Assembly (NCBI RefSeq): GCF_900184225.1
Contig: NZ_FXWZ01000003.1
Coordinates: 1,305,684-1,369,683 of the forward strand
Length of the DNA stretch: 64,000 bases
Source: Brevibacterium ihuae
GTDB lineage: Bacteria; Actinomycetota; Actinomycetes; Actinomycetales; Brevibacteriaceae
Direction: 5' to 3'
How positions within the stretch are numbered: position 1 is the stretch's first letter; the number at the start of each line of letters is the position of its first letter. The notes below the pieces were generated by a model. That model saw nothing but the letters and a program-made list of their open reading frames with translations, was not told the origin of the DNA and ran no database searches. The position numbers and the translations under genes are program-made. Below are positions 1 through 64,000 of this stretch, one piece after another.

Positions 1-373
1 CGCCGGTGAGCATGTCGAAGCTGCCCGGCCCCCGGAGGACCCCGTCCGCGGTGCTGAACGGCAGCCGCTCGAGGGTGCCGTGGGGCCACACGGTGTCCTG
101 GTGGTTGACGAGCACGACCCGCGTCGGCCCGGAGCCGAAGCGCAGCCGCAGATGCGTGGTGCCGTCGACGACGAGCGACTCCGGGGCGACGCCGAGGCGC
201 TCCTCGATGAGGGCCGCGAAGTCGGCGGCCCCGCGGGCCACGGCATCCGTGTCGTCGCTCGGGGTCTCGATCGAGATCACCCGTTCGATGTCGGCGAGCA
301 TGTGGGGCAGGGCGTCCTGCGCGGCGGCGACGAGGGCGGGACGGTCGAGTTCGGCGAGGGGTGCGTGCGGCAC
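1..373 (-). CDS. M20-family metallopeptidase (carboxypeptidase G2-like), N-terminal part
   Basis: Only the first 124 codons lie in the window; the rest runs off the left edge. The start is a GTG at 373, with AGGAGG four bases upstream on the minus strand. The reading contains HQDTVWPHGT (residues about 88-97) followed by GPGSFDMLTG, the first metal-binding His-x-Asp block and the following Asp block of M20 zinc peptidases of the glutamate carboxypeptidase (CPG2) type. Members hydrolyse C-terminal glutamate or similar amide bonds with two zinc ions. The catalytic Glu pair and the dimerisation domain are outside the window, so the substrate cannot be judged. It diverges from the ligase gene at 700. 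Confidence 0.8.
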   Translation of the reverse strand, partial: MPHAPLAELDRPALVAAAQDALPHMLADIERVISIETPSDDTDAVARGAADFAALIEERLGVAPESLVVDGTTHLRLRFGSGPTRVVLVNHQDTVWPHGTLERLPFSTADGVLRGPGSFDMLTG

Positions 374-699
374 GGGGCCTCCTGGGCGTCGGCGGTCCCG
401 GTCCGCTGCGGCGCACGGGCCGCGGGACCGGCGGGGCGGCGGGCGCGCCGGGGCGGGTGCCCCGGCGGTGGATCGATGCACTGCCACTGTAGTCCGTCGG
501 CCGCGGGACGGACCCGGCCGTGGGCGTACTGCTGCCGAGGAGGCGGGAGCGGCTCGCGCGGGCGGGGCCGTGACCGCACCGCCGGCGGGGATGCCGGGAT
601 CGCCGGGGTCGCGCCCGCGGGCGTCCCGGCGGGTCTCATTCCGTGTCCGCTCCGTGATTCACCGGTGCCATCCGGGCGCAGGTGTGGTTGTCTGTTCCC
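374..699. other. divergent intergenic region, no gene seen
   Basis: About 326 bases between the divergent M20 peptidase and GCS2 genes. It is very GC-rich (long G/C runs between 400 and 480) and must hold both promoters. A weak TACAGT-like -10 can be read on the minus strand near 490. No conserved frame, hairpin or repeat stood out. Confidence 0.5.
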
Positions 700-2196
700 A
701 TGGGCGATGCCGTTTCCTCACAGCGATACACCCCCGAGCAGCGCACGCGCTACCGGGAACTCCTCAACGCCGACCTGGAGACCTTCGACTCCTACCTCCA
801 GGAGGCGACCTTCGTCGACCACGGGACGATCGGGATGGAGCTCGAGCTCAATCTCGTCGACGAGGAGATGCAGCCGTACCGCGTCAACGAGAAGGTGCTC
901 GAGGCGATCGACTCCCCGGAGTTCCAGAGCGAGATCGGCTCGTACAACATCGAGCTCAACCATCCCGTCCTCCAGGTCTCCGGCACGGGGCTGCGCGAGC
1001 TCGAGTCCGGGCTGCGCGCCCGCCTCGCCGCCGCCCACGCCGGCGCCCGGGCGCAGGGCGCCCGGATCGGGATGATCGGCACCCTGCCGACCCTCACCAC
1101 CGAGTTCCTCGAGGACCCCGCGTGGATGACCGAGGAGAACCGGTACCGGGCGCTGAGCAACGCCGTGCTCGATGCCCGCGGCGAGCTCGTGCGGATCGAC
1201 ATCACCGACCGCGAGTACTACCAGCACGACTTCGCGGACATTGCCCCGGAATCGAGCTGCACCTCGATGCAGCTACACCTCCAGGTCGCCCCCAACCGGT
1301 TCGCCGGAGCCTGGAACGCCTCGCAGGCGATCGCCGGGATCCAGGTCGCGCTCAGCGCGAACTCCCCGCTCTTCATGGGGCGCAAACTGTGGCACGAGAA
1401 CCGCATCCCGGTCTTCAGCCAGTCGATCGACACCCGCACCCCGGAGCTCGTCACCCAGGGGGTGCGCCCGCGCGTGTGGTTCGGCGAACGGTGGATCACG
1501 AGCGTGTTCGACCTCTTCGAGGAGAACGTCCGCTACTTCCCGCCGATGCTGCCGGAGTCGCGCGAGGACGCGGGCACCCCGGTCATGCAGGGCAGCGCCC
1601 CCACCCTCCACGCCCTCAACCTCCACAACGGCACGGTGTGGCGGTGGAACCGCCCGATCTACGCGCCCGCGGAGGACGAGCTCGCGCACATCCGGGTCGA
1701 GAACCGGCTGCTGCCGGCCGGGCCGACGGTCGCCGACATGGTCGCCGACGCCGCCTTCTACTACGGGCTCGTCAAGTTCCTCACCGAGGAGAACCGGCCC
1801 GTCTGGTCCCGCCTGTCGTTCGCCGATGCGGAATCGAACTTCTTCTCCGCGGCCCGCTCCGGCCTGTACTCCCGGGTCGTGTGGCCCAAGGCCGGCCGGG
1901 TCGACGTCGCCGAGCTCGTGCGCACCGTGCTCGCCCCGCGCGCCCGCCGGGGTCTCGCGATGCTCGAGGCCGACGAGGACATGATCGAGCACTACATGTC
2001 GATCATCGAGGAGCGCGCCCGGACCCGGCAGAACGGCGCCACCTGGCAGCTGCGCACCCTCAACGCCCTCAAGCCGCGCGTCACGGAGCCGGACACCCCG
2101 GAGCGCCGGGCCGCGCTCGCCCGCGTCATGGAGCTCTACCTCACCCATCAGCAGACCGAGGAGCCGGTCCACACCTGGCCCGTCGGCGACGTCTGA
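700..2196 (+). CDS. glutamate-cysteine ligase, GCS2 family
   Basis: A 498-residue protein of the GCS2 (carboxylate-amine/glutamate-cysteine ligase) family, which joins a gamma-carboxyl to an amine using ATP. Visible family features are GMELELNLVDEE near residues 45-56, the acidic metal/glutamate-binding strand, and SCTSMQLHLQVAP near 187-199, the central beta-strand block. In actinobacteria such enzymes make gamma-glutamylcysteine-type intermediates, for example for ergothioneine, or act on unknown substrates; no egt or msh genes are nearby to decide. The start is uncertain: ATG at 700 was chosen over an in-frame GTG at 682 because the six extra residues (MWLSVP) look non-conserved; neither has a good ribosome-binding site. 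The next gene starts 65 bases downstream. Confidence 0.85.
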   Translation: MGDAVSSQRYTPEQRTRYRELLNADLETFDSYLQEATFVDHGTIGMELELNLVDEEMQPYRVNEKVLEAIDSPEFQSEIGSYNIELNHPVLQVSGTGLRELESGLRARLAAAHAGARAQGARIGMIGTLPTLTTEFLEDPAWMTEENRYRALSNAVLDARGELVRIDITDREYYQHDFADIAPESSCTSMQLHLQVAPNRFAGAWNASQAIAGIQVALSANSPLFMGRKLWHENRIPVFSQSIDTRTPELVTQGVRPRVWFGERWITSVFDLFEENVRYFPPMLPESREDAGTPVMQGSAPTLHALNLHNGTVWRWNRPIYAPAEDELAHIRVENRLLPAGPTVADMVADAAFYYGLVKFLTEENRPVWSRLSFADAESNFFSAARSGLYSRVVWPKAGRVDVAELVRTVLAPRARRGLAMLEADEDMIEHYMSIIEERARTRQNGATWQLRTLNALKPRVTEPDTPERRAALARVMELYLTHQQTEEPVHTWPVGDV

Positions 2197-2261
2197 ACCG
2201 GCGCGCGGGGTGGCGGTGCCGCGCGGGTGACGGGCCGGTGCGCGTGTGGCACAGTGAGGGC

Positions 2262-3575
2262 ATGAACGACTCGACCCCCTCCGCCGCGGCGACCCCGCGC
2301 ACGGGGACCGCCCCGCTCGCCCCGCAGTCCTCGGATCCCGCCGCGGCGCCCGGTGCCGCGCGGCCGCCCAGGATCTCCGACCGCGCCCGCGGCGTGCCCG
2401 CCTTCGCGGTGATGAACATCATCGAGCGCGTCGCCGAGCTCCGGGCCGCTGGCGCCGAGGTCATCTCCCTGTGCGTGGGCGAGCCCGCCCAGGGCGCGCC
2501 GGCCGGGGTCCGGGCGCGCGCCGCCGAAGTGCTCACCGACGGGACCGAGCTCGGGTACTCCCCAGTCCAGGGCATCCGTCCGCTGCGCGAGGCGATCGCC
2601 GGCCACTACCGGCGCTGGTACGGGCTCGATGTCCCGCCCGAGCGGGTGTTCGTCACCACCGGCTCCTCGGGCGCTTTCACCATGACCTTCCTCGCCCTGT
2701 TCGACGTCGGCGACCGCGTCGCCCTCGCGCGGCCGGGGTACGCGGCGTACAAGAACATCCTCGCCGCGCTCGGCTGCGAGGTCGTCGAGCTCGACTGCGG
2801 GGTCGAGGAGCGGTTCCAGCCGACCGTCGAGCTCCTCGACCGCGCACACGCCGAGGCGCCGCTGTCCGGGCTGCTCGTCGCCTCCCCGGCGAACCCCACG
2901 GGCACCATGCTCGACGCGGCGCAGATGCGTGAGCTCGCCGACTGGTGCCGCGAGCACGATGTGCGGCTGATCTCGGACGAGATCTACCACGGCATCACCT
3001 TCACCGACTCGACCGGCGAGACGGCGCTCGCCTTCGACGAGGATGCGGTCGTCATCTCTTCGTTCTCGAAGTTCTGGGGCATGACCGGGTGGCGGCTGGG
3101 CTGGACGATCCTGCCGCAGGACCTCGTCGAACCGTGCCTCGCGATCACCGGGAACCTCACGCTGTGCCCGCCGGTGCCCGCCCAGCATGCCGCGATCGAG
3201 GCGTTCACCGATGCCGCCTACGCGGAGGGCGAGCACGCGGTCGCCGGCTTCGCCGCGGCCCGGCAGTACGTCCTCGACGCGCTCGACGAGCTCGGCTGGC
3301 GCGACATCGCGCCGGCCGACGGGGCGTTCTACATGTACGCGCGGATCGACGGCGTGCTCGGCCCGTACCCCGACGCCACCGCGTGGTGCGCCGCGCTCCT
3401 CGAGGAGGAGCACGTCGCGCTCACCCCGGGTCTCGATTTCGACTCCGTCCACGGGAACCGCTGGGTCCGGCTGTCGCTCGCCGCAGGACCCGAGCGGACG
3501 CACGAGGCGCTCGGCCGGGTCCGGCGCTTCCAGGAGCGCCTCGCGAGCCGGGCGGGCTCCGCCGCGCACGCATGA
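2262..3575 (+). CDS. class I/II pyridoxal-phosphate aminotransferase
   Basis: A 437-residue fold-type I aminotransferase of the aspartate/alanine aminotransferase group. Key blocks are GYSPVQGIRPLREAI (substrate and PLP entry), SPANPTGTM (PLP-binding Asn), SDEIYHGITF (Asp and Tyr contacting PLP) and SSFSKFWGMTGWRLGW, whose Lys270 should form the Schiff base. The first 35 or so residues are a low-complexity Ala/Pro/Thr extension not expected in the family. ATG 2262 was chosen because homology begins only at about residue 38 and a CACAGT box lies six bases before it, so transcription may be leaderless. The stop overlaps the next start by four bases (ATGA), so it is translated together with the EamA transporter, which may export the product or an amino acid. 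Confidence 0.88.
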   Translation: MNDSTPSAAATPRTGTAPLAPQSSDPAAAPGAARPPRISDRARGVPAFAVMNIIERVAELRAAGAEVISLCVGEPAQGAPAGVRARAAEVLTDGTELGYSPVQGIRPLREAIAGHYRRWYGLDVPPERVFVTTGSSGAFTMTFLALFDVGDRVALARPGYAAYKNILAALGCEVVELDCGVEERFQPTVELLDRAHAEAPLSGLLVASPANPTGTMLDAAQMRELADWCREHDVRLISDEIYHGITFTDSTGETALAFDEDAVVISSFSKFWGMTGWRLGWTILPQDLVEPCLAITGNLTLCPPVPAQHAAIEAFTDAAYAEGEHAVAGFAAARQYVLDALDELGWRDIAPADGAFYMYARIDGVLGPYPDATAWCAALLEEEHVALTPGLDFDSVHGNRWVRLSLAAGPERTHEALGRVRRFQERLASRAGSAAHA

Positions 3576-4462
3576 CCCGCACCCTGCCCGCACCCGCGCT
3601 CGTCGTGGTGGGGGCGGTGCTGCTCGGCTCCTCGGCGGTGTTCGTCGCCGTCTCCGGTGCGAACGCGACGACCGCGGCCTTCCACCGCTGCTTCCTCGCC
3701 GCGCTCGTGCTCCTGCCGCTCGCGCTCCTCGAGGTCCGCCGGCGGGGCCGCCCGCGCGGAGCGATGCTCGGGGTCGCCGCCGCCGGGGGCGTGTTCCTCG
3801 GTGCGGACTTCATCATGTGGGCCCAGGCCGTGCTCGACACCGGTGCGGCGGTCTCGACCCTCCTCATCAGCACCCAGGTGTTCGTGTTCCCCGGGCTGCT
3901 GTGGCTGCTCCACCGCGACCGACCCTCGGTCCAGTTCCTCGTCGCGCTGCCGGTCATGGTCGTGGGCCTCGTGCTCGCCGCGGGGATCCTCGGCGCCGAC
4001 CCGTTCGCGGTCGACCCCCTGCGCGGCGGCATCCTCGGCGTGCTCGCGGGGGTGTGCTACGGCGTGTACCTCTACGGGAACCACCGCTGCCGGGTGATCG
4101 ACGCGCGGTTCATCGCGGTTCCGGTCGCGGTGTCGACGAGCGCGGCGGCGGCCACGGTCGGCGTCTACGGCGCGGTCACCGGCTCCCTGCTCCTCGTGCC
4201 GACCGCGGACATGGTCGGCTGGCTCGTGGCGCTCGCGCTGCTCGGCCAGGTGCTCCCGTGGCTTCTGCTCAGCGCTGCGGCGACCGGTGTGCGCGCCGAG
4301 GTGGGCGCCTCCCTCATGCTCCTCCAGCCGCTCTCGGCGCTCGTCCTGGGCGTGCTGCTCGCCGGCGACGAGCCCGCGCTCGGACAGCTCGTCGGCATGG
4401 GGCTCGTGGCGCTGAGCGTGTGGTGGGTGTCCGGCGGTCGCCGGATGCTCTCCCGGCGCTGA
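3572..4462 (+). CDS. EamA/DMT-family transporter
   Basis: A 296-residue, almost wholly hydrophobic protein with about ten membrane segments in two repeated halves, as in the drug/metabolite transporter (EamA, RhaT-like) superfamily. Small-residue-rich helices such as VVVGAVLLGSSAVFVAV at the N terminus and a QPLSALVLGVLLAGDEP block near the C terminus (the typical glutamate-containing helix of EamA) support the call. It sits in the inner membrane and probably exports a small metabolite. The start codon overlaps the stop of the aminotransferase gene, so the two are translationally coupled and plausibly act on the same amino-acid-like compound. Substrate unknown. Confidence 0.85.
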   Translation: MTRTLPAPALVVVGAVLLGSSAVFVAVSGANATTAAFHRCFLAALVLLPLALLEVRRRGRPRGAMLGVAAAGGVFLGADFIMWAQAVLDTGAAVSTLLISTQVFVFPGLLWLLHRDRPSVQFLVALPVMVVGLVLAAGILGADPFAVDPLRGGILGVLAGVCYGVYLYGNHRCRVIDARFIAVPVAVSTSAAAATVGVYGAVTGSLLLVPTADMVGWLVALALLGQVLPWLLLSAAATGVRAEVGASLMLLQPLSALVLGVLLAGDEPALGQLVGMGLVALSVWWVSGGRRMLSRR

Positions 4463-4487
4463 GCCGCGACGACGCCGGTGCGGTGAG

Positions 4488-4559
4488 CGGCGCTCGGCCG
4501 GCGACGGGCGGTCGTCCGGGCCTCGGCGCTCGGCCGGCGACAGCGTGGTCGCCCGGGGC
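4488..4559. repeat. 36-bp tandem duplication
   Basis: Two adjacent 36-base units (4488-4523 and 4524-4559) begin with the identical 18-mer CGGCGCTCGGCCGGCGAC and diverge at several positions later. They lie between the convergent EamA and ArsR genes. Both can fold GC-rich stems, so they may help terminate transcription. Confidence 0.7.
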
Positions 4560-4581
4560 CCGGTGCCGAGCCCGCCCCGGT

Positions 4582-4971
4582 TCAGTCCTCGACGGCTTCG
4601 GTCGAGTGCTCCATCGCGTCGAGGATGATGTGGGCGACGTGGTCGTCCTTGAGGCTGTAGATCGCCTCGCGGCCCGAGCGCTGGACGCTCACGAGGTGGA
4701 GCCCGCGCAGGAGCTTGAGGTGCTGGGACACGAGCGGCTGCGACAGGCCGGTGAGCTCGACGATGTTCGTCACCGTCGATCGTCCGTGGGAGAGGACGAG
4801 GAGGATGCGCAGGCGCGAGGGGGTGGCGAGGGCCTTGAAGACCTCGGCGGTCCGTTCGATCGCGGCGATGTCGTCGACGTGATGGAGTCCGTCGTGCGGT
4901 CCGGTGCTCGGATCGACGGGCTCGGCGACGTGGGTGCCCGGACGGGCGGGGGTGACCGGCGGATGAGTCAT
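4582..4971 (-). CDS. ArsR/SmtB-family repressor with zinc-type alpha-5 site
   Basis: A 129-residue winged-helix repressor. The recognition helix region LSQPLVSQHLKLLRG (about 76-90) is typical of ArsR/SmtB. Near the C terminus Asp109, His111, His122 and Glu125 reproduce the D-x-H-x10-H-x2-E pattern of the alpha-5 site that binds Zn(II) or Co(II)/Ni(II) in SmtB, CzrA and NmtR. No alpha-3 cysteine site is present: the protein has no Cys. The family is known to leave its operator when metal binds. The first 30 residues are His/Pro-rich and non-conserved. No metal transporter gene adjoins it, so it may act on itself or at a distance. A weak purine-rich stretch precedes ATG 4971. Confidence 0.88.
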   Translation of the reverse strand: MTHPPVTPARPGTHVAEPVDPSTGPHDGLHHVDDIAAIERTAEVFKALATPSRLRILLVLSHGRSTVTNIVELTGLSQPLVSQHLKLLRGLHLVSVQRSGREAIYSLKDDHVAHIILDAMEHSTEAVED

Positions 4972-5084
4972 GGACGGAATGGTACACCTCTCGCGGCCGG
5001 CGGCGAGGAGCCGCTGATGCGAGGTCCGGTGAGCGGGATCGTCGCAAGGTGGGCGGTCGTGCCCGGCCGTGCGGCGCGGGGTGC

Positions 5085-5212
5085 GATCCGGGTGCGCTCA
5101 CGCGATCGGCCCGGGTGCGCCCACGCGATCGGTCCGGGTGGGGCCGGATGATCGGTCCGGGGGTTCAGGTGGTCGGGGGGTCGGACTGTCGGTCCGGGGG
5201 TTCAGACGATCG
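5085..5212. repeat. degenerate 23-bp tandem repeat array
   Basis: Units with core GATCGGtCCGGGkG start at 5104, 5127 and 5150, exactly 23 bases apart, with looser copies at about 5085 and 5187. The 15-mer GGTCCGGGGGTTCAG occurs twice. The last copy contains the stop codon of the lysozyme-like gene (5202-5204), so the array has spread up to, and slightly into, the coding end. Confidence 0.7.
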
Positions 5213-6083
5213 GTCGGACTCCGGTCTGGGTCGACAGGAGCTCGAGCGCGAGGCCCTCCCACTGCGCGTACGCGTCCGGATAGGCCGAGCGCTGGACGGC
5301 CTGGGCCGCCTCGGTCGGACTCATCGACTCCCAGTCGCGGATGTGCGCGAGGCCGGGGTTCGCGACCTCGGGATTGACGCCGTAGAACGCCTTGGCCGCC
5401 CAGACGGGATCCTGCACCTGATCCGCGGTTCCCCACCCCTGGGACGGGCGCTGCTGGAACAGGCCGAGGGAGTCGCGGTCCCCGTGGTCGAGGTTGCGCA
5501 GCGAACTCTCCTGCATCGCCGTCATGAGGGCGATGGTGATCGCGTCGTCGGACAGCTCGGCACCGCGGCCCACGGCGATGATCGTTCGCGCATTGTCGAT
5601 CTGGGCGCTGCTGAGTCGGTCCACGCTGCCATCCTCCCACTGCCGGATGAGGGAGGGCGAGGGGCCGAGGAGCGCATCGGACGCCCAGCTCAGGGCCATG
5701 ACCGCGACGAGGAAGCCGGCGGCCACCACGAGGCCGATGGCCGAGCCGCGGACGTGGCCGGCGCGGCGGGTTCGACGGCGGCGCCGTGCGGTGCCCGCGC
5801 GGGGTGCGCTCCGGGTCGACGCCGTGCGACGTGGGGCGCTGCGCGAGCCCGCTGTGCGCGGCGCAGAGGTGCGGGTCCCGCCGTCGCGGGAGGCGGTCTG
5901 CCGCGCGGAGCTCGTGCGGTCGGCCGGACGTGCGTCCCGGCGACCCGCGGCGACGGATGCGGCGGTGCGGACTCCTGCGGACCCTCGAACGCCGGACGTG
6001 CCGGTGCTCCGCGCCGACGATCGCTGATCGGTGCGGCGCGCCGGAGTGCGGCGGGCGGGAGTGCGCGGGGACATCCGCCCCAT
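5202..6083 (-). CDS. membrane-anchored lysozyme/transglycosylase-like protein
   Basis: About 293 residues in three parts: a basic, disordered Arg/Ala/Thr/Ser N terminus of about 110 residues; one transmembrane segment (GSAIGLVVAAGFLVAVMALSW); and an exported C-terminal domain with TAMQESSLRNLDHGDRDSLG then LFQQRPSQGWG. This Glu-containing block is typical of a lysozyme-like fold common in actinobacteria, often attached to cell-wall enzymes. The likely role is peptidoglycan binding or cleavage outside the membrane. The Glu in MQESS is the candidate acid. Start choice is weak: ATG 6083 was preferred to GTG 6113, and ATG 6074 is also possible. The 3' end runs into the tandem repeat array. Confidence 0.72.
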   Translation of the reverse strand: MGRMSPRTPARRTPARRTDQRSSARSTGTSGVRGSAGVRTAASVAAGRRDARPADRTSSARQTASRDGGTRTSAPRTAGSRSAPRRTASTRSAPRAGTARRRRRTRRAGHVRGSAIGLVVAAGFLVAVMALSWASDALLGPSPSLIRQWEDGSVDRLSSAQIDNARTIIAVGRGAELSDDAITIALMTAMQESSLRNLDHGDRDSLGLFQQRPSQGWGTADQVQDPVWAAKAFYGVNPEVANPGLAHIRDWESMSPTEAAQAVQRSAYPDAYAQWEGLALELLSTQTGVRPIV

Positions 6084-6222
6084 GGTAGCCAGGGCCGCTG
6101 GGAGAATCGGCACAGCACGGGGGCGCGGCGGGCGTCATCGCGCTGACGGCTGTCCCGCGCCCGGCCCGGAGGGGTGCGGAGCCGAGCAGCTCTTGGGCCG
6201 GGCGGACGCCGAGCCGTGCTGC

Positions 6223-6987
6223 TCAGGAGTCCTTGCGGGTGAACGCGGCGATCCGGTCGCCGGCATCGGGGCCCTTGCCCCGCGATTCGAGCACCTCGTA
6301 CTGCAGCCCGGCGTCGAGCGGCATCCCGTCGGTGGTGTGGAGGAGGTGCTTGTTCGCAGCGTGTGAGAACGCGGAGTTCTCAGCGATCCGGCCGGCGAGC
6401 GCGGCGATCTCGGTGTCGAACTCGGGTGCGGGGACCGCGTACTCGGCGAGGCCGATCCGCACCGCCTCGGCGGCGTCGATCATGTCCGCAGTGAACATCA
6501 GGCGCTTGGCCGTGGCCGGTCCCACCCGGCGGGGCAGGCGCTGGCTCATCCCCCAGACCGGGGTGAGCGCCCATTTCGCATGGGTGTCGCCGAACCGGGC
6601 GGAGTCGGCGGCGAGGATGAAGTCCGCGGCGAGGGCGACCTCGAGCGCTCCGGTGTAGCAGTGGCCGTGCACCGCGGCGATCACCGGCTGGGGGAGCCGC
6701 TCGAGCATCCGCAGCGTCTCGCTGTGCCAGCCGCGGGACGGCGTCGATTCGCCCGCCGCGATGTCGGCGAGGTCGTGGCCGGCGGAGAAGCACTTCCCGG
6801 CGCCGCGCAGGACCACGCACGCGACCGAGGCGTCGGCGGCGAGGTCCTCGACGTGCGCTCGGAGCTCGCGGAACATCGCGACGGTGAGGGCGTTGAGCTT
6901 GTCGGGACGGTTGAGCGTGAGCAGCGTCCACCCGTCGTGGTCCTCGCGGAGGACGAGGGCGGATGCGGGGGCCTCGGCGGCGGTCAT
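6223..6987 (-). CDS. enoyl-CoA hydratase/isomerase (crotonase) family protein
   Basis: A 254-residue crotonase. ATG 6987 is preferred over an upstream in-frame GTG because GAAGGAG sits seven bases before it. CFSAGHDLADIA (about 66-77) is the CoA-binding and oxyanion-hole block. In the second block, TGALEVALAADF, Glu116 matches the first catalytic glutamate of enoyl-CoA hydratase. The second catalytic glutamate is missing: the equivalent stretch RFGDTHAKWAL has His where FGQPE has Glu. That argues against ordinary hydratase activity and for an isomerase, hydrolase or other crotonase reaction. It stands alone between a cell-wall gene and membrane genes, so no pathway can be assigned. Confidence 0.82.
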   Translation of the reverse strand: MTAAEAPASALVLREDHDGWTLLTLNRPDKLNALTVAMFRELRAHVEDLAADASVACVVLRGAGKCFSAGHDLADIAAGESTPSRGWHSETLRMLERLPQPVIAAVHGHCYTGALEVALAADFILAADSARFGDTHAKWALTPVWGMSQRLPRRVGPATAKRLMFTADMIDAAEAVRIGLAEYAVPAPEFDTEIAALAGRIAENSAFSHAANKHLLHTTDGMPLDAGLQYEVLESRGKGPDAGDRIAAFTRKDS

Positions 6988-7175
6988 CGGGGTGCTCCTT
7001 CGGGACGCGGCGGTGGTCTTCACCGTAGGGGAGTGTGATTCCGGTCACAATTGACTGTTTCGCCTCCGGGCGAGGGTGTCGTCCGCGGGTCCCGGCGGTG
7101 TCCCGCACCGCGCGCGCCGGAACCGCCGGTTCCCGGATGTTTGCCGGGTGGGCGGCGCCTTGGAATGATGGGCGC

Positions 7176-7499
7176 ATGCGCTATGTCGTCGCCATCGCCG
7201 CCGCCGCCCTCGTCACCTACGGGGCGCACCTCGTCACCGGGTTCGGGAACCTGCCGCGCCCGTGGGGCAGCCTCGGCCTCGGCACGATCGCCGGCCTCGT
7301 GCTCGTCGCGGTGCTCCTCGTCTGGGAGCACCGGAGCCCGAGCGAGGACCATGAGGTGCGCGACCGGCGCCTCAAGGTCGAGGAGGCCGCCCGCGAGGAG
7401 GCGCGCGAGCTGCGCCGGCAGCAGAAGCGCGACGGCTCCTGGAACCGGCCGATCGACCCCGAGGCGCGACCGCGGACCGACGAGCCGGGAGCCCCGTGA
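7176..7499 (+). CDS. small two-helix membrane protein, unknown function
   Basis: A 107-residue protein I cannot assign to a family. Two hydrophobic segments (residues 1-23 and about 31-51) are followed by a charged Glu/Arg/Lys-rich tail with heptad-like spacing (DRRLKVEEAAREEARELRRQ), probably a cytoplasmic helix. An AATGAT -10-like box lies seven bases before ATG 7176, so the mRNA may be leaderless. The stop overlaps the GTG start of the DUF1345 gene by four bases. The two proteins are therefore coupled and may form a complex. Confidence 0.7.
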   Translation: MRYVVAIAAAALVTYGAHLVTGFGNLPRPWGSLGLGTIAGLVLVAVLLVWEHRSPSEDHEVRDRRLKVEEAAREEARELRRQQKRDGSWNRPIDPEARPRTDEPGAP

Positions 7500-8287
7500 C
7501 CGGCGACGCCGCCGACCCCGATCGCCCCTCGCGGCGATCCCGTCGGGCGTCGGCGGAGGGGGACGGGAAGGTTCCCCGGCGCTTCTCCGACACGCTCCGC
7601 GCGAACGTCGCCGCAGTCGTCGGAGCCGCCGCTGCCACCGCGCTGACGATCAGCGGCCTGTTCGACGGCTCGCTCTCCGCGGCTGTGGGCGACGGCGGAC
7701 TGCAGAAGTATTTCCAGCTCATCTTCATCCCGTACTACATGATCTTCTGGGTCGCCTTCGTCCTCGTCTACGTCACCTTCACCCACCTGGTATTCATCCG
7801 GCCCCGGCGCGAGGAGCTCGTGCGGATCGCCGCCGCCCAGAGCCGGAGGCGGCCGACGCTGTGGTCCCGGCTGCTGGGGTACGGCGGCGCGGGGTCGTGG
7901 ACCGTGGCCGGTGCACTCGTCGCCGCCCTGCTCACTCTGGGGGTCGCACAGACTGCGGCGTTCCGCGCCGACCCGCTCTTCATCCTCCTCGGGATGGCGA
8001 CCGTCGCGGCCTCGTGGTTCGTCATGGTCTACTCGTACGCCCTCCACTACCTGCGGCTCCACACGGGCGGGGAGCGGATCGACTTCGATCTCCTCGAGCC
8101 GCCGGTGTTCGGCGACTACCTCACCATGGCGTTCATGATGTCGACGATGGCCTCGACGCTCGGGGCGCGGATCCGGACCCGTGCCGGGTGGCGGGCGGCC
8201 CGCGAGCACACCGTCCTCGCCTTCGCCTTCAACGCCGTCATCGTCGCGATGACGGTGTCCCTCCTGTTCGGCGGTCTCGCACAGTAG
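7496..8287 (+). CDS. DUF1345 family membrane protein
   Basis: A 263-residue membrane protein with about five hydrophobic segments after a basic N-terminal tail of about 35 residues. The block PVFGDYLTMAFMMSTMAS followed by a late FNAVIVAMTVSLL helix is diagnostic of DUF1345. The family has no firm biochemical function. It starts at a GTG inside the stop of the upstream small membrane protein gene (GTGA overlap), so both are made together in the inner membrane. A gap of 173 bases separates it from the next gene, which has its own promoter-like sequence. Confidence 0.82.
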   Translation: MTGDAADPDRPSRRSRRASAEGDGKVPRRFSDTLRANVAAVVGAAAATALTISGLFDGSLSAAVGDGGLQKYFQLIFIPYYMIFWVAFVLVYVTFTHLVFIRPRREELVRIAAAQSRRRPTLWSRLLGYGGAGSWTVAGALVAALLTLGVAQTAAFRADPLFILLGMATVAASWFVMVYSYALHYLRLHTGGERIDFDLLEPPVFGDYLTMAFMMSTMASTLGARIRTRAGWRAAREHTVLAFAFNAVIVAMTVSLLFGGLAQ

Positions 8288-8402
8288 GCCGCGCGGGGCC
8301 CGCCCAGGGTCCGCGGCGCGCACCTGTGACCTCGGCGTCGGCCGTCGTGGACCGTTGCCGGACTTTTACCGAAACTCGAACGCTCGGTCGTCCGACCTGC
8401 CT

Positions 8403-8408
8403 TAGGCT
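8403..8408 (+). promoter_or_regulatory. putative -10 element for the acyl-CoA synthetase gene
   Basis: TAGGCT matches the actinobacterial TAnnnT -10 pattern, 52 bases before the ATG at 8461. A GC-rich stretch just upstream (about 8367-8392) contains the half-related motifs CGAACG and CGGTCG that could be a TetR-type operator. No -35 is convincing. Confidence 0.35.
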
Positions 8409-8460
8409 GTGATCCACAGCACACCGATGTGCTCCACGACGACGTGATGAGAGGTGCGAT

Positions 8461-10023
8461 ATGACCATTCCCGCCATCCCGAACCGCCAGCCGTTCCACT
8501 CGCGGCGACTGCACTGGATGAACATGCTCGAGCTCCACGCGATCGACCGCCCCAAGGAGATCATCATCACCTCGGAGGCCGGCCACGTGTCGTGGGGCGA
8601 GCTCCGCGCCCAGGTGCAGGCGATGGCCGCGGATCTCCAGCGGCGCGGGGTGCAGCCGGGCGACCGGGTCCTCATCCTCGCGCTCAACCGGGCCGAGTAC
8701 ATCGCTGCGATGGTCGCGATCAACACCATCGGGGCGATCACCGTGCCCCTCAACGTCCGCTCGGTGCCGCGCGAGGTCGCGTACTTCATCGAGGACTCCG
8801 GAGCGCGGGTGATGTACGTCGACGCGGTCGGTGCGAAGACCGTCGCCGGCATCGGCGGGGACGCGGGAGCCGCCCCGGACATCGAGGTCCTGTCCTTCGA
8901 CGAGGACGTGCCGGGGATCATCGCCGGCGGGGGCGAGGCGGAGTACGTCGACGTCGACGAGAACTCGATCGCGATGATCATGTACACCTCGGGTACCACT
9001 GCGGCGCCCAAGGGCGTCATGCTGAGCTACCTCAACTTCGCGAGCCAGATGATCCCGATCCTGCGCTCGGCCCAGCCGCCGTCGGAGACGCCGGAGGCGA
9101 ACCTCGTCGTCGTGCCGCTGTTCCACATCGCCGCGGTCGGCTTCCTCACTCCGGCGTTCTTCACCGGGATGCGGCTCGTCCTCGCGCCGCCGCAGGTCCT
9201 CATGAACATCCCGGAGCTCGCGGACATGATCGAGCGCGAGCAGGTCACCTCGATGTTCCTCGTGCCGACGATCTGGCAGGCGCTGTGCTCCCTGCCCGGG
9301 ATCAAGGAGCGGAACCTGCCGCTCCAGACCCTGTCCTGGGGCGCCTCGCCGGCCTCCAAGCAGACGCTCCAGCTCATGGCCGACACCTTCCCGAACGCGA
9401 CGATCAGCGCGGCGTTCGGGCAGACCGAGATGTCGCCGGTGACCGCGCAGCTCCACAACCACGACTCGATCCGCAAGATGGGCTCGATCGGCAAGGCGAT
9501 CGGGCCGGTCGCCGTGCGCGTCGTCAACGCCGAGGGCAACGACGTCGAGGTCGGCGAGATGGGCGAGGTCGTCTACCGCGGGCCTGGGCTCATGGCGGGC
9601 TACTGGAACAAGGAGGCGGAGACCGAGGCGGCGACGCACGACGGCTGGTTCCACTCCGGCGACCTCGTCAAGCGCGACGAGGAGGGCTTCATGTACGTCG
9701 TCGACCGGGCGAAGGACCTCATCATCTCCGGCGGCGAGAACATCTCCTCGATCGAGGTCGAGCACGCGATCGCCGCACATCCCAAGGTCGCCGACGCCTC
9801 GGTCGTGGGTGCGCCGGACGAGACCTGGGTCGAGACGCCCGTGGCGATCGTCGTCCCGAGCGACCCGGAGGATCCGCCGACGCTCGAGGAGCTGCGCGAC
9901 TTCCTGTCCGACAAGCTCGCGGGCTTCAAGAAGCCGACCCGGCTCGAGATCGTCCCCGAGCTGCCGCGCAACGCCTCGGGCAAGCTCCTCAAGCACAAGC
10001 TCCGCGACGAGTACGGGAAGTAG
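8461..10023 (+). CDS. long-chain fatty acid-CoA ligase-like AMP-dependent synthetase
   Basis: A 520-residue ANL-superfamily enzyme that adenylates a carboxylic acid with ATP and transfers the acyl group to CoA. All core motifs are intact: MYTSGTTAAPKGVMLS (P-loop), AFGQTEMSP, the hinge and ATP ribose block HSGDLVKRDEEGFMYVVDR, KDLIISGGENISSIEVE, and NASGKLLKHKLR with the catalytic/acetylatable Lys near the C terminus. Its length is normal. It stands directly upstream of, and convergent with, the ole cluster. It could charge fatty acids for olefin synthesis or for beta-oxidation, but sequence alone does not give chain length. Confidence 0.88.
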   Translation: MTIPAIPNRQPFHSRRLHWMNMLELHAIDRPKEIIITSEAGHVSWGELRAQVQAMAADLQRRGVQPGDRVLILALNRAEYIAAMVAINTIGAITVPLNVRSVPREVAYFIEDSGARVMYVDAVGAKTVAGIGGDAGAAPDIEVLSFDEDVPGIIAGGGEAEYVDVDENSIAMIMYTSGTTAAPKGVMLSYLNFASQMIPILRSAQPPSETPEANLVVVPLFHIAAVGFLTPAFFTGMRLVLAPPQVLMNIPELADMIEREQVTSMFLVPTIWQALCSLPGIKERNLPLQTLSWGASPASKQTLQLMADTFPNATISAAFGQTEMSPVTAQLHNHDSIRKMGSIGKAIGPVAVRVVNAEGNDVEVGEMGEVVYRGPGLMAGYWNKEAETEAATHDGWFHSGDLVKRDEEGFMYVVDRAKDLIISGGENISSIEVEHAIAAHPKVADASVVGAPDETWVETPVAIVVPSDPEDPPTLEELRDFLSDKLAGFKKPTRLEIVPELPRNASGKLLKHKLRDEYGK

Positions 10024-10030
10024 TCGCGCA

Positions 10031-10088
10031 TCGAGTGGTCATGTTCGGTCGAATACTCGCGAGTATCCGACCGAACATGACCACTCGA
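10031..10088. terminator. 58-bp near-perfect loopless palindrome, probable bidirectional terminator
   Basis: Two 29-base arms (10031-10059 and 10060-10088) are complementary at 28 of 29 positions with no spacer. It starts 7 bases after the acyl-CoA synthetase stop and ends 40 bases before the oleD stop, between convergent genes. No T-run follows, as is common for actinobacterial terminators. Confidence 0.7.
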
Positions 10089-10128
10089 CGTTCCGGGGGA
10101 GGCTGGACCTGGGGGAACCTGGGTCTCG

Positions 10129-11103
10129 TCAGGCTGAGGTGCTGTAGTGGGTCCGGAGGTTCTCCAGGCCCTCGGCGATGCTCACCCGGGGGGTCCAGTC
10201 GAGGACCTCGCGGGTGCGGCGCTGGTCGAACCAGTGCGCCGTCGACATCTGCTCGGCGAGGAATCGGGTGAGCGGCGGCTCGTCGTCGTGCTCGCCGAGC
10301 CCCCACACCTTCTCGACCGCCGAACCGGCCGCGAGCGCGGTGCCCACCGGGATGCGCAGGGTCGGCGGGGGAGCGCCGCCGGCGAGCGCCAGCCGGGAGA
10401 CGAACTCGCCGATCGGACGCGGCTGGCCGTTGGTGACGACGAGCGCCTCGCCGTGGGTGCGTGCGACGGCGTCGAGGGCCGCGACGATCGCATCGACCGC
10501 GTTCGTCACGTAGAGCGTGTCGACGAGCGCGGCTCCGCTCCCGAGGATCGGCATCCGACCCTGTCGGGTGCGCTCGACGATGCGCTCGGTGAGCTGGGTG
10601 TCGCCCGGCCCCCACATGAGGTGCGGGCGCAGCACGAGCACCGGGAACTCCGGGGAGTCCGCGGCCAGGGCGATGAGCTCGCCGTGCGCCTTCGTGCGCG
10701 CGTACTCGCCGCGGGCCCGTTCAGGATCGGCGGGACCGGCGGGCGCGCCGACGAGCGAGTCGCCGGCGTGCGCGACCGACGGGGAGGAGATGTGGACGAA
10801 GCGGGACACCCCGGCCCGCTGCGCGGCGTCGACGACGATGCGCGTGCCCTCGATGTTCACCGCCTCGAACGCCGCCGGGTCGCCGGCCATGGAGACCTTC
10901 GCGGCGAGGTGGATGACGGCGTCCTGACCCTCCATCGCCCGTGCGACGGTCGCCGCATCGGCCGTGCTGCCGAGCACCTCCCGGGCGCCGTCGACGCCGG
11001 AGGGACGTCGCTGCAGGGTCGTCACGGTGTGACCGGCGGCGACGAGGGCGGCGGCGACCGAGGACCCGAGCAGGCCGGATGCGCCGGTGATGAGGACGTT
11101 CAC
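10129..11103 (-). CDS. oleD: OleD: NAD(P)-dependent 2-alkyl-3-ketoalkanoate reductase
   Basis: A 324-residue extended SDR. VLITGASGLLGSS at the N terminus is the Rossmann glycine motif, and YARTKAHGE (Tyr-x3-Lys) is the catalytic pair. The family is that of 3-beta-hydroxysteroid dehydrogenase/isomerase-like epimerases. In the known Ole pathway OleD reduces the 2-alkyl-3-ketoacid made by OleA to the 2-alkyl-3-hydroxyacid. The start is GTG 11103 with AGGAGG six bases upstream, the best signal in the frame. It lies 34 bases downstream of oleBC and is the last gene of the minus-strand oleA-oleBC-oleD operon. The function is inferred mainly from this context, which is strong. Confidence 0.85.
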   Translation of the reverse strand: MNVLITGASGLLGSSVAAALVAAGHTVTTLQRRPSGVDGAREVLGSTADAATVARAMEGQDAVIHLAAKVSMAGDPAAFEAVNIEGTRIVVDAAQRAGVSRFVHISSPSVAHAGDSLVGAPAGPADPERARGEYARTKAHGELIALAADSPEFPVLVLRPHLMWGPGDTQLTERIVERTRQGRMPILGSGAALVDTLYVTNAVDAIVAALDAVARTHGEALVVTNGQPRPIGEFVSRLALAGGAPPPTLRIPVGTALAAGSAVEKVWGLGEHDDEPPLTRFLAEQMSTAHWFDQRRTREVLDWTPRVSIAEGLENLRTHYSTSA

Positions 11104-11137
11104 TGATGCCTCCTCAGGCGGTGGCGGAGCGGAGCTG

Positions 11138-13981
11138 TCAGGGCTTGCCGACGGGCTCGCCGCGGAGCACGGAGTCGGCCCAGGCGGCGAGCCGCGCGCG
11201 GTCGATCTTCGAGTTGTGGCGGATGTCCGTCGGGAAGGTCGGGCTGACGAGGACGGCGGCGATGTCGTGCGGGAAGTGCTCCGCGACGGCCTCGCGCACC
11301 GCATCGGTGAGCTCGATGTCGGCCGGTCCCGGCTTCTGCCTCGCTCCGGCGGGGGCGGCGGGGTCGGCCTCGACGACCACGACCACCGCCTGGGTTCCCG
11401 CGGGACCCACGCCCACGGCGGCGCTGCGGAGGACGCCGGGGGCCTCGTCGGCGACCGCCTCGATCCCACCCGGGCCCACCGGGCCGGCCGCGGTGGTGAT
11501 GATGTGCTGGAGGCGTCCTTCGAGCCAGACGCGGCCCTCGGGGTCGATGTGGCCGATGTCGTTCGTCCGGTGCCACGTCCGCCCGTCGAGCTCATCGCGC
11601 TTCGAATCCGCGTCGGTGAGCCACAGCCGGTCGTACCCGGCCTTGACGTGATCCGCGGAGACGACGAACTCGCCGAGCACGTCGACGGCCGCGGAGCCGG
11701 TGAGGAGCGTGTCCGCGGATTCCCCGGAGTCGTCGATCGAGGCGAGGGCGAGCTCGACGCCGGGCACCGGGGTGCCCACGCACACGCCGTGATCGCGCGA
11801 CTGCGCGGCGGCCGCCGCGACGCCCTCGCGGTCGATGTCGGTGAGGAGCAGCCCCTCGGTCATCCCGTAGGGCGAGTGGATCTCCGCGTTCGGGAAGAGC
11901 TCGGCGATCGCGTTCATCAGGCTGAGCGGCACCGGGGCGCCGGCGGACAGGATGAGGGTGATCGAGTCGCAGGCCGCGCGCTGCTCGACGGTGAGCTCAC
12001 CGGCGGTGGCGCACACGTTCCGGTAGGCCGCCGGGGAGGCGAACACCATCGTGCAGTCCGCCTCGATGATCGCGTCGGCGAGCGCGGCCGCGGTGAGCGT
12101 GCGCGGCTTCGTCACCGACATGTCCGGGGTGACGCTCGTCGCGCCGATCCCGGGGCCGAGGAGCGCGAACGGCGCGAATCCGGCAACGAGGCCCGAGCCC
12201 GGCTCGACGCCGAGGTGCGTCTGCAGGATGCCGGCGAGGGCGCCGAGGCGCGCATGGGTGTAGCGCACGCCCTTGGCCGGGCCGGTCGATCCGGAGGTGA
12301 AGAGGATCGCGGCGTCGTCGTCCGCGGCCGGACGCGGCAGCGGGGCGCCGGGTGCGGTGCGAGAGAGCTCGGTGATGGACGTCTCCACGCCGAGCGCGGT
12401 GCGTTCGAGCGCGTCGAGCGGGCTCACCGAGATCCGGCGACCGGGCCAGCCCGCGGTGCGCGCGAGCGTGAGGCCGGGGACCTGCCCGATGATCCACTGC
12501 GGGTCTGCGGCCCTGATGGCGCGGGTCATGCCCGCGACGCCGAGCCCGGCGTCGGCGACGACGGCGACGCCGCCGGCGCGGAGGACCGCGTAGAGCGCGG
12601 CGGTGAGGTTGTTGCCCGGCTGGACGAGCAGGGAGACGCGGTCCCCGGGTCGCAGGCCGAGGTCGCGCAGGCCGTGGGCGATGCCCTCGACGACGGAGTG
12701 GAGCTGCGTCCAGGTGACCGCCTGCGGCGGCTTCTGGGACATGTCGACGCTCGCGATCGAGCGATCGGCGCGGCGGGCGAGCAACGCATCGAACATCCGC
12801 GGCGTGTCATCGGCATCCGGCGCGGAGGGGCGGGCTGCGTCCGGTCCGGCGGGCTCGGCATCGCCCGCAGCGGTTCCCGGTGCCGTGGCGGACGCCGTCG
12901 CCGTCGCCGTCGCCGTCGTGGGCGCCGGGGACGCGGCGTCGGCGGGGAACCGGTTCTCGAGCCAGCGCAGCACGAGCGAAGCGACGTCGGCGTCCTCGCT
13001 CACGAGGTGCGATGCCTTCTCGAAGCGGTGGATGTCGGCGTGGGGCAGGCGCGTGCGCAGATCGCGCAGGTAGCGCTCGACGAACACCGGGTCCTTCGGC
13101 CCCCAGATGAGCAGCGCGGGGACGTCGATCCCGGCGATGTCCTCCCCGAGCTGCTCGAGCTCGGCGTAGCTCGGGTGGGTCTCCTGCGCGGGGATGTCGG
13201 CGACGAAGGCGCCGATGCCGCGCCGGTCGGCCGCGGTCCGGTACGGGGCGCGGAACGCCTGCTTGATCTCCTTGCGGAGCGGCCCCTGGCCGAGGCCGAG
13301 GGTGACCCGCAGGAACATGTCGGTGAGGACGGTCGAGGTCGGCAGCACGGGGCCGGCGAGTGCCGCGCGCAGGGGTGCCGGGAGCGGAGTGTCCGCCGGC
13401 TGGTGCACCGCAGTGTTGAGGCTGATGACGGCGTCGACGATGTCGAGATGCCGGGCGGCCCAGGTGAGCGACAGGACGCCGCCCCAGTCGTGTCCGAGGG
13501 TGACGATCGGGTGGTCGTCGGCTGTGGTTCCCGGGCCGGACTCGGAACCGGTGTGCGCCGCTGCGGCGGTGTCCGGCAGCTCGGCGAGGAGGGTGCGCAC
13601 GACGGCGTCGAAGTCGGTGACCCGTTCGGCGATCCGGCGGTAGCCGGGGCCGTGGGTGGTGGGCAGGGCGTCGTGGGCGAGGCGCTCGGAGAAGCCCATC
13701 TCGAGCTGGTCGGGAGCGATGATCCGCCAGGTGCGGCCGGATCCGGAGTGCAGGCTCGCCGCCGCCAGGCGCCGCCACAGGTACGACCACGTCGGGTTGC
13801 CGTGGAGAGCGAGGATCGTGCCGGTGGGCTCGAGGCCGGCCGCCCGCAGCGCGGGCAGGGTGTCGAGGACGTGGAAGGTGCGCTCCCCGTCCACGGTGTC
13901 CGCGGTGACCAGGCGGGACCACTGCGGGTCCCATTCGGGCAGCGGTCCGGGCAGCGTCGCCGGAGCGGGATCGAACCTCAC
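11138..13981 (-). CDS. oleBC: OleBC fusion: beta-lactone decarboxylase + beta-lactone synthetase
   Basis: A 947-residue two-domain protein. Residues 1 to about 350 are a haloalkane-dehalogenase-like alpha/beta hydrolase: GHDWGG holds nucleophile Asp165 and KASHLVSED the catalytic His325. Residues about 351-394 form an Ala/Thr/Pro/Asp linker with a (TA) repeat. From about 395 to the end is an ANL adenylate-forming domain with TSGSTGPAK at about 562-570, YGMTEG and a C-terminal KIDRARL segment. OleC converts the 2-alkyl-3-hydroxyacid to a cis-beta-lactone with ATP, and OleB decarboxylates it to the olefin. The fusion is the known actinobacterial arrangement. The GTG start at 13981 overlaps the oleA stop by four bases, so they are coupled. 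Confidence 0.92.
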   Translation of the reverse strand: MRFDPAPATLPGPLPEWDPQWSRLVTADTVDGERTFHVLDTLPALRAAGLEPTGTILALHGNPTWSYLWRRLAAASLHSGSGRTWRIIAPDQLEMGFSERLAHDALPTTHGPGYRRIAERVTDFDAVVRTLLAELPDTAAAAHTGSESGPGTTADDHPIVTLGHDWGGVLSLTWAARHLDIVDAVISLNTAVHQPADTPLPAPLRAALAGPVLPTSTVLTDMFLRVTLGLGQGPLRKEIKQAFRAPYRTAADRRGIGAFVADIPAQETHPSYAELEQLGEDIAGIDVPALLIWGPKDPVFVERYLRDLRTRLPHADIHRFEKASHLVSEDADVASLVLRWLENRFPADAASPAPTTATATATASATAPGTAAGDAEPAGPDAARPSAPDADDTPRMFDALLARRADRSIASVDMSQKPPQAVTWTQLHSVVEGIAHGLRDLGLRPGDRVSLLVQPGNNLTAALYAVLRAGGVAVVADAGLGVAGMTRAIRAADPQWIIGQVPGLTLARTAGWPGRRISVSPLDALERTALGVETSITELSRTAPGAPLPRPAADDDAAILFTSGSTGPAKGVRYTHARLGALAGILQTHLGVEPGSGLVAGFAPFALLGPGIGATSVTPDMSVTKPRTLTAAALADAIIEADCTMVFASPAAYRNVCATAGELTVEQRAACDSITLILSAGAPVPLSLMNAIAELFPNAEIHSPYGMTEGLLLTDIDREGVAAAAAQSRDHGVCVGTPVPGVELALASIDDSGESADTLLTGSAAVDVLGEFVVSADHVKAGYDRLWLTDADSKRDELDGRTWHRTNDIGHIDPEGRVWLEGRLQHIITTAAGPVGPGGIEAVADEAPGVLRSAAVGVGPAGTQAVVVVVEADPAAPAGARQKPGPADIELTDAVREAVAEHFPHDIAAVLVSPTFPTDIRHNSKIDRARLAAWADSVLRGEPVGKP

Positions 13982-15003
13982 CAGATGATCTCCGTCATCG
14001 CGGTGTTGAGTCCGGACCCGACGCCGACGCAGAGGACGCGCTCGCCGCGCTGGAGCTTCTCCGCCTCGAGGGCGAGCGTGATCGGCAGCGAGGCCGGACC
14101 GACGTTGCCCAGCTCGGGGTAGGTCTTCGGGATGCGGGTGGGATCGAGCTCCGCAGCGGTGGCCACCGACTTCATGTGGACGTCGGAGATCTGGTGCATG
14201 ATGTAGCGATCCATGTGCTGCCAGTCCCAGCCGTCGGCGAGCGCCTCGTGCCAGGCGGAGGTGACGAGCTCCATGCCGTTGTCGAGCAGGCCCTTGGTGT
14301 CGGTGAACATGCCGTCGAAGCCGCCCACGCAGAGCTGGTGGTTCCACGTCGCGCCGCGGGTCACGCCGCCGAGGATGCGGTGGCCCTCGGGGTGCCGGTC
14401 GGCCGGGCCGAGGACGGCGGCCGCGGCTCCGCAGCCGAGGGTGAGGGAGGCGAACTCGTTGAGGTACTCGTGGCGGCTGATGCCCGGGCGCGCGAGCCGT
14501 TCCACGGTTGCCTGCTGGACGCGCTGGGCGTCCTCGGCGGCGACCACGACGGCGTAATCGAGCTGACCGGAATCGATCATCGTCGCGGCCACCGTCATCG
14601 CGTTGACGAAGCCGAGGCAGGCGTTGGTGATGTCGAAGTTCATCGCCTGGGGTCCGAGCCCGATCTCGTGGTGGACGCGGGTCGCCACCGAGGGCTCGAG
14701 GTTCTCGCGGCTCACCGAGGCGTTGATCATCAGTCCGACCTGATCGGTGGAGATGCCCGCCTGCTCGAGCGCGGCGCGGCCGGCCTCGGCGGACCCGGTG
14801 GCGAAGTCGCCCGGCTTCTCCCAGTTCCGGCGGGCGTGGACGCCGGCCACGCGCTGGAGGAGCCCCTTCGGCAGGCGGAGCTCAGCGAGGGTGTCGGCGA
14901 GCATCTCGTCGAACACCTCCGATCTCACTTCGACCGGAGCGGTGACTTCGGTGATCGAGAGGAGGGCGACGTTGGAGTGCCGGAAGGTCGAGTTGCCGTT
15001 CAA
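13978..15003 (-). CDS. oleA: OleA: acyl-CoA head-to-head condensing thiolase
   Basis: A 341-residue KAS III-like thiolase that condenses two acyl-CoAs to a 2-alkyl-3-ketoacid, the first step of long-chain olefin synthesis. ITNACLGFVNA carries the nucleophile Cys129; MHQIS and GNVGPAS give the His and Asn of the thiolase triad. SVSRENLEPSVA contains the Glu-Pro pair matching the glutamate base that separates OleA from FabH. Translation seems to begin at TTG 15003: no ATG or GTG occurs before the conserved RHSNVALLSITEV strand, and the upstream signal is weak, so expression may be low. First gene of oleA-oleBC-oleD. Confidence 0.92.
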   Translation of the reverse strand: MNGNSTFRHSNVALLSITEVTAPVEVRSEVFDEMLADTLAELRLPKGLLQRVAGVHARRNWEKPGDFATGSAEAGRAALEQAGISTDQVGLMINASVSRENLEPSVATRVHHEIGLGPQAMNFDITNACLGFVNAMTVAATMIDSGQLDYAVVVAAEDAQRVQQATVERLARPGISRHEYLNEFASLTLGCGAAAAVLGPADRHPEGHRILGGVTRGATWNHQLCVGGFDGMFTDTKGLLDNGMELVTSAWHEALADGWDWQHMDRYIMHQISDVHMKSVATAAELDPTRIPKTYPELGNVGPASLPITLALEAEKLQRGERVLCVGVGSGLNTAMTEIIW

Positions 15004-15328
15004 GAGGGTCCGTTCGAGTCAGGTGGTGGGGTCGGAGATCCTCCCCCATCCTAATGCCCCCGGGACCATGCGGTCCGCCGCGTCCGCGAGGACAACGCGC
15101 GCTGTCGGAATGACGGGTCCCCGTCAGTGATCGGGGTCACGGCGGAACGGGCGCCTGCCGGTGCGCATCACCCGGCCGACGGCGCCCCGCAGGTGCACGG
15201 AGCAGACCCGGTCATCGGCTCCCGCCGATGCGCGAGCTCGGCCCGCCCACCGGCTCTGTCCTGGCGGGATGCACGCTCGTGGCTCGGGCCGTACGCTGGA
15301 CGGACCCGTTCCCGACCCCGGATCATCC

Positions 15329-16095
15329 ATGCATGCCTCCTCCCGCCCGTTCTGGTTCTGGGCGATTCCTGTCAATATCGTCATCATCGCCCTCATCACC
15401 GTCTTCATCCTCGTCATCGACGAGGACGAGGCCGCACTGGTCGCGGAGGGCCAGACCGCCGAGCCCGCCGCCGAACCCGCAGGCGAGGAGGTGCAGCGCA
15501 TCGAGTCGACGGCGAAGCGCGACGCCGACGACCCGTTCGCGCTCGGACAGGTGGTCGCCCCGGTGGCGATGGTCGTCTACTCGGCTACCAGTGCCCGTAC
15601 TGTGCGCAGCACGCGGTGACGACGGAGATCGCGCTCATCGAGGAGTACGTCAACGCCGGGACCCTGCGGATCGAGTGGCGGGACCTCGACTTCTTCGGCG
15701 AGGACTCCGAGCGGGCGGCGCGCGCGGCCTGGGCGGCCGGACAGCAGAGCATGTTCCACGAGTTCCACGGCGCGCTCTACGGCGACGGGGAGCAGCTCAC
15801 CCCCGCCGACCTCACCGAGGAGGCGCTCCTCGAGGTCGCCGAGCAGTTCGGTCTCGACACCGCGACGTTCAGCGCCGACATGGAGTCCGCGGAGGCGGCC
15901 GACTGGGTCGAGGCGAACGTCGACGAGGCGAGTGCGATCGGGGCCTTCAACACCCCGAGCTTCCTCGTCAACGGCCAGCCGCTCGCCGGGGCGCTGCCGG
16001 CCGAGGAGTTCGAGGCCGCGATCGAGCTCGCGGCGGAGACCGCGCCCTACGATCCCGCCGCCGATCCCGCGGCGGACCCGGCCGAAGCGGGCTGA
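15329..16095 (+). pseudogene. DsbA/thioredoxin-fold thiol oxidoreductase, broken by a 1-base deletion
   Basis: The first frame opens at ATG 15329 with one membrane anchor (FWFWAIPVNIVIIALITVFI), an acidic linker and DPFALGQVVAPVAMVVYS. It then loses register at 15584/15585 and would stop at 15619 as a 96-residue peptide. One base to the right the protein resumes as YQCPYCAQHAVTTE, the CPYC active site of DsbA-like proteins, and continues intact to 16095 with the cis-proline region FNTPSFLVNGQ. Inserting one base (TCGG-A-CTACCAG) restores the expected YSDYQCPYC. It is either a real frameshift mutation or an assembly error. A TACGCT -10-like box is at 15292. The downstream CcdA-like gene begins nine bases after it. 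Confidence 0.85.
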
Positions 16096-16103
16096 GGCCG
16101 GTC

Positions 16104-17081
16104 ATGAGCATCGGCATCATCGCGGCCTTCCTCGGCGGCGTGCTCGCGCTGCTGAGCCCGTGCGGCGCGCTCCTCGTCCCGGCGTTCTTCGCCTTCACCA
16201 CCGCCGGCACGGGGCGGTTGCTCCTGCGCACCGGGGTGTTCCTCCTCGGGCTGCTCAGCGTCCTCCTGCCGATCGGGGCGGGCGCGGGGCTCGTCGGCGG
16301 ACTCCTCACCGAGCACCGGTCGACGGTCATCCTCGTGTCCGGTCTGCTGCTCGTCGGATTCGGCGTGCTCCAGGTCCTCGGCATCGGCTTCGATCTCGGG
16401 GCACGGCTGCCCGGCCGTGCAACGGGCCGCACCGGGGTGCCCGGCCTGCTGAGCTCCTATGTGCTCGGCGCGGTGTCCGGAGTCGCGGGGTTCTGCACCG
16501 GCCCGATCCTCACCATGGCGGCCTCGGCCGGGTCCGCCGGTGCCGGACTGCTCCTGCTCTTCGTCTACGCACTCGGGATCGCGGCTCCCATGCTCGTCAT
16601 CGCCACCGTGTGGCAGCAGCTCGGGTCCTCCCGGCTGCGGTGGCTGCGCGGGCGCACCGTGACGCTCGCCGGCCGGGAGATCCACACCACGCAGGCGCTC
16701 GGCGGACTCGTGTTCATCGTCGTCGGCCTCGTCTTCATCCTCACCAACGGGCTCATCGGCGTGCCGGAGGTGCTCTCGATGACCGTCGCCTCGTGGCTGC
16801 AGTCCTCGGTGCTCGCGCTCCCGGCCTGGGCGAACGTCCTCATCGGCGCGGGCCTGCTCATCGTCCTGTGGTTCGTCGTCCTCACCCCGTTCACCGCTCC
16901 CGGGGCCCCGCTCGGCTTCCCGGATCCGGGGTCGGAACCGCGGTCCGCCGTGACGGAACCGGGATCGCAGCCGGCCGGTCCGGATCGCGGATCGCTGCCG
17001 GCGGGTCCGGATGACGGGTCCGCCGAGCTCGTCTTCGCCTCGCGCCGGGACCGGCTGCGGGCCGAGCGCCGGGGTCGCTGA
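16104..17081 (+). CDS. CcdA/DsbD-family thiol-disulfide transporter
   Basis: A 325-residue membrane protein with six to seven hydrophobic segments. Cys20 in LSPCGALLVP and Cys131 in GVAGFCTGPIL are the paired redox cysteines of CcdA/DsbD, which pass electrons from cytoplasmic thioredoxin across the membrane to an outer thiol protein. After the last helix there is a Gly/Pro/Ser/Asp-rich, probably cytoplasmic tail of about 60 residues with a repeated PGS/PAGPD pattern, not part of the family. It follows the DsbA-like gene by eight bases, so the pair would form one thiol-redox unit; the frameshift in the partner would leave this protein without its natural acceptor. Confidence 0.87.
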   Translation: MSIGIIAAFLGGVLALLSPCGALLVPAFFAFTTAGTGRLLLRTGVFLLGLLSVLLPIGAGAGLVGGLLTEHRSTVILVSGLLLVGFGVLQVLGIGFDLGARLPGRATGRTGVPGLLSSYVLGAVSGVAGFCTGPILTMAASAGSAGAGLLLLFVYALGIAAPMLVIATVWQQLGSSRLRWLRGRTVTLAGREIHTTQALGGLVFIVVGLVFILTNGLIGVPEVLSMTVASWLQSSVLALPAWANVLIGAGLLIVLWFVVLTPFTAPGAPLGFPDPGSEPRSAVTEPGSQPAGPDRGSLPAGPDDGSAELVFASRRDRLRAERRGR

Positions 17082-17213
17082 GGGTCGGGACGCCGGCCCG
17101 TCCCGCCCTCGTCCGCGGACCGGCTCGCCCGCTCTCTTCCTGGGGGGGCACATCCCCGCTGCACCCCGACGTGCGTCGACCCCCTGCCGCGCTCCGCGGG
17201 TGCCCGGGCCGGG

Positions 17214-17219
17214 TAGGCT
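17214..17219 (+). promoter_or_regulatory. putative -10 element for the SDR gene at 17275
   Basis: TAGGCT fits the actinobacterial -10 pattern, with the ATG 55 bases further on. The leader includes GAAGGGAC seven bases before the start as ribosome-binding site. No clear -35 was seen. Confidence 0.3.
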
Positions 17220-17274
17220 CGAGGCAGTGACCCACCCCGCTCACACCGGAGTGAGCCGAATCGAAGGGACGACC

Positions 17275-18078
17275 ATGTCGAACGCCCACGCGCACACCAC
17301 GAACGCCATGCCGCTCTCCGAGCAGATCGTCCTCGTCACCGGGGGCGCCCGAGGGCTCGGCGCGGCGCTCGTCAAGGCCTTCTTCCACGAGGGCGCGACG
17401 GTCGTCATCAACTACCGTCACAGCGGGGACGCCGCGCGCGAGCTCGCCGAGGCGATCCGCGCCCGCGGCGGCGATGCGCTCGCCGTCGAGGCGGACGTCA
17501 CCGACTTCCGCGCCGTCGTCGCGATGTTCGATGCGGTCCGCGCGGAGTTCGGCCGTCCGGTGTCGACGGTGGTGAATAACGCGCTCGTCGACTTCTCCTT
17601 CGACGGCGACGAGCGCGACCGAGCCGACGAGATCTCCTATGCCGCGCTCGAGGCCCAGTACCGCGGCACCGTGGGCGGGGCGACCAACGTCATCCAGGCG
17701 GCGATGAGCGGATTCCGGGAGATCGGCTCCGGCCGGGTCATCAACATCGGCACCAACCTGTTCCAGAATCCCGTGGTTCCGTACCACGACTACACCGCCG
17801 CCAAGGCGGCGCTGCTGTCGATCACCCGGACCTTCGCGAAGGACCTCGGGCCGGCGGGAGTGCGGGTCAACATGGTGTCCGGCGGGCTGCTCCGGACGAC
17901 CGACGCCTCCTCGGCCACCCCGGAGGCGGTGTTCGACGCGATCGCGGCGGGCACCCCGCTCGGCCATGTGACGACGCCGGAGGAGTTCGCCTCGGCGGCG
18001 ACGTTCTTCGCCTCCCCGGCCTCGCGCGCGGTGACGGGGCAGAACCTCGTCGTCGACAACGGCCTCGTCATGGACTGA
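17275..18078 (+). CDS. SDR-family oxidoreductase (FabG-like)
   Basis: A 267-residue classical SDR. TGGARGLGAAL binds the NAD(P) pyrophosphate and YTAAK is the catalytic Tyr-x3-Lys. Two positions are unusual: the NNAG motif reads NNALVD, and the catalytic serine 13 residues before the Tyr is Thr (INIGTN). Thr can sometimes replace Ser, so activity is possible but not assured. The extra 15-residue N terminus (His/Ala/Thr) is non-conserved. ATG 17275 was chosen by its GAAGGGAC ribosome-binding site. It is followed by a strong hairpin between convergent genes. Substrate unknown. Confidence 0.82.
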   Translation: MSNAHAHTTNAMPLSEQIVLVTGGARGLGAALVKAFFHEGATVVINYRHSGDAARELAEAIRARGGDALAVEADVTDFRAVVAMFDAVRAEFGRPVSTVVNNALVDFSFDGDERDRADEISYAALEAQYRGTVGGATNVIQAAMSGFREIGSGRVINIGTNLFQNPVVPYHDYTAAKAALLSITRTFAKDLGPAGVRVNMVSGGLLRTTDASSATPEAVFDAIAAGTPLGHVTTPEEFASAATFFASPASRAVTGQNLVVDNGLVMD

Positions 18079-18100
18079 CCCGATCCTCCGCCCCGAGACA

Positions 18101-18143
18101 GCAATTTCCGAAGGTTCCTGAGAGCGAAACCTTCGGAAATTGC
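18101..18143. terminator. GCAA-type palindrome, copy 1 (bidirectional terminator)
   Basis: Sixteen-base arms GCAATTTCCGAAGGTT (18101-18116) and its exact complement (18128-18143) flank an 11-base loop. It sits between the convergent SDR and hydrolase genes. The same arm sequence recurs at 30136 (one arm only) and at 30598-30650. Confidence 0.8.
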
Positions 18144-18171
18144 AGTGTGAGAGCGGCCGTCGCCGGCTGCG

Positions 18172-18753
18172 TCAGCCGGCGGACACCTCGGCGTCGAGGA
18201 ACGCGAGGACCCGTGACCAGAGGAGGTCGGCGCTCGCGGTGTCGTACTCGGGGTTCGTCGGGTCGGCGAACAGGTGGCCGTTCCCGGGGTAGACGAAGTG
18301 CGCGGCCTGGGCGCCGGATTCCGCGACGGACCGGACGAGCATCTGCGGCGCGCCCTCGTCGATCCACGGATCATCCACCGAGTGGTGGATCTGGAGCGGC
18401 ACGTGGGACTGCCAGCTCGTGGGCTTCGGCACGCCCCCGGCGTGGAAGAGAAGGGCGCCGGCCGCCCGCTGATCGCGCTTGCCCATCGACTGGGCCATCG
18501 CCGCTCCGAGGGAGAACCCGCCGAACACGAGCGGACCCGCGAGGTCCTCGATGGCCGCCGAGGCGCGGCGTGCGAGCTCGGGGAAGCCCACCTCGTCGCG
18601 GTAGGCGATCCCCGGCTCGGTCGAGTCGAAGACGCGCCCGTCGTAGTAGTCGGGGGTGTGGACGGTGTGCCCGGCGTCGGTGAGGATGCTCGCCATGCGG
18701 TGGATGCCGTCGTTGAGGCCGACGGCGGAATGGAAGAGAACGACAGTGGTCAT
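18172..18753 (-). CDS. dienelactone hydrolase-family alpha/beta hydrolase
   Basis: A 193-residue small hydrolase of the dienelactone hydrolase family. The triad can be read as Ser81 (GGFSLGAAM nucleophile elbow), Asp127 or Asp128 (HSVDDPW) and His160 (GNGHLF). True dienelactone hydrolases use Cys at the elbow, so the Ser suggests an esterase or lipase-type activity on another substrate. There is no signal peptide, so it should be cytoplasmic. ATG 18753 was chosen since the protein starts directly at the first beta strand (TTVVLFHSA), as usual in this family. It is convergent with the SDR gene. Confidence 0.82.
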   Translation of the reverse strand: MTTVVLFHSAVGLNDGIHRMASILTDAGHTVHTPDYYDGRVFDSTEPGIAYRDEVGFPELARRASAAIEDLAGPLVFGGFSLGAAMAQSMGKRDQRAAGALLFHAGGVPKPTSWQSHVPLQIHHSVDDPWIDEGAPQMLVRSVAESGAQAAHFVYPGNGHLFADPTNPEYDTASADLLWSRVLAFLDAEVSAG

Positions 18754-19012
18754 GGGTTCATCCTCGCCGACGGCTCGGCAGGGTGCAACGGTGGGGCGCA
18801 GCGAATACGCCCCCGAGGTGCGGAGAGCCGCTCGGGGGCGGGGGCCCCGTACTGTGGTGTCCACGGCACCACGGCACCACCGACCCGATCGATGCGTCGC
18901 ACCGTCCCACCCCACCGCCCGCTGCCGCCCGCCACCGCCAGTCCGACCGGAGCCGGCCGTACCTCAACCGCACCTCGGCCGGGGCAGGCCGGCACCGATG
19001 AAGAGGAGGATC

Positions 19013-20230
19013 ATGGCTGTCACCCGACGCCGTCCCCGTTGGCAGGAGCTCGCACCGCTCCTGCAGTTCGACATCACCCCGAACCGTCGGCAGGCGCGGC
19101 TCAGCCGGGTCGGCGACGTCCACGACCTCCGCACGATCGCGCGCCGTCGCACCCCGCGTGCGGCCTTCGACTACGTGGACGGGGCGGCTGGGGCCGAGCA
19201 CACCGCGCGCGGCAATCGCGCCGCGTTCGACGAGCTCGTGCTCACCCCGGCGATCCTCGCAGGCAGCGCCGAGGTGGACCTCACCGCCTCGATCGCCGGC
19301 CGGGAGTTCGCGCTGCCGGTGGGGATCGCCCCGACCGGGTTCACGCGGATGATGCAGACCGAGGGTGAGGTCGCCGGCGTGCGGGCGGCCGAGCACTTCG
19401 GGATCCCGTTCACCCTGTCGACCATGGGGACGCGCTCGGTCGAGGACGTCGCCGCCGTCGCCCCCTCCGCCGCGCGGTGGTTCCAGCTCTACCTGTGGCG
19501 CGACCGCGCGGCGTCCGAGGATCTCGTCGAGCGGGCATGGAGGAACGGCTTCGACACCCTCCTCGTCACCGTCGACACCACCGTCGCCGGTCTCCGCCTG
19601 CGCGATACCCGCAACGGCATGACCGTGCCGCCCCGGCTCACCCTGGGCACCGTGCTCGACGCCTCGTACCGTCCGCAGTGGTGGTTCGACCTCCTCACCA
19701 CGGACCCGCTGACCTTCGCGTCGCTGTCGGGGAGCACCTCGGACCTCGCCTCGCTCATCAACGGGATGTTCGATCCGACGCTGAGCATCGAGGACCTCGC
19801 CTGGATCCGCGAGATCTGGCCCGGGAAGCTCTTCGTCAAGGGCGTGCTCACCGCCGACGACGCGCGCAGGTCGCTCGACGCCGGCGCCGACGGACTCGTC
19901 GTCTCCAACCACGGCGGGCGCCAGCTCGACAAGGCGCCGGTCACCCTCGACGCCCTGCCCGAGGTGCGTCGCGCGGCAGGCGACGATGTCGAGATCATCT
20001 TCGACTCGGGGATCATGAGCGGATCCGACGTCGTCGCCGCACTCGCGCTCGGCGCGGATTTCGCGCTCGTCGGTCGCGCCTACCTGTACGGGCTCATGGC
20101 CGCCGGCGAGGCGGGGGTGCGCAAAGTGCTCGAGATCCTCGAGCGCGAGATGCGGGTGACGATGCAGCTCATGGGCGCCGCGCGGCTGTCCGAGCTCACG
20201 CCGGAGATGGTGCGTCGGATCGAGAAGTGA
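19013..20230 (+). CDS. FMN-dependent alpha-hydroxy acid dehydrogenase (LldD-like)
   Basis: A 405-residue flavoenzyme that oxidises an (S)-2-hydroxy acid such as L-lactate, passing electrons to quinone or oxygen. AFDYVDGAAGAE (substrate-binding Tyr), FQLYLWRDR, the catalytic-base block SNHGGRQLD and the FMN phosphate block FDSGIMSGSDVVAALALGA followed by VGRAYLYGL are all intact. ATG 19013 is preceded by AGAGGAGG; an ATG 15 bases upstream would bury that site in the gene. Its length fits lactate dehydrogenase (quinone) or lactate monooxygenase; no lactate permease lies next to it, so the substrate is uncertain. Confidence 0.87.
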   Translation: MAVTRRRPRWQELAPLLQFDITPNRRQARLSRVGDVHDLRTIARRRTPRAAFDYVDGAAGAEHTARGNRAAFDELVLTPAILAGSAEVDLTASIAGREFALPVGIAPTGFTRMMQTEGEVAGVRAAEHFGIPFTLSTMGTRSVEDVAAVAPSAARWFQLYLWRDRAASEDLVERAWRNGFDTLLVTVDTTVAGLRLRDTRNGMTVPPRLTLGTVLDASYRPQWWFDLLTTDPLTFASLSGSTSDLASLINGMFDPTLSIEDLAWIREIWPGKLFVKGVLTADDARRSLDAGADGLVVSNHGGRQLDKAPVTLDALPEVRRAAGDDVEIIFDSGIMSGSDVVAALALGADFALVGRAYLYGLMAAGEAGVRKVLEILEREMRVTMQLMGAARLSELTPEMVRRIEK

Positions 20231-20347
20231 TTCCCGCCGCCGAGGTGCGGGAGGGGCGGGTCGGAGCGCCGGCCGCCCGCTCCGGACGCGGGAACGACAA
20301 CGGGGAGGCCCGTCGACGACGGACCTCCCCGGTTCGATGCCTGCGGA

Positions 20348-20917
20348 TCAGTACATCGCGTGCTGGCCGCCGCCGATCGGGACGACGGTGCCGTTGATGA
20401 AGCCGGCGTCCTCGCTGAGGAGGAAGCTCACGAGGCCGGCGACCTCCTCGGGCTTGCCGAAGCGCTTCATCGGGTTGACCGACACGAACTGCTCGCCGGC
20501 GGCCTCCCAGTTGTCGGGATCCATCTGCTTGAGCGAGTTCTCGACCATCGCGGTCATGATCGCGCCGGGGGCGATCGCGTTGATCCGGATGCCGAAGAAG
20601 CCGTCGATCGAGCCGAAGGTCTTCACCGTGGCCTGGACGTAGTTCTCGACGTCCTCCGGGCGGGTGACGTCGGCGGTGATGAGCTCGACGCGGGCCTCCG
20701 GGGCAGCGGTGGTGACGAGCTTCTTCGTCGCCTCGAGCCCCTCGGCGTTCATGTCGACGAGGACGAGGTTCGCGCCCTCGGCCGCGAGCCGCTCGGCGGT
20801 CGCCTGGCCCAGGCCCGAGCCGGCGCCGGTGATGATCACGGTCGAATCGGTGAAACGCGCAGTCTTGGAATATCCTTCGGGTCGGGATCCGGAGCGCTGC
20901 GGCCCCGGGCCCGCCAT
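20348..20917 (-). pseudogene. SDR oxidoreductase with internal deletion and lost start codon
   Basis: The N-terminal part (VIITGAGSGLGQATAERLA, cofactor site) and C-terminal part (RINAIAPGAIMTAMV to the GGGQ end) are well kept, but FGSIDGFF runs straight into GIRINAIAPG. About 80 residues normally between them are missing, including NNAG, the catalytic Ser and the Tyr-x3-Lys. The joint is near 20594-20599, where GFF and FGI would share a TTC codon. A good ribosome-binding site (GAAGGA) is followed six bases later by AAG at 20866-20864, where ATG would be expected (frame then reads TARFTDST). The remaining in-frame start at 20917 adds 17 non-conserved residues. It cannot be a working SDR as it stands. 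Confidence 0.8.
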
Positions 20918-20993
20918 GGCCACGGGACGCGCTCTCCGGCTGTCACCTCGGACAACGGTTCCGAACGGCGGACTATTCCACCCCGGCCGTCGG

Positions 20994-20999
20994 TAGACT
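20994..20999 (+). promoter_or_regulatory. putative -10 element, leaderless leader-peptide/TauE transcript
   Basis: TAGACT fits the TAnnnT pattern. Six bases separate it from ATG 21005, the spacing expected when transcription begins at the start codon itself. It would drive the short frame at 21005 and the coupled exporter gene. Confidence 0.4.
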
Positions 21000-21004
21000 G
21001 CGGA

Positions 21005-21085
21005 ATGATGCGACTCCCTCTGCGACCAACCCCGCCCCCGTCCTCGGCGCTCTGCCTGCCCCGGCGTCCGGGGTGCCTGAGATGA
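21005..21085 (+). CDS. possible 26-residue leader peptide upstream of TauE
   Basis: A short frame begins at tandem ATGs (21005 and 21008) just after a TAGACT box and ends at TGA 21083-21085, overlapping the exporter start by four bases (ATGA). The peptide is Arg/Pro-rich with two cysteines (SSALCLPRRPGCLR at its end). Short cysteine-containing leader peptides, often with an S-A-L-C stretch, are known before sulfur-metabolism genes in actinobacteria, where ribosome progress senses cysteine supply. Here this role is inference from position, size and the exporter type. The frame could be chance. Confidence 0.4.
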   Translation: MMRLPLRPTPPPSSALCLPRRPGCLR

Positions 21086-21828
21086 CGACGGCGGTCGTCC
21101 TCATCGCCCTCACTGCGATCCTCATCGGCACAGTGCTCCAGCGGCTGTCCGGCACCGGAGTCGGTCTCGTCGTCGCGCCTGTGCTCGCCCTGCTCCTCGG
21201 GCCGGCGCTCGGGGTGTTCCTCACGAACGCGGCGACGGCCGTGTCGAGCTTCCTCATCATGATCGCGGTGTTCCGCGAGGTCGACTGGAAGCGCTACCTG
21301 ATCTTCGTTCCCACGGCGGTCCTCGGTGCGATCCCGGCGGCGCTCCTCGTCCGCGAGCTCGATGGGGCATGGCTCGACATCGTCATCGGCGCGGTCGTCC
21401 TCATGGCGCTCGTCCTGACCTTCGGGATGCCGCGGGTGCCGCACGTGCGCACCCACGCGCTCACCGGGGCGACGGGATTCGTGGGAGGCTTTCTCAATGC
21501 GAGCGCCGGTGTCGCCGCGCCCGCGACGGTGATCTACTCCCAGTTCGCACGCTGGGACCAGCGGTCCTTCGCCGCGACGATGCAGCCGACGTTCGGGACC
21601 ATGGCGGTGATCTCCATCGTGCTCAAGGTCGCCGTCGGTGCGACGACCTTCGACCAGCTCCCGCCCTGGCAGCTGTTCGCCGCGATCGTCGTCACCGTGG
21701 TGCTCGGCATCCGGATCGGCGGGTGGCTCTCGCAGCGGATCCCCGTCGTCGTCGCCCGGCGACTCGCGATCGTGCTCGCCGGGGCGGGCGGTGCCGTTGC
21801 CCTGGTGCGCGGCGTCATCATGCTCTGA
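21082..21828 (+). CDS. TauE/SafE-family sulfite/organosulfonate exporter
   Basis: A 248-residue membrane protein with about eight hydrophobic segments in two halves. GTVLQRLSGTGVGLVVAP near the N terminus and GFVGGFLNASAGVAAPATV in the second half are the paired TauE/SafE (formerly DUF81) motifs. Members move sulfite, sulfoacetate or related anions across the inner membrane. ATG 21082 is taken as start because it overlaps the stop of the upstream short frame; GTG 21073 is an alternative. The cysteine-containing leader frame fits a sulfur role, but no other sulfur gene is nearby. Confidence 0.83.
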   Translation: MTTAVVLIALTAILIGTVLQRLSGTGVGLVVAPVLALLLGPALGVFLTNAATAVSSFLIMIAVFREVDWKRYLIFVPTAVLGAIPAALLVRELDGAWLDIVIGAVVLMALVLTFGMPRVPHVRTHALTGATGFVGGFLNASAGVAAPATVIYSQFARWDQRSFAATMQPTFGTMAVISIVLKVAVGATTFDQLPPWQLFAAIVVTVVLGIRIGGWLSQRIPVVVARRLAIVLAGAGGAVALVRGVIML

Positions 21829-22072
21829 GGCCGGAAGCGGCGACATCGTGCTCCGCGGCCGGAAGGGAGGATCGCGGCTGCGATCCGGCACCCCGTAACC
21901 CGCGTGACCGCGCGGTCTCCGGTCACCGGAAGATGTCGAGCAGGTCTGACCAGAAGCGCACCCGGAAGTAGAATTCTCTCGGCGAGAGCTGCTGATTCTC
22001 GTCCCTGTCCGGTGAGAACAGCCATGCGCTGCGGCCCTCCTCCCGCGGTCCGCCGTCGATCGCCCATCGGGC

Positions 22073-23995
22073 TCATCCCTCGAGCGCCGAGCGCAGCCGC
22101 TCGAGCACCTCGGGATCCTCGATCGTCGACGGGACGACGACGTCGGCCCTGCGGTCGGCGATCTCGCGCATGGTCTTGCGGAGGATCTTGCCCGAGCGGG
22201 TCTTCGGCAGCGCGGGCACGATGTCGACCTGCTTGAGGGCGGCCACCGGGCCGACCTCGCTCCGGACGAGCGCGACGAGGTCGGCGACGACCGCCTCGGG
22301 ATCGGTCTCCGTGCCGTCGGCGAGCACGACGAAGGCGCGCGGGATCTGTCCCTTCGTCTCGTCGTGGACGCCGATCACCGCGCACTCGGCGACGGCGGGG
22401 TGGGCGGCGATCGCGGCCTCCATGGTGCCCGTCGACAGGCGGTGCCCGGCGACGTTGATGACGTCGTCGGTGCGTCCCATGACGTACACGTAGCCGTCCT
22501 CGTCGAGGTAGCCGCCGTCGCCGGTGAGGTAGTACCCCTCGAACGCCGAGAGGTAGGAGGACACGAAGCGCTCGTCGTCGCCCCAGATCGTGGCCATCGT
22601 GCCCGGCGGCAGCGGCAGCCGGATGACGACGAGGCCGTCCTGGCCGGCCGGCTCCGGGCTGCCCGCGGCATCGACGATCTCGACCTGGTACCCGGGGACG
22701 GGCTTCGTGGGCGAGCCGGCCTTGAGCGGGAACCGGTGGAGGCCGATCGGATTCGTCGCGATGGGCCAGCCGGTCTCCGTCTGCCACCAGTTGTCGATGA
22801 CGGGGATGTCGCGCCCGGTCGCCTCCGCGAGCTTCTCCGTCGTCCATGCATAGGTGTCCGGGTCGAGGCGCTCGCCGGCGAGGAACCACGCCCGGAGGCT
22901 CGACATGTCGTGCTGCTTCATCAGCGCGCCGTCCGGGTCCTCCTTGCGGATGACGCGCATCGCGGTGGGTGCGGCGAAGAAGACGTTCGCCCGGTGCTCG
23001 GACACGATGCGGAAGAACGTCGAGGCATCCGGGGTGCCGATCGGCTTGCCCTCGAAGAGCACCGTGGTCACACCGCCGATGAGCGGGGCGTAGACGATGT
23101 AGCTGTGGCCCACCACCCAGCCGACGTCCGAGGCGGTGAACATCGTGTCGCCGGGATGGAGGTCGAAGAGGTTCGGCAGCGACCATGCGAGCGCCGTCGC
23201 GTAGCCGCCGGCGTCGCGCACGATCCCCTTGGGCCGGCCGGTGGTGCCCGAGGTGTAGAGGACGTAGAGCTCGTCGGTCGCTTTCACCGGGGTGCAGGGC
23301 GCGCCCTCCGGGGTCGCGTCCATGAGCTCCTGGTAGTCGAGATCGCGCGCGTCGACGAGCGCACAGCGGTGCTGCGGGCGCTGGACGATGACGGTGAACT
23401 CCGGGGTCTCGGCGGCGAGCTCGAGGGCGCGGTCGAGCAGCGGCTTGTACTCGATGACGCGATTGCGCTCGATCCCGCACGAGGTGGAGACGACGGCCTT
23501 CGGAGCGGTGTCGTCGATCCGGACGGCGAGCTCGTGGGCGGAGAAGCCGCCGAACACCACCGAGTGGACGGCGCCGAGGCGCGCGCAGGCGAGCATCGCG
23601 ATGACTGCCTCGGGGACCATCGGCATGTAGATGATCACCCGGTCCCCCTTGCCCACGCCGCGGTCGGCGAGGACCCGGGCGAAGCGTGCGGTGAGCTCGG
23701 TGAGCTCGGCGTAGGAGTAGCGGCGCACGGTGTCGGTGACGGGGGAGTCGTAGACGAGTGCGGTGTCCTCCCCGCGGCCGGCGATGACGTGGCGGTCGAG
23801 GGCGTTGTAGCAGACGTTGAGCTCGCCGTCGGGGAACCAGCGATAGATCGGGGCGTGGCTGTCGTCGAGCGCTCGAGTGGGCTTCGTCGTCCAGTCGATG
23901 AGCTCGGCGGCCTCGAGCCAGAAGCCCTGCGGATCCTCTGCGGCGCGGGAGGCCGCCCGGGCATAGGGATCGGAATGGGTCTCGGTTCGGGTCAT
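22073..23995 (-). CDS. prpE: propionyl-CoA synthetase-like acyl-CoA synthetase (PrpE/Acs type)
   Basis: A 640-residue ANL enzyme of the acetyl/propionyl-CoA synthetase branch, forming acyl-CoA from a short acid, ATP and CoA. The acetyl-CoA synthetase N-terminal domain is present (GFWLEAAELIDWTTKPTRAL), followed by LYTSGTTGRPKGIVRD, DNWWQTETGWPI, YYLTGDGGYLDEDGYVYV and RSGKILRKTMR with the Lys regulated by acetylation in Acs/PrpE. GIVRD with following GGYATAL is typical of PrpE. ATG 23995 has a strong GAAGGAGG. No prpBCD methylcitrate genes are nearby, so propionate is the likely but not proven substrate. Confidence 0.87.
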   Translation of the reverse strand: MTRTETHSDPYARAASRAAEDPQGFWLEAAELIDWTTKPTRALDDSHAPIYRWFPDGELNVCYNALDRHVIAGRGEDTALVYDSPVTDTVRRYSYAELTELTARFARVLADRGVGKGDRVIIYMPMVPEAVIAMLACARLGAVHSVVFGGFSAHELAVRIDDTAPKAVVSTSCGIERNRVIEYKPLLDRALELAAETPEFTVIVQRPQHRCALVDARDLDYQELMDATPEGAPCTPVKATDELYVLYTSGTTGRPKGIVRDAGGYATALAWSLPNLFDLHPGDTMFTASDVGWVVGHSYIVYAPLIGGVTTVLFEGKPIGTPDASTFFRIVSEHRANVFFAAPTAMRVIRKEDPDGALMKQHDMSSLRAWFLAGERLDPDTYAWTTEKLAEATGRDIPVIDNWWQTETGWPIATNPIGLHRFPLKAGSPTKPVPGYQVEIVDAAGSPEPAGQDGLVVIRLPLPPGTMATIWGDDERFVSSYLSAFEGYYLTGDGGYLDEDGYVYVMGRTDDVINVAGHRLSTGTMEAAIAAHPAVAECAVIGVHDETKGQIPRAFVVLADGTETDPEAVVADLVALVRSEVGPVAALKQVDIVPALPKTRSGKILRKTMREIADRRADVVVPSTIEDPEVLERLRSALEG

Positions 23996-24231
23996 GATGC
24001 GTCCTCCTTCGGATGACCCGCAGCGGTGGGGTCGCTGCGGGCGATGACCTGCACGTCTCCGTTGTGAACCCGATCCGCCCGTTCGGCACGCGCCGAGGCG
24101 CCCGCCGGCAGGGTGCCGGCGGGCGCCTCGGGGATGGTGGATGCGGGTGCGGGGATCGGGAGGGGAGATGGGGCCCGGAGGTGGAGCCCCGGTCGGGGCC
24201 GGCCGGAGGTGGGGGCTCGGCCGGCCGGGGG

Positions 24232-24765
24232 TCAGATCAGGAACACCGGGAACCAGAACCCGTTGATGAGCGTGAGCCCGCCGACGATCCCGGCGACGAT
24301 GTAGACGGTGGTCCGGTTCTCCTCGTACCCGTGGAGCTCGCGCCCCTCGGCGTCGCGGGTCTGGTTGACGAGGAGGAGCACCGCGTCGATGATCCACCAC
24401 ACCCCGAAGCCGCCGAAGGTCACGAGCTTGAGCACGCCGGTGCCGATCTTCCCGAGGTAGAAGCGGTCGACGCCGAAGGCTCCGACGAGGATCGAGAGCA
24501 GGGCGGCGGTGAGGTAGGACCGCTGATCGCGCCGGTCCCAGCCGTGTGCGCGCTGCCCTCCGGCGTACGGGTGGGTCTGCGGCAGAGGGTGATGGGTGAC
24601 GCGCCCCTCGGGGCCGCCGGCGGTGTACGAGCTGCGGATCCGCCCCTCGGCGTCGGGGACGTCGTGGCCGGCCGGCGCGGCATCGGCGGGGATGGCGGTG
24701 CCGCCGGCGGGGCCAGTCGCGCGGGGATGCGGGTCGGCGGAGGGAGGGAAGGTCGGGGCGTTCAT
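24232..24765 (-). CDS. TM2 domain-containing protein
   Basis: A 177-residue protein. The first 80 residues are Pro/Gly/His-rich and probably disordered. Residues about 83-133 form the TM2 domain: two helices around GAFGVDRFYLGKIGTGVLKL and GGFGVWWIIDAVLLL, with the DRFYLG turn that defines the family. A third hydrophobic stretch (VYIVAGIVGGLTLINGFWF) ends the protein. TM2 proteins are small inner-membrane proteins of unknown function. The start has GAGGAGCCACG upstream, a good ribosome-binding site. Confidence 0.82.
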   Translation of the reverse strand: MNAPTFPPSADPHPRATGPAGGTAIPADAAPAGHDVPDAEGRIRSSYTAGGPEGRVTHHPLPQTHPYAGGQRAHGWDRRDQRSYLTAALLSILVGAFGVDRFYLGKIGTGVLKLVTFGGFGVWWIIDAVLLLVNQTRDAEGRELHGYEENRTTVYIVAGIVGGLTLINGFWFPVFLI

Positions 24766-24977
24766 CGTGGCTCCTCGAATCGGGTGGGGTCCGGGTCCGT
24801 ATCCCGGTTCCTCATGATTCGATTCTTCTCCCCGCAGACCCTGCGGGCATGGGGGCTTCCCCTACCCCGGGGTGCGGGAAGCCGTCCGGTTCGCCCCGGC
24901 CGGGCATGCATGCCGTCCGCGATCCGGCGCGGCCCGCGGTACTGCCCCATCCATGACCCAGCGCGGCCCGTGAGACT

Positions 24978-25020
24978 GCAAAATCCTGCGGTTCCGTTCT
25001 CAGGAACCGCAGGATTTTGC
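24978..25020. terminator. GCAA-type palindrome, copy 2
   Basis: Perfect 18-base arms GCAAAATCCTGCGGTTCC (24978-24995) and complement (25003-25020) around loop GTTCTCA. It lies 20 bases past the stop of the minus-strand acyl-CoA dehydrogenase gene. Copy 46161-46203 has the same loop and arms except one compensated base pair. Confidence 0.82.
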
Positions 25021-25040
25021 ATTGTGTCGGGTGGGAGGTG

Positions 25041-26189
25041 TCAGATCTTGTTGCGGCTGACGAGCTGCTTGGCGATGACGCCGAGCTGGATCTCGTTCGT
25101 GCCCTCGCCGACGATCATGAGCGGGGCGTCGCGGTAGTAGCGCTCCACCTCGTACTCGGTCGAGTAGCCGTAGCCGCCGTGGACCCGGATCGCGTCGAGG
25201 GCCACCTCGGCGGCCATCTCCGAGGCGTAGTACTTCGCCATGCCGGCCTCCATGTCGACCCGGTCGCCCGAATCGTAGGTGCGGGCGGCATGGAGCACGA
25301 GCTGGCGGGCCGCCTCGAGCTTGGTGGCCATCCGGGCGAGGTGGTTGCCCACCGACTGGTGCTTCCAGATCGGCTTGCCCATCGATTCGCGCTCCTGCGC
25401 GTACTTCACCGCGTCGTTGAGCGCGGCCTGGGCCACGCCGAGCGAGCGGGAGGCGACCTGGATGCGGCCGATCTCCAGACCCTTCATCATCTGCTTGAAC
25501 CCCACGCCCTCGGTGCCGCCGAGCAGCTGGGACTGCGGCAGGCGCAGCCCGTCGAAGGAGATCTCGCAGCTCTCCACGCCCTTGTAGCCGAGCTTGGGGA
25601 GGTCTTGAGAGATGCTGAAGCCCTCGCCCTTCTCGACGAGGATGATCGAGATGCCCCGGTGGCGCGGCTCGGCCTCCGGGTCGGTCTTGCACAGCAGCGC
25701 GAGCAGGTCGGACTTCCGGGCGTTCGTGATCCACGTCTTCGTGCCGTTGATGACGTAGTCGTCGCCGTCCTTCTTCGCCACGGTCCGCATCGCCTGGAGG
25801 TCCGAGCCGCCGCCGGGCTCGGTGAGCGCCATGGTCGCGCGGATCTCACCGGTGGCCATCTTGGGCAGGTACTTCTCCTTCTGCTCCTCGGTGCCGAACT
25901 CGAGGATGAGCTTGGAGACGACGGTGTGCCCTCCCATCGCGCCGGCGAGCGACATCCAGCCGCGGGCGAGCTCCTGGGTGATGTGGACGTAGGCCTCGGT
26001 CGAGACCTTGCCGAAGCCCCAGGGCTCCGGGATGGCCAGACCGAAGATGCCCATCTCCTTCATCTGCTCGATCCACTGGGTCGGGTACTCGTTGGCGTGC
26101 TCGACCTCGTTGACGGTGGGACGGACGTCGCGGTCGATGAAGTCCGCGACGGTGGTGATCATCATCTTCTCTTCGCTGCTGATGGTCAT
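25041..26189 (-). CDS. acyl-CoA dehydrogenase
   Basis: A 382-residue FAD enzyme introducing the alpha-beta double bond in an acyl-CoA and passing electrons to EtfAB, encoded at 46-48 kb. ALTEPGGGSDLQAMRT and TWITNARKSDLL are the FAD/substrate blocks; VHGGYGYSTEYEVERYYRD and the IVGEGTNEIQ end with the catalytic Glu are intact. The size is typical for short/medium-chain enzymes; residues for chain length cannot be read reliably. GTGAGGAG six bases before ATG 26189 is the ribosome-binding site. It lies 71 bases after the fumarase gene in the same direction and could be co-transcribed with it. Confidence 0.9.
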   Translation of the reverse strand: MTISSEEKMMITTVADFIDRDVRPTVNEVEHANEYPTQWIEQMKEMGIFGLAIPEPWGFGKVSTEAYVHITQELARGWMSLAGAMGGHTVVSKLILEFGTEEQKEKYLPKMATGEIRATMALTEPGGGSDLQAMRTVAKKDGDDYVINGTKTWITNARKSDLLALLCKTDPEAEPRHRGISIILVEKGEGFSISQDLPKLGYKGVESCEISFDGLRLPQSQLLGGTEGVGFKQMMKGLEIGRIQVASRSLGVAQAALNDAVKYAQERESMGKPIWKHQSVGNHLARMATKLEAARQLVLHAARTYDSGDRVDMEAGMAKYYASEMAAEVALDAIRVHGGYGYSTEYEVERYYRDAPLMIVGEGTNEIQLGVIAKQLVSRNKI

Positions 26190-26260
26190 GGGAGCTCCTC
26201 ACGGGGTGGGGTTCGGTATTCAGACTAGGCGGTGGTGCGCGGGCGGTCGGATCGCGGTGC

Positions 26261-27964
26261 TCAGATCATCGAACCGTCCCGGGCCGAGGTGCGGGTGCGT
26301 CCCAGCGACAGGCCGGTGTCGCGGGTGCGGGCGAAGAAGTCGGTGCCCTTGTCGTCGACGACGACGAAGGCGGGGAAGTCCGCGACCCGGATGCGCCACA
26401 CGGCCTCCATCCCGAGGTCGGCCATGTCGAGCACCTCGACCTCGGTGATGCAGTCCGCGGCGAGACGGGCGGCCGGTCCGCCCACGGAGCCGAGGTAGAC
26501 CCCGCCGTGCTCGCGGCAGGCCTCGGTGACCTCGGCGGAGCGATTACCCTTGGCGAGCATGACGAGCGAGGCGCCGACCGCCTGGAAGTCGCGCACGTAG
26601 GCGTCCATCCGGCTCGCGGTGGTGGGGCCGAAGGAGCCGCTCGGCATGCCCTCCGGGGTCTTCGCCGGGCCCGCGTAGTAGACGGGGTGGTCGCGGAAGT
26701 AGGCGGGCAGCTCCTCGCCGGCCTCGAGCATCGAGCGCAGACGGGCGTGGGCGATGTCCCGGGCGACGATCATCGTGCCGGTGAGGGACAGGCGGTCGCC
26801 CACCTGCCGGGCGGAGAGGTCGGCGCGGATTTCGTCCATCGGGCGATCGAGGTCGATCGGCGTGACCTCGCCGGACTCGATCTCCTCCACGGTGCCGGCG
26901 GCCGGCAGGAAGCGGGCGGGGTCGTGCTCGAGCTCCTCGATGAACACCCCCTCCGCATCGATCCGGGCGACGAGCTGGCGGTCGGCCGAGCAGCTCACCG
27001 CGATCGCCACCGGCAGGGAGCCGTTGTGCCGCGGCAGCCGGACGACACGGACGTCGTGGCAGAAGTGCTTGCCGCCGAACTGCGCGCCGTAGCCGAGCGT
27101 CTGCGTGAGCCGCAGGACCTTCTCCTCGAAGGCCGTGTCGCGGATGCCGTGGCCGGTCGCGGCATCGCCGGTCTCCGGCAGGGTGTCGAGGGCGTGGGCG
27201 CTCGCGAGCTTCGCGGTCTTGAGCGCCGCCTCCGCCGTGGTGCCGCCGATGACGATCGCGAGGTGGTACGGCGGGCAGGCGGCGGTGCCGAGCGAGGAGA
27301 TCTTGTCCGCGAGGAAGTCGAGCAGGCGCTGCTCGTCGAGGATCGCCTTCGTCTCCTGGTAGAGGAACGACTTGTTCGCGCTGCCGCCGCCCTTGGCCAT
27401 GAAGAGGAGCTCGTAGCCGGCGTGCGCGTCGAGGCCGATGTCGATCTGCGCCGGCAGGTTGGTGCCGGTGTTCGTCTCCTCGAACAGGGACAGGGGCGCG
27501 AGCTGCGAGTAGCGGAGGTTGAGGTCGCGGTAGGCGGCGTGGATCCCGCGGCTCAGGTGCTCGGCGTCCGCGCCGTCGGTGAGGACGTCCGCGCCGCGCT
27601 TCGCGGAGACGATCGCGGTGCCGGTGTCCTGGCACATCGGCAGGACCCGCCCGGCGGACACGACGGCGTTCTTGAGGAGGTCGAGTGCGACGTAGCGATC
27701 GTTGTCGCTCGACTCCGGGTCGTCGAGGATGCGCCGCAGGCTCGCGAGGTGGTCGGCGCGCAGGAAGTGCGAGATCTCGGTGAACGCGGTCCGGGCGAGC
27801 TCCTCGAACACGTGCGGCTCGATGGTGAGGAAGGTCCGCGCGGTGCCGGCCACCTCGGCCTCGGTGAGTGCGACGCCCGCGATGTCGAGGCGACGCATGG
27901 GCACCGCGGAACGGCCGGTGGGGAGGATCTCCGAATAGCGGAACTCCGGTGCGGGCGCGGCCAT
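26261..27964 (-). CDS. class I (iron-sulfur) fumarate hydratase
   Basis: A 567-residue single-chain class I fumarase/mesaconase-type hydratase. Cys111 (PMCQDTGTA), Cys230 (GTAACPPYH) and Cys325 (AVSCSADRQ) match the three ligands of the oxygen-sensitive [4Fe-4S] cluster in E. coli FumA, which sit at almost the same positions. [10 protein letters not shown] and the C-terminal [10 protein letters not shown] beta-domain signature are present. It hydrates fumarate to malate; several class I enzymes also hydrate mesaconate to citramalate. ATG 27964 overlaps by one base the stop of the CaiB-family gene, so the two are coupled. That partner is not typical of a TCA-cycle fumarase and favours a dedicated C4/C5 dicarboxylate route. 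Confidence 0.92.
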
Positions 27965-29151
27965 CACACCGTCCCGTCGGTGCGCAGGGCGACGATCTGC
28001 TCCGGGCTGCGTCCGAGGTCGGCGAGGATCGCCGCGGTGTGCTCGCCGACGGCAGGGATCGGGTCCATCCGGTACTCGACCCCGGACATCGTCACCGGCG
28101 GCAGGAGCATCTCGATGGGACCGGCCGGGGTGTCGACGGGCCGCCAGCGACCGCGCTCGACGAGCTGCGGGTGGTCGGCGACCTCGGACATGTCGCGTTG
28201 GCGCGCGTGGGCGACCTGGGCCTCGGCGAGGAGCTGCTCGCACCGGTCCCCGGTGTAGGCGGCGAACACCGCGTGGATGAGCGCCTCAAGCTCCTCGCGA
28301 TGGGCGAAGCGCTGGGCGGCCCGGTCGAAGCGCGGGTCGACGGCGACCTCGGGGCGGGCGAGCACGGTCTCGCAAAAGCGCGCCCACTCCCGTTCGTTCT
28401 GGATTGCGAGGACGATGTCCGTGCCGTCGCCGCACGCGAAGGTGCCGTAGGGGGCGATCGCCGCGTGCGAGGTGCCCGCGCGCACCGGCCGCGAGCCGCC
28501 GTAGCGGGTGAAGAACAGGGGGAAGCCCATCCACTCGACGAGCGAGTCGAACAGGCTGACCTCGAGGCAGGCGCCCTCGCCGGTGCGCTCGCGCGTGTAG
28601 AGCGCGGTGAGGATGCCGGCGTAGGCGTACATGCCGGCGGAGATGTCGGCGGTGGAGATCCCGGTCTTGGCGGGGAACTCCTCGGTGCCGGTGACCGACA
28701 CGAGGCCGGCCTCGGACTGGACGAGCGCGTCGTAGGCCTTGGCGGTGCGGTAGGGGCCGTCGGATCCGTAGCCGGAGACGGAGACGTGGATGAGGCGCGG
28801 ATTGACCCCGCGCAGGCGCTCGGCCCCGAGCCCGAGCCGCTCGGCGGCGCCGGGGGCGAGGTTCTGGAGGAAGACGTCGGCCTCGCGGACGAGGTCGTCC
28901 ATGATGTCCGCGGCCTCGGGGGCCTTGAGATCGAGGGCGAGGCTCTCCTTCGAGCGGTTGATCCAGACGAAGTGGCTCGACAGGCCGTGCACGGTGGTGT
29001 CGTAGCCGCGCGCGAAGTCCCCGACCCCGGGGCGCTCGACCTTGATGACGCGAGCGCCGAGGTCGGCGAGCTGGCGCGTGGCGAACGGGGCGGCGACGGC
29101 CTGCTCGCAGCTGACGACGGTGATGCCTGCGAGCGGGAGCTCGGTGGTCAT
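27964..29151 (-). CDS. CaiB/BaiF (class III) CoA-transferase
   Basis: A 395-residue family III CoA-transferase. Asp169 ([10 protein letters not shown]) sits exactly where formyl-CoA transferase has its acyl-carrying Asp169. [13 protein letters not shown], the [14 protein letters not shown] block and SGYGSDGPY are further family signatures. Such enzymes swap CoA between organic acids without ATP. The gene is coupled (TGATG) to a class I fumarase and is divergent from a GntR regulator, so the acid is probably a dicarboxylate such as mesaconate, itaconate or a succinate donor pair. This is inference. ATG 29151 follows GTGGAGGCACC. Confidence 0.88.
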
Positions 29152-29283
29152 GGTGCCTCCACGGTGAGGATCGGCGGTGCCCGGCCGGAGCCGCGGCTCG
29201 GCGGTGGCGCGGTGCACGGGTGAGCGGCGCCGGGGCGCGGATCGCGCGTGGGAGACGACGAGACGGTCCGACCCACTTGAAGA

Positions 29284-29321
29284 CATGATTCCACAGATGA
29301 TGCATGATTCCAAGACAGATG
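29284..29321. promoter_or_regulatory. direct-repeat operator candidate between CaiB and GntR genes
   Basis: CATGATTCCA occurs at 29284-29293 and 29303-29312, each followed by a CAGATG-like stretch; the spacing is 19 bases, about two helix turns. The region is clearly less GC-rich than its surroundings. It lies between divergent genes and is a plausible binding site of the GntR-family protein, with promoters on both sides. Confidence 0.4.
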
Positions 29322-29438
29322 TCTCAGAACTACCGAAATGGGGTGGTGAAGGGTAGGATCGAGGGGTGTGCGCACGCGCACGGGACGGGTTTCATATCGT
29401 CCGTCCTCGATCATCCATTCTTCCTGCGGAGGTCACCG

Positions 29439-30131
29439 GTGACCGCAACCCGAGGTGCAGCCCCGGCTGCGACGAAGCGCGATGTCATCATCGCCGGTCT
29501 GCGGCGCCGGATCCTCGCCCGCGAGCTCGAGCGGGGCGCCCGGCTGCGCCAGGACGAGGTCGCCGAGTGGTTCGACTCGTCGATCACCCCGGTGCGCGAG
29601 GCCCTGCGCGCCCTCGAGGCGGAGGGGCTCGTCACCTCGGAGGCGCATCGCGGGGTCCGGGTCGCCGGGGTCGATCTCGAGAACCTCAAGGCCGTCTACA
29701 TCACGCGCCGCCTCACCGAGGCCTACGCGATGGAGCGCGCCACCCCGCGGATCTCGCGGCACGAGCTGCGGACCGCCGAACGGCTGCTCGAGGAGCTCGA
29801 CGAGGCCTCCGCGGCCGGCGATGCGGCGGCCCGGAACGCGAAGAACATGGAGTTCCACTTCTTCTTCTACGACCGCTGCGGCCTGCCGGGACTCCGCGAC
29901 GACATCGAGACCCGGTGGTTGGCGTTCCCGTGGGACCTCACGCTCGACAGCGCCGAACGCCTCGGCGATGTCAAGGGGGAGCACCTCGCGATCGTCGAGG
30001 CCGTGCGGGCCGTCGATCCGCAGGCGGCTGCGCGGACGGTGAGCGAGCACATCGCCCACGGCTTCCTCAATCTCGCCGCCCAGGTCACCGGCGGCCCGGT
30101 CGAGGACCCCTTCGACATCGACGTCGACTGA
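29439..30131 (+). CDS. GntR-family transcriptional regulator (FCD/FadR subfamily)
   Basis: A 230-residue regulator. Residues about 10-75 are the winged helix with LRQDEVAEWFDSSITPVREA and LRALEAEGLVTSEAHRGVRV, the hallmark of GntR. The rest is an all-helical FCD effector domain with ARNAKNMEFHFFFYDRCG (metal-binding His region) and SEHIAHGFLNL at the end. These usually sense small organic acids. The start is GTG 29439 with GGAGG six bases upstream; longer in-frame starts lack a signal. It is divergent from the CaiB-fumarase unit, which it probably represses or activates. Confidence 0.88.
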   Translation: MTATRGAAPAATKRDVIIAGLRRRILARELERGARLRQDEVAEWFDSSITPVREALRALEAEGLVTSEAHRGVRVAGVDLENLKAVYITRRLTEAYAMERATPRISRHELRTAERLLEELDEASAAGDAAARNAKNMEFHFFFYDRCGLPGLRDDIETRWLAFPWDLTLDSAERLGDVKGEHLAIVEAVRAVDPQAAARTVSEHIAHGFLNLAAQVTGGPVEDPFDIDVD

Positions 30132-30135
30132 AACA

Positions 30136-30153
30136 GCAATTTCCGAAGGTTCC
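30136..30153. repeat. solitary arm of the GCAA-type palindrome
   Basis: GCAATTTCCGAAGGTTCC, identical to the arm at 30603-30620, occurs four bases after the GntR stop but without its complementary partner nearby. The partner has been lost or displaced. Confidence 0.75.
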
Positions 30154-30597
30154 TGAACGCGGATCCGCACGTTTGTGCAATCTCAAGCCGCGTCACCCGC
30201 TGCGCTCTCGCGCCTTCGCTGCCAGCCCCTCGGCTCCTCGGTCGAAGTCATCGTCCCGGTGTCATGGATGCGCGGTTCCCGAGGTGGTGCAGGCGGGTGC
30301 GCGCCCTGGTGGGTGCAGTCCGGTGGGGGCATGTCATTCGACGGTGCGGATCCTCCGGCCCGAAGATCATGTATCATTCAGAGAAGAATACTGAAATCCT
30401 GCGAAATGTCCCCAGGGGCTGGGTGTGCGCGACGTCCGGCTCCGATCTCGAATCGCTCGCTGTGCTGATCCTTCTATCTGTTGCACCTCTGGAGACGAAT
30501 ACGACATCACACTCCAGACCATGACTCCGCTCCTCACGGCACTCGCGATCGTCACCTTCGTACCGTTCTTCTCCACGGCCTTCATCGGCTGATCTGT
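30154..30597. other. lower-GC intergenic island without recognisable gene
   Basis: About 440 bases between a solitary palindrome arm and a complete palindrome. The composition is clearly less GC-rich than the neighbours, especially 30360-30400 and 30470-30520. No frame resembles a known protein; an 86-residue frame at 30264-30524 and a 23-residue one at 30521-30592 are the only candidates. GAAATCCTGCG at about 30394 resembles part of the copy 2 arm. It may be remnant DNA or hold a non-coding RNA. Confidence 0.45.
30521..30592 (+). CDS. possible 23-residue hydrophobic peptide
   Basis: ATG 30521 opens MTPLLTALAIVTFVPFFSTA and ends at 30592, six bases before a strong hairpin. The product would be one membrane helix. 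The start overlaps (ATGA) the end of an 86-codon frame from 30264, but no ribosome-binding site is visible and I do not recognise it. It could be chance. Confidence 0.22.
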   Translation: MTPLLTALAIVTFVPFFSTAFIG

Positions 30598-30650
30598 AGA
30601 GTGCAATTTCCGAAGGTTCCACGCACAGGAACCTTCGGAAATTGCACTCT
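30598..30650. terminator. GCAA-type palindrome, copy 3 (extended 23-bp arms)
   Basis: Perfect 23-base arms (30598-30620 and 30628-30650) around loop ACGCACA; the inner part is GCAATTTCCGAAGGTTCC as in copies at 18101 and 30136. It stands upstream of the crotonase operon and probably shields it from read-through. Confidence 0.82.
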
Positions 30651-30714
30651 GATCGGTCACTACGGGGCGGGTGCACGGATCGGGGGGAGTCGACCCGATT
30701 CGCACCCACCTCTT

Positions 30715-30724
30715 AACGATCGTT
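30715..30724. promoter_or_regulatory. AACGATCGTT operator candidate
   Basis: A perfect 10-base palindrome inside CTTAACGATCGTTCGG, about 100 bases before the crotonase/dienoyl reductase operon. Palindromes of this AACG-CGTT type are commonly bound by TetR-family repressors of fatty-acid genes. No such regulator is encoded in this window. Confidence 0.4.
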
Positions 30725-30822
30725 CGGTTTCGGTTTAAGATCGGAGAGTGCGCCCCAGTGCCGCGCGATCGGATGCGCGTCGCTGATCACCTGCCACTCA
30801 CCTGTCACTGCGAAGGAGCATG

Positions 30823-31638
30823 ATGACCGAGACCGCATCCCACGGGACCGTGACCCTGACGATCGAGGACCGCCTCGCCCGCGTCGAGCTCAACCGTCCC
30901 GAGAAGCTCAACTCCCTCACCCGCGATGTCTTCGAGGACCTCGTCGAGATCGGCACCCGGCTGCAGGGCGACGATTCCGTCGCCGCAGTCGTCCTCAGCG
31001 GGGCGGGGCGGGCATTCTGCGCCGGCCTCGACCTCGGCGAGTTCGGGAAGATGAAGTCGGGGGAGAAGAATCCGGCGGTGTCCCTGGGTGAACGGATGGG
31101 CGCCGCCAAGGCGATCGCGCAGAAGGCGGTCCACATCTGGCAGGTCATCGAGGTGCCGGTCATCGCCGGTGTCCAGGGAGTCGCCTTCGGGGGCGGTCTG
31201 CAGATCGCGATGGGCGCCGATGTGCGCATCATGGCCCCGGACACCAAGCTGTCGATGATGGAGATCAACTGGGGGCTCGCCCCGGACATGTGCGGCACCC
31301 AGCTGCTCCCGCGCCTCGTCGGCCCGTCGCAGGCGAAGCTCCTGATCTTCACCGGCGACGTGTTCTCCGGGGAGCGGGCAGGCGAGATCGGACTCGCCGA
31401 CGAGGTCGTCGAGGACCCGGTGGCCCGCGCGCTCGAGGTGGGACGCGCCATCGCCGACAAGTCGCGCACGGCGCTCGTGCGGGCCAAGATGCTCGTCGAC
31501 CTCGCCGGCACTGCGGACCTCGCCGAGGGGTTCGACAAGGAGCAGGAGGTGATCGCCGAGCTCATGGGCGGTCCCGAACAGATCGAGGCCGTCGACAAGC
31601 GCATGGCCGCACTCGCAGCACGCAAGGGAGCACAGTGA
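30823..31638 (+). CDS. crotonase, delta3,5-delta2,4-dienoyl-CoA isomerase-like
   Basis: A 271-residue crotonase. FCAGLDLGEFGKM is the oxyanion-hole block. The catalytic region reads GGGLQIAMGADV then LSMMEINWGLAPDMCGTQLLPRL: the Glu in MMEI and the Asp in GLAPDM match the Glu and second Asp of peroxisomal dienoyl-CoA isomerase (ECH1), while its first Asp is Gln here. It therefore most resembles that isomerase, which moves conjugated double bonds of unsaturated acyl-CoAs. Two adjacent ATGs follow AAGGAGC; 30823 gives better spacing than 30820. The stop overlaps by one base (TGATG) the 2,4-dienoyl-CoA reductase gene, a natural partner. Confidence 0.83.
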   Translation: MTETASHGTVTLTIEDRLARVELNRPEKLNSLTRDVFEDLVEIGTRLQGDDSVAAVVLSGAGRAFCAGLDLGEFGKMKSGEKNPAVSLGERMGAAKAIAQKAVHIWQVIEVPVIAGVQGVAFGGGLQIAMGADVRIMAPDTKLSMMEINWGLAPDMCGTQLLPRLVGPSQAKLLIFTGDVFSGERAGEIGLADEVVEDPVARALEVGRAIADKSRTALVRAKMLVDLAGTADLAEGFDKEQEVIAELMGGPEQIEAVDKRMAALAARKGAQ

Positions 31639-32513
31639 TGAGCGCACAGCAGGGAACCACCCCGGAGGCAGCCGGGACCGAGGCCGTCCACGACCCGATC
31701 GGGCACCTGGCGCCCGACATGCTCGCCGGCCAGGTCGCCTTCATCACCGGCGGCGGCTCCGGCATCAACCTCGGGATCGCGAAGGCCTTCGCCCGCTGCG
31801 GGGCGGCGGTCGCGATCTGCGGACGGACCGAGGAGAAGCTCGCCGAGGCGGCCGAGGAGATCGCCGCCCTCGGTGCGAAGGTCGCCTACCGCGCCGCCGA
31901 CGTGCGCGACATCGACGCCCTCCAGGCGTCCATGGACCATGCCGCCTCCGAGCTCGGCGACATCAGCATCGCGGTCGCGGGCGCGGCCGGGAACTTCTTC
32001 GCGAAGGCGGAGGACATGAGCTCGAACGCCTTCCGTACCGTGGTCGACATCGATCTCATGGGCGCCTACCACACCGCCCGGTGCGCGTTCCCCTACCTGC
32101 AGCGCACCCGCGGCTCGGTCCTCTTCATCTCCGCCTCGCAGGCGTTCAAGGCCACCCGCTACCAGGCGCACGTCGGTGCGGCCAAGGCCGGCATCGAGAT
32201 GCTCATGAAGGACCTGTCCGTCGAATGGGGCCGCCACGGGATCCGCTCGAACTCCCTGGTCCCCGGCCCGGTCTCCGGGACGGAGGGGATGGCACGGCTG
32301 GCCGGCCCGACCGGCGACGACATGTGGAAGAAGGCTGTGCCGCTCGGCCGGTACGCGGACAAGGAGGAGATCGGGGCGATGGCCGCGGTGCTCTCCGGCC
32401 CGCTCGGCGCCTATGTCACCGGCGCGCAGTTCCTCGTCGACGGCGGCCTGTCGCAGGTGGGGTCCGGCGACATCTCCGATGCCGTCGGGAAGGCGCTGTT
32501 CGGCGACGACTGA
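31638..32513 (+). CDS. 2,4-dienoyl-CoA reductase (peroxisomal DECR-type SDR)
   Basis: A 291-residue SDR. AFITGGGSGINLGIAKAFA binds NADP. The usual Tyr-x3-Lys is replaced by HVGAAKAG, and PGPVSGTEGMARL follows; both are signatures of the peroxisomal 2,4-dienoyl-CoA reductase group, which uses Lys with Asp rather than Tyr. It reduces 2,4-dienoyl-CoA to 3-enoyl-CoA with NADPH, allowing beta-oxidation of unsaturated fatty acids. It is translated from an ATG overlapping the upstream isomerase-like gene. Residues 1-25 are a non-conserved extension. The operon ends 54 bases before the sigma factor gene. Confidence 0.88.
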   Translation: MSAQQGTTPEAAGTEAVHDPIGHLAPDMLAGQVAFITGGGSGINLGIAKAFARCGAAVAICGRTEEKLAEAAEEIAALGAKVAYRAADVRDIDALQASMDHAASELGDISIAVAGAAGNFFAKAEDMSSNAFRTVVDIDLMGAYHTARCAFPYLQRTRGSVLFISASQAFKATRYQAHVGAAKAGIEMLMKDLSVEWGRHGIRSNSLVPGPVSGTEGMARLAGPTGDDMWKKAVPLGRYADKEEIGAMAAVLSGPLGAYVTGAQFLVDGGLSQVGSGDISDAVGKALFGDD

Positions 32514-32567
32514 CATCTCCTCGAGGTCCCACCTCACATCTGAGCTCCGGCCGACGTCTGCAGGGTG

Positions 32568-33278
32568 ATGAAGAAGCCACCGTTCGACCTCGTGGTCCGC
32601 ACGTACGCGGTCCGCATCCTGCGGTTCTGCCGGTCCATGCACGTGCAGCTCGCCGATGCCGAGGACGCCTATTCCGAGGCGTTCCTCGCGGCCCTGAGCG
32701 GGTACGCGGCCCTGCCCGACGACGCCAACATCGAGGCCTGGCTCGTGCGGATCGCGCGCAATGCCTGCATCGACGTCCACCGCAGGAACGCCCGCCGGGC
32801 GATCCCGGTCGAGCACCTGCCGGAGCCCGGGTGGACTGCCGACGGTGCGACCGTCGACGGAAGCGCACTGCTCTCCGCACGGGAGACCGATCGAGAGATC
32901 GATGTGTTGGACATGCTCTGGCTGCTCACCGACCGGCAGCGGGAGGCGATCGCCTGGCACCATGTGTGGGGCCTGCCCTATACCGAGGTGGCCGCCCTCA
33001 TCGGCGGTTCTCCCGCCGCCGTGCGGCGAGCCGCGTCCGACGGCATCGCCGCACTGCGGATCATGGTCGTCCGGCAGCGAGCGGAGCGGCACCAGGACTC
33101 GCCGCCGGGCACGGAGGCGCAGGAGCGATCCGGCTGGCGCAGGACGCGGCGGGAGGGTCCGCGGCGGCGCGGGATTCCGGGAAGCCGCGAAGGGCGGACC
33201 GCGGAGTCGGTTGAAGGCAGGGGGACGGTCGGGCGAAGCGAGCCGATCGAGGACACGGAGACGACGGAGGAACGATGA
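32568..33278 (+). CDS. ECF-type RNA polymerase sigma factor
   Basis: A 236-residue protein with region 2 (LADAEDAYSEAFLAALSGYA then NIEAWLVRIARNACIDVHRR, the core-binding and -10 recognition helices) and region 4 (LTDRQREAIAWHHVWGLPYTEVAALIGGSPAAVRR, a helix-turn-helix for -35). After residue about 175 comes an unusual Arg/Gly/Glu-rich tail of about 60 residues, absent from typical ECF factors and probably disordered. No anti-sigma gene adjoins. The last codons overlap (ATGA) the start of the methyltransferase gene, so both are coupled, suggesting a role in alkylation or other DNA stress. GTG 32565 is an alternative start. Confidence 0.88.
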   Translation: MKKPPFDLVVRTYAVRILRFCRSMHVQLADAEDAYSEAFLAALSGYAALPDDANIEAWLVRIARNACIDVHRRNARRAIPVEHLPEPGWTADGATVDGSALLSARETDREIDVLDMLWLLTDRQREAIAWHHVWGLPYTEVAALIGGSPAAVRRAASDGIAALRIMVVRQRAERHQDSPPGTEAQERSGWRRTRREGPRRRGIPGSREGRTAESVEGRGTVGRSEPIEDTETTEER

Positions 33279-33940
33279 TGACACAGGACACGCGAGGTTC
33301 CGCTCCTACCGATTCGGCCTGGCCGGAGGCGGCGCTCGCCGGCCCGGCCTCGGCGCTCGAGGAATCGATGGTGGCGGACCTCAACGCCGCGGTGATCCGA
33401 CGCTCCGATGTCGCGCCGCTCGTCGACGCCGCGTTCACCCGCATGCAGTCGCCCATGGGTGACCTGCTCGTCTTCGTCACCGCGCGGGGGCTGCTCCGGA
33501 TCGCTTTCGACACCGAGGAGTTCGCCACCGTCGCCGCCGAGGTGGCGGACGCAGTGGGCCCGGTGATCGTCGAGGACGCCGGCATCACCGCGCAGGCGGT
33601 GCGCGAGCTCGGCGAGTACTTCGCAGGTGAGCGACGCACGTTCGACGTCGCCCTCGACCTCAGGCTCAGTCGCGGCGCCTTCCGCTCAACCGTCCAGCAG
33701 GCGCTCGCGGACATCCCCTTCGGATCCACGATGAGCTACGCGGAGATGGCCGATCATCTGGGCAACCCCAAGGCCGTGCGCGCGGTGGGCACCGCCTGCG
33801 CGACAAACCCGATCCCTCTTGTCCTGCCGTGCCATCGCATCGTGCGCAGCGACGGCACCTTCGGGAACTACCGCGGCGGGAATGCGCGCAAGCAGTGGGT
33901 CCTCGATTTCGAAGCGGGGGTGCTTCCGCTCGCCGGGTGA
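33275..33940 (+). CDS. ogt: methylated-DNA-[protein]-cysteine S-methyltransferase
   Basis: A 221-residue suicide DNA-repair protein that takes the alkyl group from O6-alkylguanine onto its own Cys. LVLPCHRIVRSDG holds the acceptor Cys in the invariant PCHR motif; IPFGSTMSYAEMADHLGNPKAVRAVG is the DNA-binding helix with the arginine finger. The N-terminal 65 residues are an extra, poorly conserved segment before the RNase H-like subdomain (SPMGDLLVFVTARGLL). GGAGGAACG precedes the start, which overlaps the sigma factor stop by four bases. Confidence 0.92.
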   Translation: MMTQDTRGSAPTDSAWPEAALAGPASALEESMVADLNAAVIRRSDVAPLVDAAFTRMQSPMGDLLVFVTARGLLRIAFDTEEFATVAAEVADAVGPVIVEDAGITAQAVRELGEYFAGERRTFDVALDLRLSRGAFRSTVQQALADIPFGSTMSYAEMADHLGNPKAVRAVGTACATNPIPLVLPCHRIVRSDGTFGNYRGGNARKQWVLDFEAGVLPLAG

Positions 33941-34030
33941 CCGGCCAGCTCCGTGGGATGCCGCCGATTTCCCACCGCCGTGAACCCGAACTCGTGCGCG
34001 CCCACGCGAGAGAGATGGCTGGCGAGCGTC

Positions 34031-35359
34031 TCAGACTGGGGTGCCCGCGTTTGCGGGGATGTCCTCTGAGGACGACGACAGGGCAAGGAGGCCCGCTGCC
34101 GCGATGACGGTGCCGCTCGCGACGACGGGCCGCACTCCGGTGAGCTTCGCGAACCGGTCGAACGCCGCGTCGGCCGCACCGGGGCCGACGATGACGGACT
34201 CGAGAGTGCTCGCGCGCGGTACATCGGTCACGAGACCCGCGGTGCCCGCGCCCGCGTCACCGCGCTCCGGATCGTCGTCCCGGCGGGCGGGTTCAGCGCC
34301 GCGTGCCGGAGCGCCCCCGCGTGCCGTCGCATCGACGAGGGCGCTCAGCCGGCCCGCCGAGAATCGGGTGTGGGTGGCTCCGAACCGTTCGGTCTGATCG
34401 ATCCAGGTGTCGGGTGAGAACCGTGCGGCGAGGATCGCGGCGGCGCCCGCAGTGATCACTGCGGTGAGTTCCGCGGCCAGCGTCGCGGGATCGTGGAGGT
34501 CTCCCGTGATGAACCACCGGCTGTTCGGATCGAGACCGTGCGTCGTCGCGTGCTCACGCGCGATCGCCGCGCAGGCCGCGTGGGTGAGCACCCTCCCGTC
34601 CGACCGTGCCGGGGGAGGGGCGGCCGTAGGACTGTTCGGCGGCGGCGCCGCGGCGGGAAGCGCGGCATGGGCCGGGGAGGTGAAGAAGGCGCACAGCGCG
34701 TCCGGCGGCATCTCATGTGAGCCGGCACCTGCTCCCGGACCCTCCGCCGCGGTGGTGGGGGCCGTTCCGCCGAGCAGCGGCGAACCTGCCAGGGTGTCAG
34801 GCTCGTCCTCCGTGAGTTCGATGACGGTGAGCTCGGGGACCGTTGAGCGGCTCACCGCGTTGCGGTACGTCCAGCGCCGATCGAGACCGACCACACCGAG
34901 AACCGGCCGGGTGCGGTCGAGCTGGTCGACGAGCTCCGGCACCTCGGCCTCGGGTTCGCAGCCCACAGCGACGGCACCGAGCGAGGCGCACGCGAGCCAG
35001 CACATGATGAAGGCCGGGGAGTTGTGCAGGTCGAGGTGGACCGTGCGTCCCGGTGCGGCACCCGCCGCGCGGAGACGGTCCGCGGTGAGCCGGACGAGCT
35101 GGCCGAACTGCCGGTACGACCACGTGTTCGAGTCGCCGGGGCGGGTGATGAAGGTGAGGAACGGGGAACGGTCGCGGTCGCGGACCGCGGCCTCCCACAG
35201 AGTGCCGATGTCCACCGGCCCGCCCGGCGACGCGGCCGGGGACGCCGATTCCGGGCGCATGAAGGCACGCGGCGCCGAGCGCCTGAGAGAGTCAGCGGAA
35301 TGCGGCGGCGCGGAATCGGCGGAGGAATGATCGTGGGGCGGGGGCGGGGGCGGGTTCAC
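34031..35359 (-). CDS. degenerate, truncated AMP-dependent synthetase-like protein
   Basis: A 442-residue protein with only the large-domain scaffold of ANL enzymes. Early blocks are recognisable (NTWSYRQFGQLVRLTADRL, FIMCWLACASLGAVAVG), but where the ATP-binding P-loop YTSGTTGxPKG should be there is FFTSPAH followed by a Pro/Ala insert of about 25 residues and then GRVLTHAA. The later GYG/TE, hinge, and C-terminal GK-Lys domains are absent. It almost surely cannot adenylate anything. The reading frame is nevertheless open with ordinary codon use, so it may be kept for binding. The start is GTG 35359, with AAAGGG six bases upstream. It overlaps no neighbour. Confidence 0.6.
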   Translation of the reverse strand: MNPPPPPPHDHSSADSAPPHSADSLRRSAPRAFMRPESASPAASPGGPVDIGTLWEAAVRDRDRSPFLTFITRPGDSNTWSYRQFGQLVRLTADRLRAAGAAPGRTVHLDLHNSPAFIMCWLACASLGAVAVGCEPEAEVPELVDQLDRTRPVLGVVGLDRRWTYRNAVSRSTVPELTVIELTEDEPDTLAGSPLLGGTAPTTAAEGPGAGAGSHEMPPDALCAFFTSPAHAALPAAAPPPNSPTAAPPPARSDGRVLTHAACAAIAREHATTHGLDPNSRWFITGDLHDPATLAAELTAVITAGAAAILAARFSPDTWIDQTERFGATHTRFSAGRLSALVDATARGGAPARGAEPARRDDDPERGDAGAGTAGLVTDVPRASTLESVIVGPGAADAAFDRFAKLTGVRPVVASGTVIAAAGLLALSSSSEDIPANAGTPV

Positions 35360-35504
35360 CGGCGACCCTTTCGTGCAGCGTGACGCAGGTCTCACTCAGT
35401 GTATCCGGTCGGCCGCCCGGCGCCGAGACCATCAGGCCCGCTGGGCCCCACCGCGCGGCGCGGGTCTGCCCCATCCGCGCGCGCACCACACCTACGGCTC
35501 TCGG

Positions 35505-36209
35505 TCAGCCGTGCTTGCCCGGTGCGAACGGACGCACCGGCTCGATGTCGCGCTCGGCGGACATGAGCGCCTCGACCGAACCGAAGCGGTGCACCTCGTT
35601 GAGGAGGACGAGGGTGGGGCGCATGAGCTTGAGGCGCTCGGCGGCCTCCTCGGCGAGGATGTGCTCGACGTTCATCCATTCGGAGTTCGTGGCCTCGGTC
35701 GTCTGATGGCGCAGGTCACCGATCTCCTCACCCCGGGCGACGTAGAAGTACGTGTCGAAGCGGCGGGTGCGCCCGGGCGGGGTGATCCAGTTGGCCCAGG
35801 GCTTGAGCGCGGTCGCCGCGATCGTCGCGCCCGCCTCCTCGCCGACCTCGCGCTGTGCGGTGGCGATGAGCGCCTTGGCGAACTCCGGGTCGCCGCCGAG
35901 CTCGGTCTTCGACCAGGCGCGGACGTGGGAGTCGAGGATATCGGACGGCAGCTCGAGCGCCGCACCCATCTCGTGGTCCTGGGGGTCGACGCGCCCGCCG
36001 GGGTACACGAGGACGCCGGCGGCGAAATCCATGGTGGTGACCCGGTGCTGGACGAAGACCTCGAGGCCGTCGGCGGTGTCGCGCCCGACGATGACGCTCA
36101 CTGCGGGCTTCACCGGCATCTCCACCCCGGGGGGTGCGATGTTGCTCGCGAGCGATGTGCCCACGCGGTCGGATCGATCGTGTCCTTCGTCGTGCAGGTC
36201 CCGCACCAT
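35505..36209 (-). CDS. Nudix hydrolase, NUDT19/CoA-diphosphatase-like
   Basis: A 234-residue Nudix protein. The Nudix box is split: YPGGRVDPQDHE at the start and AQREVGEEAG at the end are separated by a helical insert of about 35 residues, as in the NUDT7/NUDT19 and related CoA-diphosphatase branch. The RExxEEAG half with its metal-binding glutamates is intact. Such enzymes split CoA or acyl-CoA to phosphopantetheine and ADP; with so many acyl-CoA genes around, that is a sensible but unproved substrate. ATG 36209 (after GGTGGAAGC) was chosen; ATG 36119, directly before the first strand PVKPAVSVIVG, is possible. Confidence 0.8.
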   Translation of the reverse strand: MVRDLHDEGHDRSDRVGTSLASNIAPPGVEMPVKPAVSVIVGRDTADGLEVFVQHRVTTMDFAAGVLVYPGGRVDPQDHEMGAALELPSDILDSHVRAWSKTELGGDPEFAKALIATAQREVGEEAGATIAATALKPWANWITPPGRTRRFDTYFYVARGEEIGDLRHQTTEATNSEWMNVEHILAEEAAERLKLMRPTLVLLNEVHRFGSVEALMSAERDIEPVRPFAPGKHG

Positions 36210-36457
36210 GCTTCCACCTTCGGCTCTGCCGGTCCGGCGCGGCGGACTGCTTCGGTGCAGCCCCCTCGGACCGGTGGTCTCCATCCGTACTGTACTCGCG
36301 CGGTGATCCAGGTCACGCCGCGGGTCCGTCATCCGGGCAGGTGAGGGCCCCGGGCACGCGACGACCACGGCGAGCGCGGTCCCGTCCGGCGCCGCGCTTC
36401 AGCTTCCGGGACGGGCTTCGGCGAGAGGGGCCTGGCGGCGACGACCGAGCTCGGGCC

Positions 36458-37396
36458 TCAGCGGCCGGACCGGGCGACGATCCGCTGTGCGCGCTTGAGC
36501 ACCGGGGCGTCGACCATCGCGCCGTCGACGTTGACCGCGGCACCGCCGGCGTCCTCCGCAGCGGCGACCACGCGCCTGGCCCAGGCGACGTCCTCGTCCG
36601 GGTCGCCGAACTCGGCGTCGATCGCGGCGAGCTGCCGGGGGTGGATCGCGAGCTTCCCCGCGAAGCCGAGCGCGCGACCGCGCGCGGCTGAGGCCTCGGT
36701 TGCCCCCTCGGTGGAGAAGTCGGCGCACGGACCGTCGATGGGGCCCGGCATGCCGAAGGCGCGAGCGGCCATGACGACGCGGGAGCGGGCGAACAGGAGC
36801 TCGGTCTCCTCCGCGCCGACGAGGGCATCGAGCTCGAGCCCGAGGTCGTAGTTGCCGAACGCGAACCGGTGCACCGAGCGGGCCCGGGCGAGGGATTCCG
36901 CGGCGACGATGCCGCGCGGGGTCTCGAGGAGCCCGATCGTGTACGGTGCGGCGACTCCGTGCTGGGTGAACTGCTGGCGGATCTCGTGCACCGGCTCCTC
37001 GGACTCGCACTTGGGGATCATGATCCCGAACGGGCAGCTGGCGTAATGGCCCGTGCGGCCGTCGGAATCCGCGCTCAGGCGTGCGGCGGCATCGGCGAGG
37101 GCCTCGACGTCGGGATGGAACCAGTCCGTGTCCGCGGCGTTGATCCGCACGACGACCGCGGTGCGATCTGCGGTGTCCCGCCAGTCGCCGGCGGTGAGCC
37201 AGGCTCCCACGGCGTCGCGCGCGCTCGCCTTGTCCTCGGGTGCGACGGCGTCCTCGAGGTCGATGATGATGGCATGCGCGCCCGAAGCCCGCGCTTTGTC
37301 GAAGCGGTCCGGCCGCGCCGCCGGCACGAACAGGAGGGCCTGTGCGGTGTCGAGCCGCGCGGGTGCGGCGGGGGTCGACTGGCCGGTGTTCGACAT
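36458..37396 (-). CDS. HpcH/HpaI-CitE-family acyl-CoA lyase
   Basis: A 312-residue TIM-barrel lyase of the CitE/malyl-CoA lyase group. FVPAARPDRFDKARASG, IIDLEDAVAPEDKASAR, the Arg in VVVRINAAD, the Glu in IGLLETPRGI and the Asp in FGNYDLGLEL give the CoA-substrate pocket and Mg site. These enzymes cleave or form malyl-, citramalyl- or related 3-hydroxyacyl-CoA. GKLAIHPRQL near the C terminus is the typical lid segment. ATG 37396 follows GAAGGACTTCGC; the longer frame upstream has no signal. It is divergent from a MaoC hydratase / acyl-CoA dehydrogenase group, a layout seen around branched-acid or itaconate catabolism. Confidence 0.88.
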   Translation of the reverse strand: MSNTGQSTPAAPARLDTAQALLFVPAARPDRFDKARASGAHAIIIDLEDAVAPEDKASARDAVGAWLTAGDWRDTADRTAVVVRINAADTDWFHPDVEALADAAARLSADSDGRTGHYASCPFGIMIPKCESEEPVHEIRQQFTQHGVAAPYTIGLLETPRGIVAAESLARARSVHRFAFGNYDLGLELDALVGAEETELLFARSRVVMAARAFGMPGPIDGPCADFSTEGATEASAARGRALGFAGKLAIHPRQLAAIDAEFGDPDEDVAWARRVVAAAEDAGGAAVNVDGAMVDAPVLKRAQRIVARSGR

Positions 37397-37565
37397 GCGA
37401 AGTCCTTCGAAGAAGTCCGGTGGTGTACTACCGAAGTTCACTCTAGCCGGTTAGACTGTTGCAGAAAACACAATGAGTCCGGCCCGATTGATGCGCTTTC
37501 AGGTAAGAATCGGATCGGGGCCAGCCCCCGCTCGGACTCCCGCCGCACAGACAAGGAGACGCGCA

Positions 37566-38027
37566 ATGGTGCGAGAATTCCAGGGAATCGCAGAGCTCGA
37601 GAAGCACATCGGGCAGGAGCTCGGGGCCAGCGACTGGGTCACCGTCGACCAGGACCGGATCAACAAGTTCGCCGACGCCACCGGCGACCACCAGTGGATC
37701 CACATCGATGAGGAGAAGGCCAAGGACGGGCCGTTCGGCAGCACGATCGCCCACGGGTTCCTCACCCTCTCCCTCCTGCCGCTGCTCGGCGCCGAGGTGA
37801 TGAACGTCTCCGGCATGAAGATGAAGATCAACTACGGACTCAACAAGGTCCGCTTCCCCAAGCCGGTGCCTGCCGGATCCAAGGTCCGCGATGTCGTCTC
37901 CCTCAAGGAGATCGCCCGCAAGAGCTCCGGCATCCAGGTCGTCATGGATCACGTCATCGAGATCGAGGGCTCCGACCGTCCGGCGTGCATCGCCGAGGCC
38001 GTCACCCTGATGATCGAGGACGACTGA
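37566..38027 (+). CDS. MaoC-like (R)-specific enoyl-CoA hydratase (HtdZ/NodN type)
   Basis: A 153-residue single hot-dog protein. FADATGDHQWIHIDEEKA contains Asp41 and His46, the catalytic pair of R-hydratases, and GPFGSTIAHGFLTLSLLP completes the hydratase-2 motif. INYGLNKVRFPKPVPAGSKVR is typical of the mycobacterial HtdZ (Rv0130)/NodN-like subgroup. It hydrates trans-2-enoyl-CoA to the (R)-3-hydroxyacyl form. AAGGAGACGCGCA precedes ATG 37566. It heads a plus-strand row with an acyl-CoA dehydrogenase, a crotonase and FabG, all with short gaps. Confidence 0.9.
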   Translation: MVREFQGIAELEKHIGQELGASDWVTVDQDRINKFADATGDHQWIHIDEEKAKDGPFGSTIAHGFLTLSLLPLLGAEVMNVSGMKMKINYGLNKVRFPKPVPAGSKVRDVVSLKEIARKSSGIQVVMDHVIEIEGSDRPACIAEAVTLMIEDD

Positions 38028-38146
38028 TCCGCCGCCGCGCCTGCCGGTCCCGCACCGGCCGGCGCGGCACTGCGCTCTCTCCGCTCCGCCGAACCACCCC
38101 ATGAACGGCGCCCTGCGTGCCGCCCCGTCCCGAAAGAAGGCAGATC

Positions 38147-39304
38147 ATGGACGATTCCGATCTCAAGCACATCCTGTCCACCGTCCGCGAGTTCGTCCGC
38201 GAGCGCGTCATCCCCCGCGAACTCGAGATCGAGGACACCGACGAGATCCCGAAGGAGATCCGCGACGCCGCGGCCGAGATGGGACTCTTCGGCTGGGCCA
38301 TCCCCGAGGAGTTCGGCGGGCTCGGCCTCAACGCCTACCAGGACGCCAAGCTCTCGTTCGAGCTCGGCTACACCACCCCGTCCTTCCGGTCGCTGTTCGG
38401 CACGAACAACGGCATCGCCGGCCAGGTGCTCGTCAACTACGGCACCGATGAGCAGAAGCAGGAATGGCTGCCGAAGATCGCCTCGGGCGAGGTCGTCGCC
38501 TCCTTCGCGCTCACCGAGCCCGACGCCGGCTCCGACCCGTCGGGCCTCACCACCAAGGCGGTCAAGGACGGCGACGACTACGTCATCAACGGCGCCAAGC
38601 GCTTCATCACCAATGCCGCGCTGTCGAACGTCCTCATGGTCTTCGCGCGCACCAACCCGGAGGCCAAGGGCACCAAGGGGATCTCAGTGTTCCTCGTCCC
38701 CACCGACGCCCCCGGCGTCACGGTGGGCCCGCACGACAAGAAGATGGGTCAGGCTGGCGCCTGGACCTCCGAGATCTTCTTCGATGACGTCCGCGTGCCC
38801 TCGAAGTACCTCGTCGGCGGTGAGGAGGAGGTCGGCTTCAAGGCCGCGATGGCCTCCCTCAACAAGGGGCGCCTCCATATCGCCGCGATGTGCGTCGGCC
38901 AGGCCACTCGGATCCTCGACGACTCGATCGAGCACGCCAAGGTCGCCAAGCAGGGCGGCAGCGCGATCGGCGAGTTCCAGCTCGTCCAGGCGCTCCTCGC
39001 CGAGTCCTACGCCGAGCTGTCCGCCGCCCGCGAGATGGTGCTCGCCGCCGCTCGCCGCTGGGACGAGGGCACGGACAAGAAGATCGGTCCGAGCTCCTGC
39101 AAGCTCTTCGCCTCCGAGATGCTCGGTCGCGTCGCCGACCGCGGCGTCCAGGTGTTCGGCGGCATGGGCTACATGCGCGAGACCTCGGTCGAGCGCTTCT
39201 ACCGCCATGCGCGCCTGTTCCGGATCTACGAGGGCACCTCGGAGATCCAGAAGCTCGTCATCGCGCGCCAGCTCCTCAAGGACGCGCACAAGGAAGGCCG
39301 CTGA
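38147..39304 (+). CDS. acyl-CoA dehydrogenase
   Basis: A 385-residue FAD-dependent dehydrogenase. ALTEPDAGSDPSGLTT and RFITNAALSNVL are the flavin/substrate motifs; FGGMGYMRETSVERFYRHAR and IYEGTSEIQKLV carry the substrate arginine region and catalytic Glu. ATG 38147 is preceded by AGAAGGCAG; a GTG 30 bases upstream lacks a signal. Electrons should go to EtfAB. It lies 119 bases after the MaoC gene and 2 bases before the crotonase gene, so these form an operon. The substrate is not readable; the divergent CitE lyase hints at a branched or dicarboxylic acyl-CoA. Confidence 0.9.
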   Translation: MDDSDLKHILSTVREFVRERVIPRELEIEDTDEIPKEIRDAAAEMGLFGWAIPEEFGGLGLNAYQDAKLSFELGYTTPSFRSLFGTNNGIAGQVLVNYGTDEQKQEWLPKIASGEVVASFALTEPDAGSDPSGLTTKAVKDGDDYVINGAKRFITNAALSNVLMVFARTNPEAKGTKGISVFLVPTDAPGVTVGPHDKKMGQAGAWTSEIFFDDVRVPSKYLVGGEEEVGFKAAMASLNKGRLHIAAMCVGQATRILDDSIEHAKVAKQGGSAIGEFQLVQALLAESYAELSAAREMVLAAARRWDEGTDKKIGPSSCKLFASEMLGRVADRGVQVFGGMGYMRETSVERFYRHARLFRIYEGTSEIQKLVIARQLLKDAHKEGR

Positions 39305-39306
39305 GC

Positions 39307-40071
39307 ATGGGCCTCGTCCGCACCGACCTGAGCGCAGGGATCCTCACGATCACCTTCGACGAGCCGGCGCGCCGCAACCCCCTGAGCGTTGACATGCGGG
39401 CCGAGATCGTCGACGCGCTGTCGCCGCTGCCGGACGGTGTGCGCGCGGTGGTCTTCACCGGAGCGGACGGGGTCTTCTCCGCCGGGGGCGACCTCGCCTC
39501 GATGCCGCCGGAGAGCCCGGAGGTGTCCGATGCGCGGATGGCCGCCGTCGCGGAGTTCATCCGCCTCGTCAGCGGTCTGCCCGTCGTCACCGTCGCCGCG
39601 GTCGAGAAGGCCGCCGCGGGAGCCTCCGTGGGGCTCGCGTGCGCGTGCGACGTCATCGTCGCCGGGCGCAGCGCGCAGTTCCTGCTGCCGTTCACCCGGC
39701 TCGGCATCGTGCCCGACGGGGGGCTGCTCTCGCTGCTCCCGGCCCGGGTCGGACTCGCTCGAGCACGGCGGCTCATGCTCGCCGGCGATCCCGTCGGCGC
39801 CGAGGCCGGAGCGGGCTTCGGCCTCGTCGACGAGCTCGTCGAGGACGGGCAGGCGCTCGACGCGGCCCTGACGATCGCCTCCCGCATGGGCGCGCGGGCG
39901 CCAGGACCGATCCGCGCGATCAAGGAGGCCCTGTCCGCAGGCGCCCCGAGCCTCGACGGGGCGCTCGCCGCCGAGGCCGCCGGGCAGCGCGAGCTGTTCT
40001 TCACCGCGGACTTCCTCGAGGGCAAGACCGCCTTCTTCGAGAAGCGCCCACCGGAGTTCACCGGGCGCTGA
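39307..40071 (+). CDS. crotonase lacking both hydratase glutamates (PaaG/isomerase-like)
   Basis: A 254-residue crotonase-fold protein. VFSAGGDLASMP is the oxyanion block. Neither catalytic glutamate of enoyl-CoA hydratase is present: the positions read AAAGASVGLACACD and QFLLPFTRLG. However GIVPDGGLLSLLPARVG keeps the Asp that serves as the base in PaaG-type and delta3-delta2 enoyl-CoA isomerases. An isomerase role is therefore more likely than hydration, which the MaoC protein of the same operon could supply. It starts two bases after the dehydrogenase stop. Confidence 0.83.
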   Translation: MGLVRTDLSAGILTITFDEPARRNPLSVDMRAEIVDALSPLPDGVRAVVFTGADGVFSAGGDLASMPPESPEVSDARMAAVAEFIRLVSGLPVVTVAAVEKAAAGASVGLACACDVIVAGRSAQFLLPFTRLGIVPDGGLLSLLPARVGLARARRLMLAGDPVGAEAGAGFGLVDELVEDGQALDAALTIASRMGARAPGPIRAIKEALSAGAPSLDGALAAEAAGQRELFFTADFLEGKTAFFEKRPPEFTGR

Positions 40072-40191
40072 GGAATGCGGGGCCGAGCACGCGCCCGGCC
40101 CCGCTCCCTCCCGCAATCCGTCCGTCACCCGTCCGCACCACCACCGCACTCACCGCACCCGCTTCCGCACCACCGATCGAAGGAGTACATC

Positions 40192-40935
40192 ATGGGTCTG
40201 CTCGAAGGCCGCACCGCCGTCATCACCGGCGCCGCTCAGGGACTGGGCTACGCCATCGCCGAGACGTTCGTGGCCGAGGGCGCCAACGTCGTCCTCGGCG
40301 ATCTCAACGCCGAGGCGGTCACCGCCGCCGCCGAGAAGCTCGGCGTGGGCGACCGCGCCGTGGGCCAGGCCTGCAACGTCGTCGACCTCGGCGAGGTCGA
40401 GGCGCTCTGCGCGCTCGCCACGGAGAAGTTCGGCTCCCTCGACGTCATGGTCAACAACGCCGGCATCACCCGCGACGCGACCATGCGCAAGATGACCGAG
40501 GAGCAGTTCGACCAGGTCATCGCCGTCCACCTGCGCGGCACCTGGAACGGGCTCAAGACCGCCTCGGGCATCATGCGCGACCAGGACAAGGGCGGCTCGA
40601 TCATCAACGTGTCGTCGATCTCCGGCAAGGTCGGCATGCTCGGACAGACCAACTACTCGGCCGCCAAGGCCGGGATCGTCGGCATGACGAAGGCCGCGAC
40701 CAAGGAGGTCGGCTTCAAGAACGTCCGCGTCAACGCGATCCAGCCCGGCTTCATCAACACCGCGATGACCGCGGCGATGCCGCAGCACGTCATCGACTCC
40801 AAGCTCGCCGAGATCCCGATGGGACGCCCGGGCGAGCCGAGCGAGGTCGCCTCGGTCGTGCTGTTCCTCGCCTCGGACATGTCGTCGTACATGTCGGGCA
40901 CCGTCCTCGAGATCGCCGGCGGCCGCCACATCTGA
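40192..40935 (+). CDS. 3-oxoacyl-reductase/3-hydroxyacyl-CoA dehydrogenase, FabG-like SDR
   Basis: A 247-residue classical SDR with all motifs intact: [22 protein letters not shown], and the catalytic Ser-Tyr-Lys in NVSSISG...[13 protein letters not shown], then [12 protein letters not shown]. FabG-type enzymes interconvert 3-oxoacyl and (R)-3-hydroxyacyl thioesters. Coming after an R-specific MaoC hydratase, it could oxidise the (R)-3-hydroxyacyl-CoA that hydratase makes, completing an R-route beta-oxidation. GAAGGAGTACATC precedes ATG 40192. A gap of 120 bases separates it from the crotonase gene, so it may have its own promoter as well. Confidence 0.88.
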
Positions 40936-41132
40936 TCTCCCGGCTCCTGCCGCGGGGCACCGCACCCGGCCCCCGCCACGGAGCTCCGCACGTCGACCTG
41001 GCACTCGTGCTCGAGAACCGCACCGGACTCCGAGCACCAGCGCCGGGTCGACGGCGTTCCGGCCGGGAACCGGGGCGCGCTCCCGTGGTTCCGCTCTCCG
41101 GTCGCCGGCGCGGGTGCCGGGCGGCGCGGGAG

Positions 41133-41138
41133 TAGGAT
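41133..41138 (+). promoter_or_regulatory. putative -10 element for the cardiolipin synthase gene
   Basis: TAGGAT, a close match to the actinobacterial -10, lies 41 bases before GTG 41179. Its presence argues that the in-frame ATG at 41137, which overlaps it, is not the start codon. Confidence 0.4.
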
Positions 41139-41178
41139 GTGGGAACCCCACCGGAGCACCCTGAGGAACGAACAGCCT

Positions 41179-42666
41179 GTGGAATCCTTCATCTTCTTCC
41201 CCGTCGACGCGCAATGGCCCACCTGGGTCCTCGCGGTCCTCGTCATCATCGACGGCATCATCCGGATCGTCGCGCTCGGCTGGGTGCCGTACCGCCGGAA
41301 GCCCTCGGTGGCCCTCGGCTGGCTGCTCGCGATCTTCCTCATCCCCTACGTCGGCATCCTCGCGTTCCTCCTGTTCGGCTCGTCGAAGCTGCCGCAGAGC
41401 CGACGTGCCCAGCAGCGGGAGGTCAATGAGATCATCCGGCAGCGGTCCGACGAGAAGGCGATCCTCGGGCGTGACGACCACCTGAGCGAGGAGCTCGTGA
41501 CCTCCGCCCAGCTCAACTACCGGCTCGGCGCGCTTCCCATGACGCACGGCAACGATTTCACGCTCGAGCCGGACAACCACCAGTGCATGCTCGACATGGC
41601 CGCCGAGGTCGACAAGGCCACGGACTACGTCCACTTCGAGTTCTACATCGTCGCGATCGACGATGCGACCCGGCCCCTCCTCGACTCGCTCCTCGCGGCG
41701 CACGCCCGCGGGGTCAAGGTCCGGATCCTCATCGACCACATCGGCTCGCTGGGCTATCCGGGCTACGCGGAGCTCGTCAAGATGTTCAATGCCTCCGGGG
41801 TGAGCTGGCGCCGCTGCCTGCCGATCCGTCCCTGGAAGCTCGAGTACCAGAGGCCCGACCTCCGCAACCACCGCAAGATCCTCGTGGTCGACGGCGCCGT
41901 GGCCTACACCGGCTCGCAGAACGTCATCCACCGCACCTACAACAAGCGCTCGAACCTGCGGAAGGGCTTCGAGTGGAAGGATCTCTCCGTGCGGTGCACC
42001 GGGCCGGTCGTGGCGGAGCTCAACGCGGTGTTCGCCTCGGACTGGTACTCCGAGACCGGGGTCATGCTCACCGAGGAGTTCGACTCCGAGGTCGAATCCC
42101 CCTACGACACCGGGATCATGGCGCAGGTCGTGCCGAGCGGGCCGGGGTTCGAGCTCGAGAACAACCTGCGGCTGTTCAACCATCTCATCTACAACGCGAA
42201 CCACACCGTCGTCGTGTGCTCGCCGTACTTCGTCCCCGACGAATCCCTCATGCACGCGCTCGTCACCGAGTCGCTGTCCGGGGTCGACGTCCGCCTCTAT
42301 GTGGGCGCGACGAGCGACCACGCGATCACGCAGAAGGCGCAGGAGTCGTACTACGACGAACTCGTCGACGCGGGGGTGCGGATCTTCCAGTACCACGAGC
42401 CCACGGTGCTCCACTCGAAGTTCCTCCTCGTCGACGACGAGGTCACGCTCATCGGCTCCTCGAATATGGACGAGCGGTCCTTCGCGATGAACATGGAGGT
42501 CACGCTGTTCATCGTCGACGAGGAGTTCACCGACCGGATGTACGCGCTCGAGATCGAGGACTACCGTGCGAACTCCGTCGAGCTCGACGTCGAGGCGTGG
42601 CGGCAGCGGTCGATCGGACGGAAGTACCTCGAGAACGTCTGCCGTCTGACGAGCTCCCTGCTCTGA
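41179..42666 (+). CDS. cls: cardiolipin synthase (phospholipase D family)
   Basis: About 495 residues. Two N-terminal membrane helices (WPTWVLAVLVIIDGIIRIVAL and VALGWLLAIFLIPYVGILAFL) precede two PLD domains. The catalytic HKD motifs are NHRKILVVDGAVAYTGSQN and LHSKFLLVDDEVTLIGSSN. It joins two phosphatidylglycerols, or PG with another donor, to make cardiolipin at the inner membrane. The length matches ClsA-type synthases. GTG 41179 was chosen with GAGGAACGA about 12 bases upstream; ATG 41137 would add 14 residues and overlaps a -10-like box. The gene is monocistronic. Confidence 0.88.
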   Translation: MESFIFFPVDAQWPTWVLAVLVIIDGIIRIVALGWVPYRRKPSVALGWLLAIFLIPYVGILAFLLFGSSKLPQSRRAQQREVNEIIRQRSDEKAILGRDDHLSEELVTSAQLNYRLGALPMTHGNDFTLEPDNHQCMLDMAAEVDKATDYVHFEFYIVAIDDATRPLLDSLLAAHARGVKVRILIDHIGSLGYPGYAELVKMFNASGVSWRRCLPIRPWKLEYQRPDLRNHRKILVVDGAVAYTGSQNVIHRTYNKRSNLRKGFEWKDLSVRCTGPVVAELNAVFASDWYSETGVMLTEEFDSEVESPYDTGIMAQVVPSGPGFELENNLRLFNHLIYNANHTVVVCSPYFVPDESLMHALVTESLSGVDVRLYVGATSDHAITQKAQESYYDELVDAGVRIFQYHEPTVLHSKFLLVDDEVTLIGSSNMDERSFAMNMEVTLFIVDEEFTDRMYALEIEDYRANSVELDVEAWRQRSIGRKYLENVCRLTSSLL

Positions 42667-42840
42667 GCCGCGCCCGTCGGCAGCTCCGGCTTCCGGGCTC
42701 CCAGCTGGAACTTTGGGCCCTGGGCTGGAAGCCCCGATGTCCGGTTTCGGAGCCGGGACGGAGTGCGTGCACACAGCGCGAGGCCCCGCGCACCGGATGG
42801 TGGCGGGGCCTCGTCGTGGTCTGCGCTGTGCGCGAACCGG

Positions 42841-43467
42841 TCAGTTCTCGTTGCGGGTCGTGGGACCCTCGGCCTCGAGCGGGGTCGAGGGGTCGGAGAT
42901 CGTGTCGTCGAGGATGACGGCGTCCGAGGAGGTTCCCGTCGACGTCCCGGGGGCGCTCGCCTTGCCGGTGGCCTTGTCCGACGGGGTGGTGACGCCGCTG
43001 CCGGCGGTGGTGCCCGCTCCGGCGGCGACCCCGGTGTCCTGTTGGGCGCCGGTCGACGGATCCGCGACGCTGCCGCCGGCCGGCGTGGCAGCGGTGGCGG
43101 CCTTCGCCTCGGCGTCCTTCTTCGCGTCGAGATCCTGGGAGTCGGCGGCGGCGGACTTCTCCGCCTTCTTCTGCTCCCGGTTGGTCTTGACGTCCTCGAC
43201 CTTGCCCTGCACGGCGCCGACGGCCGAACCTGCGGCCGACTGCACGCGGCCGGCGACCTCGGGAGCCTTCTCCTTGACGCGCTCGGCCACGATCGGAGCC
43301 TGCTCCTTGACCGTGTCGGTCGCCTTGGTCACGGAGTCCTGGACGCGCGGGTCCTGCCACCATTCCTCGACCTGGGCCTTGAGCTTCTCGTAGCTCTGGC
43401 GACCGGCGCGCGAGCCGAGAACGAACCCGATGCCCACGCCCGTGAGCAGGATGAGTCGCTTCTTCAT
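42841..43467 (-). CDS. YtxH-like protein with long low-complexity tail
   Basis: A 208-residue protein. LILLTGVGIGFVLGSRAGRQ followed by SYEKLKAQVEEWWQDPRV is the YtxH-type N terminus: one membrane helix ending in GSRAGR and an amphipathic helix. The middle has repeated VAERVKEKAPEVAGRV-type helices with heptad spacing. The last 100 residues are Ala/Thr/Gly/Ser/Asp-rich and likely disordered. Related proteins are stress-linked envelope proteins of unknown function. GGGAGGGACA precedes ATG 43467. It lies downstream of the YihY-family gene in the same direction, separated by a hairpin. Confidence 0.72.
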   Translation of the reverse strand: MKKRLILLTGVGIGFVLGSRAGRQSYEKLKAQVEEWWQDPRVQDSVTKATDTVKEQAPIVAERVKEKAPEVAGRVQSAAGSAVGAVQGKVEDVKTNREQKKAEKSAAADSQDLDAKKDAEAKAATAATPAGGSVADPSTGAQQDTGVAAGAGTTAGSGVTTPSDKATGKASAPGTSTGTSSDAVILDDTISDPSTPLEAEGPTTRNEN

Positions 43468-43511
43468 TGTCCCTCCCTGGGATCAGCGCCGCGTTCGGCG
43501 CATCGATTCCA

Positions 43512-43559
43512 CGGCAAGCGCCCTTGCTTCCGCGCGATCGAGCGCGAATGCGCTTGCCG
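43512..43559. terminator. hairpin between YihY-family and YtxH-like genes
   Basis: CGGCAAGCGC (43512-43521) pairs exactly with GCGCTTGCCG (43550-43559); the 28-base interior holds a second short stem CGCGC/GCGCG. It lies 14 bases beyond the stop of the upstream minus-strand gene, consistent with a terminator or attenuator. Confidence 0.6.
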
Positions 43560-43572
43560 GTTCCCCGCCAGT

Positions 43573-44697
43573 CTATACCGGCAGCGAATGCTCGTCCCCG
43601 TCGGAGGCGCCCCGTGACTCGCGCAGGGCGCGCCCCTTGCGCTGGAAGCGCGCATGCACCTGGGCGTCGTCGACGATCTTCTTCGTCGAGCGGGGCGGGA
43701 GCTGGATGGTGTCCTCGGCGAGGACGCCCGCCTGCAGCTGTCGGGCCCTCTCGATCTCGGAGTCGAACTCGGCTCCGAACAGGAGCGCCATGTTCGTCAG
43801 CCACAGCCAGAAGAGGAAGATCAGCACGCCGGCGAAGGCCCCGTACGTCGAGTCGAACCCGCCGAACACGACGGCGTAGAGGTACAGGCCCCCGGTGAGG
43901 ACGATCCACGCGACGAGAGCGACGGCGGCGCCGATCGTGGACAGGGCGAACTTCGCGCGGCGGACGTTGCTCGTGCCCGCGTAGAGGAGGGTGATGAGGA
44001 GCAGGGTGAGGACGATCGCGAGGGGGAAGCGGACCCATGGCCACACCGCCGCGAAGGTCTCGTCGAGCCCGAACGGTTCGAGCAGTGCGGTGGAGCCGAG
44101 CAGGCACAGAAGGATCGCGACGACGAGGATGATCGCGACGATGGTGACGAGATAGGTCTGGAGGAAGCGCACCCACGTCGACCGGCCCTCGGCCATGTTG
44201 TAGACGTCGTTGACGGCCGCACCGAAGGCGCGGACGAACTTGCTCGCCGACCACAGAGCGGCGAGGATGCCGATGCCGAACGCGGCACCGCCGGCGGGCG
44301 ACTGCGCCAGGTCGAGGAGCGGCTGCTCGAGCTGCTGCACGTTCCCCTCGCCCGACGCCTGGGAGAGCCAGTCCATGACCCGGGTGACGGTCTGCTCGCC
44401 CTCGCCGAAGACGTTGAGGATCGAGAGGATCGCGACGATCGCCGGGATCAGGGCCAGCATGAAGTAGAAGGACAGCGTCGCTGCAGTGTGATGCCGGCGG
44501 TTGTGCTTGTACTGGTGCACGGTGCGCGACCAGGCATACTTCCACGAGGCCTTCGTCAGCTTGTGCGGTGCGGGCTCGGCGGTGCTGCCGGTCCCTGCGC
44601 GGGAACCGGCATCCCGCTTCCGGTCCGCTGCGCCGCGCTCCGGGTGCTGTCCGGTTGCAGGGTCCTGGCGGGGGTCCTGCTTCGACTGGGTGCTCAC
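43573..44697 (-). CDS. YihY/virulence factor BrkB family membrane protein
   Basis: A 374-residue membrane protein with six predicted helices. HHTAATLSFYFMLALIPAIVAIL, the GIGILAALWSASKFVRAFGAAVNDVYN block and YGAFAGVLIFLFWLWLTNMALLFGAE are the conserved segments of the YihY (once misnamed RNase BN) family. The function is unknown; it is sometimes linked to envelope or serum resistance. The first 50 residues are charged and disordered, and the C-terminal 75 residues are basic and cytoplasmic. The start is GTG 44697. It diverges from the GlgC-like gene. Confidence 0.87.
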   Translation of the reverse strand: MSTQSKQDPRQDPATGQHPERGAADRKRDAGSRAGTGSTAEPAPHKLTKASWKYAWSRTVHQYKHNRRHHTAATLSFYFMLALIPAIVAILSILNVFGEGEQTVTRVMDWLSQASGEGNVQQLEQPLLDLAQSPAGGAAFGIGILAALWSASKFVRAFGAAVNDVYNMAEGRSTWVRFLQTYLVTIVAIILVVAILLCLLGSTALLEPFGLDETFAAVWPWVRFPLAIVLTLLLITLLYAGTSNVRRAKFALSTIGAAVALVAWIVLTGGLYLYAVVFGGFDSTYGAFAGVLIFLFWLWLTNMALLFGAEFDSEIERARQLQAGVLAEDTIQLPPRSTKKIVDDAQVHARFQRKGRALRESRGASDGDEHSLPV

Positions 44698-44756
44698 AGT
44701 GGAAGTCTAGGCGATTTCACGGCTGCGGAACCGCCTCGTCCGCCTCTCCTGAGCCC

Positions 44757-44762
44757 TAGGAT
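44757..44762 (+). promoter_or_regulatory. putative -10 element for the GlgC-like gene
   Basis: TAGGAT matches the -10 consensus, 50 bases before GTG 44812. It overlaps an in-frame ATG (44761), making that ATG an unlikely start. Confidence 0.42.
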
Positions 44763-44811
44763 GGGTGAGGTTCCGACAAGGTACGTTCCCACTGGAAGGA
44801 CGGTCCCCTCC

Positions 44812-45975
44812 GTGCGCATCCCCCGAATCCTCGCACTCGTCCTCGCCGGCGGAAAGGGCAGTCGGCTCGACAGCCTCACGCACGACCAGCCCAAGCCCGC
44901 ACTGCCGATCGGGGGCACGTACACGCTCATCGACGTCGCCCTGAGCAACCTCGCCCACTCCCACATCAAGGATGTGTGGATGGTCGAGCAGTTCCAGCCC
45001 CACAAGCTCAACCTCTACATCGACAACGGTCGTCCGTGGGATCTCGACCGGACGCACGGCGGTCTCGTCGTCACTCCGCCGTTCGAGGGCGGCAATGGCG
45101 AGGGCTTCGCCCAGGGCAACGCGGATTCGCTCGCCCGGCAGCTCGATGCGATGCGGGCGTTCGATCCCGAGCACGTCCTCGTGCTCAGCGCCGACCACCT
45201 CTACACCCTCAACTTCCTCGACGTCTACGACACGCATCTCCAGCACGAGGCCGACCTGACGATGGTGACCACCCACCAGGCCGGTGACGTGTCGCGCTAC
45301 GGCGTCGTCGAGATCGGCTCCGACCGTCGGATCACCGACTTCGCCTACAAGCCCGAAGGCGCGACGGATTCCTATGTCGCGACCGAGATCTTCCTCTACC
45401 GGGCCCCGGCGCTCTTCGACGCGCTCGAGGAGCTGCAGGAGCGGACGGGGCAGCTGTCCGACTACGGCGACGAGCTGCTGCCGCACTTCCTGCAGAATCA
45501 CACCGTCGTCTCCCACGACCTCGGCGGCTACTGGATGGATCTCGGCACCCTGCAGTCCTACTGGGCGGCGAACCTCCAGCTCATCGACGGCGACTCGCTC
45601 GATCTCGATCGGGAGGACTGGCGGCTGTGGTCGGCGCAGCCGCAGCGGCTGCCGGCCCGGCTGGGGGAGACCGCCGAGGTCGCGCGCGCCATGGTGAGCG
45701 CGGGCAGCGCAGTCGACGGTGCGGTCGTCCACTCGGTGATCGGCATCGACTGCCGGGTCGAGGCCGGCGCCGAGGTGCGCGACTCCGTGCTGCTCGACGG
45801 CGCCGTCGTCGAGCAGGGCGTGCGCCTGCGCAACTGCATCGTCGTCCCCGGTGCGCGGGTGGCGGCCGGCCCGGACCGGGGTGCCGAGGGCGTGGTCACC
45901 CTCATCGGCCACGACGGCACGATCGATGCGCGGGTGCCGTTCGACCACGGGAGCCCCCTGCCCTCGCTGTCCTGA
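44812..45975 (+). CDS. GlgC-like sugar-1-phosphate nucleotidyltransferase
   Basis: A 387-residue protein. LALVLAGGKGSRLDSLTHDQ followed by PKPALPIGGTYTLIDVALSN is the nucleotide/triphosphate loop; GNADSLARQL, VLSADHLY and a KPEGATDSYVATEIFLY segment match ADP-glucose pyrophosphorylase. The C terminus keeps a left-handed beta-helix (AVVHSVIGIDCRVEAGAEV). It differs from classic GlgC, which has R-A-K-P-A-V and is some 20-40 residues longer, so the sugar or allosteric control may differ. It would make ADP- or another NDP-glucose for glycogen or trehalose. No other glycogen gene is nearby. GGAAGGA lies about 12 bases before the GTG start. Confidence 0.82.
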   Translation: MRIPRILALVLAGGKGSRLDSLTHDQPKPALPIGGTYTLIDVALSNLAHSHIKDVWMVEQFQPHKLNLYIDNGRPWDLDRTHGGLVVTPPFEGGNGEGFAQGNADSLARQLDAMRAFDPEHVLVLSADHLYTLNFLDVYDTHLQHEADLTMVTTHQAGDVSRYGVVEIGSDRRITDFAYKPEGATDSYVATEIFLYRAPALFDALEELQERTGQLSDYGDELLPHFLQNHTVVSHDLGGYWMDLGTLQSYWAANLQLIDGDSLDLDREDWRLWSAQPQRLPARLGETAEVARAMVSAGSAVDGAVVHSVIGIDCRVEAGAEVRDSVLLDGAVVEQGVRLRNCIVVPGARVAAGPDRGAEGVVTLIGHDGTIDARVPFDHGSPLPSLS

Positions 45976-46160
45976 GCGTGCGGCCGCGGTCGGGGCTCCG
46001 GAACCCGGGCCTCGGCCACGGCCGATCCGGCCTTGCAGCAGCCGCCCGATCCGGCACAGCAGAGGCAGCGGGACGGCCCAGCAGCGGCCGCCCGAATCGC
46101 CTCCGCAGCGGTGGCGGCGGCGAGACAACCCGTGCACTCGCCATGCGCCCGCGTGAAACT

Positions 46161-46203
46161 GCAGAATCCTGCGGTTCCGTTCTCAGGAACCGCAGGATTC
46201 TGC
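46161..46203. terminator. GCAA-type palindrome, copy 4 (bidirectional terminator)
   Basis: Perfect 18-base arms GCAGAATCCTGCGGTTCC (46161-46178) and complement (46186-46203) with loop GTTCTCA, between the convergent GlgC-like and etfA genes. Compared with the copy at 24978, one A-T pair has become G-C on both arms. Confidence 0.84.
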
Positions 46204-46242
46204 GATGTGGGCGAGTGAGCCGCGGGGGCTCAGCTCAGCGCA

Positions 46243-47193
46243 TCACTTGCGGGCGTTGACCGCCTCGGTCGCCTGGGGCAGGACCTGGAACAGGTCGCCC
46301 ACGACGCCGTAGTCGGCGAGCTCGAAGATCGGTGCCTCGTCGTCCTTGTTGATGGCGACGATGTTCTTCGAGGTCTGCATGCCGGCGCGGTGCTGGATCG
46401 CACCGGAGATGCCCGCGGCCACGTAGAGCTGCGGCGACACGGTCTTGCCGGTCTGGCCGACCTGGTTCGCGTGCGGGTACCAGCCGGCGTCGACGGCCGC
46501 GCGGGACGCACCCACGGCGGCGCCGAGGGAGTCGGCGAGCGCCTCGACCGGAGCGAAGTCGCCTGCGGTGCCGCGGCCGCCGGAGACCACGATCGCGGCC
46601 TCGTTGAGCTGCGGGCGACCGGACTGCGGCTTCTCCTCGACGGAGACGACGCGGGCGGTCTTCGAGGCATCGCTCGGGGCGAAGTCGACGGTCTCGACCG
46701 CACCGGCGCCGGCGGCGGCCTCGGGGGCCACCGAGTTCGGCTTCACGGCGATGATCGGGGTGCCCTTGGTGACCCGACCGGCGATGGTGTACGAACCGGC
46801 GAACACCGACTGGGTGGCGACGAAGCCTTCGGCGACGTCGCTCGCGTCGGTGATGACGCCCGACCCGGTGCGGACGGCCGCACGAGCGGCGATCTCACGG
46901 GCCTCGGCGGTGGCGGGCACGAGCACGCCGGCGGGCTGCCGGGTCTCGATGAGGTTCGCCAGGAGCTCGGCCTGCGGAGCCACGAGGAACTCCGAGTAGG
47001 CCGGATCCGAGGCGACGAGCACCTTCTCCGCGCCGTACTCGCCGAGCTGTGAGGCGGCGGCCTCGGCCTTGCCGGCATCGCCGACGAAGACCGCGGTGGG
47101 CTCGCCGAGGCGCTTGGCGAAGGTGAGCATTTCGAGGGTGGACTTGCGGACGTCGCCGTCCACATGGTCGACGAGAACAAGAACTTCAGACAT
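46243..47193 (-). CDS. etfA: electron transfer flavoprotein, alpha subunit
   Basis: A 316-residue EtfA, the FAD-carrying half of the heterodimer that takes electrons from acyl-CoA dehydrogenases to the quinone pool. The C-terminal FAD domain is clear: [20 protein letters not shown], then [37 protein letters not shown] and [11 protein letters not shown]. The N-terminal AMP-like domain is normal in size. It lies 53 bases after etfB in the same direction. Several acyl-CoA dehydrogenases in this window are its likely donors. Confidence 0.95.
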
Positions 47194-47246
47194 GGTGTGT
47201 ATTCAATCCCTTACTCACAGAGGTGACTCTGCGTATCGGATGCGGA

Positions 47247-48038
47247 TCAGACGAGCTTCTTCGAGGCGAGCCATGCGACGAGCTGGTTGCCGCCGTCTCC
47301 CTCGTCGGTGACGATCTCACCGGCGGAGCGGGGCGGACGCTCGGTCAGCTCGACGACCTCGGTAGTGGCGCCGGCGGCACCCACCTCGGAGGCGTCGATG
47401 CCGAGCTCGTCGAGCTCGTACTCCTCGAGCGGCTTCTTCTTCGCGGCCATGATGCCCTTGAAGGAGGGGTAGCGCGGCTCGTTGATCTGGTCGGTGACCG
47501 ACACGAGTGCCGGCAGGGAGACCTCGATGTGCTGCGAGGCGGTGTCGCCGTCGCGGCGGATCTTGGCGGTGCCGCCGTCGACCTCGAGGGCCGAGGCCTG
47601 GGTGGCGGCGGGGCGTCCGAGGAGCTCGGCGACCTGCACCGGCACGACCGACATCTGGCCGTCGGTGGAGGCGAGGCCGGTGATGATGAGATCGACCGGT
47701 CCCTCTTCCTCCTCGACCTTCTTCACCGCGGCCGCGAGCACCTTCGAGGTGCCGAGGGCGCAGGAGGCCTCGAGTGCGTCGTCGAGGATGTGGACGCCGG
47801 AGTCCGCACCCATCTGGAGTGCCTTGCGCACGGCGTCGACGGCGTCGTCGGGGCCGACGGTGAGGGCGATGACCTCGGCGTCGTCGGAGTCCTCGGCGAT
47901 CTTGAGCGCGGCCTCGACCGCGTACTCGTCGAGCTCAGAGAGCAGGCCGTCGACCGAACGATCGACGGTGTTGTCCGACTCGAACGAGCGGTCACCGGCT
48001 GCGTCCGGGACGTACTTGACAAAAGTGACAATCCGCAT
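47247..48038 (-). CDS. etfB: electron transfer flavoprotein, beta subunit
   Basis: A 263-residue EtfB with the usual N terminus MRIVTFVKYVPD, the AMP-binding region EVIALTVGPDDAVDAVRKAL, and the signature block LASTDGQMSVVPVQVAELLG. INEPRYPSFKGIMAAKKKPL matches the acyl-CoA dehydrogenase recognition loop region. ATG 48038 is chosen because the first strand starts there; an ATG 12 bases upstream is possible and closer to AGGAAGG. It forms one unit with etfA and follows a CaiB transferase and thiolase gene in the same direction. Confidence 0.95.
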   Translation of the reverse strand: MRIVTFVKYVPDAAGDRSFESDNTVDRSVDGLLSELDEYAVEAALKIAEDSDDAEVIALTVGPDDAVDAVRKALQMGADSGVHILDDALEASCALGTSKVLAAAVKKVEEEEGPVDLIITGLASTDGQMSVVPVQVAELLGRPAATQASALEVDGGTAKIRRDGDTASQHIEVSLPALVSVTDQINEPRYPSFKGIMAAKKKPLEEYELDELGIDASEVGAAGATTEVVELTERPPRSAGEIVTDEGDGGNQLVAWLASKKLV

Positions 48039-48072
48039 GTGGAGATTCATCCTTCCTGAAGAACCTGGCACC

Positions 48073-48082
48073 CGTTCGAACG
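48073..48082. promoter_or_regulatory. CGTTCGAACG palindrome upstream of etfBA
   Basis: A perfect 10-base palindrome 35 bases before etfB, in the 85-base gap after the CaiB-family gene. A second, 8-base palindrome (TAACGTTA) is at 48117-48124. It could be an operator for separate control of etfBA. No protein in the window is an obvious binder. Confidence 0.3.
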
Positions 48083-48123
48083 CGAAGACGTGCACCTTCG
48101 AAAGGGATGGTTCTCTAACGTTA

Positions 48124-49344
48124 TCAACTGGCGATGATGCCTTCATCATGGAGTCTGCCGATCTCAGCAGATCCCAAGCCGAGGCGCTCGGTGAGCACCG
48201 CGTCGGTCTCGGACCCGAAGACCGTCGGGGTGTCCTCGGCGAGGTACTCCCCATTCACCCGGATGGGTGAGGCGCCCACGAGCATGGTGCCGAGCGCGTC
48301 GGACTCGAGCGTGCGGAGCACACCCTGGCCGGCCGGACCGTCCTGCCCGGAGAGCACCTCCTGCGCCACTTCGCCGACCGAGGCATACGGCGCCCACAGC
48401 ACTCCCGACCCGTCGAGGTCGGCGGTGATCTGCGCGGCCGTGCGGGAGGCGAACCACGGCTTGAGGAGGGCTTCGAGGGTCTCCCGGTACGTGTACCGGT
48501 TGGTCTCGAGGGAGAAGTCGGTGGCGAGCGCGGTCTCGAGGGCGGAGACGACGTCGGTCAGGCCGGTGACCGAGACGAGGTTGCCCCACTGGCGCTTGGT
48601 GATCGCGGTGACCATGACGTACCGGCCGTCGGCGGTCGCGAAGTCCGAGCCGAACGATCCGAAGATGTGGTTGCCGTGCTTGGCCCTCTCACCCGCCGGC
48701 TGCAGGGTCTCGGTGTACCACCCGAGGTTCGCGATCGCGGCGAGCGCGATGTCCTTGAGCGCGATCTCCTCGTACAGCCCCTCGTCGGTGGACCGGCGGT
48801 GGAGCAGCCCGGTGACCACCGCAGTGGCCGCGGCCTGACCGCACAGCAGGTCCCAGGCGGGCAGGGCGTGGTTGGTCGGCCCGTCCAGCTCCGGCGAACC
48901 GGTGATGAGCGGGATGCCGGCCTCGGCGTTGACGGTGTAGTCGACGCCGGGGCCGCCGTCGGCCGAGCCCTGGACCTTGACGTGGATGAGGTCGGCGCGC
49001 TTGCCGCGCAGCACCTCGTCGGACAGGAACGGGCGGCCGACGTTGTTCTCGACGAACACGCCCGCGTTCTCACCCGGCGAGGTGATGAGCGCCTGAGCGA
49101 GCTCCTGGCCCTTCTCGCTCCGGAGGTCGATCGCCACCGACCGCTTGTTCCGGTTGAGGCTGCCCCAGTAGATCGAGCGCCCCTCCGGGGTGATCGGCCA
49201 GCGGTCGATGTCCGGTCCGCCCTGGAGCGGGTCGATCTTGATGACCTCGGCGCCCAGCTGGGCGAGCGCGAGGCACGAGGACGGACCGGCGACGAACGAG
49301 TCGTTCTCGAAGACGGTGATCCCGGCAAGCGGCGCGAGAGCCAT
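48124..49344 (-). CDS. CaiB/BaiF (class III) CoA-transferase or acyl-CoA racemase
   Basis: A 406-residue family III protein. Asp165 (LPAWDLLCGQAAA) is the probable catalytic Asp; QLGAEVIKIDPLQGG and WGSLNRNKRSVAIDLRSEKG are N-terminal signatures. This branch includes CoA-transferases and 2-methylacyl-CoA racemase (AMACR); the Cys after the Asp block is not diagnostic. Its ATG overlaps the thiolase stop by one base (TGATG), so the two are coupled and should share a pathway, probably a thiolytic end of branched-acid or aromatic-acid degradation. etfBA follow 85 bases later. Confidence 0.86.
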   Translation of the reverse strand: MALAPLAGITVFENDSFVAGPSSCLALAQLGAEVIKIDPLQGGPDIDRWPITPEGRSIYWGSLNRNKRSVAIDLRSEKGQELAQALITSPGENAGVFVENNVGRPFLSDEVLRGKRADLIHVKVQGSADGGPGVDYTVNAEAGIPLITGSPELDGPTNHALPAWDLLCGQAAATAVVTGLLHRRSTDEGLYEEIALKDIALAAIANLGWYTETLQPAGERAKHGNHIFGSFGSDFATADGRYVMVTAITKRQWGNLVSVTGLTDVVSALETALATDFSLETNRYTYRETLEALLKPWFASRTAAQITADLDGSGVLWAPYASVGEVAQEVLSGQDGPAGQGVLRTLESDALGTMLVGASPIRVNGEYLAEDTPTVFGSETDAVLTERLGLGSAEIGRLHDEGIIAS

Positions 49345-50567
49345 CAGGCCCCGATCCGCTCGAACACCGCGGCTAGGCCCTGGCCGCCGCCGATGCACAT
49401 GGTCTCGAGGCCGTAGCGGGCCCCGCGGCGGTCCATCTCGCGCACGAGGGTGGTGAGGATGCGCACGCCGGTGCAGCCCACCGGGTGGCCGAGCGAGATG
49501 CCCGAGCCGTTGACGTTCGTGCGCTCGAAGTCGGCCTTGCCGAAGTTCCACTCCCGCGTGCAGGCGAGCGCCTGGGCGGCGAAGGCCTCGTTGAGCTCGA
49601 TGAGGTCGATGTCGGACAGCGACAGCCCGGCGCGGCCGAGCGCCTTCTCGACGGCGGGGACCGGGCCGATGCCCATCCGGTTCGGCTCGACGCCGGCCAC
49701 GCCCCAGCTGACGAACCGGGCGAGCGGCTTGAGGCCGAGCTCCTCGGCCTTCGAGCGGGTCATGACGAGGGTCGCGGCCGCGCCGTCGTTCTGTCCCGAG
49801 GCGTTGCCGGCGGTGACAGTCGCCTCCGAGTCCTGCTTGCCCATGATCGGCTTGAGCTTCGACAGCGACTCGAGGTTGGCGTCCGGGCGGATGTGCTCGT
49901 CGAGCGTGATCTGCTGCTCGGGCTTCTTGCGGGTGGCCGGGATGGTGATCGGGACGATCTCCTCGGCGAAGGTCCCGTTGTCGGTGGCGGCCGCGGCGCG
50001 GCGGTGCGACTCGACGGCGAGCTCGTCCTGCTCCTGGCGGGAGATCCCGTACTCGCGGCGCAGGTTCTCCGCGGTCTCGATCATGCCGCCGGGCACCGGG
50101 TAGTGCTTGCCGCCGGCGGTGAGGCGGCCGCGCACGAGGCTGTCCTTGAGCTCGACGTTGCCGCCGCGGATGCCCCAGCGGATGTTCTCGTTGAAGAAGG
50201 CCGCGCGGCTCATGGTCTCGGCACCGCCGGAGATGACGACCTCGGCGCCGCCGGTGGCGATCGCGGAGACGCCGTCGATCACTGCCTGCAGCGCGGAGCC
50301 GCAGCGGCGGTCGACCTGGCGGCCGGGGACGGTGGTGGGCAGGCCGGCGTTGAGCGCGACGACGCGGCCGAGCGCCGGGGCCTCCATCTGCGGGTAGCAC
50401 TGCCCGAAGATCACGTCGTCGATGACGTCCGGGGCGATGCCGGTGCGCTCGATGAGGGCCTTGACGACCTGGGTGCCGAGCTCTTCCGGGGCGATGTCCT
50501 TGAACTGGCCGCCGTAGGCGCCGACGGGGGAGCGCAGGGGTTCGCAGATGACGATGTCTTCGGACAT
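49344..50567 (-). CDS. thiolase (acetyl-CoA C-acyltransferase)
   Basis: A 407-residue degradative-type thiolase. Cys89 (QVDRRCGSALQA) is the nucleophile; NEAFAAQAL, GSGISLGHPVGCTGVR (His) and CIGGGQGLA (second Cys) complete the active site. It splits 3-ketoacyl-CoA with CoA, or condenses acetyl-CoA. RRCGSALQ rather than the more usual R-x-C-x-S-G suggests a distinct subgroup, so substrate preference is open. CAGGAGGGCACCC precedes ATG 50567. It heads the thiolase-CaiB-etfB-etfA row. Confidence 0.92.
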   Translation of the reverse strand: MSEDIVICEPLRSPVGAYGGQFKDIAPEELGTQVVKALIERTGIAPDVIDDVIFGQCYPQMEAPALGRVVALNAGLPTTVPGRQVDRRCGSALQAVIDGVSAIATGGAEVVISGGAETMSRAAFFNENIRWGIRGGNVELKDSLVRGRLTAGGKHYPVPGGMIETAENLRREYGISRQEQDELAVESHRRAAAATDNGTFAEEIVPITIPATRKKPEQQITLDEHIRPDANLESLSKLKPIMGKQDSEATVTAGNASGQNDGAAATLVMTRSKAEELGLKPLARFVSWGVAGVEPNRMGIGPVPAVEKALGRAGLSLSDIDLIELNEAFAAQALACTREWNFGKADFERTNVNGSGISLGHPVGCTGVRILTTLVREMDRRGARYGLETMCIGGGQGLAAVFERIGA

Positions 50568-50798
50568 GGGTGCCCTCCTGGAGGCGATGGGTGATGACGG
50601 GGGTGTGAACCGTATGTGTCTACTGTGTCACGCGCTATCTATACCTGTCCAGGGGGTAGTCGCGTTTGATTGATACTTCTTCGACGGGTAATCGGGTCGG
50701 CGACGACCGCCCGGAGTGCGGTCGGGCGAGAGGGGCGGGTGACGGGTTCCGGGTGTCGGGATCGGCCGGCGGTGCGCCCCGCCGGCGGTGCGGGGCCC

Positions 50799-51338
50799 TC
50801 AATCCGGTGCGGGGGAGTCCTCGGGCCGGCCGTCGGAACGGACGAGGGCCCGGTAGTGCGCGCACATGCCCGGGACGTAGGCGGGTTCGAACTCGATCTC
50901 GGCGGGGTCCGCGGTACCGGTGACGACGGCGGCGAGGCGGTCGAGATAGAACTCCCAGCCGGGACCGGCGAACTCCGCGGTGGCCGCATCGTCGAGGTGG
51001 TGGAGGAGGGTGACCCGGGCGCCGTCGGCCGCGGATGCGACCTCGACCGTGAGGTGCCACGGCCGTCCGGATCCGGCATCGATGATGAGGCCGAGGTGGT
51101 GCGGCGGCTCGCAGTCGGTGATGTCCGCCGTCTGCTCCGGGGCGCCCTCCTCCGCGTTGAGGCGCAGCGCGATCCGCCCGGACTTCGGATCCCCGGACCA
51201 TGGCCCGATCCAGGCGGCGGTGCGGCTCGATTCGGTGACGGCAGCCCACAGCTCGACGGGGCCGACGGCGAACTCGCGCGCGATCTCCACGGTGAGCGGA
51301 TGGCGCTCGGACAGCTGACCGGTCGGTGTGGGACCCAT
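50799..51338 (-). CDS. SRPBCC (AHSA1/START-like) domain protein
   Basis: A 179-residue protein with the Bet v1-like fold of the AHSA1 group: LTVEIAREFAVGPVELWAAVTE with the following SSRTAAWIGPW, then a central strand/helix WEFYLDRLAAVVTG. These bind hydrophobic ligands or act with ArsR-type regulators, but function is rarely known. GAGGAGCGCCC precedes ATG 51338, the reason for rejecting longer frames. It stands alone, minus strand, downstream of a big inverted repeat and the LysR gene. Confidence 0.78.
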   Translation of the reverse strand: MGPTPTGQLSERHPLTVEIAREFAVGPVELWAAVTESSRTAAWIGPWSGDPKSGRIALRLNAEEGAPEQTADITDCEPPHHLGLIIDAGSGRPWHLTVEVASAADGARVTLLHHLDDAATAEFAGPGWEFYLDRLAAVVTGTADPAEIEFEPAYVPGMCAHYRALVRSDGRPEDSPAPD

Positions 51339-51473
51339 GGGCGCTCCTCGGACCTCGCTGTGGGTTCCGGGCTCCGCCGCCCGCACCCTGTCGGAACCCA
51401 TCGTACGGCGCGGTGCGACCCCGGCGACAGAGGGGCCGAGGGAGTGGCGCCGGGGGCGAGGGGGAACGTGGCC

Positions 51474-51597
51474 GTCGACCTGCCGCTTCTGCGTCATTTC
51501 ACCGTCGAACTGCCGTTTGCGCTCGAGATTCGAGCCATGGTTCGAGCACGAGCGGCAGGTCGACGCGGGGTCGAGCAGAATCGGCAGGTCGAGGTCG
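51474..51597. repeat. large imperfect inverted repeat with four copies of a CTGCCG motif
   Basis: Left arm contains TCGACCTGCCGCTTCTGC and TCGAACTGCCGTTTGCGC; the right arm has the complements GCACGAGCGGCAGGTCGA and GCAGAATCGGCAGGTCGA. The arms (about 55 bases each, roughly 80% complementary by eye) meet at a CCATGG centre near 51537. The element lies in the 319-base space after the LysR stop and before the SRPBCC start, which otherwise holds no gene. It may be a terminator or a multi-site operator. Confidence 0.65.
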
Positions 51598-51657
51598 ACG
51601 AGGCAGGCGAGGTCCCGGACCGGCTTCGAATCCCCTGCTCGGCCCGCTCCGGCGTCC

Positions 51658-52554
51658 TCAGCCCACTGTGGGCAGGGCGATCTCCGCGGCGGCGAGCACC
51701 TCGTGGAGGGCGGGGTTGTCGTCGTCCTCGCGGTGGGCGAGGTATACCTTGATCGGCTCGTGGTCGACGTCGAGCGGGATCGTCACGAGGTTGGGGTCGT
51801 TGAAGCTCGCGACCACCGAGTCGTACGTGATGGTGATGCCGAGGCCCGCGGACACGAGGGCGATGACGATCCACGAGTCCGGGGCCTCCTGGATGACGTT
51901 CGGGGTGAACCCGGCGCGGAAGCACCAGTGGTCGATGAGGTCGCGCATGTTCGCGCCGGACTCCGCGGGCAGGAGGATGAGGTCCTCCTCGGCGAGGTCG
52001 GCCATGTCCATCGAGCTCCGGCCCACGAACGCGTGATCGGTGTGCACCGCGACCACCGGGCGCTCCATCATCACCGGTCGCCCGGAGATGCGCGGCGGCT
52101 TGGCCTGCCAGCGGACGAGCGCGAGGTCGAGGCTGCCGTCGATGACCCGGGTGAGGGCCTCGTTGGCGAAGGTCGTCGACTCGAGGTCGAGGGTGATCCC
52201 GGGCTTGCGCTGCCGGGAGGCGTAGGTGAGCTTGGCGACGAGCTTGTTCGACGAGGCGCCGGCGAAGCCGAACCGCACGTGGCCGATGTCGCCGAGGGTG
52301 GCGAGCCTGATCGATTCGCGGGCGGTGCGCGTGCTCTCGAGGACCGCCCGGGCCGGTCCGACGAGCGCGGCGCCGGCCGGCGACAGGCTCACCGAGCGGG
52401 TGGTGCGCCGGAACAGGTCCGTGCCGAGCTCGCGCTCGAGCTGGCGGATGGTGCGGCTCAGCGGCGGCTGCGCCATGCCGAGGCGGTCGGCGGCGCGCCC
52501 GAAGTGCAGCTCCTCGGCGACGGCGAGGAATGCGCGAATCTGATGGATCTCCAT
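51658..52554 (-). CDS. LysR-family transcriptional regulator
   Basis: A 298-residue LysR protein. Residues 1-60 are the winged helix (AFLAVAEELHFGRAADRLGMAQPPLSRTIRQLE), close to the BenM/CatM/CbnR subgroup that senses aromatic-acid intermediates. The rest is the two-lobed periplasmic-binding-like effector domain (HVRFGFAGASSNKL ... SAGLGITITYDSVV). It is divergent from the CoA-transferase / CaiB / MFS operon and should control it. ATG 52554 is the only start before the conserved MEIHQIRAF; AAGGACGGGC lies upstream. Confidence 0.92.
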   Translation of the reverse strand: MEIHQIRAFLAVAEELHFGRAADRLGMAQPPLSRTIRQLERELGTDLFRRTTRSVSLSPAGAALVGPARAVLESTRTARESIRLATLGDIGHVRFGFAGASSNKLVAKLTYASRQRKPGITLDLESTTFANEALTRVIDGSLDLALVRWQAKPPRISGRPVMMERPVVAVHTDHAFVGRSSMDMADLAEEDLILLPAESGANMRDLIDHWCFRAGFTPNVIQEAPDSWIVIALVSAGLGITITYDSVVASFNDPNLVTIPLDVDHEPIKVYLAHREDDDNPALHEVLAAAEIALPTVG

Positions 52555-52692
52555 GGGCTGCCCGTCCTTGTGTGCGGTGCTCGGGGGTGTGAGGATGGTC
52601 GGTGACGCGACGCGCGGTCGACGGCGATCGAGCGTGCGGCCCGCCGGGCCTCGGCCGGTCCGGTCCGACCGTGGCGATCTGCCCAATTATTG

Positions 52693-52727
52693 CACGAACC
52701 GGGAAGAATGAGGGTGGTATTCGTGCG
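52693..52727. promoter_or_regulatory. inverted-repeat operator candidate for the LysR protein
   Basis: GCACGAA (52693-52699) and TTCGTGC (52721-52727) form an inverted pair 28 bases apart in the AT-richer middle of the LysR/CoA-transferase divergent region, next to AATTATT. The position fits a LysR site, although the spacing is longer than one classic T-N11-A box. Confidence 0.4.
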
Positions 52728-52829
52728 GGCGATGACTTAATCTGGAGCTCACGGTACCGCTCTCGTCCTGCCCTGCGCTGCGGCGCGGAATCGCGGGCGC
52801 CTCCATCGGACACCTCAGCGAAAGTGCTC

Positions 52830-53861
52830 ATGAAAACAGACACAGTGGTCGACCTCGCCGACGCGATCGCCGCGCACGTCCATTCCGGCGACACCGTCGC
52901 GCTCGAGGGCTTCTCCCACCTCATCCCGTTCGCCGCGGGCCACGAGATCATCCGGCAGGGCATCACCGATCTGACCTTCTGCCGTATGACCCCAGACCTC
53001 ATCTGCGACATGATGCTCGCCGCGGGCTGCATCTCGAAGCTCGTGTGCTCGTTCTTCGCCTCCGGCTCTGCGGGCAGCCTCTACGAGGTCCGCCGCCGGC
53101 TCGAGCAGCACGACCCGGAGCCGCTCGAGGTCGAGGAGTACAGCCACCACGCGATGGTGCTCCGCTACCACGCCGGGGCCGCGCGCCTGCCGTTCATGCC
53201 GATCCGCTCCTTCGCCGGCTCCGACATCCCGTCGATCAACCCGAACATCAAGCTCGTCACCGACCCGTACTCCGGCGGCACCACCTACGTCGTCCCGCCA
53301 CTCAACCCGGACGTGACGATCATCCACGCGCAGCGCGCGGACGCCGCCGGCAACGCCCAGATCTGGGGGATCACCGGGGTCCAGCAGGAGGCCGTCTACG
53401 CCGCGAAGCGCGCGATCGTCGTCGTCGAGGAGATCGTCGAGCCCGAGGTCATCCGCGCCGACCCCAACCGCACCCTCATCCCCGCCCATGCCGTCGATGC
53501 CGTGTGCGTCGTCCCGCAGGGCGCCCATCCGTCCTACGTCCAGGGCTCCTACGACCGGGACTGCGCCTTCTACCGCGAGTGGTCGCCCATCAGCAAGGAC
53601 CCGCAGCGGCTCCGCGAGTGGCTCGACACCCACGTGCGGTCCACCGCCGACCACGCCGAGTACCTCGACGTCCTCGGACGCGAGCGGATGGCCGGCCTCG
53701 CCGTGGGGTCCCGGCCCTCGGGGTCGGTGGACTACGGCCGCCGGCTGCTCGGCACCGAGCTCGCGGCCGCCTCGGCCGGGGAGCACGCCGCGGCCCGCAC
53801 CGCGGGCACCGACGTCGGAGGCGGCACCCCGGACACCACCGCAGACGGAGGGCAGGCATGA
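52830..53861 (+). CDS. class I CoA-transferase, subunit A (glutaconate CoA-transferase-like)
   Basis: A 343-residue alpha-type subunit. IAAHVHSGDTVALEGFSHLI is the glycine-rich N-terminal block of family I CoA-transferases; DPYSGGTTYVVPPLNPDVTI followed by HAQRADAAGNAQIWG is the conserved central segment. The C-terminal 40 residues are Ala/Gly/Thr-rich. It pairs with the next gene, whose start overlaps its stop by four bases. Together they exchange CoA between an organic acid and acyl-CoA. Size and order fit glutaconate CoA-transferase rather than SCOT. ATG 52830 has a poor ribosome-binding site; GTG 52824 is an alternative. Confidence 0.88.
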   Translation: MKTDTVVDLADAIAAHVHSGDTVALEGFSHLIPFAAGHEIIRQGITDLTFCRMTPDLICDMMLAAGCISKLVCSFFASGSAGSLYEVRRRLEQHDPEPLEVEEYSHHAMVLRYHAGAARLPFMPIRSFAGSDIPSINPNIKLVTDPYSGGTTYVVPPLNPDVTIIHAQRADAAGNAQIWGITGVQQEAVYAAKRAIVVVEEIVEPEVIRADPNRTLIPAHAVDAVCVVPQGAHPSYVQGSYDRDCAFYREWSPISKDPQRLREWLDTHVRSTADHAEYLDVLGRERMAGLAVGSRPSGSVDYGRRLLGTELAAASAGEHAAARTAGTDVGGGTPDTTADGGQA

Positions 53862-54634
53862 CCACCGCACCGGACTACACCCAGACCGAGCTCATCGTGT
53901 GCGCGGCGGCCCAGATGCTCGCCGGCAAGCACACGGTGTTCGCCGGGATCGGCCTGCCCACGCTCGCCGTCGACCTCGCGCACCGCACGATCAACCGCGA
54001 CATCGAGCTGATCTACGAATCCGGCGTCTCCGGCGCCCACCCGGAGGCGATGGCCGAGGGCATCGCCGACTCCGTCGTCGTGTCCGGCGCCGAGGCGGTC
54101 GTGAACATGCAGGCACTGTTCGGCTACGTGCTCCAGGGCGGCAATGTCGACGTCGGCTTCCTCGGCGCCGCTCAGATCGACCGGCACGGCTCGCTCAACA
54201 CCACGGTGATCGGCGAGTGGGGCAGACCGTCGGTGCGCCTCCCGGGATCGGGCGGAGCGACGGACATCATGGCCAACGCCGGCGAGATCTTCGTCATCAT
54301 CCGGCGCCACGATCCGTCCGCGTTCCCCGCCGAGGTCGACTTCGTCACCTCGCCCTCGCCCGTCCGCGCCCGCGAGGCCGGGGTGGGCATCCAGCCCGCC
54401 GGCCACGGGGTGAGCGTCGTCATCACCCCGCTCGGCGTGCTCCGGCGCACCGACAGGTACGGCGAGCTCGTGCTCACGCACGTCCATCCGGGCGTCACCG
54501 TCGAACAGGTCCGGGAGAACACCGGCTGGGACCTCGCCGTGGCACCGGACGTGCAGACCACGGCGGAGCCCACCGTCGAGCAGGTGCGCCTGCTCCGCGA
54601 CGAGATCGACACCGTCAGGCTCTATCTGCGCTGA
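53858..54634 (+). CDS. class I CoA-transferase, subunit B
   Basis: A 258-residue beta subunit. Glu54 (IYESGVSGAHPEAM) is at the position of the catalytic Glu54 of glutaconate CoA-transferase, which carries CoA as a thioester. LPGSGGATDIMANAGEIFVI is the conserved glycine-rich block behind it. The ATG overlaps the subunit A stop (ATGA), giving equal synthesis. The substrate is unknown; the adjoining CaiB transferase, permease and LysR gene suggest uptake and activation of one organic acid. Confidence 0.9.
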   Translation: MTTAPDYTQTELIVCAAAQMLAGKHTVFAGIGLPTLAVDLAHRTINRDIELIYESGVSGAHPEAMAEGIADSVVVSGAEAVVNMQALFGYVLQGGNVDVGFLGAAQIDRHGSLNTTVIGEWGRPSVRLPGSGGATDIMANAGEIFVIIRRHDPSAFPAEVDFVTSPSPVRAREAGVGIQPAGHGVSVVITPLGVLRRTDRYGELVLTHVHPGVTVEQVRENTGWDLAVAPDVQTTAEPTVEQVRLLRDEIDTVRLYLR

Positions 54635-54752
54635 CACCCGCACCGCGCGCACCCGGGCGATCGGGGCGCGCGGATCCACCCGAGACGGCCGTACCGGCCG
54701 ACAGATCGATCGCTCGCCGGCAGTTCCGGCGGGCAGCACGAGGAGGAGACAC

Positions 54753-55991
54753 GTGGTCACCACGGCTCAGGACAGCAAGGCCCAGCACCTGCGGGAGACG
54801 TTCTCGCGCACCGGAAACGGTCCGCTCGCCGGCATCATCGTCGCCGACTTCGGCCGCGTGCTCGCCGGCCCCTACGCCACGATGCTGCTCGCCGACCTCG
54901 GCGCGACGGTGATCAAGGTCGAGAGCCCCGGCGGCGACGACACCCGCCTGTGGAAGCCCCCGGTGCGCGAGGACGACGCGACGTACTACCTGTCGGTCAA
55001 CCGCAACAAGACCGATGTCGTCCTCGACTTCCGGGACGCGGGCGACCTCGAGCTCGCCCGCGAGCTCGCTCGCCGCGCCGACGTCGTCGTCGAGAACTTC
55101 AAGCCCGGCGGCCTCGTCAAGTACGGACTCGACCACGAGACCGTCGCCCGGACCAACCCGAACGTCATCTACTCCTCGGTGACCGGGTTCGGACCGAACA
55201 ACCCGCAGCCGGGCTACGACCTGCTCGTCCAGGGGCTGTCGGGCTTCATGAGCCTCACCGGCGACGCCGACGGCCCGCCCTACCGCGGCGGCGTCGCGAT
55301 CTTCGACGTCATCACCGGCCTCCACACCACCATCGGCATCCTCGCCGCGCTCCAGCACCGCAACCGCACGGGCGAGGGCCAGAAGGTCGACACCAACCTG
55401 CTGTCGTCCGCGCTGTCGGGCCTGGCGAACCAGACCTCGGCGTACGTGGCCGGCGGGGTCGTGCCGCACCGCATGGGCAACGAGCACCCGAGCCTCTACC
55501 CCTACCAGCCGATGCCCACGAAGGACGGCGACCTCATCATCGCGTGCGGCAACGACCGCCAGTTCGCGGTGCTCGCGAATGCCGTCGAGCGCACCGAATG
55601 GCTCTCCGATGAGCGCTTCGCGACCGCCTTCCCGCGCAACAGCAACCGCAAGGCGCTCGAACCGCTCCTCATCGAGGCGCTCTCGCACCGGACGGCGCAG
55701 GAGTGGTACGAGCTGCTCACCGCCGCGGGTCTGCCCTGCGCGCCGATCAACACGATCGAGCAGGGCGTGCAGCTCGCCGAGCGGATCGGTCTCGAACCCG
55801 TCGTCGAGGTGACCACCGGGGATCGCACGATCCCCACCGTCCGCAATCCGATCTCGCTGTCGAAGTCGCCGGTCGTCTACGACCTCGCCCCGCCGGCCCT
55901 CGGCCAGGACACCGAGCTCGTGCGCCGGTGGCTGCAGGAGGAGTACACCCGCCCCGACGAGGAGCAGGGCGCCGCGCCCACCGAGGCCTGA
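54753..55991 (+). CDS. CaiB/BaiF (class III) CoA-transferase
   Basis: A 412-residue family III CoA-transferase. Asp185 (GVAIFDVITGLH) is the probable CoA-acceptor residue; LADLGATVIKVESPGGDD, YYLSVNRNKTDVVLDFRD and TGFGPNNPQPGYD are strong signatures. The first 23 residues are an extra tail. The start is GTG 54753 with GAGGAGGAGACAC. It lies 118 bases after the class I CoA-transferase pair and 5 bases before an MFS permease gene. Two unrelated CoA-transferase types in one operon suggest two successive activation steps or two acids. Confidence 0.9.
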   Translation: MVTTAQDSKAQHLRETFSRTGNGPLAGIIVADFGRVLAGPYATMLLADLGATVIKVESPGGDDTRLWKPPVREDDATYYLSVNRNKTDVVLDFRDAGDLELARELARRADVVVENFKPGGLVKYGLDHETVARTNPNVIYSSVTGFGPNNPQPGYDLLVQGLSGFMSLTGDADGPPYRGGVAIFDVITGLHTTIGILAALQHRNRTGEGQKVDTNLLSSALSGLANQTSAYVAGGVVPHRMGNEHPSLYPYQPMPTKDGDLIIACGNDRQFAVLANAVERTEWLSDERFATAFPRNSNRKALEPLLIEALSHRTAQEWYELLTAAGLPCAPINTIEQGVQLAERIGLEPVVEVTTGDRTIPTVRNPISLSKSPVVYDLAPPALGQDTELVRRWLQEEYTRPDEEQGAAPTEA

Positions 55992-55996
55992 GGGGC

Positions 55997-57388
55997 GTGA
56001 CCGACGCCGCAGGGTCCTCCTCCGCCCCGGAGCGCGAACCGGGGAGACTCGCGTACCTCGCGATGCTCGGCACCACGACCGTGGGCGCGCTGTCCGGCAA
56101 CGTCATCAACGCCCCGCTCCACCGGATCCAGCAGGATTTCGGGGCGACCGACAGCCAGACCGTGCTCGCGGTGTCGGCGTTCACCGTGTCCATGGTGATC
56201 TTCGTGCCGTTCACCGGATGGCTGTGCGACCGGTTCGGCACCGTGCGGATCGTGCTCTGCGGGCTCGCCGTCATGGTCGTGGCGCAGGCGCTCGCCGCGT
56301 TCTCGGTCAACCTCGAGATGCTCATCCTGCTCCGGGTCGCGCAGGGGATCGCGTGCTCGACGTTCCCGCCCGGCGTGCAGCGCGCCCTCGTCGCGCTGTG
56401 GCCCTCGAAGGGGCAGGCGGCGATGGCGGCGTGGGCCTCAGCGATCGGCGTCGGGCAGGCCGTCGGGCCGCCGGTCGGCGGGGTGGTGTCGGAGATCTTC
56501 GGGTGGCGCGCCGTCTTCATCCTCCAGGCCTCGCTGTGCCTGATCCTCGCCGTCGTCATCGCGGTCGCGGTGCCCAAGGTGCGCGGACGACGGGCCCCCA
56601 TCCACGGGGTCGGGATGGCGGTGCTCATGATCGCGATGGGCGCCTCGGTGCTGCTCGTCACCCTCGTCGGTCAGCGGGCGGATCCGCTCACCGAGATCGT
56701 CGTCGCGGTCATCGCCTCGGTCGGCCTCGTCGTCTACGCCATCCTCGCGGCGCGGTATCCGGAGACCCTGTTCGAACCGCGCTCGCTGCTCGAGAAGCGC
56801 TACATCCGCGGCACGGTGTCGGCCGGGTCGACGATGTTCATCATGGGGGTGTGCCTCGTGAGCATGCCGCTCTACCTCGGTGAGCGTCTGGGCCTCACCC
56901 CCGGACCCGTGGGACTCGTCGTGTTCGCCATGGCGTTCGCGATGGCGGTGTCCGGCAGGTTCACCGCGTGGCTGTCGGAGAAGCTCTCCATGCGCACCGT
57001 CATCGAGGCGGGCCTCGGGGTGCTCATCCTCGCCCCGCTCGTCCTCGGCTGGTGGACGTCACGGGAGCCGGACTCCGCCGGGATCCAGGTCGCGGTGATC
57101 GTCGTGCTCCTCCTGCTCATCGGAACCGGCCTCAACGCCGGGCAGAGCATCGCGGCCTACGCGATCTCGCGCTCGCTCGCGGCGAAGAACTCGATGGCGT
57201 TCGGCCTCCACAACACCGCCCGCTTCATGGGCATGGCCACCGGATACGCGTGGGCCGCGCTCATCTACCCGCTCGGTGCGCCGGTCCTCCTGTACGCAGG
57301 TGCCTCGGTCGTCGCGCTCGTCGCCCTGCTCACCACGGTCATCGGCGGCCCCGCCGGCCGTGTGGAGCCGGTGCGCGAGCCGGCCTGA
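55997..57388 (+). CDS. MFS transporter, DHA2 (EmrB/QacA-like) type
   Basis: A 463-residue permease with about 14 hydrophobic segments. GWLCDRFGTVRIVLCGL is the loop 2-3 motif of the major facilitator superfamily; VGQAVGPPVGGVVSEIFGWR is the motif C of antiporter-type drug/H+ DHA2 proteins. Despite the drug-export signature, the operon partners (three CoA-transferase genes and a LysR regulator) favour transport of an organic acid. The GTG start at 55997 is five bases after the CaiB stop, with GAGGGGC as the ribosome-binding site. Confidence 0.85.
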   Translation: MTDAAGSSSAPEREPGRLAYLAMLGTTTVGALSGNVINAPLHRIQQDFGATDSQTVLAVSAFTVSMVIFVPFTGWLCDRFGTVRIVLCGLAVMVVAQALAAFSVNLEMLILLRVAQGIACSTFPPGVQRALVALWPSKGQAAMAAWASAIGVGQAVGPPVGGVVSEIFGWRAVFILQASLCLILAVVIAVAVPKVRGRRAPIHGVGMAVLMIAMGASVLLVTLVGQRADPLTEIVVAVIASVGLVVYAILAARYPETLFEPRSLLEKRYIRGTVSAGSTMFIMGVCLVSMPLYLGERLGLTPGPVGLVVFAMAFAMAVSGRFTAWLSEKLSMRTVIEAGLGVLILAPLVLGWWTSREPDSAGIQVAVIVVLLLLIGTGLNAGQSIAAYAISRSLAAKNSMAFGLHNTARFMGMATGYAWAALIYPLGAPVLLYAGASVVALVALLTTVIGGPAGRVEPVREPA

Positions 57389-57557
57389 GCCGGCAGCCTC
57401 CGCCGAGGCGAGTGCGCCCGGACCGGTGCATCAGGCAGGCGGACCCAGGCCCGACAGCACGCGCCGCTGGGGCGGCACGGGGTGGTCCGCGGGTGTCCGG
57501 GAACGCTCTCGTCCCTGGCCGGCGGAGCTCGTCACGCGATGCGTCAGCGCCGACCCG

Positions 57558-57563
57558 TAGGCT
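57558..57563 (+). promoter_or_regulatory. putative -10 element for recQ
   Basis: TAGGCT ends six bases before ATG 57570, the spacing expected for leaderless transcription. The intervening GGGAGC could also act as a ribosome-binding site if transcription starts earlier. Confidence 0.35.
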
Positions 57564-57569
57564 GGGAGC

Positions 57570-59585
57570 ATGGACGAGGCCGCGCATCCCCACGACATCG
57601 CAGCGCCACCCGGCGAGCCCGCACCCCTGACAGCCGTCGGCGATCCCGAGGTGCCCGGCGAGGCATCGGTGTCCGACGGGAACACGGTGCCCGGCGATGC
57701 GTCGGTGACTGACGGGGACGCGGCATCCGCCCCGGCTCCCGGCTCCCCGGGGGCCCTCCGGATCCTCTCCGAGGTCTTCGGCTACGAGGACTTCCGCGGT
57801 GACCAGGGTGCGATCATCGACCACGTCGCCGGGGGCGGGGACGCGGTCGTCCTCATGCCCACCGGCGGCGGCAAGTCGCTGTGCTACCAGATCCCCGCGC
57901 TCCTGCGGCCGGGCACCGGGATCGTCGTGTCCCCGCTCATCGCCCTCATGGCCGATCAGGTCGCCGCGCTCGAGGCGCTCGGCATCCGGGCGGCGTTCCT
58001 CAACTCCTCGCTCGACCTCGACGAGGCCCGCACCGTCGAGGCCGCGTTCGCCGCCGGCGAGCTCGACCTCCTCTACATGGCCCCGGAGCGCCTCGTCCTC
58101 GAGCGCACCCGCGCCCTGCTCCACCGCGCCCCCGTGGCGCTCTTCGCGATCGACGAGGCGCACTGCGTGTCCCAATGGGGCCACGACTTCCGGCGCGACT
58201 ACCTGGGGCTGTCCCTCCTCGCCGAGGAGTTCCCGGAGATCCCGCGGATCGCGCTCACCGCGACGGCCACCCGCGCCACCCACGAGGAGCTCACCGAGCG
58301 GCTGCGGATGGAGAGGGCGCGGCACTTCGTGTCGAGCTTCGACCGGCCGAACATCCAGTACCGGATCGTGCCCAAGGACCAGCCGCGCAAGCAGCTCATC
58401 GACTTCATCTCCCGCGAGCACGATGGTGAGGCCGGGATCGTCTACTGCCTGTCGCGCAAGAGCGTCGACGCGCTCGCGCAGGCGCTCGACGCCCGCGGGA
58501 TCCCGGCGCTGCCCTACCACGCGGGCATGGATGCGGCCGATCGCGCCCGGAACCAGGCCCGGTTCCTCCGCGAGGACGGCATCGTCATGGTCGCGACGAT
58601 CGCGTTCGGGATGGGCATCGACAAGCCCGACGTCCGGTTCGTCGCCCACCTCGACCTGCCGAAGTCGATCGAGGGCTACTACCAGGAGACCGGGCGCGCC
58701 GGGCGCGACGGGCTCGCCGCGACCGCGTGGATGGCCTACGGGCTCGGCGACGTCGTCAACCAGCGCCGGCTCATCGACTCCGGGGAGGGCTCCCCGGAGT
58801 TCCGGCGGAACCAGCGTGCCCACCTCGACGCGATGCTCGCGCTGTGCGAAACCGTCGACTGCCGGCGCGTCCAGCTCCTCCGGTACTTCGGACAGGAATC
58901 GACCCCCTGCGGCAACTGCGACACCTGCCTGGCACCCCCGCGCACATGGGATGCGACGATCGCGGCGCAGAAGCTCCTCTCCGCGCTCATCCGGCTCGAC
59001 CGCGAGCGCGGCCAGCAGTTCGGCTCCGGACAGGTCATCGACGTGCTGCTCGGCCGCGACAATCTGCGCTCGGAGCAGTCCCGGCACGACGAGCTCAGCG
59101 TGTGGGGAGTGGGCACGGAGCTGAGCGAGAAGCAGTGGCGCACGGTCATCCGGCAGCTCATGGCCGCCGACATCATCGCCGCGGCCGGCGAGTACAACGT
59201 CCTCGTGCCCGGCCCGCGGGCCACCGGGGTGCTCCGCGGCGAGGAGACCGTGCACCTGCGCGATGATCCGGAGCCCGCCCGGGTCTCCCGCCGGTCCCGA
59301 GGTGCGAGCGGCTCGTCGGGTGCGCGCGCCTCGGCGGCGGACGGGCTCGCGGGCGCGGACCGGGAGCTGTTCGAGGCGCTGCGCGAATGGCGGACGGAGA
59401 CCGCGCGGGAGAAGCAGATCCCGCCCTACATGGTGTTCTCCGACGCGACCCTCGTGGGCATCGTCGAGGCGCGTCCGGCCTCGATCGGTGCGCTCGGCAC
59501 GGTGAGCGGCGTCGGGCTCAAGAAGCGCGCCGAGTACGGCGAGGCGATCCTCGCGGTCGTCGCAGGGGCCGCTGCGGGGGAGTGA
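57570..59585 (+). CDS. recQ: ATP-dependent DNA helicase RecQ
   Basis: A 671-residue 3'-5' helicase. The helicase core has GGGKS at 99-103 (Walker A), DEAH at 185-188 followed by the aromatic loop CVSQWGHDFR, TATAT, and YYQETGRAGRDG (motif VI). The RQC part holds four zinc cysteines (the C in ETVDCRR and the CGNCDTC cluster) and a winged helix; an HRDC domain (YMVFSDATLVGIVEARP) ends the protein. It unwinds forks and recombination intermediates. The first 60 residues are an acidic, repetitive extension (GDPEVPGEASVSDG-like units) not found in E. coli RecQ. Monocistronic. Confidence 0.95.
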   Translation: MDEAAHPHDIAAPPGEPAPLTAVGDPEVPGEASVSDGNTVPGDASVTDGDAASAPAPGSPGALRILSEVFGYEDFRGDQGAIIDHVAGGGDAVVLMPTGGGKSLCYQIPALLRPGTGIVVSPLIALMADQVAALEALGIRAAFLNSSLDLDEARTVEAAFAAGELDLLYMAPERLVLERTRALLHRAPVALFAIDEAHCVSQWGHDFRRDYLGLSLLAEEFPEIPRIALTATATRATHEELTERLRMERARHFVSSFDRPNIQYRIVPKDQPRKQLIDFISREHDGEAGIVYCLSRKSVDALAQALDARGIPALPYHAGMDAADRARNQARFLREDGIVMVATIAFGMGIDKPDVRFVAHLDLPKSIEGYYQETGRAGRDGLAATAWMAYGLGDVVNQRRLIDSGEGSPEFRRNQRAHLDAMLALCETVDCRRVQLLRYFGQESTPCGNCDTCLAPPRTWDATIAAQKLLSALIRLDRERGQQFGSGQVIDVLLGRDNLRSEQSRHDELSVWGVGTELSEKQWRTVIRQLMAADIIAAAGEYNVLVPGPRATGVLRGEETVHLRDDPEPARVSRRSRGASGSSGARASAADGLAGADRELFEALREWRTETAREKQIPPYMVFSDATLVGIVEARPASIGALGTVSGVGLKKRAEYGEAILAVVAGAAAGE

Positions 59586-59612
59586 CGCCGGAGGCCTCGC
59601 CGCACGACCCGG

Positions 59613-60752
59613 TCAGGGCAGCCGGACGGCGTCGACGACGGCCGCGTTCTCTCCCCGGAAGGTGAAGTCGGAGAGCTCCGCGGACACCGTCAGTCGCGTG
59701 CTCGATGCCGGGTCGGCGAGGTCGACGAACTCGAGCTGCGGAACGGGGGAGCCACCGGCGAGCTGCTCGGCGGATTCCGCCCAATGGACCACGACCGCCT
59801 CCGCGCCGTCGAGCCATGCACCGTGGACGGTGTCGGGGGAGAAGTCACCTTCGAGGACCTGGGAGCGCACCGGCTCCGGGTCGCTGTCGACCTCGGCGGC
59901 CGGCACCTGCTCGAACGTGCCGTTCTGATCGAGCCAGACGAGCGCATCCCCGGTGTCGTCCGCGATAGCGCCGCGCGATTCGCCGAAGCCGAGGAATCCG
60001 TCCCCGGCGGAGTCGACGAGCTGCTCCTCGACGGATCCGGAGACGGTGTCGATCGCGCGGATCCGGATGCCCTGCTCCACACCGTCGTCCGGGTGGACGC
60101 GCTCGGTGAGGAACAGCCGGCCGCCGATGCAGGGGAGATCCCCGGTGCTGCCCTCGAGGATCCCTGATTCGATCGGCGCGGCCAGGCGGTCCGACCGACC
60201 CTGCTGGAACATCGTGAGCTGCCAGGCGTCGCCCGCGGCCTCCTCCTCGGTGAGCACGGCGGTCATCGTGCCGCACGCGCCCGAGGCGACCGGCCGGCCC
60301 TCGACGCTGTGCTCCGCGGTGACGCCGTCCGCGCCGATCTCGACGACCTCGGTGCCCGGCCCTCCCGCGCGGACGACCGTCGTCGAATCCTCCCGGCCGA
60401 GCAGGCTGCCGTCGCCGGTGTCCCCGAAGGATCCCAACCGTTCGGTCACCGGATCCGGTCCGTACCGGGTGAGGGTGCGGCCGATGAGGAGCACCAGGCT
60501 GTCGCCCTGCCGTTCGAGCTCGGCGCCGCTCCTGCCCAGCTCGAAGCGGTCGAACGAGCCGTCCGGGCGGATCATGAGCAGCGAGTACTCCGAGTCCCCC
60601 TCCGCGGACACCGCCTCGGATCCGATGAGCGCTGCGGAGTAGAGCGAGAGGTCGAGGTCCTCGGGCGCGCGGTTCCCGCCGGGCGTGCACCCGCCGAGCA
60701 CGGTCGAGAGGGCGAGCGCGGACGCCAGCGCGGACATGCGGAGAAGGCTCAT
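59613..60752 (-). CDS. putative lipoprotein of unknown function
   Basis: A 379-residue exported protein. The signal is MSLLRMSALASALALSTVLGGC, a short basic n-region, hydrophobic core and lipobox LGGC, so Cys22 should be lipidated and the rest lie outside the membrane. The mature part is acidic and rich in short beta strands with repeated (L/V)xxxGxxL(L/V)xR patterns, which suggests a beta-propeller, but I do not recognise a family. It converges with recQ. A strong hairpin lies upstream, ending the SDR transcript. Confidence 0.75.
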   Translation of the reverse strand: MSLLRMSALASALALSTVLGGCTPGGNRAPEDLDLSLYSAALIGSEAVSAEGDSEYSLLMIRPDGSFDRFELGRSGAELERQGDSLVLLIGRTLTRYGPDPVTERLGSFGDTGDGSLLGREDSTTVVRAGGPGTEVVEIGADGVTAEHSVEGRPVASGACGTMTAVLTEEEAAGDAWQLTMFQQGRSDRLAAPIESGILEGSTGDLPCIGGRLFLTERVHPDDGVEQGIRIRAIDTVSGSVEEQLVDSAGDGFLGFGESRGAIADDTGDALVWLDQNGTFEQVPAAEVDSDPEPVRSQVLEGDFSPDTVHGAWLDGAEAVVVHWAESAEQLAGGSPVPQLEFVDLADPASSTRLTVSAELSDFTFRGENAAVVDAVRLP

Positions 60753-60786
60753 GATGGTCCCACGCTAGCCGCGCGGGACCGGTGCC

Positions 60787-60840
60787 GCCCACGCTCGAGG
60801 CCGTCTCACCGGAAACGGTCAGACGGCCTCGAGCGTGGGC
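60787..60840. terminator. 20-bp-arm hairpin with inner GAAA tetraloop stem
   Basis: GCCCACGCTCGAGGCCGTCT (60787-60806) pairs exactly with 60821-60840. The 14-base space contains ACCG-GAAA-CGGT, a second stem with a GNRA tetraloop, so the whole element folds almost without gap. It lies 19 bases after the SDR stop (minus strand). Confidence 0.82.
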
Positions 60841-60859
60841 GAACAGGAGTCCGTGCGGG

Positions 60860-61615
60860 TCACACCCCGCCGATGAGCCCCTTGCCGCCGTCGAGCACGA
60901 GCACCTGGCCGGTGATCCAGCTCGCCTCCTCGGAGAGGAGGAACGCAGACGCTGCGGCGATGTCCTCCGGGGTGCCGAGGCGCTTCATCGGGTAGCCGGC
61001 GGCCACCCCCTCCTCGTCCTTCGCGTAGAGCGCCTCGGCGAACTTCGTCTTGACGACGGCGGGTGCCACGGCGTTGACGCGGACGTCCGGACCGAGCTCC
61101 ATCGCGAGCTGGCGGGTGATGTGGATGAGCATCGCCTTGGACGAGCCGTAGAAGCCGATGTTCTCCGGCTGGCCCAGGCCCGCGACGGAGGCGACGTTGA
61201 GCACCCGGCCGCCGCGCTCGGCGAACGATGCCCGGTAGACCTTCTGCGTCCACGACAGCGCGGACAGGTCGTTGACCTCGACGACCTTGCGGGCAGCACC
61301 CAGATCGAGGTCGATCATCGGGCCGTAGACCGGGTTGATGCCGGTGTTGTTGACGAGGATGTCGACGGGGCCGAAGGTCTCGGTGACCTTCGCGATGACC
61401 TCGTCCTGGTGATCGGGCTGGTCGGCCTTGCCGGCGACGGCGATCGCGTGCTCCGGGCCGCCGAGGGTCTCGACCGCGGCGTCGAGCGCCTCCTGGCCGC
61501 GCGCGGTGATCGCGACCTTCGCGCCCTCGTCGACGAGGCGCTGGGCGATGCCGAGGCCGATGCCGCGCGAGGCTCCGGTGACGATGGCCACGGTGTTCTC
61601 GAACCGACGGGTCAT
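60860..61615 (-). CDS. SDR-family oxidoreductase (FabG-like)
   Basis: A 251-residue classical SDR. TGASRGIGLGIAQRL binds the cofactor, VNNTGINP stands for NNAG, and NVASVAGLGQPENIGFYGSSK gives Ser and Tyr-x3-Lys; NAVAPAVVKTKFAEAL follows. This pattern fits 3-oxoacyl reductases and similar alcohol dehydrogenases. GAAGGAGAGCACCC precedes ATG 61615, a strong ribosome-binding site. It is alone; upstream lies a 278-base region with a palindrome and a tandem repeat. Substrate unknown. Confidence 0.86.
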   Translation of the reverse strand: MTRRFENTVAIVTGASRGIGLGIAQRLVDEGAKVAITARGQEALDAAVETLGGPEHAIAVAGKADQPDHQDEVIAKVTETFGPVDILVNNTGINPVYGPMIDLDLGAARKVVEVNDLSALSWTQKVYRASFAERGGRVLNVASVAGLGQPENIGFYGSSKAMLIHITRQLAMELGPDVRVNAVAPAVVKTKFAEALYAKDEEGVAAGYPMKRLGTPEDIAAASAFLLSEEASWITGQVLVLDGGKGLIGGV

Positions 61616-61770
61616 GGGTGCTCTCCTTCGAGTGGTGGGCGGTGCGGACGCGCGGACACGGCGCTTCGAAGCCGTGCCGAACGATTGTTCACCATCCTAT
61701 GTGCGCGGGTCCGCGCGTCAATCGGAACCGACGGCGGACCCGGCCTGCGCCGGCGCACGTGCGGCCCGAC

Positions 61771-61833
61771 GCGGTCATGACCGCCCCGAGCGGTGTCGCC
61801 CGGGGGTATGACCGCGTCGGGCGGTGTCGCCCG
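61771..61833. repeat. palindrome and 31-bp tandem repeat upstream of the SDR gene
   Basis: GCGGTCATGACCGC (61771-61784) is a perfect 14-base palindrome. A related 26-base unit, starting ATGACCGC and ending GCGGTGTCGCCCG, occurs at 61777-61802 and 61808-61833. It lies between the nei-like stop and the SDR start, so it could end the former transcript or regulate the latter. Confidence 0.6.
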
Positions 61834-61893
61834 GTCCCGTGCGGTCGTTCGCCCACGTATGCAGGACCCGGCGGCGGCCGCGCGGATGCCCGG

Positions 61894-62928
61894 TCAGTCG
61901 AGCCAGGTTCCGCGGAGCCGCGGCGCGCGGCGCCTGCGCACGCTCTGACAGCGCGGACACCAGTAGACGGAGCGACCGGCGATCTCGGCGTCGCGCACCG
62001 GGGTGTTGCACAGGCGGCACGGCAGCCCCTGCCGGTGGTAGACGTAGAACGACTTCTCCCTCGGGACCACGCCGGGGTCCTCGTCGCCGTTCTGGCGGGT
62101 GCCGCGCGAGCGCTCCCGGATGATCGGGTGGATGTCGCGGTGCTCGGGTTCCGTGGTGACGATCCGGCCCGTGCGTGCACCGTACCGGAGGAGGGGCACG
62201 AGGTCGTCCCACAGGCCCTCCACGTTGCTCGCGGTGAGGTCCGAGCCGGGGACGAACGGGTCGAGCCGCGCGCGGAACAGGAGCTCCGCGCGGTAGATGT
62301 TCCCGATCCCGGCGACCACGGCCTGATTCATCAGCTGGGCGCCGATCGCGGTGCGCGACCTGCGCACCCGGTCGACGAAGGCCTGCGGTTCGGCGTCGGC
62401 GCGGAGGGGATCCGGGCCGAGCCGGGTGAGGATCTCCGCGCGTTCGACGGGGTCGATCACTGCGCAGGCGGTGGGTCCGGTGAGGTCGGCGAGGCCGTGC
62501 GGTCCCACGACCCTCAGGCGCACATTCTCCCCCGGAGCGAGGTGACGCCAGGAATCCTTTCGGCCCGCACCTCGGCCCGCGCCCGAGGAGCCCGGGGTGC
62601 TCTCCTGCTCGCCGAGGCGCCTGCGGGGCGCGCCGATCGCATGGACCCGGGCGAACGCCTCGTCCCCGGCGAAGGTCCAGGAGCCGTAGAGCCCCAGGTG
62701 GACGTGGATGTAGGACTCCGGGGAGCCGCCGTCGAGCGCGCGCCCCCCGGGGGCGAACCCGAGGAAGAGGTGCTTGCCCACGGCCTCCGAGGACACCAGG
62801 AACTGCCCGGACAGGCGCTCGGCGCCGGCGGCGAACCGGCCCTGCGGGCTCGACAGCGCGAGCCGGGCGCCGAGGAACGCCTCGTCGAACGCGGAGGCCA
62901 GCCGGTGGATCGTGTGGCCCTCGGGCAT
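61894..62928 (-). CDS. Fpg/Nei-family DNA glycosylase (endonuclease VIII-like)
   Basis: A 344-residue base-excision repair enzyme that removes oxidised bases and nicks the strand. MPEGHTIHRLA gives catalytic Pro2 and Glu3, so ATG 62928 must be the start although the open frame is longer. MNQAVVAGIGNIYRAELLF is the helix-two-turn-helix, and CRLCNTPV...WCPRCQS the zinc finger. PEGHT rather than PELPE puts it with Nei/Nei2. A loop of about 25 residues rich in Gly/Arg/Ser (near 119-143) is inserted in the N-terminal domain. The GNAT gene ends 31 bases upstream, so both may be co-transcribed. Confidence 0.92.
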   Translation of the reverse strand: MPEGHTIHRLASAFDEAFLGARLALSSPQGRFAAGAERLSGQFLVSSEAVGKHLFLGFAPGGRALDGGSPESYIHVHLGLYGSWTFAGDEAFARVHAIGAPRRRLGEQESTPGSSGAGRGAGRKDSWRHLAPGENVRLRVVGPHGLADLTGPTACAVIDPVERAEILTRLGPDPLRADAEPQAFVDRVRRSRTAIGAQLMNQAVVAGIGNIYRAELLFRARLDPFVPGSDLTASNVEGLWDDLVPLLRYGARTGRIVTTEPEHRDIHPIIRERSRGTRQNGDEDPGVVPREKSFYVYHRQGLPCRLCNTPVRDAEIAGRSVYWCPRCQSVRRRRAPRLRGTWLD

Positions 62929-62959
62929 CAGCGGACCCCCGTCGCGCCGCGCCGGGGTC

Positions 62960-63568
62960 TCATGCGACCTCCTTGAAGAACCAGCAGCGGTCACCCGGGT
63001 CCGTCGCCGAGGTGGCGAGCAGCCCGTCCTCGATCCCGCTGAAGGCGAACGGGGGCTCGTCCCCGTGCTCGAGGACGACGAATCCGGCGCGGTGGACGAA
63101 GCCGGTGAGCGACTCCGGGCAGGCGCCGGTGAGCAGAGCGCGGGTGGACAGTCCGGCCTGGCCGAGGACCTGCGGGGCGAGCCCGAGCAGCACCGTGGCG
63201 ATACCGCGCGAGCGGAAGCCCGGGGCGGTGGCGAGCGCGCGCACGAAGAGTGCGGTGCCGTTGTCGTAGCTCACCGCGGTGAGGACGAGAACCCCTGCGA
63301 GGGTGCCGGCGGCATCGCGGACGACGAGCCCCGTGTCCTGGGGCTCGAGGGTGAATGCGGCGGCTGCGGACGGCCGCTCGGCGGGGTCCGGTCCGGCCGG
63401 ATCCGGGCCTGCGCCGTCGAGCGCGTCGCGGACGAGCGCGGCCGCCTCCTCGCGGCCCTCGTCGACGAGGAGATCGAAGGTCAGGCCGTCGTCCACGAGC
63501 GCCTGCGCCCAGCGGACGTGCCGCTTCCTCACCGCGTCATTGTGCAGTCCGGGAAAGAGAATCGCCAT
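62960..63568 (-). CDS. GNAT-family acetyltransferase
   Basis: A 202-residue protein with a C-terminal GNAT domain. FVRALATAPGFRSRGIATVLL is the acetyl-CoA pyrophosphate loop and motif A; GFVHRAGFVVLEHG is motif B. The N-terminal 80 residues (LHNDAVRKRHVRWAQALVDD, then a Gly/Pro/Ala linker) are not part of the domain and may bind the substrate. ATG 63568 was chosen; GTG 63577 adds three residues. It sits just before the nei-like gene in the same direction. Substrate unknown. Confidence 0.75.
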   Translation of the reverse strand: MAILFPGLHNDAVRKRHVRWAQALVDDGLTFDLLVDEGREEAAALVRDALDGAGPDPAGPDPAERPSAAAAFTLEPQDTGLVVRDAAGTLAGVLVLTAVSYDNGTALFVRALATAPGFRSRGIATVLLGLAPQVLGQAGLSTRALLTGACPESLTGFVHRAGFVVLEHGDEPPFAFSGIEDGLLATSATDPGDRCWFFKEVA

Positions 63569-63678
63569 GCCTGCCACAGTAGCGCGGCGCTCCGCGCCCG
63601 CGTCCCGGCGCCCGCCTCGGCGGCGGTCCCCGTATGTCGCTGGGGCTAGAGCGCGCTAGAGGCCGGTACCGTGTGCCC

Positions 63679-64000
63679 ATGGACCCGATTCGGAATCCCT
63701 ATGCCCCCGGGGCCGGCCAGCGCCCGCCCGAGCTCGCCGGACGCGACACCGAGCTCGACATGTTCCAGGTCGTGCTCGAGCGGATCGCGCGCGGTCGGCC
63801 CGAGCGCTCCCTCGTCCTCACCGGTCTGCGCGGGGTCGGCAAGACCGTGCTCCTCAACAGCCTGCGCTCCTCGGCGGTGCGCTCGCGCTGGGGGACCGGC
63901 AAGATCGAGGCGCGGCCGGACTCCGAGCTGCGCCGCCCGCTGTCGGCGGCCCTCCACCAGGCGGTGCGCGAGCTCGGCATCCGCGACGAGGACTCCCGCA
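63679..64000 (+). CDS. ATP-binding (AAA-type) protein, N-terminal part
   Basis: The first 107 codons only; the gene continues past the right edge. NPYAPGAGQRPPELAGRD then ELDMFQVVLERIARGRPERS leads to LTGLRGVGKTVLLNSL, a Walker A motif of the ORC/STAND-like ATPase group. Actinobacterial proteins starting this way are cytoplasmic ATPases of unknown role. The Walker B and sensor motifs are not in the window. TACCGT ends six bases before ATG 63679, so the transcript may be leaderless. It diverges from the GNAT gene. Confidence 0.75.
   Translation, partial: MDPIRNPYAPGAGQRPPELAGRDTELDMFQVVLERIARGRPERSLVLTGLRGVGKTVLLNSLRSSAVRSRWGTGKIEARPDSELRRPLSAALHQAVRELGIRDEDSR

Follow-up and report, generated by a model that had tools for sequence, protein, structure and literature searches.

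Why does a short reading frame with two cysteine codons overlap the start of a TauE/SafE-family transporter gene in Brevibacterium ihuae, and does its peptide sense cysteine on behalf of the exporter or does its translation simply bring ribosomes to it? We addressed this question in a 64-kb stretch of DNA (hereafter the window), in its own genome and in orthologous loci, which are designated by L numbers where they have to be told apart.

Layout of the short frame and the transporter gene

The features of the locus are collected in Table 1. The sequence-only reading had proposed a TAGACT box, a 26-codon frame and an ATGA overlap with the exporter, all of which were recovered, together with a six-base spacer that on counting comprises five bases (GCGGA, from the box to the first ATG). 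Two tandem in-frame ATGs, at 21005 and 21008, open the frame 5 and 8 nt from the box, its stop is the TGA at 21083-21085, and its peptide reads MMRLPLRPTPPPSSALCLPRRPGCLR. No convincing -35 element was found for the TAGACT box, and a sigma-70 scan of 20800-22100 did not return the box. The same hexamer is present in the ortholog of Brevibacterium sp. CS2, and the remaining orthologs with a coupled or leaderless start have TANNNT boxes. For the genome-wide spacing we used an own-genome sample of 464 kb (the window plus 400 kb), with 297 genes called by a simple custom rule. The distance from box to candidate start was 6 nt in 33 of the 297 genes and 7 nt in 18, was 5 nt in none and 8 nt in two, and at every other spacing between 1 and 39 nt was found in at most 7 genes. 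The two window ATGs bracket this mode of 6-7 nt, so that the message would at best be leaderless within 1-3 nt.

Table 1. Features of the locus, in positions of the window
Feature	Position	Strand	Basis
-10-like box TAGACT	20994-20999	+	sequence reading
Short upstream frame of 26 codons and a stop; second possible start at ATG 21008	21005-21085	+	sequence reading, ortholog comparison
Possible hairpin CCCCGG-CGT-CCGGGG, directly 5' of the exporter start	21059-21073	+	40-nt local fold
ATGA stop/start overlap joining the short frame and the exporter	21082-21085	+	sequence reading
TauE/SafE-family (PF01925) membrane transporter, 248 aa	21082-21828	+	PF01925, E 7.4e-24

The assignment of the downstream gene to the TauE/SafE family, made in the same reading, was confirmed by a profile search (PF01925 TauE, 85.2 bits, cut-off 32.6). 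No NCBIfam model matched the exporter at E <= 0.001, and a sequence search of solved structures yielded no relative, its single hit being at chance level (E 0.36). The genome-contig search returned a single named relative, Brevibacterium sp. CS2, with 82% identity in the exporter; a longer exporter start is listed at GTG 21073, and the CS2 ortholog start aligns to ATG 21082.

Start modes of the orthologous exporters

Orthologs were present in 18 of 60 family genomes at E <= 1e-50, own genome included; L020 was added from another family of the order and L019 is truncated at the start by its contig, leaving 18 readable loci, window included. Their starts were picked from alignments and, in the leaderless group, also from the box, which favours that group in the following counts: five coupled starts, nine direct boxes, two couplings to a dehydrogenase gene, one Shine-Dalgarno start (L008) and one unclear case (L020). 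A box, a short frame and an RTGA overlap thus occur together in 5 of 18 loci, namely the window, L003 (TAGACT, 21 aa frame, GTGA overlap), L004 (TACACT, 14 aa frame with tandem ATG, GTGA overlap), L005 (TACGCT, 43 aa frame, ATGA overlap) and L018 from another genus (TAGAGT, 18 aa frame, GTGA overlap). All five frames begin with RTG (26 aa in the window), and their peptides are unalike. Measured from start to start, the distances of 77, 62, 41, 128 and 53 nt are all 2 mod 3, as coupling requires; the ATG of L003 lies 8 nt from its box, off the 6-7 nt mode. In the nine direct cases (L006, L007, L009-L015) the box stands 6-7 nt 5' of the exporter's own start, and L016 and L017 have a TGATG overlap between a lactate-dehydrogenase-like FMN gene and the exporter.

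The layout is thus kept while the peptide diverges in 5 of the 18 readable orthologs, and this recurrence of box, RTG and RTGA supports the proposal of a leaderless start with coupling to the exporter. Regarding conservation of the short frame ahead of orthologous exporters, on which the sequence-only reading had staked its case, the outcome was divided: the lack of peptide conservation speaks against that reading, and the conserved architecture does not.

Chance level and distribution of the coupled layout

In the own genome, 4 of 297 genes had a short frame with NTGA overlap and a box 4-8 nt ahead of it; when the box was sought at four decoy distances instead, the counts among these 297 genes were 2, 4, 4 and 3. 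Coupled leaderless frames are therefore in no excess over decoys among these genes; the instance in a single genome is not above chance, and the first observation could have been a chance one. When the 200 upstream bases were shuffled, coupling arose in 25 (window), 21 (L003), 148 (L004), 12 (L005) and 60 (L018) of 5000 shuffles. Across the 18 readable orthologs, a box at 4-8 nt accompanied five couplings and nine direct starts, and box distances from 12 nt on gave one coupling (L003, 24-28 nt) and two boxes ahead of an exporter start; these two, in L004 and L018, are the boxes of the loci's own upstream frames (uORFs) viewed from the exporter. Related loci enter these counts and are not independent of one another. 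In a 19-row tree of the exporter, the coupled state required 3 changes, against a mean of 4.6 after shuffling and an equally low number in 32 of 500 shuffles; the leaderless state required 2, against a mean of 6.6 and an equally low number in 1 of 500.

Cysteine codons in the short frame

The five coupled frames (window, L003, L004, L005, L018) carry 2, 0, 0, 1 and 0 cysteines. Shuffles of the window frame gave 1.14 cysteines on average and at least two in 32% (P = 0.32), and enrichment of cysteine was accordingly rejected. No contiguous Cys codons were found in the window peptide, whose end reads ...LCLPRRPGCLR with no CC. The cysteine-leader models NF042934, NF042936 and NF042933 did not match it at E <= 10, and a leader-model scan of the coupled peptides from the window, L003 and L005 was likewise negative. 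In the positive control, the L149 peptide, which lies about 0.6 kb upstream of a sulfite-reductase match, was recognised by NF042934 at 35.6 bits (cut-off 27). Within the 64-kb window, no boxed frame of 8-60 aa other than the short frame has at least two cysteines. Searches for PAPS reductase and sulfite reductase found no match in the own genome. With nonadjacent, chance-level cysteines and no leader-model match, the idea that the exporter is under cysteine sensing was not upheld.

Cysteine-containing frames and sulfur genes elsewhere in the genus

Boxed frames of 8-60 aa with adjacent cysteines were absent from 30 PAPS-reductase loci of the genus and from 10 rhodanese loci of the own genome (flanks of up to 1.5 kb). 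Counting adjacent cysteines or at least three, four boxed frames were present in ten 16-kb sulfate-assimilation regions and one (L108) in the 400-kb own-genome sample, and 30 sulfite-reductase loci from a search of the class held one boxed CC frame (L149) and one unboxed CCC frame (L126). An unboxed CCC frame also recurred about 7.4-8.5 kb into 7 of the 10 sulfate-assimilation regions (L093, L095-L098, L100, L101); in the three cases that were placed (L093, L095, L096) it overlaps the second PAPS_reduct match, and it is therefore probably an out-of-frame reading of that gene.

NF042934 exceeded its cut-off in 8 of 57 genus genomes, and four of these eight loci were read (L153, L154, L155 and L158), the following gene being classified for L155. 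Peptides of the cysteine-leader family (RRLHIDL or RRIHIDL, then ...C) were seen at about 1453-1557 in L153, L154, L155, L158 and L161 and at up to 1551 in L162. That of L155 precedes an SBP_bac_5 solute-binding protein, and that of the own genome (L162), a sub-cut-off NF042934 match of 22.2 bits, stands ahead of an NlpA-family protein; no leaderless box was found at the examined starts of these peptides.

PAPS and sulfite reductases were present in 36 of 57 genus genomes and absent from all 17 exporter-bearing Brevibacterium genomes. A fumarase search matched 26 of the 57 genomes, of which five exporter-bearing ones shared 82-100% identity and the remaining 21 had 72-74%, which suggests that the exporter-bearing genomes form one clade, with 5 of the 17 entering this comparison. 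We therefore drew no function from the reductase absence, and a functional link between it and the exporter was dropped, the absence being probably clade-linked.

Gene neighbourhood and putative substrate

The neighbours identified were a lactate-dehydrogenase-like FMN enzyme, a hydrolase, an SDR, an AMP-binding acyl-CoA synthetase and a TM2 protein, with no sulfur gene among these direct neighbours; a distant window gene (682-2196) matched glutamate--cysteine ligase weakly, at 31.5 bits against a cut-off of 332. Across 18 ortholog regions of up to 9 kb each (L033-L050), the hydrolase was present in 12 regions, the TM2 protein in eight and the FMN dehydrogenase in three (L033, L046, L047); two of the eight queries, the acyl-CoA synthetase stretch (out of frame) and 25000-25734 (probably no real gene), were left out of these counts. 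Going by the family name, sulfite or sulfonate would be the putative exported substrate. A 2-hydroxy- or oxo-acid seems to us as worthwhile a candidate as a sulfur compound, because two orthologs are coupled to the lactate-dehydrogenase-like FMN gene, and the TGATG overlap itself hints at a 2-hydroxy-acid link.

Two side observations concern the window sequence. The SDR gene (20348-20923, minus strand) lacks about 86 internal codons that its CS2 ortholog has; the gap measures 258 nt in L033 between two tblastn pieces, and Pfam coverage runs from adh_short positions 2-80 to adh_short_C2 positions 165-236. ARAGORN called a tRNA-Cys of 91 nt at 57692-57782 (plus strand), within a RecQ-family helicase gene (57570-59585); the call is probably false.

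Codon bias, RNA structure and anti-Shine-Dalgarno pairing

The short frames show a weak coding-type bias (pooled GC3-GC2 of 0.10 over 112 codons) compared with the exporters (GC3 0.92-0.97, GC2 0.47-0.52); taken singly, the L003 and L005 frames have higher GC3 (0.95 and 0.93). The possible hairpin of the window was present in the 40-nt local fold and absent from the whole-leader fold, and L003 likewise gave a local CCCCG-TCG-CGGGG. None of the five coupled leaders was more stable than its shuffles (z from -1.5 to +0.2; window and L003 whole leaders, -0.7 and -0.3). A small GC-rich hairpin could perhaps make the exporter start depend on an arriving ribosome, but it is confined to the local folds.

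A weak GGGG-like site lies 9-12 nt upstream of the window exporter, with an anti-Shine-Dalgarno pairing energy of -6.3 kcal/mol. Across the coupled loci the exporter pairing ranged from -2.8 to -6.3 kcal/mol, compared with -10.4 in L008. Pairing in the window, L003 and L005 (-5.7 to -6.3) was stronger than in six loci of other or unclear start mode (-3.0 to -4.1), L008 excepted, and some exporter initiation of its own is therefore possible in these three.

Discussion

We consider it likely, at a probability of roughly 0.7, that the short frame is a leaderless uORF that delivers ribosomes to the coupled transporter independently of its peptide, a reading that draws on sequence comparison. Transcription would start no more than about 3 nt from the tandem ATGs, as the box suggests, and 70S ribosomes would load on the 5'-terminal AUG, translate 25-26 codons, terminate at the UGA within the observed AUGA and restart from it on the transporter. 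The uORF would thereby occupy the place where 9 of 18 readable orthologs have a direct leaderless start, and the comparison suggests that selection keeps the box, the start and the coupling frame, not the peptide. The architecture recurs with differing, mostly Cys-free peptides, which argues that the frame is probably not a cysteine sensor; the two Cys codons are, in this explanation, incidental. It is about an even bet that a direct leaderless start, a coupled leaderless uORF and coupling to an upstream enzyme gene are interchangeable in one gene family, mainly within one genus. If so, these loci would form a natural series in which a leaderless uORF replaces a Shine-Dalgarno or leaderless start and its peptide is free to drift.

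The most serious competitor, though an unlikely one, is that the frame arose by chance in an unremarkable 5' region and that the exporter is started independently by the weak GGGG-like site or from another promoter. The own-genome rate at decoy level, the spacer off the 6-7 nt mode and the pairing energy of the GGGG site are all consistent with it, but four further orthologs share the layout with differing lengths and the coupling frame kept, and almost nothing appears at decoy distances in the orthologs. A cysteine-responsive attenuator, in which a shortage of charged Cys-tRNA would slow ribosomes at the two Cys codons and thereby alter exporter expression, is very improbable. The codons do fall in the second half of a coupled frame that is probably leaderless, the frame is singular among boxed frames in the window as described above, and actinobacterial precedents exist (PMC9094748, PMC9031893, PMC13236596, PMC1262725, all in excerpt); the uneven and nonadjacent cysteines across the five frames, their frequency in shuffles, the negative model searches beside a positive control, and the lack of PAPS or sulfite reductase matches in the genome and of sulfur genes among the identified direct neighbours, the ligase match being weak, distant and sub-cut-off, all weigh against it. 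Least probable of all is a stalling leader of another kind, for example one acting at the PPP run in codons 10-12 of the window peptide and tuning coupling with translation stress, given that the other four coupled peptides have no PPP run.

A cysteine attenuator and a frame that does no more than load ribosomes look alike, and comparing orthologs is a way to tell them apart. The loci also make up a small set of natural variants for studying the interchange of leaderless and coupled initiation outside mycobacteria, and for the transporter one reason to assume cysteine control falls away.

None of the titles listed in our literature searches concerned this locus, and its closest counterparts are of several kinds. 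Cysteine leaders are described in PMC1262725 (in excerpt), and the polycysteine leaderless uORF attenuators of actinobacteria reported by Canestrari 2020 are known to us through excerpts of PMC9094748, PMC9031893 and PMC13236596. Like these, the present locus has a short frame, probably leaderless, with Cys codons ahead of a gene; unlike them, its Cys codons are not contiguous, conserved or enriched, its peptide matches no leader family, and no link to cysteine biosynthesis was found. NF042934, a cis_reg_atten model named 'putative leader peptide', likewise concerns a short peptide upstream of an actinobacterial transport gene, but its matches in the genus lie elsewhere. A list of leaderless leader peptides also exists for Streptomyces lividans (PMC8079986, in excerpt).

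The nearest resemblance is to mycobacteria, in which Shell et al. 2015 (PMC4633059, in excerpt) described small leaderless ORFs coupled by RTGA to the next gene, gave an example in which the leaderless start and the coupling are conserved but the peptide is not, and proposed peptide-independent ribosome delivery. Shared with these ORFs are a length of less than 50 codons, the RTGA overlap and a kept architecture with a diverging peptide, and a 5'-terminal RTG, suggested here by the box, may be a further common trait; the present case differs in its host (Brevibacterium and a close genus), in its transporter gene, in being known from sequence alone and in having orthologs of one gene split between a coupled frame and a direct leaderless start. 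A 2025 review (PMC12548453, in excerpt) repeats the ribosome-delivery idea as a general statement about uORFs, and the present locus adds to that class one sequence-level case of a short frame proposed to deliver ribosomes to a coupled gene. The class of ribosome-delivery uORFs is thus already described in mycobacteria, and the window locus is, on the preferred reading, a further case.
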